Of a stretch of DNA of 64,000 nt, positions 1 through 64,000 are shown piece by piece. The position numbers and the translations under genes are program-made. The notes beneath the pieces are model-generated. The model did not search any database and was not told the DNA's origin. It saw only the letters and a program-made list of their open reading frames with translations. Source of the stretch: Candidatus Bathyarchaeota archaeon (GTDB lineage: Archaea; Thermoproteota; Bathyarchaeia; Bathyarchaeales; Bathycorpusculaceae); NCBI GenBank assembly GCA_013388905.1, contig JACAEI010000010.1, positions 1 through 64,000 of the forward strand, read 5' to 3'. How positions within the stretch are numbered: the stretch's first letter is position 1; every line of letters starts with the position of its first letter.

Positions 1-210
1 AAACACAACGTTTAGTCTGGTTGAAAGATGGGGGTCTTGAGGAGTTATCAATAGGTAACCGCTGAAAATAAGAACCAGAAAGCCGCATGTGATCATCAAC
101 CCGCTTAATTTTGAACCAAGTCTTCGGACAGTATTGTAAACTTTGAATCGTTCCTCTTTTACCGTGTTTTTTAAAAGGTGTTTTTCTTCTCCTTCAGATA
201 TCTTAATCAC
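1..210 (-). CDS. Small membrane protein, partial (3' end outside window)
   Basis: About 70 residues are visible and the frame stays open to the window edge. The N-terminus is charged (ISEGEEKHLLKNTVKEE) and is followed by one hydrophobic segment (LMITCGFLVLIFSGYLLI), so an inner-membrane protein with a cytoplasmic N-tail is likely. The only usual start codon is GTG at 210, which overlaps the end of the permease gene by 8 bases and sits inside a perfect Shine-Dalgarno-like GGAGGTGAT; a rarer start codon a few bases further on is possible. It is the last visible gene of a four-gene minus-strand run with the permease. I do not recognise the family. Confidence 0.5.
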   Translation of the reverse strand, partial: MIKISEGEEKHLLKNTVKEERFKVYNTVRRLGSKLSGLMITCGFLVLIFSGYLLITPQDPHLSTRLNVVF

Positions 211-1669
211 CTCCTTTTCTTGAAATATTGAGCAAACCAGCAATCAGATAAACTACGCTGACAAGGACAGCAACCCAGAAAAGCAACGAAATCATGTTTT
301 GGAGCATTGGCAAGGAACCTGATATTATCAGGTAGGCAAGCAATGCTGAAAATGTGCTTATGCCAAGATTCATTCCACCTACAGCGAGACAGACGCGGTA
401 GTGTCCTACCATTCTTAAGTAGTAGGCTATTAATCCAAAAATAAACAGTTGCGCACCTATAAATAATGTGCTTGGTTCCAAAAAGAAGAGCAGCAACAGT
501 GATGTACCAATTCCTAAGATAGGCGTCAAAGGATATAGCGGAACCTTAAATGGCCTATGCATATTTGGTTTATCCCTTCGTAACTTAATTAATGAGAGAT
601 TTACAAAGACGAAACCGATTATGAAGCCGAAATCAGTGGCGTAAGTAACAAAGTTAACGATTCCCATCGCCGCAAATGCTGCAGTAAAGATTGAACCTAA
701 AAGAACCGCTATCCAAGGAGTGCAAAACTTTCTGTGAAGGTTGAAAAAACTTTTTGGGAAATAGCCGTCCCTAGCCAAAGCATAAGCGACTCTTGAATGA
801 GCCATCGTGGAAGTGTTAACCGACGACAAAGCAGCAATTATTCCAGCAAGTGTAATTATGCCAGTGCCGAGATATCCCATAAACTGTCCAGCAACATATG
901 CCAGAGGTGACGCTTGACCGGCTAAACTTTCTGGCGGTACAATCTTAAATATAACATAGGCAATTGCGGTGTAGATGAAAATCAAAGCGAAGCTTGAGAG
1001 TAATATGGCTCTTGGAATGGTTTTTCCCGGCTCCTTGATTTCTGCTTGTGCAACCGCTATGGCTTCCCCTCCCAAGTATACTACGAACATGAAGGCTGAG
1101 GCTCTTAGCACTCCTAAGAAACCTTCTGGTGCTCGAAGCTCGAAAGTGCCAAAACCTTGACTGGTAAAGAAACCCCAAAAAATGAATATTCCCAGAATAG
1201 CCAGCAAAATCAAAACCAACACAGTTTGGGTTAATCCAGTCTCTTTTACGCCTTTAATGTTTATCACAGTGAATATTGCGACAGTTATAACAGCGATTAA
1301 TGGCACATTTATTGTTGGAATGATGTAGGATACTATAGTAGCAAATCCCACGGAGGAAAAAGCGGCATAAAACATGTTGCTTATCCATTCAAACCAGCCT
1401 GTCGCAAATGATAAGAAGCCGCCAAAAGATGCTTTGGCAAACGTGTATTCGCCACCGGCACTCGGAATAGCAGCGCCGAGTTCGGCATAACTGAGCATTG
1501 TGAATAGGTTTATGATTCCACACAGAACCATGGCTATTACGAGAGCGGTGCCAGCAAGAGTTGCAGCATAGCCTAACGTTACAAAAACACCAGCACATAT
1601 AGCGCCACCTATTCCCATCATCGTTGCTTGAAGAAGCCCAAGTTCTCTTTTAAGACGAGGCTTTACCAT
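203..1669 (-). CDS. Amino acid permease, APC superfamily
   Basis: A 488-residue polytopic membrane protein with about 12 hydrophobic segments. The N-terminal stretch MGIGGAICAGVFVTLG matches the first-helix GxG substrate-binding region of APC transporters, and AELGAAIPSAGGEYTFAK matches the conserved segment around helix 2/3. The family imports or exchanges amino acids or polyamines using ion gradients; the substrate cannot be told from sequence. The ATG at 1669 is preceded by GGGAGA and lies 13 bases after the stop of the small membrane protein gene upstream, so the genes are probably co-transcribed. The end runs into the Shine-Dalgarno of the next gene. Confidence 0.93.
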   Translation of the reverse strand: MVKPRLKRELGLLQATMMGIGGAICAGVFVTLGYAATLAGTALVIAMVLCGIINLFTMLSYAELGAAIPSAGGEYTFAKASFGGFLSFATGWFEWISNMFYAAFSSVGFATIVSYIIPTINVPLIAVITVAIFTVINIKGVKETGLTQTVLVLILLAILGIFIFWGFFTSQGFGTFELRAPEGFLGVLRASAFMFVVYLGGEAIAVAQAEIKEPGKTIPRAILLSSFALIFIYTAIAYVIFKIVPPESLAGQASPLAYVAGQFMGYLGTGIITLAGIIAALSSVNTSTMAHSRVAYALARDGYFPKSFFNLHRKFCTPWIAVLLGSIFTAAFAAMGIVNFVTYATDFGFIIGFVFVNLSLIKLRRDKPNMHRPFKVPLYPLTPILGIGTSLLLLFFLEPSTLFIGAQLFIFGLIAYYLRMVGHYRVCLAVGGMNLGISTFSALLAYLIISGSLPMLQNMISLLFWVAVLVSVVYLIAGLLNISRKGGD

Positions 1670-1682
1670 TCATAATTCTCCC

Positions 1683-1904
1683 TTATTTTTCTCCGCGGAT
1701 AAGAAGTAACCCACTTAAAATTGAAAACACGCTGAAAATTAAGGATAGAAACATGTAGAGGTAAACTTCTTCCGAAGTTATGGCTAATGTTTCGCGTGTT
1801 GATGGACTTACGTATATTATGAAGGAGAAAACTGATGCCAGCACGCCTAATACGCACTGAAATCCTCCGACAAACCGTGAAAATATTCTCCTAACATTTG
1901 TCAT
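1683..1904 (-). CDS. Small two-helix membrane protein
   Basis: 73 residues with two hydrophobic segments (about 12-32 and 48-68), a short polar loop (SPSTRETLAITSEE) between them and a charged C-terminus (LLIRGEK). The ATG at 1904 has GGTGA six bases upstream and follows the stop of the preceding small membrane gene by seven bases; the permease starts 13 bases after its end. Tight tandem spacing suggests one operon, and a transporter-accessory role would be a guess. I recognise no family. Confidence 0.65.
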   Translation of the reverse strand: MTNVRRIFSRFVGGFQCVLGVLASVFSFIIYVSPSTRETLAITSEEVYLYMFLSLIFSVFSILSGLLLIRGEK

Positions 1905-1911
1905 TTGATCA

Positions 1912-2142
1912 TCACCAACGGGCCATAACTACTGCTGCAATCACGTCCAGTAAGCCTATGGCTATCATTGCCATGTCGAAAATAAGAAAATATTTGTCTT
2001 CAAGCAACATGCCAGCGTTAAAATAGCCTAAAAAAGCCAAAACGGCTAAACCCAAAAGAAATATCCCTGCTAATAATAGAAAGCCGCCAATCATTGCCAC
2101 AATCTTTGAAAGACTTCGTCTTTTACGATTCAAATTTTTCAC
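1912..2142 (-). CDS. Small two-helix membrane protein, first gene of the permease operon
   Basis: 76 residues from GTG 2142: a basic N-terminus (KNLNRKRRSLSK) followed by two hydrophobic segments. The frame is open up to ATG 2205, but that extension contains a TATA-like TTATATAG near 2175. This would place transcription start near 2150, so GTG 2142 with AGG a few bases upstream is preferred. It leads the run of small membrane proteins and permease. No family recognised. Confidence 0.55.
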   Translation of the reverse strand: MKNLNRKRRSLSKIVAMIGGFLLLAGIFLLGLAVLAFLGYFNAGMLLEDKYFLIFDMAMIAIGLLDVIAAVVMARW

Positions 2143-2339
2143 TCTAAACCTTACATCAATCAAAATTAATCTATATAACAATTTAGTCTCCAAAAGAAGC
2201 ATCATGGAAATATCTAAAATAGTTGCTTCTAAAAAGAGTTTACTATTTCTATTAACGATGGCTAATAGAACATTTTTGTTGGGCTAAAGTTTTTGGTTGA
2301 AGCTGATATTATTGTGTGGTCTGGGAGGCTGTTAAACGA

Positions 2340-2591
2340 GTGGCGCGTAGTTTACGGTTTTATTTGTGGATTGTTTTCATATTCTCATTCACTCTTGCCA
2401 TAATAATTAGAGTTATTGATGCATACATGCAAGGTGATATTTGGTTAGCGCTTAGTCGACGGTCCGACGTGGGTTGGCCAGCAGCTCAAATTCTTGCGCT
2501 CACAGCATTAGCAAGCCTCATTTACTTGTGTTATTTTGCCAGAACCCGAGCCAAAGAAAAGAAGATTAACGATCCTGGTGAGAGACACTAA
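2340..2591 (+). CDS. Small two-helix membrane protein
   Basis: About 83 residues with two hydrophobic segments (SLRFYLWIVFIFSFTLAIII and AAQILALTALASLIYLCYF) and a basic C-terminal tail (ARTRAKEKK). The frame is open from GTG 2316, but the only good Shine-Dalgarno, GGGAGG at 2323-2328, lies inside that reading, so GTG 2340 is the better start. It is divergent from the permease operon and upstream of tRNA-Val. No family recognised. Confidence 0.5.
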   Translation: MARSLRFYLWIVFIFSFTLAIIIRVIDAYMQGDIWLALSRRSDVGWPAAQILALTALASLIYLCYFARTRAKEKKINDPGERH

Positions 2592-2612
2592 AAGAATATA
2601 GATGGATATTAG

Positions 2613-2696
2613 GAAAAGAAACTCGTCGAAGCTGGGTTTGAATTTGTCCGTTACAGTGGAAAAGACGAATTGGCTATATATCGGAAAAGAAAGTAG
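2613..2696 (+). pseudogene. Possible C-terminal coding remnant upstream of tRNA-Val
   Basis: Between a TAG at 2610 and a TAG at 2694 an open frame of 27 codons reads like a genuine protein C-terminus (KLVEAGFEFVRYSGK followed by ELAIYRKRK). There is no start codon and upstream codons in this frame are interrupted. It ends 11 bases before the tRNA, and the tRNA TATA box lies within it. It could be the tail of a decayed gene, or chance in an AT-rich stretch. I could not assign a family. Confidence 0.25.
2675..2680 (+). promoter_or_regulatory. TATA box for tRNA-Val / eL38 transcript
   Basis: TATATA lies about 30 bases upstream of the mature tRNA 5' end, the spacing expected for an archaeal TATA box with a start a few bases before the tRNA. 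No other TATA-like element is visible between the tRNA and the eL38 gene, so both may be read from here. Confidence 0.55.
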
Positions 2697-2707
2697 AATA
2701 TTCCAGT

Positions 2708-2785
2708 GGGCCGGTAGTCTAGCTCGGTTAGGACATCCGCTTGACGTGCGGAAGGTCACCGGTTCAAATCCGGTCCGGCCCACCA
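2708..2785 (+). tRNA. tRNA-Val (anticodon GAC)
   Basis: A full cloverleaf folds: seven-base-pair acceptor GGGCCGG/CCGGCCC, D arm with GGTTAGGAC, anticodon stem TCCGC/GCGGA with loop TTGACGT giving anticodon GAC, and T arm ACCGGTTCAAATCCGGT. The discriminator is A2782 and CCA is encoded at 2783-2785. There is no intron. The eL38 gene starts 35 bases downstream on the same strand. Confidence 0.97.
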
Positions 2786-2820
2786 AAACAGATAAGAACG
2801 TGAATGAAAAGTGTGAATGT

Positions 2821-3015
2821 ATGCCTTCGGAAATAACTGAACCAGAAAAGTTCATTGAAATAAGTGGACGCGCTGAATACTGTGCAGTGAAACGGTTACG
2901 GAACGTTGTGAAGTTGAAGTTGCGTACGCCGAGACAGCTTTATACTTTGAAGGTTGAGCCGTTGAAGGCTGAAGAAATCATAAAGAAGCTTCAATGCGAA
3001 ATTCGCGAAATATAA
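2821..3015 (+). CDS. rpl38e: Large-subunit ribosomal protein eL38
   Basis: 64 residues from ATG 2821, starting MPSEITEPEKFIEISGRAEY. The family hallmarks are present: an N-terminal helix with E-F-(I/L) before an acidic or polar turn, the basic stretch VKRLRNVVKLKLRT, then LYTLKVEPLKAEEIIKKL. Length and layout match archaeal and eukaryotic L38e (about 65-80 residues). The frame is open further upstream, but that would run through the tRNA gene, so the start must be internal. It is probably co-transcribed with tRNA-Val. eL38 is known from TACK-type archaea and eukaryotes rather than Euryarchaeota, which supports the lineage call. Confidence 0.85.
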   Translation: MPSEITEPEKFIEISGRAEYCAVKRLRNVVKLKLRTPRQLYTLKVEPLKAEEIIKKLQCEIREI

Positions 3016-3021
3016 CTGCGA

Positions 3022-4029
3022 CTATTTTTTTATGCGCTTTACGATTCTTTGTGCGATTTCTTGTGCTGTTATTGCGTCTTCAACCGTTACTTGTGGTTTC
3101 TTTTTGTGCAATATGCAGTCTATGAAATGTTCGTCCAGTTGACGGTGACCCCAAACTCTTGTGCCTTTCACTTCCAAATTAAATTCTTGCGGTTTTTCAT
3201 CTGCTCCATATAGAAGTATTTTGTCCACATTGATAGCGTGAAGAACATTTGTATTATCGCCATATACTTCTAGTCGACTGATGCTTGCTGAAGGCGTAAC
3301 TGAAGCGCCATAATGAAGCGAACCCACAATGCCGTTTGCAAATTTTATCACGCCCATCGTGTTATAGCCATAAATTCCACCGTACTTTTCAATTCGTGGA
3401 TAGTTAACCATCCATTCGACTTCACTTATCTCGCTTTCGAACATCCAGCGAAACATGTCAAGAGACCAAACAGAAAGCGTAAAATCTGGATAGCCGCCGC
3501 TTTTTTCGATGTCCCATGCCCACGATCCAGCAGGCCACTGTTCAGCCAAACTCTTTGCTGGGATGAATTCTCGGAAGTGAATAGCTATTGGCTTGCCTAT
3601 TGTTCCTGCCTTAATCATCTCTTTTACTTTGAGATAAATCGGCGCGAAACGGAAGTTTAAAACAGGCATCAGAAGCACACCTGCTTGCTTGGCAGCTTTC
3701 TGCAATTCTCTAACTTGCTCTATTTTTGGTGCTATAGGCATCTCGCATAGTACATGCTTGCCCTTTTTAATGGCTTTCATGCTTGAGTCATAGTGCAAAG
3801 GCGTCGGAACAGACAAAACAACTGCATCCAGCTTTGGGTCTTCCAGCAACTCGTCATAATCCAAATAATATTTCACTTGATACTGTTCGGCGAGAGGTTT
3901 TACACGTTTTTCTGTTCTAGCGCATAAGGCGATTAATTCAGAGTCTTCGATTTTTTTGAAACTGGGTACATGTGCTGCTCCGCCTACAAATCCAACTCCC
4001 ACAACTGCAACTCCAACTTTGTCTGGCAT
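3022..4029 (-). CDS. Gfo/Idh/MocA family NAD(P)-dependent oxidoreductase
   Basis: 335 residues. The N-terminal Rossmann fold begins VAVVGVGFVGGAAHVPSF (GxGxxG-type nucleotide binding), followed by the family segment ALCARTEKR and the DAVVLSVPTPLHYDSSMKAI region. The usual EKP lysine motif reads CEMPIA, so the EKP lysine of this family is replaced by Met. The C-terminal alpha/beta domain (EFIPAKSLAEQWPAGSW, GGYPDFTLSVWSLDMFRW) is typical. Members oxidise or reduce sugars, inositols or related compounds; the substrate is unknown. It is transcribed away from the CODH cluster and shares a 143-base divergent intergenic region with cooC. Confidence 0.88.
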   Translation of the reverse strand: MPDKVGVAVVGVGFVGGAAHVPSFKKIEDSELIALCARTEKRVKPLAEQYQVKYYLDYDELLEDPKLDAVVLSVPTPLHYDSSMKAIKKGKHVLCEMPIAPKIEQVRELQKAAKQAGVLLMPVLNFRFAPIYLKVKEMIKAGTIGKPIAIHFREFIPAKSLAEQWPAGSWAWDIEKSGGYPDFTLSVWSLDMFRWMFESEISEVEWMVNYPRIEKYGGIYGYNTMGVIKFANGIVGSLHYGASVTPSASISRLEVYGDNTNVLHAINVDKILLYGADEKPQEFNLEVKGTRVWGHRQLDEHFIDCILHKKKPQVTVEDAITAQEIAQRIVKRIKK

Positions 4030-4172
4030 AAATTTTTCACCTAGTTGATTTCCTTCAAATACGCATCAATCATATAAAATAGTTACGCTTTATGCCACAC
4101 ATAATCTAAACATTGTTTTTCTGAGAAAACGTAAATAAGTTTCCATGAACTAACCAGAATGAGGAAAACACA

Positions 4173-4961
4173 GTGAAGATAGCCGTTTGTGGCAAAGGCG
4201 GCGTCGGCAAAACATTAATCGCTGCTGGAATAGCATACTGCTTCGCCGATAAAGGCTTAAAAACAATCGCAATAGACGCTGACCCTTCACCAAATCTAGC
4301 CTTAACACTCGGCTTGCCAATAGAAAAGGCAAGCAAAATTTTGCCCATTTCCGAAAACAAAGAGTTAATCGAATCCAAAACTGGCACTGAATATTCGGGC
4401 ATTTATCGGCTTTCCTTTACAGTAGACGATATTGTCAGAGAATATTCTGTGCAGACTCCTTTTGGCGTGAACCTAATTGTTATGGGTACTGTTAAATCGA
4501 TGGGTTCTGGTTGCACTTGCCCAGCTAATGCTGTAATTCGCTCTTTACTTCGCCATTTAGTAGTTGAGCGAGACGAAGCCGTTATCCTCGACATGGAAGC
4601 AGGCGTAGAGCATCTGGGCAGAGGAACAGCAAAACACGTAGACACAATGCTAATTGTTGCAGACGCAAACGTAAAAGCGCTTGAAACAGCCAAGCACATC
4701 CGCGAATTAGCATCGAAAGCTGACATCAAAAGTGTTTTTCTCGTTGGAAATAAAATAGTCAGCGAGATTCAGAAGGGCACTATAGTAAAGTTTGCTGAAA
4801 ATAATGGTTTACAAATTTTAGATTTTGTGCCCTTTGACCAGAAGGTTATGGAGGCTGAAATGCAGGGGGAAACTCCACTTAAATATAAAGAATCCAATGC
4901 TATGCGTATAATAGGCAAATTATCCTTGAAACTCTTGTCAAAGGAGCAGCAGGCAAAATGA
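4173..4961 (+). CDS. cooC: CooC-type nickel-insertion ATPase 1 (CODH maturation)
   Basis: 262-residue SIMIBI-class P-loop NTPase. The deviant Walker A GKGGVGKT is at residues 7-14, with the signature Lys8 that reaches into the partner's active site in the MinD/CooC group. AIDADPSPN follows at about 34-41. The CxC motif (C114, C116, in GSGCTCPAN) is the dimer-interface metal site of CooC. The family uses ATP-driven dimerisation to insert nickel into the CODH C-cluster. GTG 4173 has GAGG upstream and a TATA-like AAATAAG near 4132. The stop overlaps the next start by four bases (ATGA), so the two ATPases are translationally coupled ahead of cdhA. Confidence 0.9.
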   Translation: MKIAVCGKGGVGKTLIAAGIAYCFADKGLKTIAIDADPSPNLALTLGLPIEKASKILPISENKELIESKTGTEYSGIYRLSFTVDDIVREYSVQTPFGVNLIVMGTVKSMGSGCTCPANAVIRSLLRHLVVERDEAVILDMEAGVEHLGRGTAKHVDTMLIVADANVKALETAKHIRELASKADIKSVFLVGNKIVSEIQKGTIVKFAENNGLQILDFVPFDQKVMEAEMQGETPLKYKESNAMRIIGKLSLKLLSKEQQAK

Positions 4962-5728
4962 AGACACTTGTTACAATAGGTCGTGGTGGAACTGGAAAAA
5001 CAAGCTTTGTAGCTTTAATGACTAAATACCTTATTGAAACAGGCAATACGCCGCTACTTTTGGTGGATGCTGATCCAGACCAAAACTTGGCTGAAATGGT
5101 TGGCATAGACCTGAAAGAGGAAGGGAAAAAGACAATCTCAGAGCTACTCGTTGCAACTTTCTTAGAAGAGGGTGGAACAACAGTTGGCATTCCACCGACT
5201 GAACGTATCGAAAACAAAATCTGGACTTACGGTATGTATGAAAGCAACTTTTTCGATTTCATGGCTCTCGGGACTAAGTGGGTTGAAGGATGCTATTGCA
5301 TGCCAAACGCCGCATTGAAAGGCGCCTTGGAATCCTTAACTAAAACCTACAAATATGTGCTTATAGATTCTCCAGCCGGCTTAGAGCATCTAAACCGCAG
5401 AATCACATCAAAAGTTGACGACATCTTCGACATTATCGACCCGTCTAAAAAATCTTTTGATCATGTTGAACGTGCATACCACATTGCCCAAGAGGTCAAA
5501 ATCAGCTTCAAAAACTTCTATGTTGTAGGCGGTTTCAGGTTCCCAGCAGACTTGGAAGAACAAGCTAGAAAAGCCTTAAGGTTCGAGTTTTTGGGGAAAA
5601 TAGCCCATGACAACTTGGTTGAAGAGCATGTTTTGGCTGGAAAAACTTTGCTTGATTTGCCTTCTAATTCTCCGGCTTACGCTTCTGCCAAGATGATTAT
5701 GCAAAAAGCCGGCTACGTCAAACGTTAA
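4958..5728 (+). CDS. CooC-like ATPase 2 with altered P-loop
   Basis: 256 residues, related in layout to the preceding CooC: P-loop, LLVDADPDQN, a CxC pair (C112, C114 in EGCYCMPNA) and VLIDSPAGLEHLNRR matching the switch region. The P-loop reads GRGGTGKT (residues 8-15), so the signature lysine is replaced by Arg9. It starts on the ATGA overlap with cooC1 and is followed 95 bases later by cdhA. It could be a second nickel-handling ATPase for a different cluster (A versus C) or a partner of CooC1; that split is inference. Confidence 0.82.
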   Translation: MKTLVTIGRGGTGKTSFVALMTKYLIETGNTPLLLVDADPDQNLAEMVGIDLKEEGKKTISELLVATFLEEGGTTVGIPPTERIENKIWTYGMYESNFFDFMALGTKWVEGCYCMPNAALKGALESLTKTYKYVLIDSPAGLEHLNRRITSKVDDIFDIIDPSKKSFDHVERAYHIAQEVKISFKNFYVVGGFRFPADLEEQARKALRFEFLGKIAHDNLVEEHVLAGKTLLDLPSNSPAYASAKMIMQKAGYVKR

Positions 5729-5823
5729 CTGTGTTTCAATATGTCAGTTATAGCTCATGCTTAATAGAAATGTATTCTAGAAAACTTAAAATTAAACAAT
5801 GATAAACTAATACTTCTAAACCT

Positions 5824-8193
5824 TTGGGTTGTGCCTATACTTTGAGCAAAAAAGGTGTGCACGTTAAAGTAGATGAGCTAAAGACTGATGTTGGTCTTTT
5901 TAAGAATCTTGAACTTTCAGTTGGCAGAATTATTGAAGATAAATGGACTGAACCAATGGGTCCAACTCCTTTTCCAGAGATAACCACTATAAGAGATTGG
6001 GACATGAAACTACTTCAACGCTACAAACCCTTCTATTTGCCTTACTGTGATGTCTGTTGCCTTTGTACATTCGGCAAATGCGACTTGACTGCAGACAAAC
6101 GAGGCGCTTGCGGATTAAACATGGCAGATCAACAGTCACGTATAGTTCTTCTCGCGTGTTGTATTGGTGCTGCTACGCATATTGCACATGCAAGACACTT
6201 GGTGGAACATCTTATTGAAAAATATGGGCGTAACAGTCCCATCAATATAGGTGGCTTGAACATAGACATTGAAGCACCAGTGACAAGACTAGTTTGCGGC
6301 GTTAAACCAGAAAAACTGAAGGATTTAGAAGAAGTTCTCGAATATTGCGAAAAGCAAGTTACGCATCTTCTTTCGGCAACTCACACGGGACAAGAAGGAA
6401 GCAACTTCGATTTTGAGTCAAAAGTTTTGCATGCGGGAATGGTGGATCAAGTTGGCATGGAAGTCGCTGACATAGCACAAGTATCAGTTCTGGGGTTTCC
6501 GAAGGCAGATCCAGAAGCGCCATTAGCGGATTTAGGTTTCGGCATAGCAGACGTATCAAAACCTACAATTCTGGTTATTGGTCATAATGTGCCATCTTCT
6601 GTCGGGATAATTGATTACTTAACGGATAAAGGTTTGTTGGGAAAGGTTGAAGTTGTTGGTATATGCTGTACTGCCCATGATATTACTAGATATAGCTCTA
6701 TGGCTAAGATAGTTGGACCGATATCTTGGCAGTTGCGTTACATTCGTAGCGGATTAGCAGACCTGATTGTGGTAGATGAGCAATGCATCCGAGCAGACAC
6801 TTTAGCTGAAGCTCAAAAAGTCAAAACGCCCGTAATTGCTTCTAGTCCCAAAAACTGCCTCGGTCTCGAAAATAGAACTGAAAGTTCGTCAGAACAATCA
6901 ATAGCAGATTTGGTTGAGGGAAAAGTTCCTGGAGTGTTAATTCTAGATTCAGACAAAGTTGGAGAAGTCGCAGTTGAGACTGTGATGAAAATCGCACCTA
7001 AAAGAAACAAGTTTAAGGTTATTCCAAAAATCGAAGAAATAATCGAAGCAGCTAAAGAATGCACAGAATGCAACGAATGTAGGCGCGCATGTCCAAACGA
7101 CCAATCTATACCAGACGCCATGAAGGCGGCAGCCAAAGGAGACCTTAATCCACTGGCTGAAATTTTGGATAGCTGCGTTGGGTGCGCAAGATGCGACAGC
7201 GCTTGTCCCAACGACTATCCTCTACACAGCTTTATTGTTAAGGCTGGGGAAGAGAAACTGTGGAATGAAAAATTCAAGATGCGTGTCGGGCGAGGAGCAA
7301 TTCAAGATGTGGAAATAAGAAATGTCGGCCAACCAATAGTTTTTGGCGAAATCCCAGGAGTAGTTGCGATTGTAGGATGCTCAAACTATCCTCAAGGTGG
7401 AAAAGAAGTTGCCGAAATAGCTGAAGAATTCGCAAAACGTCGATTTATCATAGTCACCTCGGGCTGCGCAGCCATGTCCATGGCAACCGTGAAAGATGAG
7501 GAAGGAAAAACTCTATACGAAAAATATTCCGGCACATTTGACGCCGGCGGCATCCTTAATGTAGGCTCTTGCGTGTCTAACTCTCACATAGCTGGAGCAG
7601 CAATCAAAATTGCAAACATTTTCGCCAAAAGAAAATTACGCGCCAACTATGAAGAGATTGCCGATTACATATATAACAGAATAGGTGCCGTTGGTTTGGC
7701 TTGGGGCGCCTATTCTCAAAAGGCAGCTTCAATCGCAGCTGGCTTTTGGCGTCTTGGGGTGCCAGTAATTGTAGGTCCTCATGGTTCAAAGTATCGTCGC
7801 ATGCTTCTAGGAAGAAAAGACAAGGAAGAAGATTGGTATGCATATGATGCGAGGACAGGCGACAAAGTCTACGTTGGCCCTGCTCCTGAACACCTTTTCA
7901 CTGCAGCTGAAACCAAAGAAGAGGCAATTGTGCTTATAGCAAAGCTTTGCATGCGACCAAACGACACAAGCAAAGGACGTGCCATAAAACTTACCCATTA
8001 CATTGACCTTCACAAACGCCTTTACGGTGTCATGCCAAACGATATCCACCTCTACGTCCGCAATAACGCTGACATACCAATCACTATGAAAGATGATATT
8101 CTCAAAATCTTGGAAGAGAAAGGATGGAAAGAAACACGCATTCCAGATCCAACGCTTCTTCCTAGGCTTATCAGAAAAACTAAAGGTGAATGA
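5824..8193 (+). CDS. cdhA: CODH/ACS complex alpha subunit (Ni-Fe carbon monoxide dehydrogenase)
   Basis: 789 residues, the normal size for archaeal CdhA. It interconverts CO2 and CO at the Ni-Fe-S C-cluster and passes electrons to ferredoxin. Visible features are the N-terminal cysteine cluster (C75, C78, C79, C81, C86, C96) for the B/D clusters, GHNVPSSVG and CCTAHDITRY around the active site, two ferredoxin-type 4Fe-4S motifs found in the archaeal alpha subunit (C413/416/419/423 and C451/454/457/461), and C-cluster segments GCSNYPQGG, SGCAAMSMA and GSCVSNSHIAG. The start is uncertain: TTG 5824, TTG 5842 or GTG 5857, none with a strong Shine-Dalgarno. It overlaps cdhB by four bases. Confidence 0.96.
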   Translation: MGCAYTLSKKGVHVKVDELKTDVGLFKNLELSVGRIIEDKWTEPMGPTPFPEITTIRDWDMKLLQRYKPFYLPYCDVCCLCTFGKCDLTADKRGACGLNMADQQSRIVLLACCIGAATHIAHARHLVEHLIEKYGRNSPINIGGLNIDIEAPVTRLVCGVKPEKLKDLEEVLEYCEKQVTHLLSATHTGQEGSNFDFESKVLHAGMVDQVGMEVADIAQVSVLGFPKADPEAPLADLGFGIADVSKPTILVIGHNVPSSVGIIDYLTDKGLLGKVEVVGICCTAHDITRYSSMAKIVGPISWQLRYIRSGLADLIVVDEQCIRADTLAEAQKVKTPVIASSPKNCLGLENRTESSSEQSIADLVEGKVPGVLILDSDKVGEVAVETVMKIAPKRNKFKVIPKIEEIIEAAKECTECNECRRACPNDQSIPDAMKAAAKGDLNPLAEILDSCVGCARCDSACPNDYPLHSFIVKAGEEKLWNEKFKMRVGRGAIQDVEIRNVGQPIVFGEIPGVVAIVGCSNYPQGGKEVAEIAEEFAKRRFIIVTSGCAAMSMATVKDEEGKTLYEKYSGTFDAGGILNVGSCVSNSHIAGAAIKIANIFAKRKLRANYEEIADYIYNRIGAVGLAWGAYSQKAASIAAGFWRLGVPVIVGPHGSKYRRMLLGRKDKEEDWYAYDARTGDKVYVGPAPEHLFTAAETKEEAIVLIAKLCMRPNDTSKGRAIKLTHYIDLHKRLYGVMPNDIHLYVRNNADIPITMKDDILKILEEKGWKETRIPDPTLLPRLIRKTKGE

Positions 8194-8741
8194 ATATGGG
8201 TTTGAAGGAAGAACCGTGGCAGAAAGCCGAAATCGCTGGTCCCAAAAAAGCCTTGCTTATCTTAAAACCAGAGGTTGTTGCTACAATGGTGAAGAGGGCT
8301 AAGCGTCCGCTTATGGTTGTTGGACATTTGGCTGCTGAAGATTATTCTGAAGATGCCAAAATGATTGACTACGCTATACGCATAAGCAATACTGCTGGGA
8401 TACCCGTTGTCGCGACAGCCCATGTAGTAAGCGAATTTATCAAAAGAGGTTTCTATTCAGCGGCTTACATGCCTGCCATGGACATAGGTGACCGACTTGC
8501 AGATTCGGAATGGAAGGGTTTAGACGGAAATGGACCATACGATTTGGCATTGTTTATGGGCTTACCCTACTACATGGAATTCGTCATACTGTCTGGGCTA
8601 AAGCACTTCTCCACAAATCTTAAAACCATAAGCCTCGACAGATTTTACAACCCTCACGCATCATGGTCATTTCCAAACCTTTCAATTAAGGATTGGAAAG
8701 ACAATCTAGAAATCATAGTGAACAAGCTTGGAGGAAACTAG
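8190..8741 (+). CDS. cdhB: CODH/ACS complex epsilon subunit
   Basis: 183 residues, matching the small alpha-associated epsilon subunit of archaeal acetyl-CoA decarbonylase/synthase. It has a single Rossmann-like domain: KRPLMVVGHLAAEDY near the N-terminus, IPVVATAHVVSEFIKRG, then DLALFMGLPYYMEFVILSGLKHFS. Its role is thought to be structural or in flavin/electron transfer with CdhA. ATG 8190 overlaps the cdhA stop (ATGA) with AAAGGTGA just upstream; ATG 8196 is an alternative. It is followed by cdhC after three bases. Confidence 0.93.
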   Translation: MNMGLKEEPWQKAEIAGPKKALLILKPEVVATMVKRAKRPLMVVGHLAAEDYSEDAKMIDYAIRISNTAGIPVVATAHVVSEFIKRGFYSAAYMPAMDIGDRLADSEWKGLDGNGPYDLALFMGLPYYMEFVILSGLKHFSTNLKTISLDRFYNPHASWSFPNLSIKDWKDNLEIIVNKLGGN

Positions 8742-8744
8742 GAA

Positions 8745-10166
8745 ATGTCAATGTTTAAAGACATACCAGTCGACGTGGGCGTAATCTACGAAGGCGAAAG
8801 AATCCGCAGAAACGACATGTACGTGGAGTTTGGCGGACCAGATATTAAAGAGAAATTTGAACTGGCAAGAGTGAAAAAACCCGAAGAAATTGAAGATGGG
8901 AAAATAACCATAGTTGGACCTGACCTGAAAGACATGCAGGAGGGCAAAAGCTACAGTTTCGGCATCCTTATTGAAGTTGCTGGTCCACAGCTTGAACCAG
9001 AACTTGAAGGTGTTATCGAAAGGCGCATACATGCCTACTGCAATTTCATTGAGGGTTTCATGCACCTTAACCAGCGTTACGACATTTGGATGAGATTGAG
9101 CAAAAAATCGTTCCAAAAAGGCTTAAACTCCTTTGAATACATCGGAAAAGTTTTGCATAGACTTTTCAAGAGCGAATTGCCCATAATTGAAAAGATGCAG
9201 GTTACCTTCTTCACGGATCAGGAGAAGGTGAAGTCGCTGTATGATGAAGCTTTAAGAATTTACGATGCAAGAGACGCTAGGGCACGGGGGCTTAAAGACG
9301 AGGAAGTTGACAAGTTTTACGGTTGTGCTCTATGTCAGTCTTTTGCTCCAACTCACGTATGTGTAATTACACCTCAACGTTACTCTAACTGTGGCGCTAT
9401 AAGCTGGTTTGACGGAAGAGCCGCCGCAAGTATAGACCCGAAAGGACCTGTATTTACTATTGAAAAAGGGGAGATGCTTGACGCTGAAAAAGGAGAGTTC
9501 TCGGGTGTCAACGAGGCTGTTAAGAAGAAGTCTTTGAGCGAAATTACTAGAGTTTGGCTTTACACAGGCTTTGGTTATCCGCACACTTCATGCGGCTGTT
9601 TTGAAGGTGTAGCCTTTTACATCCCAGAAGTGGACGGTTTCGGCATAGTTCACAGAGGCTATAAAGAAGTTTCGGTTAACGGTTTAGCATTTTCAACAAT
9701 TGCTGATTCTACGGCGGGCGGGCGCCAAGTAGATGGTTTTCATGGAATATCGATTGAGTATATGCGTTCGCCAAAGTTTTTGCAGGCTGACGGAGGCTGG
9801 AAGCGTGTGGTTTGGTTGCCGAAAGAGGTGAAGGAAAGGGTTAAAGACTTCATTCCAGCAGAGCTTGTAGACAAAGTTGCGACTGAAGAGGACGCGAAAA
9901 CAGTTGACGAGTTGAAGGCTTTTCTAAAAGAGCATAACCATCCCGTTGTGGAACACTGGAAAGAAGAGGCAATAGCTGTAGCAGAGGCTGTGCCTGCTGA
10001 AACAGGAGAAGAAGTGCCTACAATGCCAGTTGTCACCGCAGCGACTTTGCCTTTGACGGCTGGCGGTTTCAAAATCATTCTGAAAGATGCAAAAATCTAC
10101 GCTAAGAAAGTCATAATTCGTTCAGAAAAAAGCGAGAAAAAAGGTGAAAGTGTTGGCAAAAAGTGA
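8745..10166 (+). CDS. cdhC: CODH/ACS complex beta subunit (acetyl-CoA synthase)
   Basis: 473 residues. It makes or cleaves the acetyl C-C bond at the nickel-containing A-cluster. The four expected cysteines are present with family spacing: C194 and C197 (FYGCALCQSF) and C283 and C285 (TSCGCFEGVAFY), exactly the CX2C...CXC arrangement. SNCGAISWFDGRAAASIDPKGP and YRGYKEV-like segments are also conserved. Like archaeal rather than bacterial ACS, it lacks the large N-terminal CODH-binding domain. The C-terminal region has an Ala/Pro/Glu-rich linker before a last conserved patch. It overlaps the start of cdhD. Confidence 0.97.
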   Translation: MSMFKDIPVDVGVIYEGERIRRNDMYVEFGGPDIKEKFELARVKKPEEIEDGKITIVGPDLKDMQEGKSYSFGILIEVAGPQLEPELEGVIERRIHAYCNFIEGFMHLNQRYDIWMRLSKKSFQKGLNSFEYIGKVLHRLFKSELPIIEKMQVTFFTDQEKVKSLYDEALRIYDARDARARGLKDEEVDKFYGCALCQSFAPTHVCVITPQRYSNCGAISWFDGRAAASIDPKGPVFTIEKGEMLDAEKGEFSGVNEAVKKKSLSEITRVWLYTGFGYPHTSCGCFEGVAFYIPEVDGFGIVHRGYKEVSVNGLAFSTIADSTAGGRQVDGFHGISIEYMRSPKFLQADGGWKRVVWLPKEVKERVKDFIPAELVDKVATEEDAKTVDELKAFLKEHNHPVVEHWKEEAIAVAEAVPAETGEEVPTMPVVTAATLPLTAGGFKIILKDAKIYAKKVIIRSEKSEKKGESVGKK

Positions 10167-11373
10167 AAAAGACGAAGCGGCTTTTGGTTTGAAACTCAGT
10201 CCGCGTTTACTTGAGCTTCTAGCGAAGCTTCAGGAAATCGAACTTGAAGATTTCGAGATGAATGTTGGAGATTTAGAGATTTGGATTCAACCAGGCACTG
10301 TGGCTGCTCCGTCTGTTGCTGTGCCGAGGATGGCTCCGCCTGTAAAGGCTAAGCCTATGCAGATAATTGAAGCCGAATTTGTTCCACCTATTGAGTCTTA
10401 TTCTGGTAAGGTTGTTGAGGTTACACTTGGTGCTACTAAGAAGAAGGGTGGAAGCCGCGGAAAAACTGTCATTATTGGAGGCGAAACTGCGCCGCCGTTT
10501 TACACTTTTGAGCAACCTATGCCTCATCCACCTGTCATTTCTGTTGATGTTTTTGACATGAAAGTGCCTTTGGCGAAGGCTGTAAAGATGCATGTGAAAG
10601 ATGTTTTGGAGGATCCTGCGGCTTGGGCTAAATTAGCGGTTAAGAAGTTTGGCGCTGACTTGTTAACTGTGCATTTGATTAGTGTGGATCCGCTTGTTAA
10701 GGATGCTTCGCCGAAGGACGCTGTAAAGACAGTGGAGGAGGTTGCGCAGGCTGTTGATGTGCCCTTAGTGATTGGAGGTTGCGGAGATCCTAAGAAGGAT
10801 GCAGATGTTTTTGAGGCGATTGCTGAAACTTTTGCTGGAGAACGTTTCCTAATAAGTTCAATTACCAAGGACATGGATGTTGAACGTTGCGCCAAATTCA
10901 TTAAGAAGCATGGGCATGTGGCTTTGTCTTTCACGCCTATGGATTTGAATTTAGCTAGGGAGCTTAACCGCATCTTGTATGATTATCTGCCGAAAGAGGA
11001 TATTGTTATGGATTTGACTACAGCCGCTTTGGGCTATGGTTTGGATTATGCGTTTACTAATATGGAGCGTGCTAGGCTTGCGGCTTTGATGGGTGACCCA
11101 GAACTTGCGCATCCAATGTCTTCTGGGACTACTAATGCATGGGCTGCTCGTGAAGCTTGGTTGGAGATGGCGCCTGAGTGGGAGCCACGTGAGTTGCGTG
11201 GTCCTTTGTGGGAGGTGACAACTGCCTTGACGCTTTTACTTGCGGGTGTGGATTTGTTTATGATGATGCATCCAGCTGCGGTGAAGACGCTGAAAGACAT
11301 TGTTAAACAGCTGTTAGGTGGAAGCGCTGGCAATGCGGATAAGCTTGTTGAATGGGTTTCCATGAAAACTTAG
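10153..11373 (+). CDS. cdhD: Corrinoid iron-sulfur protein small subunit (delta)
   Basis: About 406 residues. Together with CdhE it forms the corrinoid Fe-S protein that carries the methyl group between tetrahydropterin and the A-cluster. The N-terminal region FGLKLSPRLLELLAKLQEIELEDFEM is typical of archaeal CdhD. A TIM-barrel follows (PVISVDVFDMKV, VDVPLVIGGCGDPKKDADVFEAIAE, HGHVALSFTPMDLNLARELN, DPELAHPMSSGTTNAWAAREAW). GTG 10144 and GTG 10150 are also in frame, but AAGGTGA at 10141-10147 is best placed for TTG 10153. The gene begins inside the end of cdhC and ends 12 bases before cdhE. Confidence 0.93.
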   Translation: MAKSEKDEAAFGLKLSPRLLELLAKLQEIELEDFEMNVGDLEIWIQPGTVAAPSVAVPRMAPPVKAKPMQIIEAEFVPPIESYSGKVVEVTLGATKKKGGSRGKTVIIGGETAPPFYTFEQPMPHPPVISVDVFDMKVPLAKAVKMHVKDVLEDPAAWAKLAVKKFGADLLTVHLISVDPLVKDASPKDAVKTVEEVAQAVDVPLVIGGCGDPKKDADVFEAIAETFAGERFLISSITKDMDVERCAKFIKKHGHVALSFTPMDLNLARELNRILYDYLPKEDIVMDLTTAALGYGLDYAFTNMERARLAALMGDPELAHPMSSGTTNAWAAREAWLEMAPEWEPRELRGPLWEVTTALTLLLAGVDLFMMMHPAAVKTLKDIVKQLLGGSAGNADKLVEWVSMKT

Positions 11374-11385
11374 GTTGTGCAGAGC

Positions 11386-12825
11386 ATGAGTGAAAGAGAA
11401 ACTAAAGCGAAAGGTGGTATTCGAGAATTAAGCCCTATTGACGTATATAAGCTTCTTCCAAGGACGAACTGTAAAGAATGTGGTGAAGAGAATTGTATGG
11501 CTTTTGCTACGAAGCTTGTTAACCGCGAGGTTTCGCTTGAGCAGTGTCCGCCTTTGCTGAAGAAGGAGAACGAGAAAGCGTATAAGCAGTTGAGGGAACT
11601 GCTGAAGCCGCCGATTCGAGAAGTTGTTGTAGGCGTTGGCGACCGCGCTGTTAAGCTTGGCGGTAAACTGGTTATGTATCGTCATGAATTTACGTATTTT
11701 AATCCAACTGCCATTGCGATTGATGTTACTGATGAGATGAGTGAAGATGAAGTGTTGGATAGGATAAAACGAACTGAAAACTTTTGTTTTGAGTATATTG
11801 GGCAGATTTTGCGACTTGACATGGTGGCTGTTCGCTCGACTTCGAATGATCCGGACAAGTTTAAGGCTCTAGTTAAGAAAGTGGCTGATAATACTAATTT
11901 GCCATTAATTTTGTGTTCATTGAATGCTAATGTTTTGGAGGCAGGTTTGATGGCTACTCCGAAGGCAAGACCGCTTTTGTATGCTGCAACCAAGGATAAT
12001 TGGCGTGAAATGGCTGAACTTGCGTTGATGTATAACTGTCCATTAGCGATATTTGCGCCAGGCGATTTGAAGTTGTTGCGGTCTTTGGCGAAGACGCTTA
12101 TTGCGTATGGTGTTGAAGATTTGGTTTTGGATCCAGGCGCGTTTGCTGGTGATGGTTTGGCGGATACCTTGAACAATTTTACTATGATTAGGCGGGCATG
12201 CTGTAAACGTGGCGATGAGCTTTTGGGTTTTCCGCTTTTGGGTGTGCCTATGACTGTTTGGATGGAGAAGGGCGATGTGCCTGAGGAAGTTGTGAAGTGG
12301 AAAGAGGCTTATGTTGCGGCGATGTTGATTGTGCGGTATGCAGATGCTGTTGTGATGCATAGTGTGGATGGTTGGTCGCTTTTGCCGGATGTTGTTTTGC
12401 GTCAGAACATTTACACCGATCCTCGTAAGCCTGTGGCTGTTGAGCCAGGCTTGAAAGTGTTTGGTTCACCTGACGCTAACTCACCTGTGATGTTTACGAC
12501 GAATTTTGCTTTGACATATTATACCGTTGCTTCGGATATTGAGAATGCCAAGGTGAATGCATATTTGTTGGTTGTGGATACGGAAGGCATAGCTGTAGAC
12601 AGCGCAGTAGCGGGCAGAAAGCTGACAGCGGAAAAGGTTGCGGATGCAATTAAGGCTTCTGGAATTGAAGGGAAGGTTAAGCATCGGAAGCTTATAATTC
12701 CGGGCAAGTCTGCACGCTTAAGCGGTGAAATTGAGGAGTTAAGCAGCTGGCAAGTGCTCGTGGGGCCAAGAGATTCTTCGGAGATACCAAAGTTCCTACT
12801 GGAGAAATGGCAGAAACAAACTTAA
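11386..12825 (+). CDS. cdhE: Corrinoid iron-sulfur protein large subunit (gamma)
   Basis: 479 residues from ATG 11386 (GTG 11377 also in frame). The N-terminal 4Fe-4S domain has the CFeSP signature CKECGEENCMAFA plus a later Cys (EQCPP). It is followed by a TIM barrel (DLVLDPGAFAGDGLADTLNNF, RADAVV-type loops) and a C-terminal Rossmann-like corrinoid-binding domain (VNAYLLVVDTEGIAVDSAVAGRKL). It accepts the methyl group and delivers it to CdhC. It is the last gene of the seven-gene cluster cooC1-cooC2-cdhA-B-C-D-E, all on one strand with overlaps or short gaps. Confidence 0.95.
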   Translation: MSERETKAKGGIRELSPIDVYKLLPRTNCKECGEENCMAFATKLVNREVSLEQCPPLLKKENEKAYKQLRELLKPPIREVVVGVGDRAVKLGGKLVMYRHEFTYFNPTAIAIDVTDEMSEDEVLDRIKRTENFCFEYIGQILRLDMVAVRSTSNDPDKFKALVKKVADNTNLPLILCSLNANVLEAGLMATPKARPLLYAATKDNWREMAELALMYNCPLAIFAPGDLKLLRSLAKTLIAYGVEDLVLDPGAFAGDGLADTLNNFTMIRRACCKRGDELLGFPLLGVPMTVWMEKGDVPEEVVKWKEAYVAAMLIVRYADAVVMHSVDGWSLLPDVVLRQNIYTDPRKPVAVEPGLKVFGSPDANSPVMFTTNFALTYYTVASDIENAKVNAYLLVVDTEGIAVDSAVAGRKLTAEKVADAIKASGIEGKVKHRKLIIPGKSARLSGEIEELSSWQVLVGPRDSSEIPKFLLEKWQKQT

Positions 12826-12851
12826 TTTTTTTTCTACTGAAGTGTTTTGGT

Positions 12852-12977
12852 TTAGAATCGTTCTTTTTTCCATATGTTGTATGGGCATTGGTTCCAGCAG
12901 TAAGTGCTTCTCTTGAAGATGCAGTTTTGACATTCAGTTCTGTCAAAAAGCCTACGTCTACTCACAAGTAGCTTCAC
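12852..12977 (-). CDS. Putative 41-residue Cys-rich peptide
   Basis: A short open frame from GTG 12977 with four cysteines spaced C-x2-C-x7-C-x3-C (CQNC...CWNQC) in a basic peptide ending WKKERF. The spacing suggests a metal-binding knuckle. No Shine-Dalgarno is obvious and the start is weak. It is the only coherent coding signal in the 279-base gap between cdhE and the broken secreted-protein gene. It could be a C-terminal fragment of a larger lost gene. No family recognised. Confidence 0.3.
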   Translation of the reverse strand: MKLLVSRRRLFDRTECQNCIFKRSTYCWNQCPYNIWKKERF

Positions 12978-13104
12978 ATTTAATATAATAGGCCTGCTTG
13001 CACTTCTAGTTTGCGTTCGAGTACCTTAGCGGACATTTTCTGCAATTTCCTCATTTTTGTAAAACTTTGTAGAAACGTTTCTAGAAGTAGGAGAATGTTT
13101 GCAA

Positions 13105-13890
13105 ATGAAAAAAATCAACTTTAGCCATTTTGTTATTGATTGCGTTGAGTCTACTTGGTCCTATGGTGTTAAAAGCCAGAGTTTCTGCAGCCAAACCAGG
13201 ATATACAATAAACAACTATAGAGCAATTACAATCCCAACAGTAGATGGCAGCTGGACAACTGCAGATGAATGGACAGATGCTGAAGAAAAAGAATTGGAT
13301 GGCAGCTTGGCAGTGTATTTCAGGCTAAAATACAGGCTCCTAAGTGGAACAAGCTACCAGTTTATTCTCATCGATTTTCTTAATGATACAACAGATGACT
13401 CGGGCGATGGATGGATGATATGTATAGACGCACACCATGACGGAGGCGGCGCCCCGCAACCAGACGACTACCGGATTTCCCTTACAGGACATTGCATTTC
13501 AGGGCTACATGTGTATAAGGGAACTGGTTCAGATTGGGTTGAGACAACAGACTTCAATTGGGGAACTGACCTAGTAATAGTGAATAATATTAATCCGTCA
13601 CCACATCTCAGTACTCCGCATTGGATATGTGAATTTAAGATAAACGCCACATGGTGTGATCTGTTAAATGATTACACTATCAGAGTTGTTGCATTTGACG
13701 CAAGTGGTGGAGGCAACCAAGTGTGGCCAAACTCCACCAGCAATGTCCCAGATGACTGAGGTCAAACAATAACAATATTCGGAGAGATTCCAGAGTTTTC
13801 GCCTCTGCCATCCCGCTTGTGTTAATTACCGCAACATTGTCAATAACGCTAGCTTACAAAAGAAAGCATATTCCAAAAAGCCTAGGATAA
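13105..13890 (+). pseudogene. Broken gene for a secreted, membrane-anchored carbohydrate-binding-like protein
   Basis: Joining three frames gives about 260 residues: a signal peptide (KKSTLAILLLIALSLL), a lumenal domain opening with TIPTVDGSWTTADEWTDAEE, which resembles CBM9/DOMON-like beta-sandwich domains, then GQTITIFGEIPEFSP and a C-terminal helix (LVLITATLSITLAYKRKH), the usual archaeal surface-protein anchor. Lesions: seven A's after ATG 13105 where six would keep frame; an in-frame TGA at 13757-13759; and a missing base near 13806 (CTGCC for CTGGCC). The uninterrupted middle runs 13130-13759. Three independent hits make true decay more likely than a single read error. Confidence 0.72.
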
Positions 13891-13983
13891 CCTCCCCTTT
13901 CTTTTTTCTAATTGACTTCTAGATAATTCCAGTTATCGAACCCTAAAGTTGAAAAGCAAATTCAGTCTATTTATAAGGGGGGA

Positions 13984-14006
13984 CTAGGCTCTCGCAGAGA
14001 GTCTAG
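13984..14006. other. Strong hairpin in the intergenic region
   Basis: CTAG-g-CTCTC, loop GCA, GAGAG-t-CTAG: a ten-pair stem with a single G-T (G-U in RNA) pair. A TATA-like TTTATAAG lies at 13970-13977 on the plus strand directly before it. It sits between the 3' ends of two convergent genes (the broken gene at 13105-13890 and the RAM gene), so it could be a terminator, part of a small RNA, or a DNA-binding site. Confidence 0.5.
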
Positions 14007-14013
14007 AACCTAA

Positions 14014-14051
14014 TTTGACCAGTCAAAAAGAATTTTGTTTGACCAGTCAAA
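14014..14051. repeat. Tandem pair of identical 14-bp palindromes
   Basis: TTTGACCAGTCAAA occurs at 14014-14027 and again at 14038-14051. Each copy is an inverted repeat (TTTGAC/GTCAAA arms, two-base centre). The copies are 24 bases apart, close to two helical turns, which is typical of a cooperative dimeric repressor site. A minus-strand TATA-like ATATAAG lies near 14068-14075. No protein gene begins next to it in either direction. Confidence 0.55.
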
Positions 14052-14094
14052 ACTACGGCTAAACTTATATTCAAAGGGTAGTCTCAGCTAAAAG

Positions 14095-14337
14095 CTAGAA
14101 TCCTATTATTAAGGTTTCTGTTGTTTGTACTCCTTCAATGCCTCGTATACAATCTGTAATTAAGTTGCCCAATTCCTCAAGCGACTTCGTCTCAACTCTA
14201 ATCACAAAATCCACACGTCCAAATACGCCATAAATTTCCTTAACACCCTTAATCGCACAAATCTTCTCTTTAACACTCTTCATAAAATTCAGAGTCTCAC
14301 TCGAACCCACACGAACCAGCACAAACGCTTCCACCAT
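14095..14337 (-). CDS. Stand-alone RAM (Lrp/AsnC ligand-binding) domain protein
   Basis: 80 residues from ATG 14337: MVEAFVLVRVGSSETLNFM, then VKEIYGVFGRVDFVIRVETKSLEELGNLI and GIEGVQTTETLIIGF. This is the beta-alpha-beta-beta-alpha-beta RAM fold of Lrp-type regulators without any DNA-binding HTH. Such proteins are thought to sense amino acids or modulate full-length Lrp proteins. The frame is open to 14373, but GAAGGAT lies well placed before ATG 14337. It is downstream of and co-directional with the ferredoxin gene (65-base gap). Confidence 0.82.
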   Translation of the reverse strand: MVEAFVLVRVGSSETLNFMKSVKEKICAIKGVKEIYGVFGRVDFVIRVETKSLEELGNLITDCIRGIEGVQTTETLIIGF

Positions 14338-14402
14338 ACGTATACACATCCTTCTAGAAGCATAATAACTCATAATATAAATCTCTTACGACACAAAAAT
14401 AC

Positions 14403-14876
14403 TCATTTGTCCAGCTTAAGATACTTTTTCGGATGGCGATAAATATCAAGAATTCCATCACGACGTCTTCTGGCACTAATGCCATGCTGAAGCAACGTAA
14501 AATCTTTTGGCTTGCTAAAAATCTCTACTACGCCATCTGCTCTCTTCCTCTCAACCCTAATACAATTATCCACAATGCAACTCAAAACACATGCGCCACA
14601 ATAAACACACAAATCCTCAATAATGCCCACATCACCAGCCCGCCAAAACAAAGCATTAGTGGGGCACGCTTTAATGCACAACTTGCACTCAACACCCTTA
14701 CAAGTGCGCTTATCAATACTAACACTGCCTTCAACAAAAAATTCTTTAACACCTAAAGGCGCTAAAAGCTCCTCTCTATGCTTTTTTTTCGCTTTTTCCG
14801 CTGATTCCGTCAAAATCTCAAATATGTCAACCACAGAATCAGCCTTCGACTTACGAGACTTACGCTTTTTAGGCAT
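14403..14876 (-). CDS. Two-cluster 4Fe-4S ferredoxin-like protein with extended termini
   Basis: 157 residues. A very basic N-terminus (KKRKSRKSK) and a helical stretch to about residue 40 precede a 2x[4Fe-4S] domain: C59-x4-C64-x2-C67-x3-C71 and C90-x2-C93-x2-C96-x3-C100. The first motif has two extra residues between its first two cysteines compared with the usual CxxCxxCxxxC. After the clusters come two similar segments, DGVVEIFSKPKDFTLL and DGILDIYRHPKKYLKL, which look like an internal repeat. It probably acts as an electron carrier or redox subunit; the partner is unknown. Confidence 0.8.
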   Translation of the reverse strand: MPKKRKSRKSKADSVVDIFEILTESAEKAKKKHREELLAPLGVKEFFVEGSVSIDKRTCKGVECKLCIKACPTNALFWRAGDVGIIEDLCVYCGACVLSCIVDNCIRVERKRADGVVEIFSKPKDFTLLQHGISARRRRDGILDIYRHPKKYLKLDK

Positions 14877-15088
14877 TACCCTTCATCTTTCAACCAACTA
14901 TAGATTAGAAAAATAATAATGCACATGAATTATAATTACTTATCCAAAATCCATGGCTTACAAGCCTTCACTAGAAGATTTGTCAAACAAAAGAAATTCC
15001 TAATCGTTAGACAAAACCAAACCTCTCATTAAAGGGAAATTAATAACTAAGCGTAATGTCCTCATATACAACTGGTGGAAATGACAGA

Positions 15089-15268
15089 ATGTGCGAATTT
15101 AACGTCATACTAAACGGGGAAACAGTTTTCAAAGATGTAGTCTACGCTAAAACCGAAACTAACAATGTAACCGTCAAAAATGTGCTCGGCGAAACCAAAC
15201 AATTCAAAAACTGCAAAATCATAGAAGTAGACGTAAACGCCACACGCCTGGTCCTAACAAGCATGTAG
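15089..15268 (+). CDS. cooT: CooT family nickel-binding protein
   Basis: 59 residues beginning Met-Cys: MCEFNVILNGETVFKDVVY, then VTVKNVLGETKQFKNCKIIEVDV and a final beta strand. This is the small SH3-like fold of CooT, in which Cys2 is the nickel-binding residue, so the start must place Cys second. The frame is open from ATG 15056, but GGTGG lies before ATG 15089 and a TATA-like AAATTAATAAC near 15036 puts transcription start about 15062, both supporting 15089. It is 2.3 kb from the CODH/ACS cluster and fits a nickel chaperone role there (inference). Confidence 0.82.
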   Translation: MCEFNVILNGETVFKDVVYAKTETNNVTVKNVLGETKQFKNCKIIEVDVNATRLVLTSM

Positions 15269-15270
15269 CC

Positions 15271-16095
15271 TTATACTAAAGAAGCAAGAAGACCCAACGC
15301 TAAACCGAGAAAAATCGGGAACGGCAATCCAGGAAACATACCCTTCTTCTCTAACATTTTAAAAGCCAATAAGCACCCAATCAAAATCCCGATGATAGAA
15401 GCTAAACATGGAATAATACCAAAATACAAAAACATATGCCCGGAAAGCATAGAATAAAACGTCAAATCACCCAAACCCATCTGAATATCCCTGAAAGAAA
15501 AACTCAAACCGCGTAAACGTTCAAGCCCACTCCGTGCAATTTTACCTACAGGACCATGATAAACAGCAAACACGTCATAAACAGCTAAAAAACCTAGAAT
15601 CAAAAACGCGCTCAACGTAGGAATTGAAGCGCCCAAAAAAGTGCCCAAGGCTCCACCCAAACCCAGAATCACCAAGTTAGCGGCTTTAGCATGAATCCAA
15701 AAAATCACCAAATCTGCTATGATAGTTATAGCTAAAGCCAAAGCAACGACAAAAATTTGTAAGCCAAAAAAATCGAACCGTGAAAAAGCCGCAAACAAAT
15801 AAACAATCGCAAGCATGAAAACCGCAACTGACAAAACAAAACCAGTAATCCAATTAATCAGCTTATCTCCCTTCCATTTTAAAAGTAAGTATATAATCGA
15901 CGCGCCCACACCAACAAGAATAACAAAATAGAACGCGTTGCCAAAAGAACCGCTGACACCTTCGGGAAACGGCGTAACATTATACAATTCAATGGCTGAA
16001 GTCAAAATCAAAAAAGCACAAAATACACCAAAAAGCAAGCTTACAAGAATAGGCATCAAATGCACAATTTTCGCTTGAAAACTATCACCCATCAT
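15271..16095 (-). CDS. Presenilin-type intramembrane aspartyl protease (A22 family)
   Basis: 274 residues with about nine hydrophobic segments. Both catalytic motifs are present: Y173-D174 (LAVYDVFAVYHGPV) and G207-L-G-D210 (QMGLGDLTFYSML). The third family motif, normally PAL, appears as L257-P-F-P near the C-terminus (GMFPGLPFPIFLGL). It cleaves transmembrane helices within the bilayer; substrates are unknown. It starts inside the end of the archaemetzincin gene (four-base overlap), so the two proteases are probably translated together. It converges with cooT, two bases between stops. Confidence 0.9.
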   Translation of the reverse strand: MMGDSFQAKIVHLMPILVSLLFGVFCAFLILTSAIELYNVTPFPEGVSGSFGNAFYFVILVGVGASIIYLLLKWKGDKLINWITGFVLSVAVFMLAIVYLFAAFSRFDFFGLQIFVVALALAITIIADLVIFWIHAKAANLVILGLGGALGTFLGASIPTLSAFLILGFLAVYDVFAVYHGPVGKIARSGLERLRGLSFSFRDIQMGLGDLTFYSMLSGHMFLYFGIIPCLASIIGILIGCLLAFKMLEKKGMFPGLPFPIFLGLALGLLASLV

Positions 16096-16649
16096 TCTCC
16101 CTCAAGCTTCGCAACAACCACTTCCACCTTCAAGTAACACTTATTACAGAATAAGCTTTGTTTTCTATCCGTTTCGAAAATCGAATTCGAAAAATACATA
16201 ACACAAAACGGATTAGAACAATGTCCTAAACCCAATGCATGCCCCAACTCGTGTGCTGCTTCCTTAGTGCTTCTTTCAATGAAAAGCTCCACGTTAGGTT
16301 TTTCCCCATGAAACTCTGGCTTAAGTCTCCACAAAGAAATCAAAGCTGCCTTTCCAGGGCATTCGGCTTCTCCAAAAACAAAATTCAGTCCATGAGCAAA
16401 AATGTCCACATCCACAATTCCTAGAACAAAGTCAAAATTTTTCTCTTTTTCTGCATAATCGCGAACCTTACTTAAAAAAATATTTGAATGATACTGTTGT
16501 CTCTCATTGTCTAAGGCTTCCTCAGGAATCGGCAAAATTTCATTAAACACGGTGCATGTTGCCTTTGGAAAAATCATGTGCAAGTTTTCCTGAACCCTGT
16601 TTATCATGGAAGAATCCACATGTCCGATGGGCAAAATTCCAATTTTCAT
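16092..16649 (-). CDS. amzA: Archaemetzincin, zinc metalloprotease
   Basis: 185 residues. The complete family signature is visible: H133-E134-L-G-H137-A-L-G-L-G-H143-C144, then C149 and M151 (NPFCVMYF) and C168/C171 (CNKC). This gives the catalytic zinc (three His) and a second structural zinc (four Cys), as in AmzA proteins of archaea. The length is typical. It lies directly after the aCPSF-type gene (nine-base gap) and overlaps the presenilin-type protease gene. Confidence 0.95.
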   Translation of the reverse strand: MKIGILPIGHVDSSMINRVQENLHMIFPKATCTVFNEILPIPEEALDNERQQYHSNIFLSKVRDYAEKEKNFDFVLGIVDVDIFAHGLNFVFGEAECPGKAALISLWRLKPEFHGEKPNVELFIERSTKEAAHELGHALGLGHCSNPFCVMYFSNSIFETDRKQSLFCNKCYLKVEVVVAKLEGE

Positions 16650-16658
16650 AGTGTCACT

Positions 16659-17924
16659 CTAAACCTTAACTACGTCACCAGTTTTTGGCGCCATTGCTTC
16701 CAATCCTAACTCATTGCGAGCCCATTTTGCTAAAAGTTCACAGTTGCCTTCCGCGCCATGAACTACGAAAACTTTGGGCTTGCCACCTAGTCGTTTCAAT
16801 GCTTCTTTAAGCTCGCTTGCACCGCAGTGTGATGAAAAATCGAAATGCACAACTCGCGCCTTAACTTTACGCATTTTTCCGTCAATAAGGCATACTCCTT
16901 TCTCCAGCAGTTCTCTTCCAGGCGTGCCTGGAATCTGATAGCTCACCAGAAAAATGGCGTTGTGCGCCTTCTTCCCAATTTTAGATAGGTAAAACACAGC
17001 TGGACCACCCTTAAGCATACCAGCCGGCGAAATAATCACACCTGGTGTCTTCGTGGCTTTTCTGCGGTCTCTCCATCCCTCAACCCAATCAAGAGAGCGC
17101 ATTGCATCTGCAAACATTTTGGGGTCTTTGAGAAACTCTTTATAATTCAGCATTATCTTGCTTGCTTCTCGTGCCATCCCATCCATAGTAACGGGATATT
17201 CAAAATGATGCGTAGCTAATACACAAGCGATTTCCTGCGATCGGCCAACGCCAAAGGCTGGAACAAGAACTGTGCCTCCTTTTTCTACGGCATTAGTCAC
17301 TTCGTCTACGAAACTTTTTTCAAGTTTTGAACGTTCTGTATGGTCTTCGTTTGCATAAGTGCTTTCAATAATAACAGCATCTAAGTTGCCGTATTCCATT
17401 TTTGCGCCCGTTAAAAGCTTTGTGTCGATGATGTTAAAGTCGCCTGTGTAAAGTATGCGTTTCCCTTGAGCCTCAATCAATATCTGTGCACTTCCAGGAG
17501 TGTGTCCAGCATTTAAAAGTTGAAACTTGATGTCTCCAATTTTTTCTTCCACGCCAAAATCAACGTGCTTGTTGCTTCTCATCATGGATCTTAGCTCAAG
17601 ATATTCAAATGGCAAATAATAACTGGATAAGTGAATAAAATCTGATATGAGTATTTGTGTCAGTTCAAGATTTAGCCTATTTGTATATAAGGGCTTTTTT
17701 CCATGAATGTAGAAGATTGGAATGGCGCCTGAATGGTCAAGGTGGCTATGCGTTAGAATAAGTGCGTCAACTTCTTTTGGTGGAATATGCATTGGAAAAC
17801 CTGGTTCATGGTTTAGCATAACTCCACAATCTAACAAAACCTGCGTTTTTTCCGTCTTAATGGCTACGGATATTCTGCCAACTTCTTGCGCCCCGCCTAG
17901 AAACTTTACCTGCAATCCGTTCAT
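16659..17924 (-). CDS. Beta-CASP metallo-beta-lactamase ribonuclease (aCPSF2-like)
   Basis: 421 residues. Metal-binding motif HxHxDH (ALILTHSHLDHSGAIP), GHTPGSAQI with the next ligand histidine, YTGDFN, and beta-CASP motifs: a GGTVLVPAFGVGRSQE region, VIISPAGMLKGG and VVHFDFSSHCGASEL. There are no N-terminal KH domains, so it matches the shorter aCPSF2 class rather than aCPSF1. It is likely to act in RNA processing or decay. It is the first of a three-gene minus-strand run with amzA and the presenilin-type protease. Confidence 0.92.
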   Translation of the reverse strand: MNGLQVKFLGGAQEVGRISVAIKTEKTQVLLDCGVMLNHEPGFPMHIPPKEVDALILTHSHLDHSGAIPIFYIHGKKPLYTNRLNLELTQILISDFIHLSSYYLPFEYLELRSMMRSNKHVDFGVEEKIGDIKFQLLNAGHTPGSAQILIEAQGKRILYTGDFNIIDTKLLTGAKMEYGNLDAVIIESTYANEDHTERSKLEKSFVDEVTNAVEKGGTVLVPAFGVGRSQEIACVLATHHFEYPVTMDGMAREASKIMLNYKEFLKDPKMFADAMRSLDWVEGWRDRRKATKTPGVIISPAGMLKGGPAVFYLSKIGKKAHNAIFLVSYQIPGTPGRELLEKGVCLIDGKMRKVKARVVHFDFSSHCGASELKEALKRLGGKPKVFVVHGAEGNCELLAKWARNELGLEAMAPKTGDVVKV

Positions 17925-17965
17925 TTCTTTTCATCTGCTAATGCAGTATCATGCATAGTGCTATT

Positions 17966-18571
17966 TTAAAAATGTATTGACTTTCCAGCCGAGGTAACTC
18001 TAACAAAACCTTTCTTTATAGCTTTTAAAATCTCGTCAATATTAGAAGAAGCTTGAATCTCCGTGTAGGCACTCCATAACTCATCTATCTGATGGGCATC
18101 GCTACCAGCAATACCCGGCAAATTCATTTCCTTTGCCAAGTTTTGAGCCAACTTGTTCGCGTTAGACGCTGATGAACCGTTTAAGACTTCTACAGCGTCA
18201 AAAGTGTACTTTTTAGCTGAATCGCCTAAGCCGTAAGCTCTGTATGGATGAGCAACAATGGCTATAGCTTGTCTTTCCTTTGCAAAAGCGAGGATATTTT
18301 TAACTGTCCACGGTTCATGTGGCAATTCTGTAACTCCCAAAACTATTATGTCGCCGCCTGCTGCGCTTATTTCAACTCCTGGAATTATTATGATATCTTC
18401 GTATGCAGAAGCCAATTCTCGTACTTTGTAGTATCCTTCGACTGTGTTGTGGTCTGTTATCGCGACAGCTTTTATGAGCGAATGTGCATGGAGTCTGTCT
18501 ACTATGGTTTTTGGAGGGATTGACGCATCTGCCGAGTATTTCGTGTGAACGTGCAAATCAGCGTAGATCAT
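17966..18571 (-). CDS. PHP-domain metal-dependent phosphoesterase
   Basis: 201 residues with the PHP motifs in order: DLHVHTKYSADAS (HxH), AITDHNTVEGY (DH), IPGVEISA (E), IVAHPYRAYG (H) and GIAGSDAHQIDELW (DxH). These ligate a trinuclear metal centre. Family members hydrolyse phosphoesters such as nucleoside 3',5'-bisphosphates or histidinol phosphate; the small size points to the single-domain type with unknown substrate. Its start overlaps (ATGA) the frameshifted tiny gene behind tgtA. Confidence 0.88.
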   Translation of the reverse strand: MIYADLHVHTKYSADASIPPKTIVDRLHAHSLIKAVAITDHNTVEGYYKVRELASAYEDIIIIPGVEISAAGGDIIVLGVTELPHEPWTVKNILAFAKERQAIAIVAHPYRAYGLGDSAKKYTFDAVEVLNGSSASNANKLAQNLAKEMNLPGIAGSDAHQIDELWSAYTEIQASSNIDEILKAIKKGFVRVTSAGKSIHF

Positions 18572-18710
18572 GGTAATTCACTCTGTGGTTTGCGAAAATG
18601 TTGTAGAAGGTGGTTAAAGTGGTCTACTTCTGTTCTGTCTATGAAGACTTGCCTCCTTAGATGTGGATTGAACTTTTGTTTTCTGAGTGAATGGGAACTT
18701 TTTTACTCAT
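18568..18710 (-). pseudogene. Frameshifted ~47-residue basic protein between tgtA and the PHP gene
   Basis: ATG 18710 overlaps the tgtA stop (ATGA). Reading ATG AGT AAA AAA and then moving back one base in the six-A run (18699-18704) opens a frame that continues to TGA 18568-18570, which itself overlaps the PHP gene start (ATGA). The restored product is basic at the front (MSKKSSHSLRKQK) and includes RRQVFIDRTEVDHFNHLLQ. Overlaps at both ends argue that this is a real small gene with a one-base deletion, either a sequence error or a recent lesion. No family recognised. Confidence 0.45.
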
Positions 18711-20287
18711 GCATTAGCACGTTCTAGCTTTCTTGCTTCTTTTTTATTTAAAATCCTAAGTTTGATGTTTTTTTGCTTGCAAACTCTTTTGCACGCTCTG
18801 TAGATAGTTTTGTTCCAGTTTTCTGGGTCGCTTATGAGTATGACTGTTTTGTAGTCTGTGCAGTCTATGTAATCCGCAATTTGGTTGGCTACATATGCTA
18901 TTGTTTCTTTATCTAGCGGTGTTGCTGTTTCATGTTGGGACAGTGGATACACCTCGTCAAGCTCCAACGGGATTACGCCAAAAGGTGCTGCGTAAAAGCA
19001 AACGTGAATCTTAACTGGTTTCTCTTTAAGCGAATGTAAAATGTCCTTGACTTCTTTTGATTTGTGAAAAGGCTTCATTCTAGTTTGAGGTATGAGCAAG
19101 AGAATTCTGGCTTCTTTTGGTTTGGAATATCTTTCCTTTATGAGTCTTCTGTGGCGAACAATTTCTGGACGAGTAAGTCCAACGGAATTGAAAAAGAAGA
19201 GTCCACTTTTTTTAGTTAGCGGAGCATGCTTTTCTATATAATCCTCGTAGTATTTCAGCCGTTTCACTGCTTGGAGCAATGCTGGGTGTCCATGTGCTCT
19301 CATTTCCAAGTGCTCCCATAATCTGCCATCTTTTATGACTTGCTTTATACGTTTCAGCTCTGCCATGCACACGTAGAGGTTGTGCTCAGCAAGGAAGACT
19401 TGTTTTTCTGTTTGAGTCATTTTTAGTGCTTCTTTCGGTGCGGTTTTGATGCATTTTGGGCATGTGCATGGAAAATATTCAAGCTCGTTTAGTCTCCATG
19501 TGCCGGTTTCTGTCATGTAGCGATTTTGTCGGGCATAAATAGCGTAGGCTGCTGAATCGAAAAGGTCGCATCCAAGGGCTACTGCTAAAGAAAACATGAA
19601 TGGGTGCCCTGCTCCAAAAAGGTGAAGCGGTCTTTCAAGGGGTAGATTTATCTTAGCAGTCATAATCATGTCAACAAGAACATCAAAGCGATAACACTCC
19701 ATAACTTCTGTAGGGCTACCTAAAGCATGTATTTCAAATGGCAGTTTTCCCATTTTTTTAGCGGATTTGGCTACAAGATTTAGATAGCGACCTCCTTGAA
19801 CTGGACCTACCCAGAGAATGTCATCTCTAGTTTTAATTGCGAAGAAATCTCTGGCTCTCTTCAATGTTTCTTCCACTGTTTGCTCTGCATGCACTTCGGA
19901 AACTTTCCAGCCTGTCGGTATGTCCAGAATTGTGGCTATGTCTGAGCCTATACGTTCTTGATATTCTACTATTTCTTTTGGTGTAGCCTCTATGTCGCCA
20001 TATACTAAGATTTGGTAGGCGCCCGAATCAGTCATAACAACACCGTCATAATCCAAAAACTTGTGCAAACCCTCATCTACTGGTTGGCTCTTAAAATGCT
20101 TTTTCAGGATATATGCATTAGTTATCAGCGCTCCAAAACCAAACTCGGCTTTAATTTTTCTAGGTGGAACAAGCTGTATGGTAGGGTTTATCACTGGGAA
20201 AAGCAACGGGGTTTCAACAGTGCCGTTTTTGGTCTCGAGTCTCCCGATTCTTGCAAGCAAATCTTTGTCTTTGATTTCGAAAGCCAT
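18707..20287 (-). CDS. tgtA: Archaeosine tRNA-guanine transglycosylase (position 15)
   Basis: 526 residues. It exchanges guanine-15 in the D-loop of archaeal tRNAs for preQ0, the first step to archaeosine. The catalytic TIM barrel has the nucleophile Asp in MTDSGAYQ (D87), GPVQGGRYLNLV and HALGSPTEVMECYRFD. The zinc site is C274-x-C276-x2-C279 (FPCTCPKC) plus a downstream His (LAEHNLY). The C-terminal part (from about 370) contains the additional archaeal domain (RILLLIPQTRMKPFHKS and a YADIDYKTVILISDPE-like strand), but no clear full PUA end, so this may be the form whose PUA partner is encoded separately. Confidence 0.95.
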   Translation of the reverse strand: MAFEIKDKDLLARIGRLETKNGTVETPLLFPVINPTIQLVPPRKIKAEFGFGALITNAYILKKHFKSQPVDEGLHKFLDYDGVVMTDSGAYQILVYGDIEATPKEIVEYQERIGSDIATILDIPTGWKVSEVHAEQTVEETLKRARDFFAIKTRDDILWVGPVQGGRYLNLVAKSAKKMGKLPFEIHALGSPTEVMECYRFDVLVDMIMTAKINLPLERPLHLFGAGHPFMFSLAVALGCDLFDSAAYAIYARQNRYMTETGTWRLNELEYFPCTCPKCIKTAPKEALKMTQTEKQVFLAEHNLYVCMAELKRIKQVIKDGRLWEHLEMRAHGHPALLQAVKRLKYYEDYIEKHAPLTKKSGLFFFNSVGLTRPEIVRHRRLIKERYSKPKEARILLLIPQTRMKPFHKSKEVKDILHSLKEKPVKIHVCFYAAPFGVIPLELDEVYPLSQHETATPLDKETIAYVANQIADYIDCTDYKTVILISDPENWNKTIYRACKRVCKQKNIKLRILNKKEARKLERANA

Positions 20288-20341
20288 TAATTGAACCTAA
20301 ACAGAATCAGTTAAATACGCTTATAAAAAATCTTCATTAAT

Positions 20342-21580
20342 TCAGCTAGTCAGTGCTTTGATTCTGGTTTCTTTTAGCAGAAATAGTGGCGTTGCTGATA
20401 GTGCTGTGGCTATTGCGGAAGCGTAGAATGGTGCGTGTATGCTTATTCCATCCCAGAGGATGCCACTTAGGGCGTTTCCAGCCATTAGTCCTATCCACCA
20501 CGTAGTCGCTGAAATCCCATTCACGAGACCCCATTTTGAAGACGGCGTAGCATCCATCATGAGTGTCTGAAAAGATGGCCACGAAATATTCAAGATGGCG
20601 TTTGACAGGAACATGAGAGCAATTAATTCTATTATGTTCCGCGAATAGGCAAACAACAAGAAAAATGGTGATGAAGCAACGAAAGTTATGAACATGACTT
20701 TTCTCCTGTCGAATGAATTGCTCAGTTTGCTTCCCGGTATTTGCACAACGATGGAGGCGATTCCGAAACCGATGGCGTATAAAATGCCTATAAACGTAAA
20801 ATCTACTGGAAACTGCTCTAGGACGAACACTGAAATCACTGGGCCAGTCACACCTACACCTATCGCCTGAATTATGTTAATCAACGAGAACATAACAAGC
20901 ACCAACAAATATCCACGCAGCGAGTCAGCTCCACTTCTCGCGCCAACAGTCTTTGCTTGCGGCTTTCTCCTAGTCTCCTCCATCAACAGTGTAAGGGGAA
21001 AAACAGTAAAAATCAACATGGAATAAACAAAGAAGGGAAAGCGTATACTCAATGAATCTGCTATGATTCCGCCTACCAAAGGTGCACTTGTGGAGCCTAC
21101 TAGCCAAGCAATGTTTGTCCAACTGTAAGCCTTCGCCATCGTTTCAGACGACGAAACATCTGCCACAATCGCCCAACGAATAGGCAAATACAAGCCTGTT
21201 GCAAGTCCAGACAGCATAACCCAGGGCACCAAGTCCAACCAGTTCGTGGCTAAAGCATACATCAAAGGTGGAAAAGCAGCCAGCAATGTGCCTAGAGCAT
21301 GCAACCATTTCCTGCCATATTTGTCCGATAAGAATCCGCTGGTAATCTGCACTATCGCGGCAACACCGTTTGACAAAGAAAAAACGAATCCAAGTTCCGT
21401 CATAGACGAGTTAAGATAGTCTTTAATGTAAATTGGCCATATCGGATTGATTAAGTTTAATGCGAAGGAGCCCACTAAGAAAACGATGGAAAGGATTAGA
21501 ATGTTTCTTCCATACATCATAAACTGACTCAATGTGGTTGCCCCTTGCCAATCTAATCGACCATCTCTCGAAAACGGCAA
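20342..21580 (-). CDS. MFS transporter
   Basis: About 412 residues with 12 hydrophobic segments in two halves and the MFS loop motif GFLSDKYGRKW between helices 2 and 3; a related loop (GSKLSNSFDRRKVM) follows helix 8. The substrate is unknown; drug or metabolite export is common for this type. The TTG at 21580 is the furthest start, but a minus-strand TATA box (TTATATAG, 21585-21593) lies only about 10 bases upstream. A start nearer 21532 (TTG) or 21520 (ATG, MMYGRN) is therefore more likely. It is divergent from the PAC2 gene. Confidence 0.88.
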   Translation of the reverse strand: MPFSRDGRLDWQGATTLSQFMMYGRNILILSIVFLVGSFALNLINPIWPIYIKDYLNSSMTELGFVFSLSNGVAAIVQITSGFLSDKYGRKWLHALGTLLAAFPPLMYALATNWLDLVPWVMLSGLATGLYLPIRWAIVADVSSSETMAKAYSWTNIAWLVGSTSAPLVGGIIADSLSIRFPFFVYSMLIFTVFPLTLLMEETRRKPQAKTVGARSGADSLRGYLLVLVMFSLINIIQAIGVGVTGPVISVFVLEQFPVDFTFIGILYAIGFGIASIVVQIPGSKLSNSFDRRKVMFITFVASSPFFLLFAYSRNIIELIALMFLSNAILNISWPSFQTLMMDATPSSKWGLVNGISATTWWIGLMAGNALSGILWDGISIHAPFYASAIATALSATPLFLLKETRIKALTS

Positions 21581-21685
21581 CCATCTATATAAGAATTATT
21601 AGCATTGCATACACTAAACAGACTAAACACACTTATAACATACTTTTCTCTACATTCTTCTCGACACAGGGGAAGTCAAGAAGGC

Positions 21686-22438
21686 ATGGTATGCACGATT
21701 GAAATCTACGAAAGGCCCAAACTGAAAAATCCCGTCTTAATCGAAGGCTTACCGGGCATAGGATTCGTAGCCAACATAGCATCGCTTCATTTAATCCACA
21801 AATTAAAAACTAAACTCTTCGCTGAAATTTTCTCTGCATCCTTCCAAGATTTAGCGCTCATAACGGAAAAGGGCGGCGTACGCTCTCCAATAAATGAACT
21901 CTACTATTATAAGAGCAATAATGGCGGTCGAGACTTAATCATCTGGTACGGAAATACACAAGCGCTAACAACTTTTGGCCAATACGAGCTTTGTGGATGC
22001 GTTCTAGACATAGCCAAAGAGCTAGGTTGCCGCTACCTCATAACTTTGGGAGGGTTTAAAAAAGAAGAAATAAAAACACCACCAGAAATCTACTGTGCCG
22101 CTTCAGACCATGAAACATTAAACGAAGCCATAAACCTTGGAGCAAAAATCATGGTGGGGCAAATATTCGGAGTCGCTGGGCTCCTAATTGGGTTAGGCAA
22201 GATTAGAGGTTTCAAAGGATTTTCGCTACTAGTGGAAACGTTGGGCACTTATCCCGATGCAAACGCTGCACGCTCTGCCTTGTCGGTTTTAAACAAATTT
22301 TTAAACTTGAACGTTGATTTATCAACGTTGGATTTGGCTACTGAAAAAACTCAGAAAATTTTGGAATCTTTTGGGCTGGTCAGGGGCATTCGAGAAGAAA
22401 AGAAGAAAGAGGAACAACCGTTCCGATGGTTCATCTAG
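21686..22438 (+). CDS. PAC2 family protein (proteasome-assembly-chaperone-like)
   Basis: About 250 residues from ATG 21686 (MVCTIEIYERPKLKN). The conserved PAC2 opening PVLIEGLPGIGFVANIASLHLI is present, as are DLIIWYGNTQALTTFGQYEL, LITLGGF and VAGLLIGLGKIRGFKGFSLLVE. The family folds like a purine nucleoside phosphorylase-type sandwich; members include eukaryotic proteasome assembly chaperones and archaeal homologues. The frame is open to 21605, but a TATA box (TTATAAC near 21634) makes the internal start more likely. The C-terminus is charged. It converges with the SmAP3 gene (four-base overlap). Confidence 0.85.
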   Translation: MVCTIEIYERPKLKNPVLIEGLPGIGFVANIASLHLIHKLKTKLFAEIFSASFQDLALITEKGGVRSPINELYYYKSNNGGRDLIIWYGNTQALTTFGQYELCGCVLDIAKELGCRYLITLGGFKKEEIKTPPEIYCAASDHETLNEAINLGAKIMVGQIFGVAGLLIGLGKIRGFKGFSLLVETLGTYPDANAARSALSVLNKFLNLNVDLSTLDLATEKTQKILESFGLVRGIREEKKKEEQPFRWFI

Positions 22439-22857
22439 CCTTTTGCTTCACTTATAAACTGGTCGTAAACTTTCTGCACTCGTTCGGCTGCAGGACCTGA
22501 ACCTTCCACGACGCCTTTCTCTGTTACTTTCACCTTATCCATGACCCAAATGAACCCTTTATCCTCGTAAAGCTTTACCATAGTTGGAAACACTTTTTCA
22601 AGGCGGTCAGCCAAAGCCCTTACATCGAAAGGTTTTTCCACACTTAATATCTGTGCCACAACATTTCCGTTGAGGAATACCCTATGCAAGCTTCTTCCTT
22701 CTTCGTCTTTTGCTTCTGCTAGGCATAGGCTCAGGTTGTCGGGGTTAATGCCTACGAGTGTTCCAGTGAATGTTTTTCCGGTTGTTGTTGAAACAATCAC
22801 ATGTTTATCTGTCAAAGCTGTGATTTCACCAAAGAATCTTCTCTGTGCTATAGACAT
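22435..22857 (-). CDS. Lsm/Sm-like archaeal protein with C-terminal domain (SmAP3-like)
   Basis: 140 residues. Residues 5-75 have Sm1 and Sm2 motifs: FFGEITALTDKHVIVSTTTGKTFTGTLVGINPDNLSLCLAEA and HRVFLNGNVVAQILSVE (Sm2 normally has a G after the R/K-x-x-x-G pattern; here NGNVV). The remaining 65 residues form an alpha/beta extension (DVRALADRLEKVFPTMVKLYEDKGFIWVMDKVKVTEKG), the feature that separates SmAP3 from SmAP1/2. It probably forms a ring that binds RNA. ATG 22857 has GAAGG directly in front. It converges with PAC2. Confidence 0.87.
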   Translation of the reverse strand: MSIAQRRFFGEITALTDKHVIVSTTTGKTFTGTLVGINPDNLSLCLAEAKDEEGRSLHRVFLNGNVVAQILSVEKPFDVRALADRLEKVFPTMVKLYEDKGFIWVMDKVKVTEKGVVEGSGPAAERVQKVYDQFISEAKG

Positions 22858-22941
22858 CCTTCTAAACCTCCACTATCGCCCATACAGTTGTGAAAACACA
22901 TATTTAGGATTTTAACAAAATTAGCTGAAAACAAGATGAAA

Positions 22942-24225
22942 TTATTGTTCAAGGCTCAACTTCTTTTCTTCAAGATTCTGTTTGAGCATTATTATAGTGT
23001 TTGCTGGTATGTCACGATAAACAATAACGCTTGGTCCAATCCAACTGTTGACTCCAACCTTGATGCCAGGCATAAAAAGTGTGTTTATTCCAGCCTTCAC
23101 ATCATCGCCCAAAACTGCGCCGAGCTTTGTTCTTCCACTGTCTACGACTTTGTCTTTAACCATCATCTTTATTGTGCCTGCGTCAAGCCTATAATTAGCT
23201 ATTATAGTGCCAGCGCCTAAATTGCAGTTTTCGCCAATTATGCTGTCGCCAACATACGACAAGTGACCGATATGTGCTTTATCCATTATTATGCTGTTTT
23301 TGATTTCGCAAGCGTTTCCTATACGAACTTTTTTGCCAATGCTTGTGTATGGGCGAATGTAGCAGTTTGGTCCTATGTCGCTGTTTTCGTCAATAAAGGC
23401 TGGGCCTTCAATATACACTCCTGATCTAATTTGCGCGGATTCAACAATGGTTACTGGTCCAGTTAGATGGGCGCCATGTTCTATTATTCCGCAAACTTTA
23501 TGTTTCATTTTCGTCAGTGCCCAGCGGTTCGCTTCAAGCAGGTTCCAAGGTCTTCCAATGTCCACCCACTCATTCTTCGGAATTGTAACAGCTAAAACTG
23601 TCTTCTCTTTTGCCAATTGCGATATGGCATCGGTGATTTCCCATTCGCCACGCGCTGAAGCCGAAGTCGCTTTTATTTTATCAAAGATTTCCGTTGAAAA
23701 AGCGTAAATTCCGGCGTTAGCCAAGTTTGTTGGTGATTCTTTGCGGCTGGGCTTCTCAACTATGCGTTTGACATGCTTTTCTTCTTTAAGCTCTATTATG
23801 CCGTAATCTTCTGGATTTTCAACTGGAACTGCAGCCATTGTTGCTGCTGGCTTTTCTTTCTTATGCGAATCTATAACACTCTTTACAGCTTCTGCAGAAA
23901 ACAGTAAGTCGCCGTTGACTATGAGAAAGTCATCTTTCACATAAGGCTCCGCAATGCTTACAGCGTTGCCTGTTCCAAGCATGGCTTCTTGCTTCGCATA
24001 ATCAATTTTTAAACCAACTCTCTTACCATCGCCAAAATATCGGCGTATGGCATCCTCCATATAGTGAACGATTATTAACGCCTCGTCTATTCCAGCATCT
24101 TTCACAGCACTCAAACAATGCTCAAGTATGGGTTTGCCGCCAACTTTTATCAAATGTTTCGGTCTAGTCGCAGTAATTGGTTGAAGCCTTATACCTTCGC
24201 CGGCGGCTAAAACTACAGCTTTCAT
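22942..24225 (-). CDS. Bifunctional sugar-1-phosphate nucleotidylyltransferase / acetyltransferase (GlmU-like)
   Basis: 427 residues. The N-terminal nucleotidylyltransferase domain has the signature LAAGEGIRLQPITATRPKHLIKVGGKPILEH and the metal site segment VNGDLLFS. From about residue 250 a left-handed beta-helix of hexapeptide repeats follows (GPVTIVESAQIRSGVYIEGPAF, IGPNCYIRPYTSIGKKVRIG), ending with the acetyltransferase region NLGAGTIIANYRLD. This layout matches archaeal enzymes of the ST0452 kind that make UDP-GlcNAc and related sugars. It starts on the ATGA overlap with glmM, so both steps of UDP-GlcNAc synthesis are translationally coupled. Confidence 0.92.
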   Translation of the reverse strand: MKAVVLAAGEGIRLQPITATRPKHLIKVGGKPILEHCLSAVKDAGIDEALIIVHYMEDAIRRYFGDGKRVGLKIDYAKQEAMLGTGNAVSIAEPYVKDDFLIVNGDLLFSAEAVKSVIDSHKKEKPAATMAAVPVENPEDYGIIELKEEKHVKRIVEKPSRKESPTNLANAGIYAFSTEIFDKIKATSASARGEWEITDAISQLAKEKTVLAVTIPKNEWVDIGRPWNLLEANRWALTKMKHKVCGIIEHGAHLTGPVTIVESAQIRSGVYIEGPAFIDENSDIGPNCYIRPYTSIGKKVRIGNACEIKNSIIMDKAHIGHLSYVGDSIIGENCNLGAGTIIANYRLDAGTIKMMVKDKVVDSGRTKLGAVLGDDVKAGINTLFMPGIKVGVNSWIGPSVIVYRDIPANTIIMLKQNLEEKKLSLEQ

Positions 24226-25604
24226 TTCTCCATTTCACCAACCAACTCTTTAACGAGAGACACTCCCTTAGCCATTATCTCTTTTGCTGTTTTTAATGAT
24301 TCACCCTCAACTGTTAGTCTTACAAGTGGTTCTGTACCAGAAGCCCTAACCAAAATCCACCCGTTTTGCAAAGCCAAGCGAACACCGTCAACTGTTGAAT
24401 ATTCCACGTATTTTGAAAAGACTGTTTTTAGTTGTTTGCCAATTTTTTCTACAACTTTATGTTTTGCTTGATTCTTACAAGTGACATTTTCTCTAAGTGT
24501 TTGGTATTTTGGCACTTTAGCGGTGAATTCTGATAGAGATTCATCTTTTTCTTCCAAGGCTTTCAGCAACATCAAAGATGAAAGTATTCCGTCTGGGCAG
24601 TAATGAAATTTGGGATGTATCCAAGCGCCGCAAGGTTCTCCGCCGAAAACAGCCTTATGTTTTTTCATAGCTTCTGCAACATAGACATCGCCGACTCTCG
24701 TCCTAACCACTTTTCCCTTATGCGATTCCACCATTTTTTCAACACACATAGACGCTTCAACATTAGTGACTACAGTTTTTTCTACACTGCTCTCTACAAG
24801 GTATGCAGCATATGCCGCTAGAACACTGTCAAAATCCATAAAATCGCCTTTCTCATCAACAAAAGCCACTCTGTCACCGTCGCCATCATATGCTATTCCC
24901 ACATCCGCCTCCAATTCCTGAACAATTTCTGCCAGCGGCTTTAAAGATTCCTCATCCGGTTCAGGGCTTCTCGCTGGAAATAAACCATCAGGCTGAGCAT
25001 TCATGGCTACTGCTTTACAGCCTAAAATTTTGAAAATCTTTGGAGCGAGATTGTATGTTGCTCCACACCCAGGGTCAATTATTATGTGCCATTTCTTACT
25101 CAATTTCATGGTTTTCCTAATCATTTCAACGTAGCTATCGCTTTCATCAATATACGTAGCTTCTCCTACATTTCGCCAATTAGCCAGCACAAAACTTTCA
25201 CTTTCGATAATTTTCTCGACTTTATCTTGGCTCTCATCGCCATAAGCCAGACTATCCTTGCCAAAGATTTTTATGCCATTGTATTGAGGCGGATTATGCG
25301 AAGCTGTAATCATCAATCCAGAATCTGCTTTAAGAGTTCTAGTCAAATATGCCAAAACAGGTGTCGGCACGATTCCTAGACAATAAACGTCTGCACCTCC
25401 AGCCACAAGACCAGCGACTAATGCGTTTTCAAGCATCAATCCTGAAACTCTGGTGTCACGGGCTACAATCGCCTTTTTAGGCTTAGAAAATGTCGCAACA
25501 GCCAAACCTATCTTAGTTGCTAAAATAGGCGTTAAATCAGCGTTTACTACGCCTCGCACGCCAGAACTGCCGAAGAGTTTCGTCTTCAAGCTCCTATTCA
25601 CCAA
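24222..25604 (-). CDS. glmM: Phosphoglucosamine mutase / phosphohexomutase
   Basis: 460 residues, the usual size. The four domains show the active-site phosphoserine loop MITASHNPPQYNGIKIFG (S102), the metal loop YDGDGDRVAF, the sugar-binding loop GGEPCGAW (GEPSG-type) and the phosphate-binding loop RASGTEPLVRLTVEG. It converts glucosamine-6-phosphate to glucosamine-1-phosphate or acts on related hexose phosphates. It overlaps the nucleotidylyltransferase gene by four bases; together they supply activated amino sugars for envelope glycans. Confidence 0.94.
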   Translation of the reverse strand: MVNRSLKTKLFGSSGVRGVVNADLTPILATKIGLAVATFSKPKKAIVARDTRVSGLMLENALVAGLVAGGADVYCLGIVPTPVLAYLTRTLKADSGLMITASHNPPQYNGIKIFGKDSLAYGDESQDKVEKIIESESFVLANWRNVGEATYIDESDSYVEMIRKTMKLSKKWHIIIDPGCGATYNLAPKIFKILGCKAVAMNAQPDGLFPARSPEPDEESLKPLAEIVQELEADVGIAYDGDGDRVAFVDEKGDFMDFDSVLAAYAAYLVESSVEKTVVTNVEASMCVEKMVESHKGKVVRTRVGDVYVAEAMKKHKAVFGGEPCGAWIHPKFHYCPDGILSSLMLLKALEEKDESLSEFTAKVPKYQTLRENVTCKNQAKHKVVEKIGKQLKTVFSKYVEYSTVDGVRLALQNGWILVRASGTEPLVRLTVEGESLKTAKEIMAKGVSLVKELVGEMEK

Positions 25605-25648
25605 TACGTGTCTTCCATGGTTAAAGTGGAGAATGTATTTAAATAATT

Positions 25649-26325
25649 ATGCAGTGTATAAATTGTAAAATTTTGTTGTCATCTTTGAAATTAGAGAAAT
25701 TAAATTCTGAAGAAAAAGTAAACTTAGCAATAAATATGGTGGATGTGTCCATGCGCATCTGCACAGAGGGAATTAAAGCTCAATGTAAAAACATTACAGA
25801 AGAAAAGCTTCTAGAAAAACTTAGAAAGCGAGTATCCCACTACATGTTACTGGGACTCAGCAGCAAGCTATTACGGTATTCCAAGAACCACGTTAGATGT
25901 TGATATTGTGATTAATATTACTCCAAAAGAAACAGAGTTCTTAACCACTCAATTGAAAAATGCTGGCTTGCAGGCTAATGGAAAAAAGATAAAGGCTACA
26001 TTCAAATCAAATTTTAGAATAGTCACTTTAAAAGACGAGAAGACTCCTTTCATAGTTGACATTATGCTATTAGACAAACAGCTCGGAAAAAGAAAAAGGT
26101 AAGATTCTTGGAATTCCGACGTACTATCAAACTCCTGAGGCATTAATTCTGGCTAAGCTAAGGATGATAAAGGTAAAAGTTTCAGAGGAAAAAGTTGCGA
26201 AAGATGAGGAGGATATAAAAGCCATTATAAAATACGTTCAGGTTGACCTTAAAATGCTGAAGAGCAAGGCTGAAAAAGAAAAAACAATATCTATACTTAA
26301 CGAGTTAATTGGTCAGAAAGAGTAA
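25649..26325 (+). pseudogene. Decayed two-gene module: helical partner fused to nucleotidyltransferase remnant
   Basis: Three frames carry coherent protein. Frame A (25649-25850): LNSEEKVNLAINMVDVSMRICTEGIK, resembling the short helical proteins often encoded just before archaeal nucleotidyltransferase genes. It runs straight into HYMLLG. Frame B (about 25860-26100): SYYGIPRTTLDVDIVI, the nucleotidyltransferase GS/DxD-type region, then IVDIMLLDKQ. Frame C (about 26098-26325): ILGIPTYYQTPEALILAKLRM and a helical tail. Lesions: an extra base near 25859, an extra A in 26093-26097, and a probable deletion that removed the partner's end and the enzyme's start. It resembles a dead toxin-antitoxin-like (AbiEii/MNT-type) pair. 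Confidence 0.68.
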
Positions 26326-26339
26326 TTGCGTAATGTAGA

Positions 26340-27419
26340 TTATTTCTTTAATTTCGCACAAAATTTTATTAGTTGTTTTCTCGTTGGATGCATTCCATCC
26401 GAATTTGAGATGTAATAAGCAGCAATCAAGTTAGCTAACGCCAATCTACCACCATCTGAAAGTCCAAACGCATCTCCCAAAATGTTTCCAGCATTCCAAG
26501 CGTCACCTGCACCAGTTGCTCTTAACGCTGGAACCTTAAAGGCTGAAACAGTCGTTATATCTTTTTTAGTGAATGTGGCTGCAAAGCTTGTTGTGTGCAG
26601 ATCAATTCTTGCTGGCAGATGCGACGCCAAGATTTTTGCAGACTCCATTGCTAATTTGTCAAGCTTCAGTTTATTTACAAACTTCGCTGTTTTATGGTTT
26701 AGCTGTGATGCGTAACAAACTGCTTCATTCTCGTTAACACTCAAGATATCCACATATTTGCCTTGCAAAACTTTCACTAGCTCTGGAGTCTTTGCTATGT
26801 TAGGTGCTGGGTCTGCCGTATCATAATAGGTTTTGCCTTCACCCTTGGTTTTAACGTGCCGAAAAACAGTTTTAGCTAATTGCGTTCCGAAGCGTCTTGT
26901 TCCAGCCCAATTAAACACACAAACATAATCTGCTTTCTCAACAACCTCAAAATCGCTCTCATCTAAATTTTTTGGTCCAAAATCAGCAAGTGCGCCTACG
27001 TCTCTAAGCATTACATTAACTTTCCCACTTTCTGTTTCTAACTCTAAAGCTGTGGTTATCGATGGCTTTTCGAAGATTTTAATATGGCTTAGATTCACTT
27101 TTAGCGGTTCAAAATAGTATTTGATGAGTTCTAGTCCAAGTTTATCAGTGCATATGATGGGTGTGACTTTCACGCCTAAAGTAGCCAACGCAGAAGCCGT
27201 ATTAACTGCGTTTCCTCCCCTAAGCTCAGTTTGTTCTATTCCATCTATGCTACCACCTTTTCTTTCGGCTATTTGCCTAAGATTTTTCGAAAAAGTCTGT
27301 ACATTATATTTTAGGCTTATTAGTCTGTCAAGGAAGAAGTCTGGCATTACAACTACGTTTAGCTCTCTGAATTCGCTTTTTAGAAAATCTATTACTTCTT
27401 CAAGATAATCTTCACGCAA
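26340..27419 (-). CDS. PfkB/ribokinase family carbohydrate kinase
   Basis: 359 residues. The C-terminal catalytic signature RATGAGDAWNAGNILG (G303-A-G-D306) holds the base Asp and anion hole; GGNAVNTASALATLG near residue 68 is the N-terminal substrate-binding signature. An atypical N-terminal extension of about 60 residues precedes it. The substrate could be a sugar, nucleoside or similar; it cannot be read from sequence. TTG 27419 is supported by AAGGTGA seven bases upstream. Confidence 0.88.
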   Translation of the reverse strand: MREDYLEEVIDFLKSEFRELNVVVMPDFFLDRLISLKYNVQTFSKNLRQIAERKGGSIDGIEQTELRGGNAVNTASALATLGVKVTPIICTDKLGLELIKYYFEPLKVNLSHIKIFEKPSITTALELETESGKVNVMLRDVGALADFGPKNLDESDFEVVEKADYVCVFNWAGTRRFGTQLAKTVFRHVKTKGEGKTYYDTADPAPNIAKTPELVKVLQGKYVDILSVNENEAVCYASQLNHKTAKFVNKLKLDKLAMESAKILASHLPARIDLHTTSFAATFTKKDITTVSAFKVPALRATGAGDAWNAGNILGDAFGLSDGGRLALANLIAAYYISNSDGMHPTRKQLIKFCAKLKK

Positions 27420-27520
27420 GCTTCATTCACCTTAAACAAAGATGGCCGTTGAGTGCAGATAACATTTTTTCATAAAATATTTTAACAAGTGCAAAGTAAT
27501 AGGGTTAGCTTTATGAAAGA

Positions 27521-27742
27521 ATGTGTTCCGTGGGGAAATGTCGTTTGAAGTTTAAAACTGAAATTTTCATGCTTTTATTGGCAATTCTACTGTATATTGT
27601 AAGTGCGTTTTGCTATTTCTACGAACCACAAGATTTGCTTCCAGTTATTAATTATCCATATAGAGACTACGCTATCCCACTGGCTGTTGCTGCCTCGGCG
27701 CTGTTAGTTATTGCAGCGATTTTATATTCAAAGCGGCGATAG
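27521..27742 (+). CDS. Small two-helix membrane protein
   Basis: 73 residues or fewer. Two hydrophobic segments (EIFMLLLAILLYIVSAFCYF and AIPLAVAASALLVIAAILY) flank a short loop with YEPQDLLPVINYPY; the C-terminus is basic (SKRR). ATG 27521 lacks a clear Shine-Dalgarno and TTG 27545 is an alternative. It ends 19 bases before the start of the next membrane gene, so they are probably co-transcribed. No family recognised. Confidence 0.5.
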   Translation: MCSVGKCRLKFKTEIFMLLLAILLYIVSAFCYFYEPQDLLPVINYPYRDYAIPLAVAASALLVIAAILYSKRR

Positions 27743-27761
27743 AACTCTCTACGGAGACAAA

Positions 27762-28499
27762 ATGTCACAAAAGAGGAAAATTTTTCTTTCCGTGTTTGTC
27801 GTTGCAGCCCTTGCTGCGAAAATAGTTGCAGAATTTACGCATGAAATTCTTGGACATGGTTCTCTTGTTTTATTGTTTGGAGGAGAAATAACAAGTATAT
27901 ACATTAGTGTTTTATGGCCGTATGATGTTTCTTACATAGGTTGGATTCTACCAAGCGATGTAACTACTGCGCAATTAGTATTGATTTATGCTGGTGGGAT
28001 ACTTGCATGCATGTTCGCATCATTTGTAACTCAAACCTTTTTACTTTTGAAAAAGAAAGTGCAGTGGCATTATGTTGTTCTGTTTTTTTGGTTTGCATTT
28101 TGGACGCTTGTGAATTCCACTGGGTATCTTATAATCGGCGGCTTATCACCGTTTGGCGACGTTAATGAGCTAATTGTGTTAGGAGTTTTGACAAAGTTTC
28201 TCTCTTTTGCGCTAGGTTTAATTTTTTTCAGTATTGGTTTCATTGGTCTGTCTTGGATTTTGCGAAAGACATTGCTTGAAGTCTTCTCTGCTGAGAGAGC
28301 AAGTTTAGGTGTAATTCTCTTCTGGCTTATACTTCCCGCGCTTGTTATGGTGATGCTGGCGAATCCAGAACGTAATTTACAAGCATCATATATTCCCCTA
28401 ACGTTTATTCCAACCGTACTTTCGCTTTTTATTGAATATTTTTTGGTTTTATCCAAGCAAAAAGCGAACAAAAATCCAGACAACATCACCAAAAAGTAA
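27762..28499 (+). CDS. Polytopic membrane protein with an HExxxH motif
   Basis: 245 residues from ATG 27762, preceded by GGAGA; an in-frame start at 27711 would overlap the upstream gene. About six hydrophobic segments. Near the N-terminus is THEILGHGSLVLLFGGE (H27, E28, H32) and later GGLSPFGDVNELI. This looks like the HExxH...NxxP...D layout of M50-type proteases but with one extra residue between the histidines, so protease activity is not assured. The 3' end overlaps the convergent prepilin-peptidase gene by 51 bases. Confidence 0.72.
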   Translation: MSQKRKIFLSVFVVAALAAKIVAEFTHEILGHGSLVLLFGGEITSIYISVLWPYDVSYIGWILPSDVTTAQLVLIYAGGILACMFASFVTQTFLLLKKKVQWHYVVLFFWFAFWTLVNSTGYLIIGGLSPFGDVNELIVLGVLTKFLSFALGLIFFSIGFIGLSWILRKTLLEVFSAERASLGVILFWLILPALVMVMLANPERNLQASYIPLTFIPTVLSLFIEYFLVLSKQKANKNPDNITKK

Positions 28500-29252
28500 G
28501 GCTATGATTAGCCCAGCTGTGATGAAAATAAGCATAGGCAAGCCTGGAGTCGCCCAAACCATGTCCTGAATCTTTTTTGTTTCAACTGCTTTGGACAATC
28601 TGTCAACTATGGCGTCTCTGCCTTCATCTTTGGGCACAAGCAAAAGTTTCCTTTTTAATCCGTTTTGAGTTTCATCTATATTCTCTAGAGGGTATAAATG
28701 CCACTTTTCTTTTAGTTTACCAATAGGAATTTTGTATCCCGTTATCAAAACCAGAACTTTTCTCCCAAAAGATTCGCTTTCTTGGTTTTCTTCGAAAAGT
28801 TTTCTGCCAGTCTTCACTCGCCAGATTATGTTGCGCAAAAACATGTAAATTGCTGTTGCTGCTGCCAGCAAAACTGAGTTGCTGAAAACGGTTATTGGAA
28901 AGAATTTTTCAGAAATGGGCGAAATTGTTCCCGAAAGAGGTGTCAATCCTTCCGGATAGAATGGTAAAGCAAGCGCAAGACACATCAGGGCTTTTGCGTC
29001 CGCGCCTCCGAAGCCTCCGGAATAGAAGAGTATAAAGGCGAAAGCCGCTACAAGTCCGAAGCTTAATCCATAAAAAAGCATACTTGTGGCATCCTCGTAA
29101 AGAATCAATTCTACCATTGTTAATACTAAAGCAAGCGGTGCAAACACTATCCAAACCTTGTTGCTTACTTCGCGTGTTTTGTAATCACTGAATGAAGCGT
29201 ATAATAGAAAAATTAGGGCTGCTGAAGTTTTTAGTGCACTTATTATCTGCAT
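28449..29252 (-). CDS. Type IV prepilin peptidase (A24 family, FlaK/EppA-like)
   Basis: 267 residues, six or more hydrophobic segments. The two catalytic aspartates sit in SDYKTREVSNK (near residue 23) and GGFGGADAKALM (the GxHxD/GxGD-type motif, near 82). It cleaves class III signal peptides of archaeal pilins and archaellins at the inner face of the membrane. A soluble insert of about 70 residues (KLFEENQESESFGRK to DRLSKAVETKK) lies before the last helix. It is the last gene of the pilus locus. Confidence 0.9.
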   Translation of the reverse strand: MQIISALKTSAALIFLLYASFSDYKTREVSNKVWIVFAPLALVLTMVELILYEDATSMLFYGLSFGLVAAFAFILFYSGGFGGADAKALMCLALALPFYPEGLTPLSGTISPISEKFFPITVFSNSVLLAAATAIYMFLRNIIWRVKTGRKLFEENQESESFGRKVLVLITGYKIPIGKLKEKWHLYPLENIDETQNGLKRKLLLVPKDEGRDAIVDRLSKAVETKKIQDMVWATPGLPMLIFITAGLIIALLFGDVVWIFVRFLLG

Positions 29253-29344
29253 ATTTGAGGCACCATTAAGCTATTCTGGATATAATCTGCTAACTTTGTC
29301 GGGTATTGCTAATAAAAATTGGGTAAGTGCCAAGATTTCTGCTT

Positions 29345-29809
29345 TTACTGGGCTGCTTGTTCTGGGAAAGGCCCCATTTCATGCCCTGTTTCAGAAACTA
29401 TCTTGAAATAATAGTAGTCTCCTGCTGTCCATGCACTTGCCAAGCTGTTTGGCCAAGACAATGTTATTGTTATGACCGACTTTGCGCTGAGAATTTTTCC
29501 TGTACCAATGTTTGTGTATGCAGTTACGTTCAAGAGGTTGCTTTGCGACGTTCCTAGGTAAAGCCTTACAATTTTTGTGTCTGCGGTTCCTGAATTACCA
29601 ATTGTTATATATGTCTTATTCTCCGTTGAATTCCAATAAACATTCTCCTTGTATAAGAGTACTCCCGCCTGTTGGCCAGCGCTGCCCATGTAAGTCATTA
29701 TCCAAGCATATGTCACAACGATGGCTGCAACAGCTATAACAATTAACAAGAGTGTTGCAAGTATCGGCGATATGGCTTTTCTAGATTTTAACACGTTTTT
29801 GGTTAACAT
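29345..29809 (-). CDS. Archaeal type IV pilin (probable major subunit)
   Basis: 154 residues. Class III signal peptide: basic MLTKNVLKSRKA, cleavage expected after Ala12, then ISPILATLLLIVIAVAAIVVTYAW as the assembly helix. The mature head is Thr/Asn/Ser-rich (YWNSTENKTYITIGNSGTAD, N-glycosylation sequons NST, NKT, NVT). It is small and separated from the upstream 922-residue gene by 98 bases that contain its own TATA box and a palindrome, so it is probably expressed at a different level from the rest. Confidence 0.88.
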   Translation of the reverse strand: MLTKNVLKSRKAISPILATLLLIVIAVAAIVVTYAWIMTYMGSAGQQAGVLLYKENVYWNSTENKTYITIGNSGTADTKIVRLYLGTSQSNLLNVTAYTNIGTGKILSAKSVITITLSWPNSLASAWTAGDYYYFKIVSETGHEMGPFPEQAAQ

Positions 29810-29858
29810 AGCCTCACCTTTATCGTCTCTTAGGAAATCTTCAGATTGCTTATTTAAC

Positions 29859-29888
29859 TTATATGAACTCTGAATCTACATTCAGAGT
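29859..29888 (-). promoter_or_regulatory. TATA box with abutting palindrome upstream of the pilin gene
   Basis: On the minus strand a TATA box (ATATAA, 29859-29864) stands 50 bases before the pilin ATG. Two bases upstream of it lies a perfect inverted repeat with nine-base arms, ACTCTGAAT and ATTCAGAGT, around a four-base centre (29867-29888). That position, at or next to the BRE, suits a regulator of TBP/TFB access. It could alternatively act as a 3' hairpin for the 922-residue gene, which ends at 29908. Confidence 0.55.
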
Positions 29889-29907
29889 AATTCTGAAATT
29901 GAGTAAG

Positions 29908-32676
29908 CTAGCTTTTTGTAGTTACCGAGATAGTAGGCGGATATTCCACAGTTATCCACAAACCAGTCTTTTGACCACCTACTTCAGTGTAAACTGGCGT
30001 TGCCCCGTCAAACGTAGCGACGGCGCCGCTCCAGCTTAAATCTAATGCGTAAGTGAATTGTTTTGAAGCCAGCGTTATTGGAAGCAACTCTATGAGTCTG
30101 TCAGTGGAATTTGAAACTTTGAGGGCTCCAGTCTTGCCTCCTGCGATAGTATCGAAGAAATATAGCATTGTATTTGCTTCGTCTGTAAACATTATTCCCG
30201 CTCCTTTTGTTTCTGTTATGAATTGGCTCCAGTGATGTGCCCAATTGGAAGCTGTTAAATTGGAGAATGTGCCTGTTATGCTTGAAACTATTGGAAGCCC
30301 GTTTGATGTTCCGTTTTCGGTTCGCGGTTGCCCTGTTGAAGCTTTTAGCCTGATTAAGCATAAGTCTGCGATGTTTCTGCTCTGTTGCGAGTTTACAAAC
30401 ATTAGTCTCAACTGGTACGTGTAGTAAGATACGTTAGCTGGTAATGTTATCACGATGTGCGTGTAGAAGTTTGGACTGTTGTCGACTCCACCACTGTACT
30501 CTGCTTCTTGTTGCACGATGTCTCTGATTATGCCGTGATGAATTGTGTATGCTGGAGCTGATCCGTAAACTGGGTATTCATTATTGATGCGGAGAAAATC
30601 TGCCTTCGTTTTAACGCTCCCTGCGACGGAAGTCAGCCAACCATCAAAAACTACGTAAAGTCTGACTCTTCTTATATAAACGTTTGAAGCGGAACCACCA
30701 GACTGTCGATATCTCACATCAATGCTCAAATTGTTGATTTTTGTCCGATTAGTAATGATTGAAGTAATGTCATAATACCTCCAGTTGTAACTGCTTTGGG
30801 GAGTTATGGTATAAGGACCGTAAATTGTCGTGTCGTCATTTATTCTGAAATCAAAGTAATCGTCGCTTCCATCCCGTCTGCATTCAAATTCTATTCTGAT
30901 AGTTGTTATGGCTGATAAGGCTGAAATCTGACCGCCTGTAAGGTCTTGGAAAGTAAACCATCCTTCTCTCTGATTATTTATATTGTGACTAATGTAGTTG
31001 GATGTGTCATCGTTTAGGTATGGTGTTGTTCCATACTCGCTCCATGAAGTGTAGGTGAAGTCAAAATTGTCCACATAAAGATAGTTATCTCCTTTAATGA
31101 CAAGTGCTACTCTGTTGTTTGTTAAGATTCCATTAGCTGGATCATCGTTTGTAAAATATCTATTTGTGTATGCGAATGGTGTTTGCTTCGCCTTGTCGCT
31201 TCCATTCCACCATAAAGTTATCTTTGAAACTTTGCTGTTTACAAGAAATACCAACATTGTTCTGCTACTGAAGACACTTGCGTTGTTCGCTAAACCTAGC
31301 GGAATCTTGTAATCTAACGTCCAATCTTCAACTTGAAACGGCACTTCTCGATCTATACCATTTATGGTTTGGTTTAAATAAATCGATCTTATTGGTATAG
31401 GCAGAATCGGCTTGGCTTCCGTAGTTAACTGCAAGTTTTGACCAAGCCACCTTATTGTGCCGTTTTGTAACAATTCTACAACTATATTTTCATCTGGAAT
31501 AGTGGAATAATCTCCCGCAACTTCTATTACTACTGTGACGTAGATTGCATCAACATAAGCATCTTCAGAAGCGCCATTATCGTTGTTTATGAATTGTATG
31601 TCGGTCGTGTTAAGGTTGCTCCAAGTCCAAGAGGCTCTTAAGCTGGTAGCGTTATAAGACGCTTTTAGTGGTGAGTTGGCGGTTCCGCCTTGTGCCAAAC
31701 TGCCTATGGTGATCCATGCGCCTCCATCCAGCCGATAATACCAATCTAAAGTTCCAGAAACTGTTCCATAATAGGTGATGTTGAAATATACTTTCTTGAT
31801 TGTCCCTGTTCCTCCCTGATAATCCGTAACTGTGCATGTAGCATCTTTTCCAAGTGTTGCATAGTTTTTGTCTGGAGCGCCTAAGATTGGCGGGGGGCTT
31901 CCAGCAACAGCATATTTGGTTTGAAAACGTTGAGTCCATGATAATGTGTAGACATAACTGCTGAATGATGACGCAACAACGATTATGCCTCTGGGATCTT
32001 CAACTTGAACGAAGTAAGAGTATGGGTCAACACCGGATGGAATGTCTATGAGGTATGTGCCGTTTGCAAATGCTACGGGTTCAGTGCTCGGGTTGATTAG
32101 CTCCCATTGCAAGTCCGAACCTATATACCGATAAAATTTGAAGTTACGTTTTCCAAGGTTTACGAGCGGTTCGCCTTCATCTTTGATTACTACAAGCTGT
32201 GTCTGATTTTCAGTTGTTGTATCTTTTACTTGCACTGTTAATTTGCTGGATGTCGCATATGTTATTCCATAGATTCCCATACCAGTCAAGCTATAGTTTA
32301 CAGCCAAGTTTCCAGTGCTGTAGCTTGTGTTTGCAAACCAGTACGTGTACATGTCTGTTTCAGTAACATTAAAGGATGTTCCCCATTCTGGATGCATATT
32401 TGCAATGTTAACTAATCCGCTGTGGAGATAATTTGTAGCTAACATTTTTGCATATGTCGAGTTTCCAGTAACTTGCAACACTGACCCATAATAGCCTATA
32501 GTGAAGCCTAAAATCTGTTTCAATGCAAGATTCGTTTCATCAATTGCGCTTAAAACTTGAGGTTGATCTTGAATTGGGCTGTTGCGTATTGTGGAATAAG
32601 TAACTACAACTGTGGCTATGAGGATTATCGCAACAAGCAGCGCCGCAATGATCGAAAACTGCCCTTTCCGATTCAA
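29908..32676 (-). CDS. 922-residue pilin-like exported protein of the pilus locus
   Basis: The N-terminus MNRKGQFSIIAALLVAIILIATVVVTYS is pilin-like (basic, Gly, then a 20-residue hydrophobic helix). The rest is a very large extracellular part rich in Thr, Ser, Asn and aromatic residues with many sequons. About 285-385 and 545-680 look like beta-sandwich domains with similar composition (NYATLGKDATCTVTDYQGG; TPYLNDDTSNYISHNI). Typical pilins are 100-200 residues; this one is several times larger and may be a tip adhesin or cap. It begins three bases after the end of the 443-residue gene. Confidence 0.8.
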   Translation of the reverse strand: MNRKGQFSIIAALLVAIILIATVVVTYSTIRNSPIQDQPQVLSAIDETNLALKQILGFTIGYYGSVLQVTGNSTYAKMLATNYLHSGLVNIANMHPEWGTSFNVTETDMYTYWFANTSYSTGNLAVNYSLTGMGIYGITYATSSKLTVQVKDTTTENQTQLVVIKDEGEPLVNLGKRNFKFYRYIGSDLQWELINPSTEPVAFANGTYLIDIPSGVDPYSYFVQVEDPRGIIVVASSFSSYVYTLSWTQRFQTKYAVAGSPPPILGAPDKNYATLGKDATCTVTDYQGGTGTIKKVYFNITYYGTVSGTLDWYYRLDGGAWITIGSLAQGGTANSPLKASYNATSLRASWTWSNLNTTDIQFINNDNGASEDAYVDAIYVTVVIEVAGDYSTIPDENIVVELLQNGTIRWLGQNLQLTTEAKPILPIPIRSIYLNQTINGIDREVPFQVEDWTLDYKIPLGLANNASVFSSRTMLVFLVNSKVSKITLWWNGSDKAKQTPFAYTNRYFTNDDPANGILTNNRVALVIKGDNYLYVDNFDFTYTSWSEYGTTPYLNDDTSNYISHNINNQREGWFTFQDLTGGQISALSAITTIRIEFECRRDGSDDYFDFRINDDTTIYGPYTITPQSSYNWRYYDITSIITNRTKINNLSIDVRYRQSGGSASNVYIRRVRLYVVFDGWLTSVAGSVKTKADFLRINNEYPVYGSAPAYTIHHGIIRDIVQQEAEYSGGVDNSPNFYTHIVITLPANVSYYTYQLRLMFVNSQQSRNIADLCLIRLKASTGQPRTENGTSNGLPIVSSITGTFSNLTASNWAHHWSQFITETKGAGIMFTDEANTMLYFFDTIAGGKTGALKVSNSTDRLIELLPITLASKQFTYALDLSWSGAVATFDGATPVYTEVGGQKTGLWITVEYPPTISVTTKS

Positions 32677-32679
32677 ACG

Positions 32680-34011
32680 CTACACACCTCCTACCAATCC
32701 AAGCTGCAAAACAACAAGCCTAGAAGTGCCATTAGCCGTATACTCTGAACGGTATAATCTAGGCTTATAATCACTTAAAAGGCCAACAGCCGTAAGTCTA
32801 ATGTCAGGTGTTCTCGCTAAACCCAGAGAAAAAAGAGAACCTGTGACGTTATTATCGCCAACAGCCACATGTCTGTAAATTGCTCCTGGTATCAAGTTAT
32901 CTACTTGGTTGAATACATATGTACTAATAGTTAGATGGTATGTAGTTGTTACTGACGATGGTAAAGCTCTTGTGGCTGTCTGATAAGACGCGGGATAAAT
33001 ACCATAATAGTTTGAATAATATAATGCTGCAGGTGACAAATAGACTACTCCTGGGCTTCCTGTAATCCATGTAGAATCGTATGAGTATGCCTGATTATCC
33101 AATCCCCTCAGAAAAGCATTAAGTCCTGCTGCTCCCACACTTCTCATTCCATAAATGCCCCAGTTGTTATGGTATGTCGGAAACAAGTCTATATTAGATA
33201 CATAATATAGCGGATAGCCTACTATGCTGACCCAAGTCCAATTATACTGACGCACTCGTTGACCTAGGGTATAACAGTATAATGCATAAGAGCCTGCCGA
33301 AGCGTCGTATCCAACGCCGGTGCTTGCATAGTATCCTGAAGGTATTGGCACTGCTTCACCGAAAGTGTTTATCACCACTGCGTCTTGCAATTTTTCTCCC
33401 TGCATTGTTGTGCCATTCAATATCTGTCCGAGTTGCGCCGTGCTCTGAATCATTATCGTGTTTTGAAAGTACGGTGACAACAGGTTGTAAAGGTCTTTTG
33501 CGAGATTTTGAGCTGTATAGCCTGTAATCCACCATCCGTTTGCATTGCTACAATTCAATATGTATAGTGTTCCGCCGCTTCCATGTACACCAATTTTTTC
33601 TGGGATAACATTAAACGTCACATTTGAAGAAGCAACTAGATAAGATGAAGCGTCAGAGCCTACACCTAAGCTTTCAGCGTTTGCGATTGATTTTATACGA
33701 GTGTATAACATGGTTCCGCCAGTTTGCACTTCATAAACTGTTAGATTGTAAACCATGTTTGGTGGTAAACTAGCGGAAAGCGCTATCTGAAGTTGACTCC
33801 ATGCTGAATCATTTAATGGTTTGAAAACTGTTTCGCTTAACCCGTAATTCACGTCTAAAGTTTGAAGAGTTGTTAACGCAAGTCTCCTAAGGTTTAGTGG
33901 TGAAACCTGCCGCGGGTGAGGTAAGACCGCAAAGAAGGAGGATATTATGAAGGCTGTGGTTATGATCATTATTACGAGAAATATTTCAATTGTCCGCATC
34001 ATTTCAGCCAA
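32680..34011 (-). CDS. Membrane-anchored exported protein of the pilus locus (443 residues)
   Basis: One N-terminal hydrophobic segment (IEIFLVIMIITTAFIISSFFAVL) without a clear prepilin cleavage motif, followed by a long extracellular domain: LNLRRLALTTLQTLDVNYGLSE, ILNCSNANGWWITGYTAQNLAKDLYNLLSPYFQNTIMI, GEAVPIPSGYY. Helical start then beta-rich, with sequons. It overlaps the upstream gene by eight bases and is followed after three bases by the 922-residue gene, so it belongs to the pilus operon as a probable minor subunit. No named family recognised. Confidence 0.77.
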   Translation of the reverse strand: MAEMMRTIEIFLVIMIITTAFIISSFFAVLPHPRQVSPLNLRRLALTTLQTLDVNYGLSETVFKPLNDSAWSQLQIALSASLPPNMVYNLTVYEVQTGGTMLYTRIKSIANAESLGVGSDASSYLVASSNVTFNVIPEKIGVHGSGGTLYILNCSNANGWWITGYTAQNLAKDLYNLLSPYFQNTIMIQSTAQLGQILNGTTMQGEKLQDAVVINTFGEAVPIPSGYYASTGVGYDASAGSYALYCYTLGQRVRQYNWTWVSIVGYPLYYVSNIDLFPTYHNNWGIYGMRSVGAAGLNAFLRGLDNQAYSYDSTWITGSPGVVYLSPAALYYSNYYGIYPASYQTATRALPSSVTTTYHLTISTYVFNQVDNLIPGAIYRHVAVGDNNVTGSLFSLGLARTPDIRLTAVGLLSDYKPRLYRSEYTANGTSRLVVLQLGLVGGV

Positions 34012-35227
34012 TCACCCTAAAACCTTCTAAGCTCCATAAGGCAAGTTTTGCTTGGTAAGCGACGTCGTTGACTATGACTTGGCGTATCTCTGTTGCGACC
34101 CACTCTTTAACGAATGGACTTTCACCGAATGTCACTGGAAAAGATAGTGAACTTATTCCCCATGGCATAATAACAATGCCGCCTTCCACTGCACTCTTTT
34201 TATAGGTTATTATCAAAATTCCCGGATTGTAGGTTGGAATTGTGACGTTCTGATAGGGTTTTCCTTCACCATAATTGACTCTACCAATTTTACCTGTGCC
34301 TAAGGGCATTTCTCGTAGAGTAAAGTCTTCTGTTAACAGCACGAAAGTAGCATTGTATGATATTTCAGCTTCTGGTGGTCCGTAATAGTGCACATCATAG
34401 CTGTGGGCTATGATAACCCTTCTTGTCCCTAGGTCATCAATGAATGGAATTACATATTGCTTATCGGAAGTTACTCTCTCATGATAACCTACCCCTACAA
34501 GTCCGCTGAAATAAGCGTATGCTATAAAAGCGTAAGAAGTCTGAGTGCTGGTAATTTCTGAAAATTGCAGTAGGACTGAACCAGTGTCATCTGTACTAGC
34601 AATGCCATACTTTGCAGTGTAAGATGGGTAGGCTCCGCCTCCAGATAAAGAAACTGTTATAAGACAATAGCTTACAGCCGCATTTGCCAGTGGAAATCCG
34701 GTTCCAGAGACATTAACAGCTATTTTTAGGGGATTTGCTGCTTGGGCCTCTCTAACTGAAACCGTTATTACTGGTGTTATGGTCAGTTGAAAACCATATG
34801 AGCCGTTTATTCCAAGAAGTTTGAGTGCTGTTGAATAGTTAATGGTTTTAGTGTAAGGCACAAGCAGATAATTGCCAAATCCCATAGTTATATTGCTATA
34901 ATACAATCCAGTCTTAGGATAGTAAACCGGTGTTCCTGTCGAAGAACGTAACCGCATGAGAGAAAAAGGACTAAGCCTATATTGCGTAAATTCTGGATCT
35001 TGCAGTCCGAAACCTGTTGGAGTGACATTGCTTGTTCCCCAATTTATCGGAATTCCCGGGTTCAGCAGCATGTTGTCTAGCAAGTCACTTGCTTTTGTTG
35101 CAAGGTTTCTATGTCGCTGATACAACATCGCTGTTTGAAGGGTATGATTGAAAAGGCTTATGAAAAGCACCATGGCGCCTATAAACACTGTCACCGAGAT
35201 CAAGTGGTCAATAGTTGAACCCGCCAT
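34004..35227 (-). CDS. Membrane-anchored exported protein of the pilus locus (407 residues)
   Basis: N-terminal hydrophobic segment (STIDHLISVTVFIGAMVLFISLF) followed by a predicted amphipathic helix (QTAMLYQRHRNLATKASDLLDNMLLNPG), as in pseudopilins, and then a beta-rich extracellular region with an Ig-like portion near 170-260 (ITVSVREAQAANPLKIAVNVSGTGFPLANAAVSY). Short conserved-looking phrases suggest a modular sandwich. It is in the operon between the 160-residue TadE-like gene and the 443-residue gene. Function inferred from position: minor pilus component. Confidence 0.77.
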   Translation of the reverse strand: MAGSTIDHLISVTVFIGAMVLFISLFNHTLQTAMLYQRHRNLATKASDLLDNMLLNPGIPINWGTSNVTPTGFGLQDPEFTQYRLSPFSLMRLRSSTGTPVYYPKTGLYYSNITMGFGNYLLVPYTKTINYSTALKLLGINGSYGFQLTITPVITVSVREAQAANPLKIAVNVSGTGFPLANAAVSYCLITVSLSGGGAYPSYTAKYGIASTDDTGSVLLQFSEITSTQTSYAFIAYAYFSGLVGVGYHERVTSDKQYVIPFIDDLGTRRVIIAHSYDVHYYGPPEAEISYNATFVLLTEDFTLREMPLGTGKIGRVNYGEGKPYQNVTIPTYNPGILIITYKKSAVEGGIVIMPWGISSLSFPVTFGESPFVKEWVATEIRQVIVNDVAYQAKLALWSLEGFRVIG

Positions 35228-35245
35228 AATTCATGTCCTCCTTTT

Positions 35246-35728
35246 TTATCCTCCGAAGGACAGCCTTATCGTTCCATTGGCGAGTTTTTCAGCGTTTATG
35301 CAAGCGTTTGTGGAGTTGCTTCTGAAAGTGGATTCTTGCCACTGGACGTTTGGACCCAGAATAACCTTTGTAGTGGAGAAAATGTTGAAAGTTCCTAGTC
35401 TAAGTGTAATTGTCAGAATTTTGCTCGAGTTTAGAGTTGGGTCTAATACTGTCGTTAGCGTTGCTGTTCCATTGTAAGGCTGGTTCTCTATAAAAGGCGG
35501 AACATTCGCCTTTTGCGTTACATTCCCAGCGGAAATTGTCTGATGGTTTAGTGAGAAATATATCTGCTGTATTGTACTGCCAAGATGGCTTCCTGCTTCT
35601 TGAAGAGCAAGTGTCCTACGGGAATCTACCCAGATGTTCATGAGCCAGTTTGCCGAAAGAGGAAAGAGGAAAATCTGTAGGATAAGAATTGGAACCATAA
35701 TGACATATTCGATAGTTATATGTGGCAT
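35246..35728 (-). CDS. TadE-like minor pilin (160 residues)
   Basis: MPHITIEYVIMVPILILQIFLFPLSANWLMNIW at the N-terminus has a Glu (E7) just before the hydrophobic helix, recalling the Glu5 of pilins and the TadE layout. It is followed by SRRTLALQEAGSHLGSTIQQIYFSL, a helix of the pseudopilin neck, and a small Thr/Asn-rich head with two cysteine-poor strands. It has no obvious basic prepilin cleavage site. It lies in the pilus operon with 18- and 22-base gaps to its neighbours. Confidence 0.75.
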   Translation of the reverse strand: MPHITIEYVIMVPILILQIFLFPLSANWLMNIWVDSRRTLALQEAGSHLGSTIQQIYFSLNHQTISAGNVTQKANVPPFIENQPYNGTATLTTVLDPTLNSSKILTITLRLGTFNIFSTTKVILGPNVQWQESTFRSNSTNACINAEKLANGTIRLSFGG

Positions 35729-35750
35729 GCATAATCCTCCTTGGCAACAT

Positions 35751-36611
35751 CTAGAGATGTATCCCTAATGATACAATCACCTCTCCAGTGTAAAACTCGA
35801 TGATAGAGCCATCAGGGATATCTACTTCTTCCGTTATGCTGTCAAAATTGAAGAAACTTGAGTCAAATCCTAAACTAGACTTTGGAAAAGAAGCATCTAT
35901 TCGAATCGAGTTTATGCTTACATCAGTTTTAACTGAAACAGTTTTTCCCGTAAGCGTTACGGACTGCGAAAGGCGTGGATGAGTTCCCGAAGAAAGAACA
36001 GGCAAATAGAATTTGAAATAATTCTTCACTTCTTCACCAGTAGATATTGTCGAATTTAGCATCCTTATAGTTGGGGCGACAACGATACGGATGTAATTGC
36101 CATCATTCATTGGCAGTTTTTCCATAATATAGATGTTGCTTATTGGAGCTGAGGCTCCTATCTGAAGAAAAGAACTGTCTGTAGAGGGAAATATACGCTC
36201 GTAATAGTTGTTTGCAATTGTGTATTTGCTTACTGGCATGTTGAACAGAAGGATCCCTGCGTTGTAATTGGTAAGATAAACGTATCCTCCACCCTTGTTC
36301 ACGTAAACAGTATAAGTTAAAGCCGCGGATTCAAAGTTCACTTGTCCAAATTTGCTTGCATATCGAATTGTCTGTGTGCGTCCAATAGTCCATGCTACAT
36401 CATCTATCTGAAGTCCAACTGTTTGAGTAAACTGTTTCATGGCGCTGAACTCGTTCTCTGCTAATCGGGCGTCCAAGAAATTATTCGCAAATACAATAGT
36501 TACAAGGAGAAGCGTAACGACAGCGCTTGTTAGTATAACTGTGGAGATGGCTGGGCTAATTGCTCTCCTATTTTTTCTTAAGCTGTGAAGCGAAGCTCTT
36601 TTTTTGACCAT
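35751..36611 (-). CDS. Type IV pilin-like protein (286 residues)
   Basis: Class III signal peptide: very basic MVKKRASLHSLRKNRRA, then ISPAISTVILTSAVVTLLLVTIVFA, with cleavage expected after Ala17. The mature head of about 240 residues is beta-rich with few cysteines (VGLQIDDVAWTIGRTQTIRYA; FKFYLPVLSSGTHPRL). It is longer than a common major pilin, so probably a minor or initiating subunit. It begins six bases after the end of the membrane platform gene. Confidence 0.83.
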   Translation of the reverse strand: MVKKRASLHSLRKNRRAISPAISTVILTSAVVTLLLVTIVFANNFLDARLAENEFSAMKQFTQTVGLQIDDVAWTIGRTQTIRYASKFGQVNFESAALTYTVYVNKGGGYVYLTNYNAGILLFNMPVSKYTIANNYYERIFPSTDSSFLQIGASAPISNIYIMEKLPMNDGNYIRIVVAPTIRMLNSTISTGEEVKNYFKFYLPVLSSGTHPRLSQSVTLTGKTVSVKTDVSINSIRIDASFPKSSLGFDSSFFNFDSITEEVDIPDGSIIEFYTGEVIVSLGIHL

Positions 36612-36617
36612 TTTTTC

Positions 36618-38327
36618 TCACGGTCCAAATTTTATAAACGCGGGCACAAGCTTCGCAGCTAAAATGGCTATTATGACTAGAAGAGCTGCATGTTTGAAAC
36701 CTGCTGCTATGGATTCTTCGCTTATTTTGCCAGCCACTATGCCTATGAGATAACTATGGAAAATAGCTGATGTCACGAACGTTGTTATCATTGGACTTAA
36801 GTCCCTTACCTCACCAGTTGTTGAGGGAGCGACTCCGAGGGTTCCTGTGGTGAATCCTATCATCATTGTTGTCGTTGCAACAAGCAAAATGGCAGCAAAG
36901 TAGGGCATCAATATGTAGGGGCGAACAGCCATCTTCTTCTCCTTTTCAACTTCTTGAGTTAAGTTATTGAACCTTGCTAGCGACTCAATCATTGCAATTG
37001 TTCCACCACCCACATCTATTGTTTCCACCAGCAGAAACATGACAATCTGCGCCATCCAACTTCGCATGCGTTTAACAAAGTCCATTATCACTTTTCTTAC
37101 GGGGACTCCCCAAGAAATCTCGGAGCTTATTTTTCGCAATTCTTTACCAAATTCGCCATAGTCACGGTTACTAAGACTCTCAATACATTTTTCAGGTGAT
37201 AAACCTGTTTTTCTAACTTCTGTCAAGTCTCTGAGAAAGCTGTTAATGCCTTGTTCAATGCTTGCCTTTTTCTTTGAGAGTTTGCTGTTAACTATTGCGG
37301 CTGGTGCTGTTGCAATAAATAGGGTTATTGCGATTGCCACAGGCAAATCGATTATTGTTTGGAATGAGCCGAAGAAGGGCACTTGCATGTATCCCATGAA
37401 ATTTGTCAGTAACAGAAATACTATGATGCTTATAATGCTGCAGACTCCAAAGACTTTGTAAGGACGCATCTCTACGACTGGAGTTTTAGGTTGCATACTA
37501 TGCGCTAGATAAATGAACATCAGCGAAAGCATGGGCGTAAATACGTAGGTGTAGAGAATTATGCTTGAGAAATTTGACATTCCTATGCTGTAAATGGATT
37601 CTACGCTGAACAGGATATAGAAGCAAAGAGACATCAAGACCATTACAATTATGAAAGTTTCTAAAAGCATACCAAGCCTCTCTGCCGCTGCTTTAACTCT
37701 TAAGGCTCTGGTTTTGAAAATGTCTTCAGCTTTTCTCTCAAGAAAATGCCCAATATCACCACCTATGATGACTGTTGAGGCGTAGCCGGAGAGAAAATCT
37801 TTGAAAACATCTAGCGGGTTTTTCTTTGCTGCATTTTCGATTGCTGAAAGCGGATCTATTCCAAAGATTTCAACGTCTTTTATAATTTCTCTTGCCTCAC
37901 TTCTCATTGCTGGCATCAACTCGACTTCTGCAAGACGTTTGAAACTCGTATAGGGCGCTATGCCTCCTGAAGCCATAACACTGATGTAGGCTGACGCGAA
38001 GGGCATCTCTCTTTCCAAGTTGCTTGCCCTTTCGCCTGCTCTAGACATGGGTATCAGCAGAAAGCCTATCATTACATAGAAGGGAATTGGCACTAGGAAT
38101 ATGATCGGAATAAAGCCGAAAAGATATAAGAGAATTATAGCTATTATCGAAGCTGGAAGCGTTAAGATAGCGGTGAAAAGCATTAGTGAAACATAGGTTT
38201 CAGGGTAAATCTTGATCTTTGCCCTTTCTAGATAGTCTTTAAACTCAAAAATGTTTTTCAGAAAGGATGGTGCTATCCTTCCGAAGATGCGGAATGACCA
38301 AGCCTCAAGGGTTTCCAGAATGGGCAA
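36618..38327 (-). CDS. Type IV pilus membrane platform protein (TadC/FlaJ family)
   Basis: 569 residues with two T2SSF domains, each a helical cytoplasmic module plus membrane helices: LEREMPFASAYISVMASGGIAPYTSFKRLAE and GGDIGHFLERKAEDIFKTRA in the first, INSFLRDLTEVRKTGLSPEKCIESLSNRDYG and ETIDVGGGTIAMIESLARF in the second. Size and the double-domain layout match archaeal FlaJ/PilC-type proteins. It anchors the ATPase and organises subunit insertion. Its start overlaps the ATPase gene by 23 bases. Confidence 0.9.
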   Translation of the reverse strand: MPILETLEAWSFRIFGRIAPSFLKNIFEFKDYLERAKIKIYPETYVSLMLFTAILTLPASIIAIILLYLFGFIPIIFLVPIPFYVMIGFLLIPMSRAGERASNLEREMPFASAYISVMASGGIAPYTSFKRLAEVELMPAMRSEAREIIKDVEIFGIDPLSAIENAAKKNPLDVFKDFLSGYASTVIIGGDIGHFLERKAEDIFKTRALRVKAAAERLGMLLETFIIVMVLMSLCFYILFSVESIYSIGMSNFSSIILYTYVFTPMLSLMFIYLAHSMQPKTPVVEMRPYKVFGVCSIISIIVFLLLTNFMGYMQVPFFGSFQTIIDLPVAIAITLFIATAPAAIVNSKLSKKKASIEQGINSFLRDLTEVRKTGLSPEKCIESLSNRDYGEFGKELRKISSEISWGVPVRKVIMDFVKRMRSWMAQIVMFLLVETIDVGGGTIAMIESLARFNNLTQEVEKEKKMAVRPYILMPYFAAILLVATTTMMIGFTTGTLGVAPSTTGEVRDLSPMITTFVTSAIFHSYLIGIVAGKISEESIAAGFKHAALLVIIAILAAKLVPAFIKFGP

Positions 38328-39933
38328 TAACCTTCACCTTTTCGCCAGCAATAACTTTTTCATAAATCTGCTTTGGTCTTGCATAATACTCAGCAATTAT
38401 TGCAGCTACATCTTTGTAACTTCTTATGTTGCGTTCCCGCATCCAATGCAAAACGTTCTTGCGTCTTTCTAATTCATCCATTAATTCTTTCCTAGTGATG
38501 CCTGTGCGGTCGGAGATTGCCGTCAGCATTAAGCTCTTATTAAATTGCTGTATCTGAGTGTCATCTAATGGATTCCATTTCAGTGTTGTTCTATAGTCTT
38601 CATAATCAGCAATCTCGTTAACGTTCATGACACGTCTATACGCTTTTTTCTCCGCACCCTTTACAAGATGGACTCTTTGAATCGATAAAACTATATTCAT
38701 CAGCGGAATATATGCAGGCGCAATGTCCATGGGTTTTTGCGTTAAACGCTTAACTGCTGAATCCAAGTTTTCAGCATGCATAGTGCATAAGCCACCGTGG
38801 CCTGTGGCTAAAGCTTGGAAAAGCACATAGGCTTCTTGACCTCGAACCTCACCTACGATTAATACGTCTGGGCGGTGTCTCATTGATGTTTTAACGAGGT
38901 CGAAAAGTGTTACTTCACCTATACTGCTTCCGCCAAGACCGTAGCTTTGTCGGGCAATGAGTGAAACCCAGTTTTCATGTGGCAAGTTAAGCTCTGCAGT
39001 TTCTTCTATAGTAATTATTTTGCTTCCGGGCTTGATAAGGCATGCTAAAGAGTTTAAGGCTGTTGTTTTTCCTGCTGCGGTTCCACCTAAAACCATTATC
39101 GAAGCTCTATTTTCAAGGCACAGCCAGAAGTATGCTGCCATTTCCTCCGAGAATGTGCCAAGATTTATTAGATCTACTATTGAGTAGGGGTCTTCTCTAA
39201 ATTTCCTAATTGTAAAAGCTGTTCCGAACGGCGTTACTTCACGTCTATAACATACTGCCAGCCTGTGTTTGCCTGGTAATGAAGCGTCCACTATTGGGAA
39301 GGCTGAACTTACATGTTTGCCGGCCATGTGGACAAGTTTAACAACCATGTTGTCGAGTTCTTCGTCGTTTTCAAATTCCAGGTTCGTTTCAATGCTTTCG
39401 TAGTTTCTGTGCCAAATATAAACTGGCTTGTTAACACCGTCGCATGAAATATCTTCAATGTTGGGGTCTCGCATGAGCGGGTCAATGCGACCGAACCCGA
39501 CTAGATCTCTCTCTGCATGATATAGAATTTTGTACCATGAAACGTCAGGCAACCAGCCCAGACTAATGCGATATTTATCTACAATTTTCTTGGCTTCTTC
39601 TGCAAAGAATTTTCTAGGGTCAAGAATTTCCTCTTTTGGCGACTCTATTTCTGCAAGTAGTATTTCCAGAATGCGGTTGTAAACGCCTCTTTCTAGCGGG
39701 TCTAGCTGAAGCTCATCTAAGACATATTTGTATTCGCCTATCTTCGGATTCTGCACAATAGCCACATGCGCGAAAGGCTCGTAAAGCGGATATTTATCCA
39801 CAACCTTGAATCCTCTCGGCACAGGCTTTGGAGGAGGTGGCGGAATAGCCACTTGCTCTTTCTTTCCCCAATTAATCTTAATCCTTACTTTCTTAAGCTT
39901 AGTCAAGGTTTCTTTAAGCTGCAGCTTTGCCAT
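38305..39933 (-). CDS. Type IV pilus/secretion ATPase (TadA/FlaI/GspE family)
   Basis: 542 residues. An N-terminal alpha/beta domain (DLVGFGRIDPLMRDPNIEDIS) precedes the RecA-like motor: Walker A GGTAAGKTT at 283-291, the Asp box EETAEL, Walker B region RPDVLIVGEVRGQEA and the His box ATGHGGLCTMHAE. A proline stretch (PPPPPKPVP) lies near residue 30. It powers pilin extrusion. The ATG at 39933 has TAGGAGA upstream and a TATA-like ACTATAAG near 39955, marking the start of the nine-gene minus-strand operon. Confidence 0.93.
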   Translation of the reverse strand: MAKLQLKETLTKLKKVRIKINWGKKEQVAIPPPPPKPVPRGFKVVDKYPLYEPFAHVAIVQNPKIGEYKYVLDELQLDPLERGVYNRILEILLAEIESPKEEILDPRKFFAEEAKKIVDKYRISLGWLPDVSWYKILYHAERDLVGFGRIDPLMRDPNIEDISCDGVNKPVYIWHRNYESIETNLEFENDEELDNMVVKLVHMAGKHVSSAFPIVDASLPGKHRLAVCYRREVTPFGTAFTIRKFREDPYSIVDLINLGTFSEEMAAYFWLCLENRASIMVLGGTAAGKTTALNSLACLIKPGSKIITIEETAELNLPHENWVSLIARQSYGLGGSSIGEVTLFDLVKTSMRHRPDVLIVGEVRGQEAYVLFQALATGHGGLCTMHAENLDSAVKRLTQKPMDIAPAYIPLMNIVLSIQRVHLVKGAEKKAYRRVMNVNEIADYEDYRTTLKWNPLDDTQIQQFNKSLMLTAISDRTGITRKELMDELERRKNVLHWMRERNIRSYKDVAAIIAEYYARPKQIYEKVIAGEKVKVIAHSGNP

Positions 39934-39998
39934 AGCGTTTTCTCCTATCTACTTATAGTGATATGTCCAAACTATTAAATATTACGTCGCACGACATG

Positions 39999-42719
39999 CT
40001 ACTGATACTCTTCTTCCTCTTCCCTCGTGGAAACGCTAATGATTTTGAGCTTAACCAGGATAACAACTGCAATGGCGATTATGATTATTGGGATTAAAAT
40101 CAGTAGAATTATTGTCAGCGGCCATCCGCCTTCTTGTTCTGATGTTATTTTTGGGATCACTATTGTTTCTGTTTGATTTCCTCCGTTTATATATCCATTT
40201 TTTGTTACGTTGGCTGTTATTGTTACAAATATTTGCGCTGTTGTGTAAGGAGCTCTAAAAACAAAATTGCAAGCACCTGAAGCGTCTGTGGTTTTGGTTG
40301 TAACATTGAAGTTGCCAGCGCTAGACCATATTGTAACGTTCGCACCAACAACAGGCGTTGCATCTTCTTTACACATCACTTGAACTATAACATTCGCTAA
40401 TTCTTCTGATTTGACGTAAGGAGCGTCTATTGTGACGATGAACGTTCTTGGATTAATAGTTACTTCAAGTTGGTTTTGCGCTGTCGCGTATCCCGTTTTT
40501 GTAGCGATTGCTGTAATGATGATTTTGGATTGTGTGCTTACTGGAGGAGCGGTGAAAGTGAACGTTATGTTACCATATGCGTCCGTCAATCCGCTAGCTG
40601 TTGAAAAGTTTCCACTTTCTGCTGTTACTGTGACGTTTGCTTGTGCTATTGGAATTGTTTCATATTTTACACTTACAGTTATGTTCATTTTTGCCTCTGA
40701 AATTGTCGCGTTTGGATCCGCTACTATCTGAACATTGAGGATTTTGGGTTCTATGACTATTGTTGTCTGTCCTGTTCCATCCATATAGCCGCTTTTCGTT
40801 GCTGTTGCGATCATAATGGCGTATAATAAAGTGGTTGTTTGTGGCGCTGTGAAGATGACTGAAAAAGCACCATTTGAATCAGTAACTCCTGTTTCAGAGG
40901 ATAGACTTCCAAGACTAGATGATAACGTAACGCTTGCATTAACAACTGGTTCATCATTACTTTTGACATGGACTAAAACCTGCGACGTTCCTTCTGACCT
41001 AACAACATTTGGGTTAGCATCTATTTGAACTGAAAGGAAAGGCGAAACCTCTAAATATTGATGGGCTGAACCATCGGCATATCCGCTTTTAGAGACTCTT
41101 GCAACAATCCTAATGTATGTTTTCTCAGCTATGTCTGGTGCCGTAAATGTTGTAGCTAAATAGCCCGTTGCGTTGGTAAGACCAGAAGATTGTGAAAAGT
41201 TTCCACCAATAACTGAAAACATTGTTATCGTTGCATTTTCTACCGGGTTGACGCTGTCTGTTACATGAACTGTTACTGAAACATTATCTTTTTCGTGAAC
41301 AGTTGAATCGCTTAGGTAGGCGCTCGCTTGTAGTGGTGTAAGATTTTGAACATTTATTGTTGCAGATACAACGTCGCTTGTGGTTCCGTAATCGTCTACA
41401 ACTGTCAAGTTTGCAGAGTAGGTTCCAGTTGTGGAATATTTATGTGTGAAAATCGATAATGTTGTCCAGCCACTGCTATAGCCGTCTCCAAAATTGAAAA
41501 GATATCTATCAACACGTCCGTCAGCATCGAATGATCCAGTGGCAAAAAACATGACTTCTCCATTAGGTGGAATGAGACTCTTGTCGCTTAAAAGAACCGC
41601 TGTTGGGCGAGTGTTGATATAACCAATGGATTTAAATAAAAAGAATATAAAGTCAAGATTAACGCCGTCGCCACCAACAGGGTTGCCTTGTCCAGTTGGG
41701 TTCAATTGATCATGGTATGGTCCACTTTTGTCACCCCAATAATTATATTCCGCATTCACGGTTGCATTAAGCTCTACATTCATGCCCATTTCATTGGCAT
41801 ATATGTCGTTGTAGTTGGCTGTGTGACTTCCTCTGTCGTATAAGACCCCGATGGCATTGTACGAGATTGAGTTGTTTGTGATGTATGTGCTTATGGGAGT
41901 CGAGATGTAGATTCCATTTGTATTCGATGAAATGTTGTTATATGAAATGGTTGTTTGAGAGTGGCTTTCAGCGTCGATCTGTATTCCGTTTTCTTTGTTT
42001 GCTGATATCTTGTTCCGATTTATGTAAATTCTTGAAGTCTGGTTTCCTGTTAATAGAATGCCATTGCCATTTGCCATTATAATGTTCCATTGTACAGTTA
42101 CCGGACCATCTCCAGTTATGGATATGCCATTTCCTTTATTCTCCATTATTATGCTGTTTTGAATGGTTACCTCACTGTTGTCTGCGATAATTCCATTCTG
42201 TGAACATAGGCTTACTGTTGTGTTTTGGATGTTTAATATGGCATTTAATGCAGTGATTCCATTTTGCGAAAGACTTATTGAACTATTTATGATGTCTACG
42301 TTTCCGTTTTCTACGAGAATTCCGTTTGTTGCGTATTTTACAAAGCAATTTATTAGCGTGGACTTTTGCATTCCGTTGAATAATATCCCATTCCAGTCTC
42401 CATCTTGTGGCAACATTTTATTCGAAGTAAACGTAATGGATTTGCTTGTTCCGTTGGCAAACAATACTCCCAAGACTTTCAGCGAGAATTCTCCAAACCT
42501 CACTTCAACACTTGGTTCTATTGTTAATGTGGCATTTGGATAAACTGTAATGTCTTTTGAAACCACAAATGGGCTGTCAACAAGTGTCCAAATAGTATCT
42601 TTCGTTATTGGGTCTTCAACATAAGTTGCTTTTACAGTTGGAAATATTCTGCTTGCAGAACTAAAAACACTAAAAATTATGCTCAACAGTGTAACAAATA
42701 CGTAAATTTGCTTCTTCAT
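39999..42719 (-). CDS. 906-residue surface protein: beta-helix, PKD and repeated Ig-like domains
   Basis: Order: signal peptide (QIYVFVTLLSIIFSVFSSA); parallel beta-helix (about 60-350) with NosD/PbH1-type repeats such as NGISITGDGPVTVQWNIIMANGNG; PKD domain (about 385-470, FNFGDGYSSGWTTLSIFTHKYSTTGTYSANLTVVDDYG); four tandem Ig-like/invasin-type domains of roughly 95-105 residues, each with a G-TDA-G-hydrophobic-F-TAP signature; a C-terminal helix (LTIILLILIPIIIIAIAVVILVKL) and an acidic tail EEEEEY. It is likely to be exposed on the cell surface in adhesion or polysaccharide contact. It lies just upstream of the pilus operon, 65 bases from its ATPase gene. Confidence 0.87.
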   Translation of the reverse strand: MKKQIYVFVTLLSIIFSVFSSASRIFPTVKATYVEDPITKDTIWTLVDSPFVVSKDITVYPNATLTIEPSVEVRFGEFSLKVLGVLFANGTSKSITFTSNKMLPQDGDWNGILFNGMQKSTLINCFVKYATNGILVENGNVDIINSSISLSQNGITALNAILNIQNTTVSLCSQNGIIADNSEVTIQNSIIMENKGNGISITGDGPVTVQWNIIMANGNGILLTGNQTSRIYINRNKISANKENGIQIDAESHSQTTISYNNISSNTNGIYISTPISTYITNNSISYNAIGVLYDRGSHTANYNDIYANEMGMNVELNATVNAEYNYWGDKSGPYHDQLNPTGQGNPVGGDGVNLDFIFFLFKSIGYINTRPTAVLLSDKSLIPPNGEVMFFATGSFDADGRVDRYLFNFGDGYSSGWTTLSIFTHKYSTTGTYSANLTVVDDYGTTSDVVSATINVQNLTPLQASAYLSDSTVHEKDNVSVTVHVTDSVNPVENATITMFSVIGGNFSQSSGLTNATGYLATTFTAPDIAEKTYIRIVARVSKSGYADGSAHQYLEVSPFLSVQIDANPNVVRSEGTSQVLVHVKSNDEPVVNASVTLSSSLGSLSSETGVTDSNGAFSVIFTAPQTTTLLYAIMIATATKSGYMDGTGQTTIVIEPKILNVQIVADPNATISEAKMNITVSVKYETIPIAQANVTVTAESGNFSTASGLTDAYGNITFTFTAPPVSTQSKIIITAIATKTGYATAQNQLEVTINPRTFIVTIDAPYVKSEELANVIVQVMCKEDATPVVGANVTIWSSAGNFNVTTKTTDASGACNFVFRAPYTTAQIFVTITANVTKNGYINGGNQTETIVIPKITSEQEGGWPLTIILLILIPIIIIAIAVVILVKLKIISVSTREEEEEYQ

Positions 42720-42896
42720 GCAGATTCAACCATTTGCACTTGGATATCACAGTATCCTCATGCCAAAGTTAGTTTAAGGGTTATGAATCTAAAATAAAAC
42801 TTCAAAATCTGTATACGTCTCATATAGCGAGAATAATTAGCAAGAGATTTAATCAAGAAAAGAAACAACCATAAAAACGGTTGCGGAGGAAAGTGT

Positions 42897-43670
42897 TTGA
42901 AAACTTACGTTGCGTTTGCTTTGAGTAATTTTCCCTTGATAAAATCTGGGGATAACATAGCTAAAATTATTGTTGAAACAGCAAGAAAAGACGGCTTAAA
43001 AATTGAAGACGGAGACGTAATAGCCATTGCTCAGAAAATTTTTTCCAAAGCTGAAAAACGAGTAATAAGACTAAAAGATGCTGTTCCCTCCCAAAAGGCG
43101 AAAGAAATTGCAAAAATAACTCGAAAAAGCCCGAAATTTGTTGAACTTGTTCTGAGAGAAACAAAAAATATAGTGAAGGCTTCCAATGGTATATTACTCG
43201 TAGAAGACACGCGAGGCTTAGTCTGTATAAACGCTGGAATAGATAAGTCAAACGTAAAAGGCAGAGGCAACTTTGCTTTGCTACCAGAAAATCCAGACGA
43301 GTCAGCAAGAAAATGTTGTGCGGAAATTAAGAAGTTAATAGGTAAAAACGTTGTTGTGATAATGTGTGACACATATAGTCGTCCTTTTAGGCGGGGGCAG
43401 GTGAATTTCGCTATTGGCGTGGCTGGAATTAAACCATTCAAAGATTATAGAGGGAAGCAAGACCTTTTTGGTCAGACTTTGCAAGTGAAAAATATTGCAG
43501 TTGTGGATGAGATTGCAGCTGCTGCAGAATTGCTTATGGGACAAGGTAAAGAAGCAACGCCTGTTGTCGTTTTCAAAGGATTGAGCAGTGTCATTGAGTT
43601 TTGTGGCAAATGTAGCATAAGCGAATTGCAGATTTCAGGTGAAGAAGACCTGTTTAGAAACGCACTATAA
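42897..43670 (+). CDS. cofE: Coenzyme F420-0:L-glutamate ligase
   Basis: 257 residues. It adds glutamate tails to F420-0 with GTP. Conserved segments: LKIEDGDVIAIAQKIFSKAEKRVI near the N-terminus, ELVLRETKNIVKASNGILLVEDTRGLVCINAGID with the GTP/metal site, PENPDESARKC, CDTYSRPFRRGQVNFAIGVAGIKPFKDYRG and DEIAAAAELLMGQGKEATPVV. TTG 42897 follows GGAGG by five bases. It implies that the host makes F420. It converges with the MBL hydrolase gene with no gap between stops. Confidence 0.94.
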   Translation: MKTYVAFALSNFPLIKSGDNIAKIIVETARKDGLKIEDGDVIAIAQKIFSKAEKRVIRLKDAVPSQKAKEIAKITRKSPKFVELVLRETKNIVKASNGILLVEDTRGLVCINAGIDKSNVKGRGNFALLPENPDESARKCCAEIKKLIGKNVVVIMCDTYSRPFRRGQVNFAIGVAGIKPFKDYRGKQDLFGQTLQVKNIAVVDEIAAAAELLMGQGKEATPVVVFKGLSSVIEFCGKCSISELQISGEEDLFRNAL

Positions 43671-44306
43671 TTACAATCTTTGCAAAAATGGATTATTGCG
43701 TTTTTCTTCGCCAATTGTTGTTATTGGTCCGTGACCAGGATAAATCACGAAGTTGTCTGGTAAAGTTGCGAGTTCCTTCAAGGAAACATTCATATCTTCT
43801 CCCGAGCTTTCTGGAAAATCTGTTCTCCCAACAGAACCACAAAATAACGTATCACCCGTAAAAATTTCCTCTGCCCCTAAAAGAGATATGCTACCGCGAC
43901 TATGACCAGGAGTCTGAATAACTTTCAAGTTTATTTCTCCAAATTTAACCAAATTTCCATCATGTAACAGCGCGTCTGCTGGCGGTGAAGAATCCTCAAA
44001 GCCGAAAAATCCAGCAATTCTTTTGCCCAATTCACCAAGCATGTGCGCATCCGACTCATGAATCAAGATAGGCACATGAAATTTCTCCTTTGCAATTCCG
44101 TTTCCACAAGTGTGATCTGGATGTCCATGAGTATCCAAAATAAATTTTATTGTCAAACTGTTTTCGTTAATATACTTGAAAACTTTTTCTGCTTCTTGTT
44201 TATTGTCAAAACCGGGGTCGATAATAATTGCTTCTTTTGTTTGTTCACAGCCTACCACATAACAGTTTGTGGAAAATACACCCACAACGAACATTTTTAC
44301 TATCAT
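43671..44306 (-). CDS. MBL-fold hydrolase (glyoxalase II-like)
   Basis: 211 residues. The metal motif HxHxDH is intact (DTHGHPDHTCGNG), followed by TPGHSRGSISLLG (His ligand), FTGDTLFCGSVGRTDFP (Asp bridging) and YPGHGPITTIGEEKRNNPFL (last His), the glyoxalase-II/persulfide-dioxygenase type of loop pattern. It is small and lacks the C-terminal substrate domain of true glyoxalase II. The substrate is unknown; thioester hydrolysis is plausible. Confidence 0.88.
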   Translation of the reverse strand: MIVKMFVVGVFSTNCYVVGCEQTKEAIIIDPGFDNKQEAEKVFKYINENSLTIKFILDTHGHPDHTCGNGIAKEKFHVPILIHESDAHMLGELGKRIAGFFGFEDSSPPADALLHDGNLVKFGEINLKVIQTPGHSRGSISLLGAEEIFTGDTLFCGSVGRTDFPESSGEDMNVSLKELATLPDNFVIYPGHGPITTIGEEKRNNPFLQRL

Positions 44307-44407
44307 GTCCTATCAGCTTCTTGCAAATAGGTTCAAGTCTAATAAACTGTTTCGCTTATGCTCGTTAAATGCCACACCAAAACCATTAAATTTTCATAAA
44401 AAGAAGT

Positions 44408-44638
44408 ATGATCATGGAGAAAGGCGAAGGCTTGAAACTGCAAGAAATTGAGGAAGCGTTCAGCCGCTTCAAAATCTGTCCTAAATGCGGTTCTAAAGAG
44501 AGTTTCTGGTTTGGCGCAAAATCAAGCAGCGCCTATGCCTTGTGTAAAAACTGTGGAGAAAAATTTGAGTTTCACGAAGTCTATATGATGACTGAGAAAG
44601 GTGAGACTCTTAAACGGTTCAAGCTTTTTAGGCGATGA
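44408..44638 (+). CDS. Zinc-ribbon protein
   Basis: 76 residues with a C-x2-C...C-x2-C ribbon (ICPKCGSKE and LCKNCGEKF) in the middle, flanked by short charged ends (EEAFSRFK; EKGETLKRFKLFRR). The fold is common in archaeal nucleic-acid-binding or regulatory proteins. ATG 44408 or ATG 44414 could start it; there is no strong Shine-Dalgarno. It lies alone between the MBL gene and the glycosyltransferase cluster. Confidence 0.7.
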   Translation: MIMEKGEGLKLQEIEEAFSRFKICPKCGSKESFWFGAKSSSAYALCKNCGEKFEFHEVYMMTEKGETLKRFKLFRR

Positions 44639-44733
44639 GCACTCGTATTTCAATTCTGAAACTGAATGATATTCAATTTTTGAAAGAAGATTGATAAACA
44701 ACGCGTCTCGCACTCGCTAATGAGGAGGCTTCA

Positions 44734-47700
44734 GTGGAAAGCGCCAAGAAACCGCTCGTATCGATAATTGTGCCAGCATACAACTCACAGAAAACAATCC
44801 AACAATGCCTACAATCAATTAAAAACCAGACTTACAAGAATATAGAAACAATTGTGGTGGATCGCCACAGCAAAGACAAAACAGCACAAATCGCAAAAAA
44901 CTTCAAAACAAAACTGTTGTATGTAACTGAAGAGCGAAGCACAGCCAAAAACTATGCAGCAAAAGAGGCAAAAGGCGATTTTCTACTTTTCATAGATTCA
45001 GATATGACACTTGCCCCTGAAACAGTCGATGAATGTGTAAAGAAAAGTTTAGAAACAAATGCGGATGCGCTTGTCATACCACTAAAAAGCATAGGTCATA
45101 GTCTACTAAGTGAATGCCGAAAAAAGGAGAGAGAATCGCTTTCAAGTTTAAGCGAATTTATGGAAGCCCCACGTTTCTTTAAACGAGCAGCATTTTTGAG
45201 AAATGGAGGATATGACGAAAAAATAGTGTGCGGAGAAGATTTCGACTTAACTAAGCGATTTAAAAAAAAAGGCTACAAAATTGAGAAAATAATCTCTCAG
45301 TTATATCACTTCGAAGATGGGGCTTCTCTGCGCAATATTTTATCAAAAGCTTACTATTATGGCAAGGCTTTACCCGCATTAATAAAGAAAGACCCACGAG
45401 AAACAGTGGAAAGATATGCCAATATACGATTCGCATCAATAAAAACCACTGGAGCTACATTCAAAAATGCAAAGCTCCTTCTAAGTTTCGTTCTCATGAA
45501 AACTTTTGAATACATTGCTTACTTTATTGGAATCCTTGTTCAACTAATTCGTCAGATAACAAGCAATAAATTCTTCCAAAATCTGAGAATTAAACTCTCA
45601 GTTTACAAGTTCGCCATTATCAATTTTGCAATTCTGACCCTAGTCTCATTCACCATATTCCGCAACTTCCTCCTATCTGCAGAGTGGCCTGGAGGCGGTG
45701 ATGTCATAGGCTTTGTTTCCCGAGCCTACATATATGGTAAAGATTTTAGATGGCTTTACATGTGGCGCCAATATTCTTTTGGTTTTGTTGAAGGCATAAA
45801 TTTCATGGACTTCTTTTTGATGCTAATCTATTGGATTTTTAGAGATCCTTCTTGGACAGTGAAAATTTTCATGTTTCTAGTTTACTTGACCGCTGCTTTT
45901 TCTATGTATTTTTTTGCGTATAAATATGCACATAACCATATTGCTGCCCTTTCAGCTTCTCTGGTTTATATTTTGAATCAGTGGCTTTTTTCGCAATTGA
46001 CTGAAGCACATGTGGACATAATTTACAGCTACGCTCTAGCTCCACTAATTTTCCTTTTGCTTGACAATGTGTTAAAAACTGGCAAATCTAGAGACATTAT
46101 ACTTTTAAGTTTAGGTTTAAGCTTGTTTGTAACAAGTTTTCATCCAGAGTGTATAGTAATCTACGGCATCTTCTTCCTCCTTTTTACTTTCCTTTTCCTA
46201 ATTTTCCCATCAAAAAACGCGAAGTTTAAAACGCTCCTCTACCGTGTAGTCAAAGTATTTGTGCCATCGGCTGTGCTTGTTTTTCTACTATCCGCCTTTT
46301 TCCTACTCCCGTTTCTATTCAATATTCGTGCACCCTACTTTCATTCGTCTTACGTTTACCCGCTCGAAGATTCTTTTGGAACAAGCTATCAAAACATAAC
46401 AGACGCCTTCACTTTGCGAGCAGTAGAAAAATGGGGTTATGTTAACCTTGTAGACGTGTATTCAGGCTTGGGGTTGCCTGATTTTCCAGTTCACACCTTT
46501 CTATTCTTGCTTTTTCTTTTGGCATATTCTATGCTATTGATTCGCAGAGACCGCTACACAATTTTCTTTGCTCTATCCGCACTGGTTTCCATTTTTCTGG
46601 CAAAAGGCGCCTATTCACCTTTTGGACAATTTTTTGTTTGGGCATGGTTCAATGTTCCCCATTTTGCAATTTTCCGGGCAGCAAACAGATGGGTTATGAT
46701 GACGATTTTCTCCCATGCTTTCTTCACCTCGCTTTTAGTGTCGTATCTGGCAAGTTATGTAGAAGGAAAAGCTTCTCTACGGGCAGTAGAGCAATACTTA
46801 ACAGTGAAAGTGAAAGTGAAAGACAAAAATTATTCAAAAAACAAGAAACTCGTGGTTTCTGTTGATTTGCTGAATAATTTTTTCAAAAAAATTCACAAAG
46901 TTATTTACGCACTAAGTATATTTTTGTTGGCATTCATTTTTTTAAGTGGTTTTCTTTCTTGCTTCTTCTTTTTTTCTCAAGGCTTACAAGTTTACACTCC
47001 CCCCGAAGAAGATTTGTCTGTGTATAAGTGGCTTGCTTCTCAATCAGGTGATTACAAAGTAATCTCGGTGTGTCGTAGTCCGTCTGAGTGGTATGACCCG
47101 TTAGGTGGCGAATCTGACTTTGCGTCTAGTGGGATGCTTACTTCGTTAGGTTGGAGCCATGACATAGGTTTTGACAGCTCGTTTATTCATGACAAACCAT
47201 TGCTTCAGAATGGTGGATGGGATTTCAAGGCAAGACAGTTTGTCGACTATTTGAGATTTAGATTGGCAAGAGGGCATTTAACTGACAACTTGTTAAAGAT
47301 GCTGGGATCTTTCGCCTACTATTATATTGTCATTCCTACATATACAACAGAACAGACTCGCAGATTTTTCCTAAACCAGAAAGGATATCAAATTGCATAC
47401 AATCAGTCAACAATTGTTCTTCAAAATGACTATTTTACACAACGGATATTCGCTGCAAACCAGTCAATGTTCGTGGTTGGTGGTTTTGAATCTTTTGATG
47501 CATTATGCAAAATTGAAAGTCTTAACATGAATAAAACCATTTTATATTATGCGCCGGAATCTATTGATTATGGCAGTTTGTTGTATGAAAAAGCCAATAA
47601 ATCCCAGATGTTTTGCTTTGCCAACTCGGACATTTTAGATTTGGCGATGATTTCTTTGGGCAAAAACGCGGTTGTGATTCATGCAGGAGATTATGGAGCT

Positions 47701-49293
47701 TCAAGTTTAAACATGACAAAATATTGGGTCAAGTGGCCTTCTTGGCGAATCATAGGCGCATCTGTTTTAGGCGGAGAAGTATTAACCACCTTAGGAAAAA
47801 ACAAGATTGATATACCTTTTGAACTGGATTCTGACGGATTTTATAATATATTTCTGAGAATAGGCTTTGCACCCTCACGTGGAAACTTGCGCCTATTTGT
47901 TGATAGTAAAATTGTTCACGATTTTCGCTCGTATTATCCTCTAATGTCTAAACTTGAATGGGTGAACATAACAAGCTTAAACCTTGCCAAAGGTAAACAT
48001 CTAATTACCCTTGAAAACGACGGGACAGGCTACAACGACGTAGACGCAATTGCTATCGTTAAACCATCATATCTCGAAGCGCGAATTAACGAAATAGTAA
48101 CTAATCTTCAAGATTTTCAAGGTAGACTCCTCTATTTGTTAGAAGCAGAAAACACTTTTCTAAACGCCTCTTCAAGCAGCAACTGGTATTGGACGATAAG
48201 TCCCTACAATGGATACATAATTCGCTCAGAGAGCTTAGGTTTAAATGTCGCCTTTCTTGCAAGTGTAAATGCAACTTCTGAAACTGAATTTATGGAAGCA
48301 CAACGAGCAATAGATGGCAATTTAGGCACAAGATGGGCTTCTGAAAAATATGTTCTTCCTCAATGGCTGGAATTAACGTGGAATACAACACAATCGCTTC
48401 GCGGCATCCGTATAGCTTTTGAAAATGCTTACGCGACTGACTATGCAATACAAACATGGAATGGGACTAGTTGGATAAACCAGACAATTGTAACTGGAAA
48501 CAATGAACTGGAAAGAGTACACGATTTCACTGGAATAGTTGAAACCAATAAGCTTCGAATCTATATAACGGGTTTTTCCATTTTTGACCGAGTAAGCATC
48601 TGGGAACTTGAGACATATTCCACTAAAATTGACTTAGCGTCATCAACGTTAACGATTCCGAGAACAGATGACTATATGTTAGCTGCAAGGATCGCCACAA
48701 GTCCAAAACACGGCAAACTCTATTTTAAAATTAATGACCGCATTCATTTTATTGATTGCAATAGCTCTGTAAGCCAATTCGAATGGCACGAAATAGGCAC
48801 GTTCAGTCTTAACGCAGGAAACATAACCTTAGGCGTAGGCGGCGAAGGTTTTGTTGAATTAGATGAGTTGCTGCTTTATTCGCTTAAAGAAGGAGAAGAC
48901 CATCTCTCTCTGGATGATTTGTTTAATTCTCCAAGCCCAAAGGTTTCAGTTAACTATGAAAAATTAAATCCTTGCACTTTTAAAGTTCATATTAACACAA
49001 GTGAACCTTTCACATTGGTTTTTACTGAAACTTATGATGCTCTCTGGAAAGCTTTTATTGATGGAGAAGCATTGACCCCTACTCCAGCTTACTCGCTAGT
49101 TAACAGTTTTTACATAAATAAAACTGGCCAATTTACAGTAACTATTTACTTTACTGGTCAAACTAATGCGGATATAGGTTTGAAAGTTGCTCTAACTAGT
49201 TTTATCTTGCTAGTCATAGCCTTGCCGCTTGTTTGCTTTAATCGTCTAAATTTCATCAAGCAGAAGATTCCACGAATGAGGAAATCAGCTTGA
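44734..49293 (+). CDS. 1519-residue membrane glycosyltransferase fusion: GT2, multi-helix membrane core and CBM/discoidin ectodomain
   Basis: Residues 8-240 are a GT2 domain (VSIIVPAYNSQKTIQQCLQS, DSDM as the DxD, GGYDEKIVCGEDFDLTKRF). From 290 to about 750 there are roughly a dozen hydrophobic segments, with GGDVIGFVSRAYIYG near the first, resembling GT-C-type transferases. The ectodomain (about 760-1480) contains a CBM6/35-like unit (SDGFYNIFLRIGFAPSRGNLRLF), a discoidin/F5-8C unit (AQRAIDGNLGTRWASEK, PQWLELTW), a second CBM-like unit (TDDYMLAARIATSPKHGKLYF) and the phrase LVFTETYDALWKAFIDGEA typical of such membrane proteins; one last helix ends it. GTG 44734 follows GAGGAGG. Lipid-linked sugar transfer at the outer face is likely. 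Confidence 0.85.
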   Translation: MESAKKPLVSIIVPAYNSQKTIQQCLQSIKNQTYKNIETIVVDRHSKDKTAQIAKNFKTKLLYVTEERSTAKNYAAKEAKGDFLLFIDSDMTLAPETVDECVKKSLETNADALVIPLKSIGHSLLSECRKKERESLSSLSEFMEAPRFFKRAAFLRNGGYDEKIVCGEDFDLTKRFKKKGYKIEKIISQLYHFEDGASLRNILSKAYYYGKALPALIKKDPRETVERYANIRFASIKTTGATFKNAKLLLSFVLMKTFEYIAYFIGILVQLIRQITSNKFFQNLRIKLSVYKFAIINFAILTLVSFTIFRNFLLSAEWPGGGDVIGFVSRAYIYGKDFRWLYMWRQYSFGFVEGINFMDFFLMLIYWIFRDPSWTVKIFMFLVYLTAAFSMYFFAYKYAHNHIAALSASLVYILNQWLFSQLTEAHVDIIYSYALAPLIFLLLDNVLKTGKSRDIILLSLGLSLFVTSFHPECIVIYGIFFLLFTFLFLIFPSKNAKFKTLLYRVVKVFVPSAVLVFLLSAFFLLPFLFNIRAPYFHSSYVYPLEDSFGTSYQNITDAFTLRAVEKWGYVNLVDVYSGLGLPDFPVHTFLFLLFLLAYSMLLIRRDRYTIFFALSALVSIFLAKGAYSPFGQFFVWAWFNVPHFAIFRAANRWVMMTIFSHAFFTSLLVSYLASYVEGKASLRAVEQYLTVKVKVKDKNYSKNKKLVVSVDLLNNFFKKIHKVIYALSIFLLAFIFLSGFLSCFFFFSQGLQVYTPPEEDLSVYKWLASQSGDYKVISVCRSPSEWYDPLGGESDFASSGMLTSLGWSHDIGFDSSFIHDKPLLQNGGWDFKARQFVDYLRFRLARGHLTDNLLKMLGSFAYYYIVIPTYTTEQTRRFFLNQKGYQIAYNQSTIVLQNDYFTQRIFAANQSMFVVGGFESFDALCKIESLNMNKTILYYAPESIDYGSLLYEKANKSQMFCFANSDILDLAMISLGKNAVVIHAGDYGASSLNMTKYWVKWPSWRIIGASVLGGEVLTTLGKNKIDIPFELDSDGFYNIFLRIGFAPSRGNLRLFVDSKIVHDFRSYYPLMSKLEWVNITSLNLAKGKHLITLENDGTGYNDVDAIAIVKPSYLEARINEIVTNLQDFQGRLLYLLEAENTFLNASSSSNWYWTISPYNGYIIRSESLGLNVAFLASVNATSETEFMEAQRAIDGNLGTRWASEKYVLPQWLELTWNTTQSLRGIRIAFENAYATDYAIQTWNGTSWINQTIVTGNNELERVHDFTGIVETNKLRIYITGFSIFDRVSIWELETYSTKIDLASSTLTIPRTDDYMLAARIATSPKHGKLYFKINDRIHFIDCNSSVSQFEWHEIGTFSLNAGNITLGVGGEGFVELDELLLYSLKEGEDHLSLDDLFNSPSPKVSVNYEKLNPCTFKVHINTSEPFTLVFTETYDALWKAFIDGEALTPTPAYSLVNSFYINKTGQFTVTIYFTGQTNADIGLKVALTSFILLVIALPLVCFNRLNFIKQKIPRMRKSA

Positions 49294-49304
49294 AAAAGGA
49301 TAAT

Positions 49305-50138
49305 ATGGAAAAATATTGGGATTTTGTAGCTTTAGAGGCTAAAGGCTCAGCGGCTGCTTTACGTTTGGAAAAATGGAGAAAAGTTGCAAGAAATTGGCTA
49401 GCTGATTATGCTGATAAACGAGCTAAGGATTTTATTTTCAAGGTCTTGAACGAAGTTGTTAGGCTAAGCGGAGCTGTAAAGATTCTCGACATCGGCTGTG
49501 GTCCTGGAAAATGGTCAATTATGTTCGCCAAGAAATACTCCTTTGTTAAAGGTGTCGATATAAGCCCAAACATGATTCGTCTCGCCGAAGAAAATGCCCA
49601 GAGAGAGAATTTGGAAAACATAAATTTTCAAGTAATGGATGTTTCTAATCTCGAGATTCCAGACGAAACATACGACTTTGTTAACTGCGTAACAGTTCTA
49701 CAACATATTTTCGATGACGCTCAATGGAGAAGCGCTGTTCATGAAATAGCCAGGGTCACAAAAAGAAGCGGCTATATTCTGCTTTTTGAGATAGCGCCAA
49801 ATTTTGCAATAAAGAAGCGCACACCAAATCTTTCTATAAGAACCATGCGCCAATACATTGACGAATTTAGAAAAGCTGGGGCAAATCTTGTATATTGGCG
49901 CGCTGTAGACTTGTCTCTTCCAATAACCTATTTTGGATTAAAAGATTATGCGGCTTCTTTCAACAAGAAAGTTTACTATTTCATTTCTGAACGGCAGACG
50001 CTCTTGGCAGGTTTTCTATCATTTTTGTCTTCGGTTGCGACGCTGATTGCAAAAGTTGTTGATTACAAGTTGGCTGAGACTCCGCTAAGCTTTCTCTCTT
50101 TTGGCAGAATTCTGCTTTTTCAGAAATCTAACAGATGA
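49305..50138 (+). CDS. SAM-dependent class I methyltransferase
   Basis: 277 residues from ATG 49305, preceded by AAAAGGA; TTG 49290 in the same frame overlaps the end of the big glycosyltransferase gene (TTGA). Motif I is ILDIGCGPGKWSIMFAK, followed by GVDISPNMIRLAEENA and the post-motif FVNCVTVLQHIFDD; RSGYILLFEIAP follows. The C-terminal part (KLAETPLSFLSFGRILLF) is partly hydrophobic. The position suggests methylation of a sugar or lipid in envelope synthesis (inference). Confidence 0.88.
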   Translation: MEKYWDFVALEAKGSAAALRLEKWRKVARNWLADYADKRAKDFIFKVLNEVVRLSGAVKILDIGCGPGKWSIMFAKKYSFVKGVDISPNMIRLAEENAQRENLENINFQVMDVSNLEIPDETYDFVNCVTVLQHIFDDAQWRSAVHEIARVTKRSGYILLFEIAPNFAIKKRTPNLSIRTMRQYIDEFRKAGANLVYWRAVDLSLPITYFGLKDYAASFNKKVYYFISERQTLLAGFLSFLSSVATLIAKVVDYKLAETPLSFLSFGRILLFQKSNR

Positions 50139-50228
50139 TTTTCCTTCTAATTCGGAAACTGAACTCTCCCTAAAGCTATTTTCTCTATAAGCCAAAGCTT
50201 TAGCGATAACTCTGCAAGTGGATACTAA

Positions 50229-50984
50229 ATGAGGTGTTTCATAGTTCTGCCATGTTTTAACGAAGAAAAAAATGTTAAACTCCTCATACACTCAATAGAC
50301 CACGTGTTAAAAAACAAAATTCCCTACAAAATAATCGCAGTTAACGATGGAAGCCGCGACCTCACATGCAAAGTTCTCAAAGAGCTTTCAGCAGATTATC
50401 CTATCCGTGTAGTTGAACATTACATTAACATGGGTTTAGGCGCTGCTTTAAGAAGCGGTTTACTTGCAGCTACCGAAGAAGTTTTTGATGATGACGTTGT
50501 TATAACGATGGATTCAGATAACACGCACGACCCTAAGCACATTTTAGGAATGTTAGCCGCTTCGAAAAAAGCTGACATCGTTGTGGGTTCCCGTTACGTG
50601 GAAGGTGGGGCTCAGTTAAATGTGCCCTCGCATCGTGTAGTCCTAAGCAGATTCATCAATACTCTTGTTGGAAAACTGTTTAAATTACCCGTCAAGGACA
50701 CTACGAGTGGCTTCAGATGTTTTAGGGCTATATTGCTGAAGCGTCTATGTGCCCTGCTTAAAGGAAGCATTATCGATTCAAAAGGTTTTGAATCTTCGTT
50801 GGAATTGCTGTTTAAAGCGGTTCATTTAGGCGGTTTTCCTGTTGAAATTCCGATTCTTCTTGACTATGGAAAAAAAGAAGGCAAAAGCAAACTACGCATT
50901 TTTTCAACTATTCTCAACTATTTGGTTCTTCTGTTCAAGTTCAGACATCTGTTGCAGAAGAGTAATTCGCGAAATCTTTGTTAG
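50229..50984 (+). CDS. GT2 glycosyltransferase, Dpm1-like (dolichol-phosphate sugar synthase type)
   Basis: 251 residues. FIVLPCFNEEKNVKLLIHS (nucleotide site), AVNDGSRDLT, GLGAALRSGLL and MDSDNTHDP (DxD) give the GT-A fold of Dpm1/GT2. KDTTSGFRCFRA and DSKGFESSLELLFKA are typical of DPMS proteins that place a sugar on dolichyl phosphate. No C-terminal membrane helix, so a soluble form. It ends with a four-base overlap against the convergent subtilase gene. Confidence 0.88.
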   Translation: MRCFIVLPCFNEEKNVKLLIHSIDHVLKNKIPYKIIAVNDGSRDLTCKVLKELSADYPIRVVEHYINMGLGAALRSGLLAATEEVFDDDVVITMDSDNTHDPKHILGMLAASKKADIVVGSRYVEGGAQLNVPSHRVVLSRFINTLVGKLFKLPVKDTTSGFRCFRAILLKRLCALLKGSIIDSKGFESSLELLFKAVHLGGFPVEIPILLDYGKKEGKSKLRIFSTILNYLVLLFKFRHLLQKSNSRNLC

Positions 50985-52887
50985 GACGTTGCATATTCCA
51001 AGTGAACCTCGCTGCTCTCTGGGATTCCGTTCTGTTCTACGTCGTCTACCCAGTGAAACACATAACATTTTTCTGAATAGCTATTGAAATTCTTTGAAAC
51101 TATTTCCTTGAAATATATGCCGCTGGCCCATGTTCCTTTCCACGTAAAGCCATACATTATAACAATCAAGTTGGTCTTATCCGTTAAAACTTCTATCACA
51201 AACAAATCTTCATGCCCGGAATTTACTGAAGCTCTATTTAATGATGCGACAACCACATTGTTTTGAGTTATAAACGAGTAATGTGTATCATTTGCTGCAA
51301 ATTTCACAGAAGTAACTCCCACGGCTTCATAGTATCCAACAGTCTTTTGTGGGCATGGACCACCAAAAAAGACCACTGTGGCATTGTTTATCACTGACAT
51401 GTTTAGTTCTCCTGATTCAAGTATCGCATTATTGTTTGATGTGAAACCTTGCCTTTGAGGATTGGTTGTTAGCCCATAAACGACTCCTTCTGCCACGGCA
51501 TCATAAGCTGTTTCTGCCGCTGCAGTGCCTTCCTTTGGATTCTTATAGAAAAAGTAAACACTGTTCGAAGGAGCTTTGAGGACTTGACTACCGATAAGAG
51601 CGATTGACTGGCTGACTGCTTTACGAGCGTTTACTCTTCCATAACCATAAAAACATCGAATCCTACAGCACCCAAATCGTCTGCCGTGTATAAGAGTTGA
51701 CTGCGAACTTGCTCGTTGCTCATGGTAGGATACTGGCTTAACACAAGAGCTGCGACGCCCGCAACATGCGGACATGCCATTGAGGTTCCACTCATTGACA
51801 AGTAATAGTCCCATAAGTATGTCGAATATATGCTTGTGCCAGGCGCAGCTAAGTCCACCCAATCACCATAAGTGGTAAACGATGCGGGATTGTCGTTCTC
51901 ATTTGTCGCTGTAACTGCTACAACTTCGTCATAAGCCGCTGGATAATGCCTACTATTTGAAGCGCTGTTACCGGCTGCGGCAATCACTAAAGCGCCAATG
52001 TTTGTGGCGTATTTGATGGCGACATGTATCAGTTGACTTTCTTGGCTGCTGCCCCAACTACAACTTATTATGCGTGCTCCCTGATTCGCAGCGTGTATTA
52101 TTGCATTTGCAAGATCGTCACTATAGCCTATTCCATTATCCGCAAAGCCTTTTTCTGCAATAACTCTGACTTGTGCTAATCCAGCTATGCCCTTGCTATT
52201 GTTAAGCGTAGCAGCGATTATGCCTGCACAGTGGGTCCCATGTCCATGGTCGTCAGTGGGGTCTGAATCATCATTAACCCAGTCATATCCCAAAGCAACA
52301 TAGTTTGCCGCCAAATCTGAGTGATTATATATACCAGTATCAACAACAGCCACAAGAACTGAATAATCGCCTTTTTGCGCATCCCAGGCAATATTAGCCT
52401 CAATTTTTGCTGGACCCCACTGGTTAATCCACTCTGGATCGTTTACAGTGGCGTCTATGTAGAATTTCCAATTCGGCTCTACAAAATCTACGTTCTCGTT
52501 AAGCAGAATTGCTTTGAGAAATTTTGAAACTTTATTGGTTGGAATACTTACCACAAAACCTCGAATTGAGTCATTTAAAGAAATTTGGTTCGTTATAAAA
52601 CCTTTCTCTTTTGTGATTAATGAAGTAAATTCCAAGGGTTTCTCTCCGTGAAAGCCTACCACTAGTTCTACATGACTTCCGTTGTATGCAAACTCGAATG
52701 ATGACTCAGAAAGTTCACCAGAATTGTTCACGTTGAAAGGCCATTGTTTAAACCATAAGTGTTCTTCGCTTATCCCAAAAGATGATAGATTCAACAAATA
52801 GATCTCCTCCATCATTAGCGTTATCATTGCTAGAAGAAATGAGAAAATGATAGCTTTGGAGGAGGGGTTTTTCATTGACGTTCCCAC
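50981..52887 (-). pseudogene. Frameshifted exported subtilase (S8 serine protease) with archaeal C-terminal domain
   Basis: The first frame (52887-51631, 418 residues) has an N-terminal hydrophobic segment (AIIFSFLLAMITLM), a propeptide and the complete S8 triad: D183 (VVDTGIYNHSDL), H216 (DDHGHGTHCAG), N307 (AAAGNSAS) and S369 (SMSGTSMACPHVAG). It stops early after GFDVF. The other frame (about 51650-50981) continues FYGYGRVNARKAV, the normal end of the S8 domain, then about 200 residues including FGGPCPQKTVGYYE and MYGFTWKGTWASGIYFKE. The break is at A5 on the plus strand (51649-51653; T5 in the coding strand): one missing base, or a -1 slip on UUU. The restored length is about 630 residues. 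Confidence 0.8.
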
Positions 52888-52932
52888 TTTTTGGAGTTTT
52901 GTTGAACAGTTTTTTTGTTTTACATAGATACA

Positions 52933-52954
52933 ATATGTCTAAAATTAGACATAT
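52933..52954. promoter_or_regulatory. Perfect palindrome between subtilase and surface-protein genes
   Basis: Inverted repeat with ten-base arms ATATGTCTAA and TTAGACATAT around a two-base centre. It lies 46 bases before the subtilase ATG and 190 bases before the start of the 1146-residue exported-protein gene, in a divergent intergenic region. A likely operator for a dimeric regulator, controlling the protease, the exported protein, or both. Confidence 0.55.
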
Positions 52955-53144
52955 CTATAAGAATATGCTCGCACCGACTTATAAACTTTCCTTATTGTTG
53001 AACAATTTGAAACACATTGCTAAGTAATATGTTTTGTTTGATTCATTTTCAGTGTCATATTCTAATTCTGAATCAAAACCACTAAAAAGTTTTAATAAAC
53101 ATACCAACGTTTTCGTAAAATGAACCAAAAAGAGGAATGAAAAA

Positions 53145-56100
53145 ATGAAAAAAACAAGTTCGCTGATTAACAAAAAAACAATACTAACAATCACTTTGGC
53201 AATAGTTCTAACAGTTAGCATGTATGCGTCTTTGAATATTCTCAGCAACTTCGGTGCAACAGCAGCGTTATACTCTGAAACTGACTATAAAAGAATTAAC
53301 GGAGTGTTAGGAAATGACAGCTACATACTTTATCCTTACGAGGAAAAAAGCTCTGTTGTTGGCTTTTCTAAATACGGTGAGCTAATGAACCCCTATGTTC
53401 CAGCAGGACTAAACTACAGCGGACAAATTGATCCTTTTGCTAACACCTACGTAGCTAGAAAAGATTGGAACGAAGGCTGGGTAATAAACGTTACATACGT
53501 CCAAAATGGCCAATATCAGAACGTCTGGGCTTTCGCCCTCTATAGCGACACTCTGGTCAGCGGCACACCTCCAGATCTTGATTGGCAACATGTCTCGGGT
53601 GCTCTCAGCAGTCCTTATTGTGGAAGAAAAACAAACGCTTATGCAAGAAGCTACCCTATAGAGATAATTTATGACGGTCCAAGAAAAGCAGTCTATCGAC
53701 TCAAGACCGTAATATCTACAAACACGACACCGACCACTTTCGAAGATGACAAGATATTAGAACTTACGTTCCATGTTATCTATGAAAAAGACAAGAAATA
53801 TGTCCTTTGGATAAAGGACGTCAAAAGAGTCGACATAGGCAAAGGCATCGGAACTATGCAGGTTGAATTTAGCGAAAGAGGACAATGGGACATGGAGAGG
53901 TCTTCACATCCACGGGCTTATGCTTACTGGTACACCAATCGCACTACAGACTATGATAAACACATATTCTACAATGGCTCTTCCACTTATAGCCAAGCTC
54001 GCTATAATTATGAAGGTAATGCCCAAGTAGCTGGCTACGACGTCTGCCAAATTATAAGTAGCGGGCTTCCGTATGTAGGATGGGCTGCTTTCTGGCCAAA
54101 TACCACTGTTAATTATGTTGAGGCTTACGATGTTACGACAGTAGAAATGCGGTTGACTACCCTTTCAACTTGTAATGATAGATACACCGCCAGTCTATGG
54201 CCCAGCGATTACAAGGTAGCTTCACTTAGGAGATATGAACCATTGAATACGCCTACCGTATATCCACGTGGTGAAGGTCGATGGAGCAATGAACCAATGG
54301 TTTTTGTTAATGATCTCCTTAAAACAATGGGGACTCATTACAATTGGGTCTACAATAGCACGAGGGGAAGATGGGGCGTAGAATTCTTTTCCGCATACAA
54401 CCCTGGTTCTTCAGATGTCATTCGTATTGTTTACAAGTCTAAACGATATCTGCAGAACGACATGAGTCCATCACCACATGAGCCGGGCACGCCATACGTG
54501 ATTGGTGAATGGTCCTTTGATTTGACATGGGCTAACATAACACGATCAACAAATCAATTCCGTTGCGTTACGGCTTATGGTGTAACAGATTATCATGATG
54601 CTGATGATGCAGACAGACAAGGTTACAATAGACTTGACAGAGAAATTGTATTTCAGCTCGACGAAGTCTTTAATCCATGGGATCTCAACCAAGCAGTACA
54701 TAAACAAGAAAATGATTGGGTTTATAAGACAACTTTGACAAGTTCAGCCAACTATGTCACATTATCTAGCGGTCTAGGCGATAGAATATGGCAGGACAAA
54801 ACCACAGGCACATGGTATACATACAAATTGCAGACTGGAGACAACGCCACTGCTACATGGGTAAACGCCTTTGAAGATGGAGACAGCTACACCGCTCATA
54901 GCAAGAATTGGGCGCTAAAGCTATACGCCTATAATGATAGTGATGCGAACACTGATTATGCTCGTATAAGGATTACTCCTGAAGGCTTTGGACAAAACGG
55001 CACTTACATGTTCGGCAACCTTACAGAAGTAAGCTTCTGGTACAAGAAAATAGCAGGAAACAGTAGCTATTATGGGCCACACCTTTTCATAAAGTTGTCT
55101 AATGGCTCAGCAACCAGTTGGGTAAACATTCAAATGTACAATAACCCAGTGCATTCTCCATCTGGATGGGTGAAAGTAGACCTTGCAAACATTGACACTT
55201 ACACTGATCAATCTTCAGCAGACGAGGCTTTCTGGTATGATTCAGACAGTTGGACAAAGAGTGCCAGTGGACCAATGGCTGGTGTCCCTTCAGGCGCTGG
55301 AACTGCGAAGCATTCGTTTGACTTTTATAGAAACAAGTTGGCAAGCTACTACGTTACTGACATAGTAGTGGAACTCGGTTATAATATTCCTGCTGGACAA
55401 GCGAAAACCTATTTGATTGACGACATCGATGTTGGCTATCTGACTGGAGCAGGCTGCATACGCCACGAACGTGTATATAACATGGAAGAAGACAAACTTA
55501 TACCATCTGACTGGGACAAATATTGCAGTTTTAGCGAAAAAGTCCTTGTAAACGGAACTTTATGGAACAGATATAGCTATCACATCATTGATCCATCATA
55601 TTCTGCCACAGCCTATCGTCCATACTACACGATAAACTTTGAAATAGGCAAAATATGGTTCTGGCATTATGTAGAAGGAACCGGATACACCAACTGGACT
55701 CTCTCAGCAGGAACCACAATAAAAGTTCTCTACTCAACAATTGAGTTTTGCACTAATGGACGCTATGAATGGAACGTTGTAGGCACTCCTTCCGCCGCTG
55801 TAGACTCTGCGGGCGCATCGATGGTTTCATCTTCATTTGAAGAATGGAAGAACATAGAAGTCTACAAAGCAGCATTAGAAATAAAGGACTCATCATGGGG
55901 ACCATACGTTCCATACCTGATAAGAGAGCAAGGAGTAGCCAATAGATCAAGATCACAGTATCGCGATGTCACAAATAGACTACACTTAAAAGACGATTGG
56001 TGTTCAACTCTGCCAATTTCACGCAGTAACATTATCGTTGTAGGTGGACCTGCTGCAAACGGGTTAGCTGAATACTTTAATGACTACACAGACGCGTTTC

Positions 56101-56585
56101 TAGTTAAGTCAGATGTATCAACAAGCGACTTGACTGGCAACGGAATCTATGGACCAGGATGCTGGAACAAGACCCGTGCTTACTATGGTGGGGCTTCTGG
56201 CGCAGGAGGATACGCAATAATATCCACCTACAAAGACCTAAACGGCACAATTGGATTCCTAGTCTGGGGCTACAACGGAGATGACACATACTACGCAAGT
56301 TATGCACTAAGACACGGATTGATTGCCTACATACAGTATTTGCAGCCTGGGGTTACAACGCTAATTCTCAAAATAACCTATTCAACACACCCGCCAACTA
56401 TAACCATCGTTGAATGCTTGGGAGTATTCACAGAATGCACAGGCTTCGGTCAATACGCATATCTAGGCGAAGGCGGTGCAACATACGTAAGAACAACATA
56501 TGTCCTGCCACTTGCAAGAAGGCTCTTCATTGAACACAAACTGATGTCATTCACTTGGCCAACATACATCCACGCTGACCCATAA
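53145..56585 (+). CDS. Large exported surface protein with jelly-roll/carbohydrate-binding-like domains (1146 residues)
   Basis: Signal peptide MKKTSSLINKKTILTITLAI (N-terminus) then a Tyr/Trp/Asn/Thr-rich extracellular protein with many sequons. Residues about 620-770 form a jelly-roll-like domain (FEDGDSYTAHSKNWALKLYAY, TEVSFWYKKIAGN, DDIDVGYLTGAG). No C-terminal membrane helix is visible: it ends IHADP, unlike many archaeal surface proteins, so it may be held by another route or released. Ribosome binding is by AGAGGAATG. It could be an S-layer component or a secreted carbohydrate-active protein; no catalytic motif identified. Confidence 0.75.
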   Translation: MKKTSSLINKKTILTITLAIVLTVSMYASLNILSNFGATAALYSETDYKRINGVLGNDSYILYPYEEKSSVVGFSKYGELMNPYVPAGLNYSGQIDPFANTYVARKDWNEGWVINVTYVQNGQYQNVWAFALYSDTLVSGTPPDLDWQHVSGALSSPYCGRKTNAYARSYPIEIIYDGPRKAVYRLKTVISTNTTPTTFEDDKILELTFHVIYEKDKKYVLWIKDVKRVDIGKGIGTMQVEFSERGQWDMERSSHPRAYAYWYTNRTTDYDKHIFYNGSSTYSQARYNYEGNAQVAGYDVCQIISSGLPYVGWAAFWPNTTVNYVEAYDVTTVEMRLTTLSTCNDRYTASLWPSDYKVASLRRYEPLNTPTVYPRGEGRWSNEPMVFVNDLLKTMGTHYNWVYNSTRGRWGVEFFSAYNPGSSDVIRIVYKSKRYLQNDMSPSPHEPGTPYVIGEWSFDLTWANITRSTNQFRCVTAYGVTDYHDADDADRQGYNRLDREIVFQLDEVFNPWDLNQAVHKQENDWVYKTTLTSSANYVTLSSGLGDRIWQDKTTGTWYTYKLQTGDNATATWVNAFEDGDSYTAHSKNWALKLYAYNDSDANTDYARIRITPEGFGQNGTYMFGNLTEVSFWYKKIAGNSSYYGPHLFIKLSNGSATSWVNIQMYNNPVHSPSGWVKVDLANIDTYTDQSSADEAFWYDSDSWTKSASGPMAGVPSGAGTAKHSFDFYRNKLASYYVTDIVVELGYNIPAGQAKTYLIDDIDVGYLTGAGCIRHERVYNMEEDKLIPSDWDKYCSFSEKVLVNGTLWNRYSYHIIDPSYSATAYRPYYTINFEIGKIWFWHYVEGTGYTNWTLSAGTTIKVLYSTIEFCTNGRYEWNVVGTPSAAVDSAGASMVSSSFEEWKNIEVYKAALEIKDSSWGPYVPYLIREQGVANRSRSQYRDVTNRLHLKDDWCSTLPISRSNIIVVGGPAANGLAEYFNDYTDAFLVKSDVSTSDLTGNGIYGPGCWNKTRAYYGGASGAGGYAIISTYKDLNGTIGFLVWGYNGDDTYYASYALRHGLIAYIQYLQPGVTTLILKITYSTHPPTITIVECLGVFTECTGFGQYAYLGEGGATYVRTTYVLPLARRLFIEHKLMSFTWPTYIHADP

Positions 56586-56638
56586 TCAACTAAACTTTCC
56601 ATTTTTCTTTCCCTCATTTCTTTAAGAAAAAGAATTTA

Positions 56639-57937
56639 CTAGTCCACATTTTTATTAAGAACTTCAGAAGCAAATTTCGCTATTGCTTCCAAATCTGTTG
56701 CTGCAACTTTTTTCCATTCAAACTTTTTCGCATAATCTCTAGAAATTTCGCAGAGATTTCCATTGGTAGTGTTTAGCAATTCCAAAACTTCGCAAGTTAT
56801 TCTGTCAATATCTCCAACTGGTACAAGAAATACATTTTTGCAAGAGCCAAAAGTTTCTCTTAGAGCTGGAATATCGTAAGCTACAACAGGTAAGCCGCAA
56901 GCTAATGCTTCAGCCACTGCTATTCCCCAACCTTCAAAAAGGCTTGGGAAGATGAAGACTTTGCTCGATTTTAACAAACTATACAGCTTAATGTCACTGC
57001 ATCGCCCATAGATCAGAATGTTGTCTTCTAATTCGTCTTTAGCAATCATTTTCTTCAATGAATCGAGTTCTAATCCGCTTCCAATAATTAGAAGTTTAAC
57101 GTTTTCCTTATTTTTAACAACTTTTTTCCATGCCTCTACTAAATTGAAGATTCCTTTTTCTTTCGAGATTCTGCCTGCAAAGACTCCATCAAAAATCTTT
57201 TCATATCTATAAGGTTTTATTCCGCTAATGAAATCGAAATTAATGGCGTTGCCGCTGACAAAAATTTTACTTTTAGAGATGCCGTTATCTCTGAGGGCTT
57301 TTGCGGTAAAGTTTGAAACTGCAACTATCGCATTGGTTTTCTTTAAGAGAGAAAGTGTAATGTAAAATGCTAGGGTTTTGGCAAGTGAGACACTTCTAGT
57401 GTAGTCTATGTTTCGATAACTGCAGTAAAGAGAATCCTTCGCTCCAATTTTCGCTGAGGGTATGTCAATGTGATGAACAATTATGCCTACAGGTTTGTGG
57501 GAAATTAAACCAACAAAGTAGCCTAATATGAGATTCGGCAAAGTATTATTCGTAACAAAAATTACATGAGGGTTCTCAATTTGAAGAATGCTTAAGCTTT
57601 TAAAAAGTGCTCTGAAAATCCAAAATCCCCACTCAAGATACGTGCTCAGCCATCCTTTCCCATGAAAACTCCAAGGAAGCGAATATTTTTTACACTTATA
57701 TTTTGGTGCGTCTAGAAGACTTGGAGAAGATTCCAAAACAGCTATCTTTACGTTGTCTTGCTCGCAGAAAACCTTGAGAGTTTCAACGAATCTTTTTTCG
57801 GCACCGCCCATTGCTGTTACATGAGTTGACGGATGAAAGAAGAGTGCGAAGATTCTGAGAGGAAAAGATGTCCTTGTTTCTTGTTTTTCGGTTGTTTCGT
57901 AACATATTGTTTTCTGTGTGTTTTCAACAATTTTCAT
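56639..57937 (-). CDS. GT4 family glycosyltransferase
   Basis: 432 residues, GT-B fold. The N-terminal half starts with GGAEKRFVETLKVF and the C-terminal half has the nucleotide-sugar site GRISKEKGIFNLVEAW, LLIIGSGLELDSLKKM, SDIKLYSLLKSSKVFIFPSLFEGWGIAVAEALACGLPVVAYDIPALRET (EX7E motif). An N-terminal cluster of Lys/Thr/Glu before RIFALFFHP is longer than usual. It is adjacent to another GT4 gene (seven-base gap), so they probably build the same glycan. Confidence 0.9.
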   Translation of the reverse strand: MKIVENTQKTICYETTEKQETRTSFPLRIFALFFHPSTHVTAMGGAEKRFVETLKVFCEQDNVKIAVLESSPSLLDAPKYKCKKYSLPWSFHGKGWLSTYLEWGFWIFRALFKSLSILQIENPHVIFVTNNTLPNLILGYFVGLISHKPVGIIVHHIDIPSAKIGAKDSLYCSYRNIDYTRSVSLAKTLAFYITLSLLKKTNAIVAVSNFTAKALRDNGISKSKIFVSGNAINFDFISGIKPYRYEKIFDGVFAGRISKEKGIFNLVEAWKKVVKNKENVKLLIIGSGLELDSLKKMIAKDELEDNILIYGRCSDIKLYSLLKSSKVFIFPSLFEGWGIAVAEALACGLPVVAYDIPALRETFGSCKNVFLVPVGDIDRITCEVLELLNTTNGNLCEISRDYAKKFEWKKVAATDLEAIAKFASEVLNKNVD

Positions 57938-57944
57938 TCCCGCA

Positions 57945-59147
57945 TCATCTTATTCTTTGTATGTTTTCTTCCAAAATTTTCAAATGTTTTTCGCACGAGA
58001 AGTTTTCTTCAACAAACCTTCTTGTTTTCAAGGAGACATTTTTTTCCTTCAAGTCAACAGCCTTTAGAATTTTTTCAGCAAAGTCCTTCATATGGTATGG
58101 ATTGGCTCTGAAGCCTGTTTCTCCATCAATAACGGTTTCACATGGACCTCCCCCATCATTCCAGACAACAGAGGGTGTTCCACATGCCATCGCTTCAACT
58201 GGGCCTAATCCAAAATCTTCTCGCGGAACTGAGTAGACATACACATCCGCAGCGTTGTAAAGCCTCACAAGTTCTTTTTGAGATTGAAACCCTAAAAATT
58301 TCACATTTTTCTTTATTTCCAATTTTTTAGCAATTTTCAAAAGTTTCCGTATGTATTTGTTGTTTTCTTTTGAAATCTCGCCTGTTATGGCTAAAGTTGC
58401 TGATGGGATTTCCTTTACAATGTGGCTCATTATTTCCAGAAGCCATTCCCAGTGCTTCACAGCCACAATTCTTCCGGTTGAGAGAATTAGGGGCCATCCA
58501 AAATCTTTGCGTGATTCTTTAGAGATTTTCTGTTCTAGAATTCTAAATGTTTCTATGTCGACTGGTGGATAACAAACTTTTGCAGTTATTCCGTAAATGG
58601 CTTGTATGCGTTTAGCTGTGAAGTAACTGTTTGCGAGAACAACATCTGAATTTACAACACTATAATAATCCATCTCTTTTAAAAAAGGACCAGCAACTTT
58701 GCTCAGTCTAAAAATTACTTCACGAACATCATTAAATCTCCATAGTGCTCTCTCTTTACTATTTAGGTAGAGAAATCTTGGAGGCGAATGAATGTAACTC
58801 AGATACTTTTTGCCTCTAAATTTTTTATTTAAATAACCAATCCATGGGGCAGGACCATAGCCATGACAGATTAAAACGTCTTCTTCACTAAAAGCTTGTA
58901 AAACTAGGGGAGCCAAAGGCACAGATAATATAATTCGTATTGCTGGGCTATTTGGAACAAAAGAAGTGAAAAAGCTTTTTGTGTAGCAGTGAGGGTTGCT
59001 TGATTCCTTGCGTAGATTTTTATCCACATAAGCGAAAAAACATTCAGCGTTGTAGCCTTTTTGGTGGAACAGTTCGACTTGTTTTAGAATTACTCTTTCG
59101 GCTCCTCCTAACTCTTTTAGGTGACTATAAAGTATTGCGATTTTCAA
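57945..59147 (-). CDS. GT4 family glycosyltransferase (mannosyltransferase-like)
   Basis: 400 residues. KIAILYSHLKELGGAERVILKQ, LICHGYGPAPWIGYLNKKFRGKKYLSYIHSPPRFLY, RIVAVKHWEWLLEIMSHI, LVRLYNAADVYVYSVPREDFGLGPVEAMACGTPSVVWNDGGGPCETVIDGETGFRA (EX7E site) give a classic GT4. Family members often transfer mannose from GDP-mannose. TTG 59147 has AAAAGGATG upstream. It is the first of the two-gene minus-strand pair. Confidence 0.9.
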   Translation of the reverse strand: MKIAILYSHLKELGGAERVILKQVELFHQKGYNAECFFAYVDKNLRKESSNPHCYTKSFFTSFVPNSPAIRIILSVPLAPLVLQAFSEEDVLICHGYGPAPWIGYLNKKFRGKKYLSYIHSPPRFLYLNSKERALWRFNDVREVIFRLSKVAGPFLKEMDYYSVVNSDVVLANSYFTAKRIQAIYGITAKVCYPPVDIETFRILEQKISKESRKDFGWPLILSTGRIVAVKHWEWLLEIMSHIVKEIPSATLAITGEISKENNKYIRKLLKIAKKLEIKKNVKFLGFQSQKELVRLYNAADVYVYSVPREDFGLGPVEAMACGTPSVVWNDGGGPCETVIDGETGFRANPYHMKDFAEKILKAVDLKEKNVSLKTRRFVEENFSCEKHLKILEENIQRIR

Positions 59148-59371
59148 GGATTTTACATCCTTTTTGTTATTTTAGACTTGAAGCTTCGGATTCTCCATTT
59201 TATTTTGCCATGTTTGTGTTTGTTTCGGCTTTGTGTGGAGGAGTGTCTTTAAAGAATTATTAAAAAGTTTTTAGGGGTTCAGATTCTGAACAAAACATGC
59301 ATTAGAATTCCAATAGACTTTTCTACTTCCCCGTAATTTACTACAGCAATCAATGTGAGGACAAGTAAAAT

Positions 59372-60466
59372 ATGAATGAAGCATCCGGTGGGACTACCCC
59401 CGAGGCTCCTATAGTTCAAACCGATTTCGAACGAATAAGCACGCTCGTCTCCGCAGAGTTTCAACTAGAAGAAGCTTTAATGGAGCATAACATTCCCACA
59501 TACTATTTGAAGCAACCGCAAGAAACAAAACAAGCTTTTCTCAGGTTGCTGAAAAATCTGGAAGCAACGAATTTGATGCCTATTCTGCGTAGGCAAAATA
59601 AGCGAGTCGTTTTAAAAGTTATTCCAAAGCCTCCGATAAAAAAAAGTAACGTAATCATAAATTGGATATTGTTTTTCGCTACAATAGCAACAACGTTCCT
59701 AACAGGGTACATTCTTTCAGGAGAAATAATTGACCCGCTGATTGGAGGAGCAACCTTCACTATTTCTTTGCTTATGATACTTGGTCTCCACGAGCTTGGC
59801 CATAAAATAACTGCAAACAAAAAGGGAGTGGAAGCGACTCCTCCATACTTTATTCCAGGTCCTCCACCAGTAGGTTATTTTTTTGGAATAGGAACTTTCG
59901 GAGCCGTGATAATGCAGAAATCTTTACCGCCTAACAAAGATGCGCTATTTGACATAGGGTCTAGTGGCCCAGTTATGAGTTTCATATTGGCTGCAGTGTT
60001 TGCTACTGTCGGTTTTGCTTTTTCTCCTATAATATATAGTCCTGAACAATTACCTACTTTACCATCCCCATTGCTGTTTTCGCTAATAGCTATGGCACTT
60101 GTTAGAGTCCCTGCTCCTCCTCCTGGTCAGTACACATACATACAATTACATCCTGTTGCCTTTGCTGGTTGGGTTGGTATGCTGGTTACAATGCTTAATC
60201 TATTGCCTGCTGCCATGCTCGATGGTGGTCACGTGGCTCGCTCGATCGCAACTGAGAGGATGGCGAGCATCTTGACCTTTCTATCAGTCTTGTTATTGAT
60301 TGTTGAAGGCTTTTGGCCTATGGCTTTTTTTGTAATTTTTATTTCAATGTATAAGCATCCAGGCCCGTTAGATGATATCTCTGGTTTGTCAGTAAGAAGA
60401 AAGGCGTTCATATTCCTTCTAATAGGCATTTTCATCTTGTGTTCATTCATACCACTACAGCGTTGA
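59372..60466 (+). CDS. Site-2 protease (M50 family)
   Basis: 364 residues. A cytoplasmic N-terminal domain (about 1-90) precedes six hydrophobic segments. Catalytic HExxH at H140-E141-x-x-H144 (LHELGHKITANKKG) and the third ligand in N276-L-L-P-A-A-M-L-D284-G-G. VEATPPYFIPGPPPVGYFFGIGTFGAVI is the conserved loop between them. It cuts transmembrane helices, commonly to release a transcription factor or clear signal peptides. The ATG at 59372 has GAGG 12 bases upstream. Confidence 0.92.
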   Translation: MNEASGGTTPEAPIVQTDFERISTLVSAEFQLEEALMEHNIPTYYLKQPQETKQAFLRLLKNLEATNLMPILRRQNKRVVLKVIPKPPIKKSNVIINWILFFATIATTFLTGYILSGEIIDPLIGGATFTISLLMILGLHELGHKITANKKGVEATPPYFIPGPPPVGYFFGIGTFGAVIMQKSLPPNKDALFDIGSSGPVMSFILAAVFATVGFAFSPIIYSPEQLPTLPSPLLFSLIAMALVRVPAPPPGQYTYIQLHPVAFAGWVGMLVTMLNLLPAAMLDGGHVARSIATERMASILTFLSVLLLIVEGFWPMAFFVIFISMYKHPGPLDDISGLSVRRKAFIFLLIGIFILCSFIPLQR

Positions 60467-60596
60467 TAGTCTGCGCTTTTGTATTTGCGTCGAACAAGTA
60501 GACAGTAACATTTATTAAATATTGCTATACTCGATGTTCTCATAGTGAGACTGGTAGAACAAAAAATAGATAAAGTCTCATATTGGCGAATTTGCA

Positions 60597-60821
60597 ATGA
60601 GAGGAATACTAATTCTAATCGTATTTTTTTCAATGTTCACAGTTGCGTCTCTGTTGGTTCCTTCGCCAATGTTTCCAGGAAACTTTTTCTGCACTTTGAT
60701 TGGGCAAGGGAACAACCAATATACAGATTTTTTGAGCGCAATTTTTAATGGCGTCGTTTATGGTGTAATCTTAGGGCTAGTTTTTATTGTTCTAAGTAAA
60801 AGGCTTGAGGGAGAAAAGTAG
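60597..60821 (+). CDS. Small two-helix membrane protein
   Basis: 74 residues: hydrophobic segments ILILIVFFSMFTVASLLV and NGVVYGVILGLVFIVLS joined by a loop with MFPGNFFCTLIGQGNNQYTDF, and a charged end (RLEGEK). A TATA-like TTTATTAAATATTG lies near 60510. It follows the site-2 protease on the same strand. No family recognised. Confidence 0.6.
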   Translation: MRGILILIVFFSMFTVASLLVPSPMFPGNFFCTLIGQGNNQYTDFLSAIFNGVVYGVILGLVFIVLSKRLEGEK

Positions 60822-60833
60822 CTAAAAACAGTT

Positions 60834-61082
60834 TTAGCTTTCTGGTTGCGATAAAAAGCCTGTTAATTTGATTGTGCATCCACATTTGTTGCATGTTAGC
60901 ATTAGTTCTGCTAATTCATCGTCCTTAACTTTCGTTTCTACAATTTGATAAGTTTCTTCGCTTTCGTCATCCGGCGATATTATCGTTCCGCATTTTGGGC
61001 ATGGAAAGGCTCCATCTCCATCAATCTTCGTTAGGTCAATCGTGTACGTCATACTTTTTCTAACAGTTTCTTTTTTCATCAT
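60834..61082 (-). CDS. Zinc-ribbon protein
   Basis: About 82 residues from ATG 61082; GTG 61091 is in frame but AAGGTG sits best for 61082. Two CxxC pairs: FPCPKCGTIISPDD and LTCNKCGCTIKL, separated by an acidic stretch (SEETYQIVETKVKDDELAE). The form suits a small DNA- or RNA-binding or chaperone-like protein. A TATA box with a neighbouring palindrome (61141-61157) is found upstream. Confidence 0.75.
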   Translation of the reverse strand: MMKKETVRKSMTYTIDLTKIDGDGAFPCPKCGTIISPDDESEETYQIVETKVKDDELAELMLTCNKCGCTIKLTGFLSQPES

Positions 61083-61140
61083 TATTGACACACCTTTTAA
61101 GCTTGTTTTCCATGGTTAGCCCAAAATATAATTAACAATT

Positions 61141-61157
61141 ATGAATTGAAAATTCAT
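61141..61157. promoter_or_regulatory. Palindrome upstream of the zinc-ribbon gene
   Basis: Seven-base arms ATGAATT and AATTCAT around a three-base centre. On the minus strand it lies just ahead of a TATA-like TTAATTATATTTT that would drive the zinc-ribbon gene. AT-rich palindromes of this size occur by chance, so evidence is weak. Confidence 0.35.
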
Positions 61158-61210
61158 ATTACAGATACATTGGTATCCCTTGAAGCCAATTTAAATAAGT
61201 TGATTTTGAA

Positions 61211-61654
61211 TCATGGCTCAGGCGAAATTGGACTGCTTGAATAGTATAACAAGGGTAAAGCCAATAGCACAATATTTTTTCCTTTTGTTGTAAGTGCGTA
61301 TTCCACTCTTAGTGGTGGTCCTGTTTCGACTGTTCTGACAATGTATCCATGTTTTTTTAGGCTTTTGAGTTTGTCTGAAAGTGTGCGAGAGTTTACTTCA
61401 AGGGTTTTCTTTAAGCCGCTAAAACCTAGGGTGTTTCTCAAAAATAGCGTATAGAGTATTTCTATGTTCCATTTTTGAGACAATAAATTGAAGCTTTCTT
61501 CGAGACTTTGTATGTCTTCTCTGATGACTTTCAGACTAATTTCTTGCTTGTCTATTATCTGTTGAAGCGTGTCTTCAATTCCTCTAAGAGTGTGTTCTAT
61601 ACGCGCTTCTACAAGTCTGCGAAGCTCATTGTTCAAAGCAAGTTTTGAACCCAT
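61211..61654 (-). CDS. HxlR-type winged-helix transcriptional regulator
   Basis: 147 residues. The HxlR core is clear: SQKWNIEILYTLFLRNTLGFSGLKKTLEVNSRTLSDKLKSLKKHGYIVRTVETGPPLRVEYALTTKG. Before it is a long helical segment (LVEARIEHTLRGIEDTLQQII), which may add a coiled-coil dimer. HxlR proteins usually sense redox or quinone stress through Cys; no Cys is visible here. It is divergent from the geranylgeranyl reductase gene and probably regulates it and itself. Confidence 0.85.
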   Translation of the reverse strand: MGSKLALNNELRRLVEARIEHTLRGIEDTLQQIIDKQEISLKVIREDIQSLEESFNLLSQKWNIEILYTLFLRNTLGFSGLKKTLEVNSRTLSDKLKSLKKHGYIVRTVETGPPLRVEYALTTKGKNIVLLALPLLYYSSSPISPEP

Positions 61655-61658
61655 TCAA

Positions 61659-61673
61659 ATACACTTGGTGTAT
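61659..61673. promoter_or_regulatory. Inverted repeat in front of the HxlR gene
   Basis: ATACAC, centre TTG, GTGTAT: six-base perfect arms located 5-19 bases upstream of the HxlR start codon, as expected of an autoregulatory operator. The same region holds a plus-strand TATA box (TTTATAAAG near 61694) for the reductase gene. Confidence 0.4.
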
Positions 61674-61757
61674 AGGAGCTTACTTCACAATTTATAAAGG
61701 TTTACTTATACAACAAAGTATGGAAAATATATCAACATTTAATGGAGAGAAAAAACA

Positions 61758-63119
61758 TTGAGCAGTTATGATGTCATTGTAGTTGGAGCTGGAACAGCGG
61801 GATGTCTTGCAGCAAAAACAACAGTGGAAGCAGGACTTAAAACATGCCTAGTTGAAAGGAAAAGAAGAGAAGAAATCGGAGAAAAAATTTGTGGAGACGC
61901 ACTCGGCGAGCATCACCTAAAAACTTTAGGTTTAGAGAAACCTCAAGGCGGTGAATTGGAAAAGAGGATCGGAGGCATCAAAATTTATTCTCCAGATTTA
62001 GAAACTGTTTTTACAATTGCGCATGAAGATTTTGTTGGCTACTTGTTGAATAGGCGCCTTTTCGGTCAATGGCTTTTAAAAAAGGCTCTTGATGAAGGCG
62101 CGGTTCTTCTCGATTCTACGCAGTGTTTGAAGCCAATAATTGAGAAACACTTCGTCACTGGGCTTCAAGTTAAGAATTTGAAAACTGGTAGAAATGTTCA
62201 ACTGAAAACGAAGGTTGTTGTTGATGCTAGTGGTTTTCTGGCTGTAGTTAGGCGAAAACTTCCTAGAGAAATGGGAATCGAGAATGACGTTGCAAATGAG
62301 GATATAGAAGCTTGTTATCGAGAAGTAAGACAGCTTAAACAAGAAACTGAAAACACTGGATATTGCGAAATCTATCTAAACCAAAAAGTTACGCCAGGTG
62401 GTTATACGTGGATTTTTCCGAAAGGTGGAGCAAAAGTTAATGCAGGCTTAGGAATTTGTATGCGAAGAAAATTTCCAAACCCTAAAAACCAATTCTATAA
62501 ATACATTTTAACAAAACCGCTTTTCGAAGGTTCTCTACTTCTACAAGGCGGTGCATGGTATGATCCCACACGCAGACCATTAGATAACATGGTTGGAAAT
62601 GGAGTCGCAATTGTCGGAGACGCTGCATGTCTAGTAAACCCTATCCACGGCGGTGGGATAGGTCCATCGATGCTCAGCGGCCAGTTAGCTGGAAAAACTA
62701 TAATTGAATCTTTGGAAAAGGGTGATGTCAGCCAAAAATCACTTTGGCCTTCCAACTGCAGATACATGGAACTGTATGGTACAAAACAAGCTGGGTTAGA
62801 TGTTTTTCGGATGTTACTTTTGACAAGCCGTGACGAAGACTTGAACTATGGAATGAAGTACAAGCTTTTGATGGAAGAAGATATTTTGAAGGCGAGTTTA
62901 GGCGAAGAATTCCATATCAAAGTAACTGACACTGCGAAACGTGTCTTTCGAGGATTAAAAAGAATACGTTTCCTCAACAAGCTTAGGATTACAGTTAACC
63001 TCATGAGGCAAGTTAAAGCTCATTACAAAAACTATCCAGAAACGCCCGACAACTTCAAAAAATGGCAACTGAAAACAAAGGCTTTATTTAAAGAGGCAAA
63101 ATCAGCAATTATGGAATAA
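61758..63119 (+). CDS. Geranylgeranyl reductase family FAD-dependent oxidoreductase
   Basis: 453 residues. FAD-binding GxGxxG at residues 10-15 (VIVVGAGTAGCLAAK), ERKRREEIGEKICGDALG, VVDASGFLAVVRRKL and the second FAD site GNGVAIVGDAACLVNPIHGGGIGPSMLSGQLAGKTI. Enzymes of this family saturate the isoprenoid chains of archaeal lipids or quinones. TTG 61758 follows GGAGAG. Upstream is a TATA box; next to it is the HxlR regulator gene. Confidence 0.92.
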   Translation: MSSYDVIVVGAGTAGCLAAKTTVEAGLKTCLVERKRREEIGEKICGDALGEHHLKTLGLEKPQGGELEKRIGGIKIYSPDLETVFTIAHEDFVGYLLNRRLFGQWLLKKALDEGAVLLDSTQCLKPIIEKHFVTGLQVKNLKTGRNVQLKTKVVVDASGFLAVVRRKLPREMGIENDVANEDIEACYREVRQLKQETENTGYCEIYLNQKVTPGGYTWIFPKGGAKVNAGLGICMRRKFPNPKNQFYKYILTKPLFEGSLLLQGGAWYDPTRRPLDNMVGNGVAIVGDAACLVNPIHGGGIGPSMLSGQLAGKTIIESLEKGDVSQKSLWPSNCRYMELYGTKQAGLDVFRMLLLTSRDEDLNYGMKYKLLMEEDILKASLGEEFHIKVTDTAKRVFRGLKRIRFLNKLRITVNLMRQVKAHYKNYPETPDNFKKWQLKTKALFKEAKSAIME

Positions 63120-63149
63120 ACAGTAGAAATAATTGAAGTGTTACCTGCC

Positions 63150-63824
63150 ATGCGTGTTGCAGTTTTAGTTACTGGTGGAAAGGATTCCGCTTTAGCCCTT
63201 TACAAAGTTATGAAGGCTGGCTATGAAATAAAATATTTAGTGAGTATGACTCCGCTAAGCGAAGACAGTTGGATGTTCCATTACCCAAACATAAACTTGG
63301 TAGACCTGTTTTCCAAAGCCGTTGAAATTCCACTTATAAAAGCAGAGACTTCTGGAGCCAAAGAAGAGGAAGTTGAAGACCTTAAACAATTAATCGAAAA
63401 GCTTGAAATAGATGCCATAGTTTCTGGTGCAATAGCCTCAACTTATCAAAAAACACGAATAGAAAGAATCTGCCAGCAACTAAAGCTGAAATGTATAGCG
63501 CCTCTCTGGCATGCAGATCCATTAACTATTCTGAAAGAAATTTTAGACCTAAAATTTGAAGTAATCATAACTGGAGTTTGTGCCTACGGCTTCAGTAGGG
63601 AATGGCTGGGCAGAAAAATCGACCACGCCGCAATAGAAGACATGAAGAAATTGAATAGGCAATATGGGATTTCGCTTGTTGGCGAAGGCGGTGAATACGA
63701 AACCCTTGTTCTTGACGCTCAATTCTTCAAAAAAAGAATAGCAATTGTTGAAGCAGAAACAGTTTGGAAGAATCAAAGTGGATATTTCCTAGTTAAGAAA
63801 GCCAAACTAGAAAGCAAAGAGTAG
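63150..63824 (+). CDS. dph6: Diphthine--ammonia ligase (Dph6)
   Basis: 224 residues from ATG 63150. It completes diphthamide on elongation factor 2. N-terminal PP-loop ATPase motif VLVTGGKDSALALYK; then YLVSMTPLSEDSWMFH, the AIVSGAIASTYQKTRIERICQQLKLKCIAPLWH segment and the family signature GEGGEYETLVLD. GTG 63138 is in frame but the ATG fits the usual start (MRVAVLVTGG). It follows the reductase gene on the same strand with a 30-base gap. Confidence 0.92.
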   Translation: MRVAVLVTGGKDSALALYKVMKAGYEIKYLVSMTPLSEDSWMFHYPNINLVDLFSKAVEIPLIKAETSGAKEEEVEDLKQLIEKLEIDAIVSGAIASTYQKTRIERICQQLKLKCIAPLWHADPLTILKEILDLKFEVIITGVCAYGFSREWLGRKIDHAAIEDMKKLNRQYGISLVGEGGEYETLVLDAQFFKKRIAIVEAETVWKNQSGYFLVKKAKLESKE

Positions 63825-63876
63825 GGCTGAAGCGTGAACTTTATAGTTTCCACCTACTATTTAAATTTGGGAAATT

Positions 63877-64000
63877 CATGGTTGAAGAAAAAGACATAGT
63901 CGAGTTTCTCAAGTCGCATGACGGCAAAGCGTCGTTGAATGATGTGGCTGAGGGTTTAGGCATAGTTAAATACGGACCAAACTCTGCTTATGCATTTTTG
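63877..64000 (+). CDS. HTH-domain protein, partial (cut by window end)
   Basis: 41 codons visible from ATG 63877: MVEEKDIVEFLKSHDGKASL, then NDVAEGLGIVKYGPNSAYAFL. The helix-turn-helix-like IVEFLKSHDGKASLNDVAEGLGI suggests a winged-helix DNA-binding domain; it may be a regulator or an archaeal-type winged helix in a larger protein. The gene continues past the window. Confidence 0.55.

Follow-up and report, generated by a model that had tools for sequence, protein, structure and literature searches.

The window analyzed here, a stretch of 64,000 nucleotides, comes from a Bathyarchaeia MAG of 1.50 Mb in 48 contigs. It contains an uninterrupted reading frame, free of internal stops, whose 1519-residue product runs from a cytoplasmic-type GT2 glycosyltransferase domain through a multi-helix membrane core to a large, beta-rich ectodomain (Table 1). 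The gene order around it is the same in G000, G024, and G035: a metallo-beta-lactamase-fold gene, the fusion, a methyltransferase, a DPM1-like GT2, a surface protein, and GT4 glycosyltransferases. Methyltransferases also lie near the GT-C gene at several loci where the two halves are unfused.

Two further genes of the window deserve mention. A single-base frameshift close to position 51640 divides a subtilase gene (50981-52887, minus strand), so that 'DDLGAVGFDVF' in one frame carries on as 'CFYGYGRVNARKAV' in the other; this may be a sequencing error or a real pseudogene. Homologues of the 50981-51862 reading frame, the C-terminal part of the split subtilase, adjoin GT-C genes in three other genomes (L032 9390-11135, L033 2828-3634, and L074 3078-4823). 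A beta-helix/PKD surface protein gene (39999-42719, minus strand) is conserved beside the locus, and its product carries 24 N-sequons versus 15.9 ± 3.5 in shuffled sequences.

Table 1. Features of the fusion gene and its neighbors, in window coordinates
Feature	Position	Strand	Basis or remark
GAGGAGG ribosome-binding-like site	44722..44728	+	5 nt before GTG start
Fused GT2/AftD-like GT-C gene	44734..49293	+	fused orthologues in G024, G035
GT2 (GT-A) catalytic domain, residues 7-225	44752..45408	+	D43, D88-S-D90, E168-D169 invariant
Long helix 246-276, end of GT2 unit	45469..45561	+	approximate end of stand-alone GT2 genes
Fusion junction, residues 277-291, basic	45562..45606	+	inside least conserved stretch
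GT-C membrane core (predicted), residues 292-749, 11 TM helices	45607..46980	+	AlphaFold model, Foldseek
D323 in first outer loop (W-P-x-G-x-D), candidate catalytic acid/base	45700..45702	+	conservation
Outer alpha/beta domain (predicted), residues 755-995	46996..47718	+	AlphaFold model
First CBM35/Golvesin-like beta-sandwich (putative), residues 1017-1110	47782..48063	+	weak at family level
CBM32/F5_8 type C module, residues 1170-1297	48241..48624	+	R1200, E1230 invariant
Second CBM6/35-like beta-sandwich (probable), residues 1310-1390	48661..48903	+	model, profile matches
C-terminal beta-sandwich (predicted), residues 1405-1475	48946..49158	+	AlphaFold model
Last TM helix (predicted), residues 1478-1502, basic cytoplasmic tail	49165..49239	+	AlphaFold model
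SAM-dependent methyltransferase	49290..50138	+	overlaps fusion-gene end; syntenic in G024, G035
DPM1-like polyprenyl-phosphate-sugar synthase (GT2)	50229..50984	+	full-length 5mlz match
Secreted surface protein, 1146 aa, 20 N-sequons	53145..56585	+	weak S_layer_C match
GT4 glycosyltransferase	56639..57937	-	syntenic
GT4 glycosyltransferase	57945..59147	-	syntenic

The initial annotation had described a single protein of this length while allowing that a frameshift might have joined two genes, and had pointed to related archaea as the place to look for the same fusion. Both genes do exist stand-alone, side by side, in relatives, and the contig comes from a MAG, which is what an artefact of frameshift or misassembly would call for. 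However, the fusion recurs in the same single frame, with the gene order of the window, in G024 (69% identity, 1521 aa) and G035 (59% identity, 1538 aa), so that the full-length form is found in three genera including the host. In G045, from a different family, a reading frame spans the junction before the contig ends, and a shortened copy in G034 spans it as well. Elsewhere in Bathyarchaeia the halves are encoded separately: in G014 two GT2 genes stand in tandem with a GT-C gene, which shares 16 bp with the closer of them, and in G049 ~1.8 kb separates the GT2 gene from the GT-C gene. Conserved fused orthologues in independent assemblies, together with separate halves elsewhere, rule out a frameshift or chimera and leave a joining artefact a vanishingly small probability. 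Thus, the 1519-residue reading frame is a genuine fusion.

Orthologues or near relatives of the GT-C half, some of them partial or truncated, occur in 17 of the 257 genomes of the class (E below 1e-40). In the GT2 tree the fused GT2s fall into one cluster (84/86 support), joined by one contig-edge sequence. The GT-C tree has little resolution (fused group 49/85); a single origin of the fusion is consistent with these trees and no more. dN/dS on the fusion is read only qualitatively because synonymous sites are saturated.

The N-terminal half has the GT-A fold and the DxD and ED motifs that define CAZy family GT2. Pfam places PF00535 on residues 10-119 (E 1.5e-26) and the fold reaches to about residue 225; the nucleotide-binding D43 and D88-S-D90 and the catalytic ED motif E168-D169 are intact, being invariant in an alignment of 15 homologues. 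The GT2 domain called initially is therefore upheld, and the position of the junction follows from stand-alone GT2 homologues, which end at about residue 276. The best solved full-domain relative of the GT2 profile is chondroitin polymerase (3e-39), and Foldseek matches of the domain include TarP, TarS, RmlT, WrtF, and PcManGT; all of these are hydroxyl-acting GT2s. By these matches, the fused GT2 is closest to GT2s acting on sugar hydroxyls.

It is useful to contrast this assignment with one in which one chain both produces and uses the donor, the fused GT2 synthesizing a polyprenyl-phosphate sugar that the GT-C half receives directly. GT-C enzymes require such donors and DPM synthases are themselves GT2s (PMC4973528), and donor channeling would fit a GT2–GT-C fusion. 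Yet the ED motif is present, the relatives matched over the full length use hydroxyls of sugars or polyols as acceptors, and the match to Pyrococcus DPM synthase (5mlz) is confined to the nucleotide-binding half, residues 9-110. By comparison, the separate DPM1-like neighbor matches 5mlz over its whole length (E 3e-33), and the locus thereby contains the polyprenyl-phosphate-sugar synthase of a three-component extracytoplasmic glycosylation system. We consider it unlikely that the fused GT2 is the donor synthase.

For the second half, an AlphaFold model of residues 292-1491, based on 12 sequences (mean pLDDT 76.7, pTM 0.68), has 12 transmembrane helices and a beta-rich ectodomain. Against the PDB, Foldseek ranks three AftD structures first (6w98, 6wbx, and 6wby; E 9e-21 to 4e-19), aligned end to end over about 1425 columns (1428 quoted for the best), and the next match stands at 5e-8. 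Differing or uncertain domain orientations keep the overall TM-score to AftD at a modest 0.44. The GT-C superfamily is defined by a polytopic core whose first outer loop bears an acidic residue; here the 12 helices and D323 correspond to these features. D323 is kept in all close homologues and in most of the distant ones, and N415, H426, P437, and R648 likewise persist in most of the distant homologues. The multi-helix, GT-C-like core first proposed from the sequence is thus borne out, and in the model the membrane core and ectodomain together fold as a GT-C enzyme of AftD-type architecture. In mycobacteria, AftD helps to build the cell wall. An initial search of the PDB also gave tubulin matches (E 0.08-0.9), which we attribute to chance.

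The AftD sequence profile, GT-C_AftD (PF11847), gave zero matches across the whole genome; in the distant paralogue L034 it reaches a sub-threshold E of 0.0037. The L034 locus (G041:C37) holds two GT2 genes and two adjacent AftD-like GT-C genes of 1033 and 903 aa, one of which is that sub-threshold match. As to topology, helix parity and positive charges suggest that both termini and the 681-710 loop are cytoplasmic. Helix 246-276 could be a further transmembrane helix, which would invert this arrangement.

A GT-C half that had lost catalysis might act for the GT2 as a scaffold in the membrane or as an anchor that binds glycan; the fold alone is compatible with this, and domain orientation is uncertain. 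However, conservation of D323 and of further residues in the outer loops and core extends to homologues outside the fusion clade. In addition, G039, G058, G046, and others have the GT-C but no GT2 close to it, so that serving a GT2 is not its role. Loss of catalysis is, in our judgment, very improbable. Where the halves are unfused, seven loci have a separate GT2 gene, from the subfamily of the fused one, near an AftD-like GT-C, and a GT4 takes the place directly upstream of the GT-C in G058, G046, and G147.

The ectodomain had been described as two CBM6/35-like modules and one discoidin-like module. The CBM32 fold of the discoidin-like module is secure (F5_F8_type_C E 2e-11; TM-score 0.89 to CBM32 structure 4zz5). 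It resembles the chitosan-binding DD1 and DD2 of a Paenibacillus chitosanase (4ZXE, 4ZZ5; TM-score 0.88-0.89, ~30% identity), which sit on a hydrolase, whereas the present module sits on a transferase. E1183, R1200, and E1230 align with E20, R37, and E67 of the DD2 chain, and lysine takes the position of DD2 Y42, which may mean a different ligand. With the site residues partly kept, carbohydrate binding by this module is putative. The second CBM6/35-like module is probable: it is a beta-sandwich in the model, with a PDB profile hit to 8zvk (1e-4) and sub-threshold CBM_6 (E 0.003) and CBM_35 (0.018) matches in the corresponding region of orthologue L029. The first is the least certain of the three, a structural call from its beta-rich character in both models with weak family hints (Golvesin_C 1.6e-6 in orthologue L073; DUF5077 0.017 in L031).

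These modules had been thought remarkable as external carbohydrate-binding domains on a GT2 enzyme. The GT-C half carries the same modules without a GT2 in eight other genomes, and they therefore belong to the GT-C half. CBM-bearing GT-C enzymes are documented, namely, AftD, EmbA/B/C, and GT136, and some bind the acceptor glycan (PMC11127046). What is unusual is the fusion of GT2 to GT-C, rather than a GT2 with external CBMs.

The secreted surface protein encoded at the locus has 20 sequons where shuffled sequences have 10.7 ± 2.8. Its family is present in 11 of the 12 genomes with a full GT-C versus 16 of 151 without (Fisher p 4e-9, phylogeny ignored); in G058, G039, and G046 the two genes lie on different contigs. 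This sequon-rich partner, and the STT3 structures among the Foldseek matches (E about 2e-5), could be taken to mean that the GT-C half is a protein glycosyltransferase, AglB/STT3- or PMT-like, acting directly on the surface protein. But AftD is ahead of STT3 by fifteen orders of magnitude, the genome has an STT3 gene of its own (the only one, on contig C24), and the CBMs indicate a glycan acceptor, which makes direct protein glycosylation doubtful. The STT3 profile is absent among the Pfam matches of the fusion protein.

The window's surface protein is 74% identical to that of G058 (C20:67467-70907), which belongs to a different family, whereas its identity to that of same-family G024 is just 43%, and the GT-C of G058 is 41% identical; this pattern suggests lateral transfer of the surface-protein gene. 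In G001 (L045, 5873-6587), 70 residues of the fusion remain beside a truncated GT4, and in G034 (L037, 4862-6995), 388 residues remain beside another truncated GT4. Both genomes are outside the set with the surface protein. The locus appears to have been lost from them by different deletions, which may themselves be MAG misassemblies.

Taken together, these observations favor, at a probability of roughly 60%, a two-faced surface-glycan assembly enzyme of Bathyarchaeia, whose topology, activities, donor supply, and acceptor we infer. Using a nucleotide-sugar donor, the cytoplasmic GT2 domain would glycosylate a hydroxyl group, and its acceptor would most likely be a glycan precursor linked to polyprenyl. 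Outside the membrane, the AftD-type GT-C half would take a sugar from a polyprenyl-phosphate donor, supplied by the neighboring DPM1-like synthase, and add it to a glycan gripped by the CBM-bearing ectodomain. The acceptor would probably be the glycan of the surface (S-layer-like) glycoprotein of the same locus. In effect, the fusion would hold together two steps that other genomes split between neighboring genes. The initial idea that the protein makes a glycan while binding the growing polymer was a fair functional guess. That consecutive glycan-building steps on both membrane faces are physically coupled in one chain, with the ectodomain holding the growing polymer, is a tentative proposition to which we give rather low odds.

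The fusion may be relevant in several ways. First, it offers a Rosetta-stone link, pairing a cytoplasmic glycosyltransferase with its outer partner and tying both to a particular surface protein. Second, in a lineage without cultured genetics, surface glycosylation becomes testable through one expressed protein. Finally, an AftD architecture in archaea, unseen by the AftD sequence profile, suggests that large CBM-bearing GT-C enzymes are older or more widespread than annotated.

Among known systems, the three-component systems of the GT136 type combine a polyprenyl-phosphate-sugar synthase, a flippase, and a GT-C with a CBM (PMC11127046). The present locus shares with them a DPM-like synthase adjoining a CBM-bearing GT-C. 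It differs in that a genome search detected no GtrA-type flippase, in the GT2–GT-C fusion, and in being an archaeal surface-protein locus rather than an O-antigen locus. AglB/STT3 has the GT-C superfamily fold in common with the fusion protein and is encoded by a separate gene in the same genome. The hydroxyl-acting GT2s K4CP, TarP, TarS, RmlT, and WrtF share the GT-A fold, and the profile covers their catalytic domain; unlike the present protein, they have no GT-C membrane enzyme attached. Like the present protein, AftD (6W98), an arabinofuranosyltransferase, has a GT-C core and, after it, a long ectodomain rich in beta structure that bears several CBM-like modules. However, it is mycobacterial rather than archaeal and has no GT2 domain, and its profile has no detectable match to the present protein. 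Each half is thus of a known kind; new to us are an archaeal AftD-type GT-C and its end-to-end fusion to a cytoplasmic GT2, adjoining a surface-protein gene.
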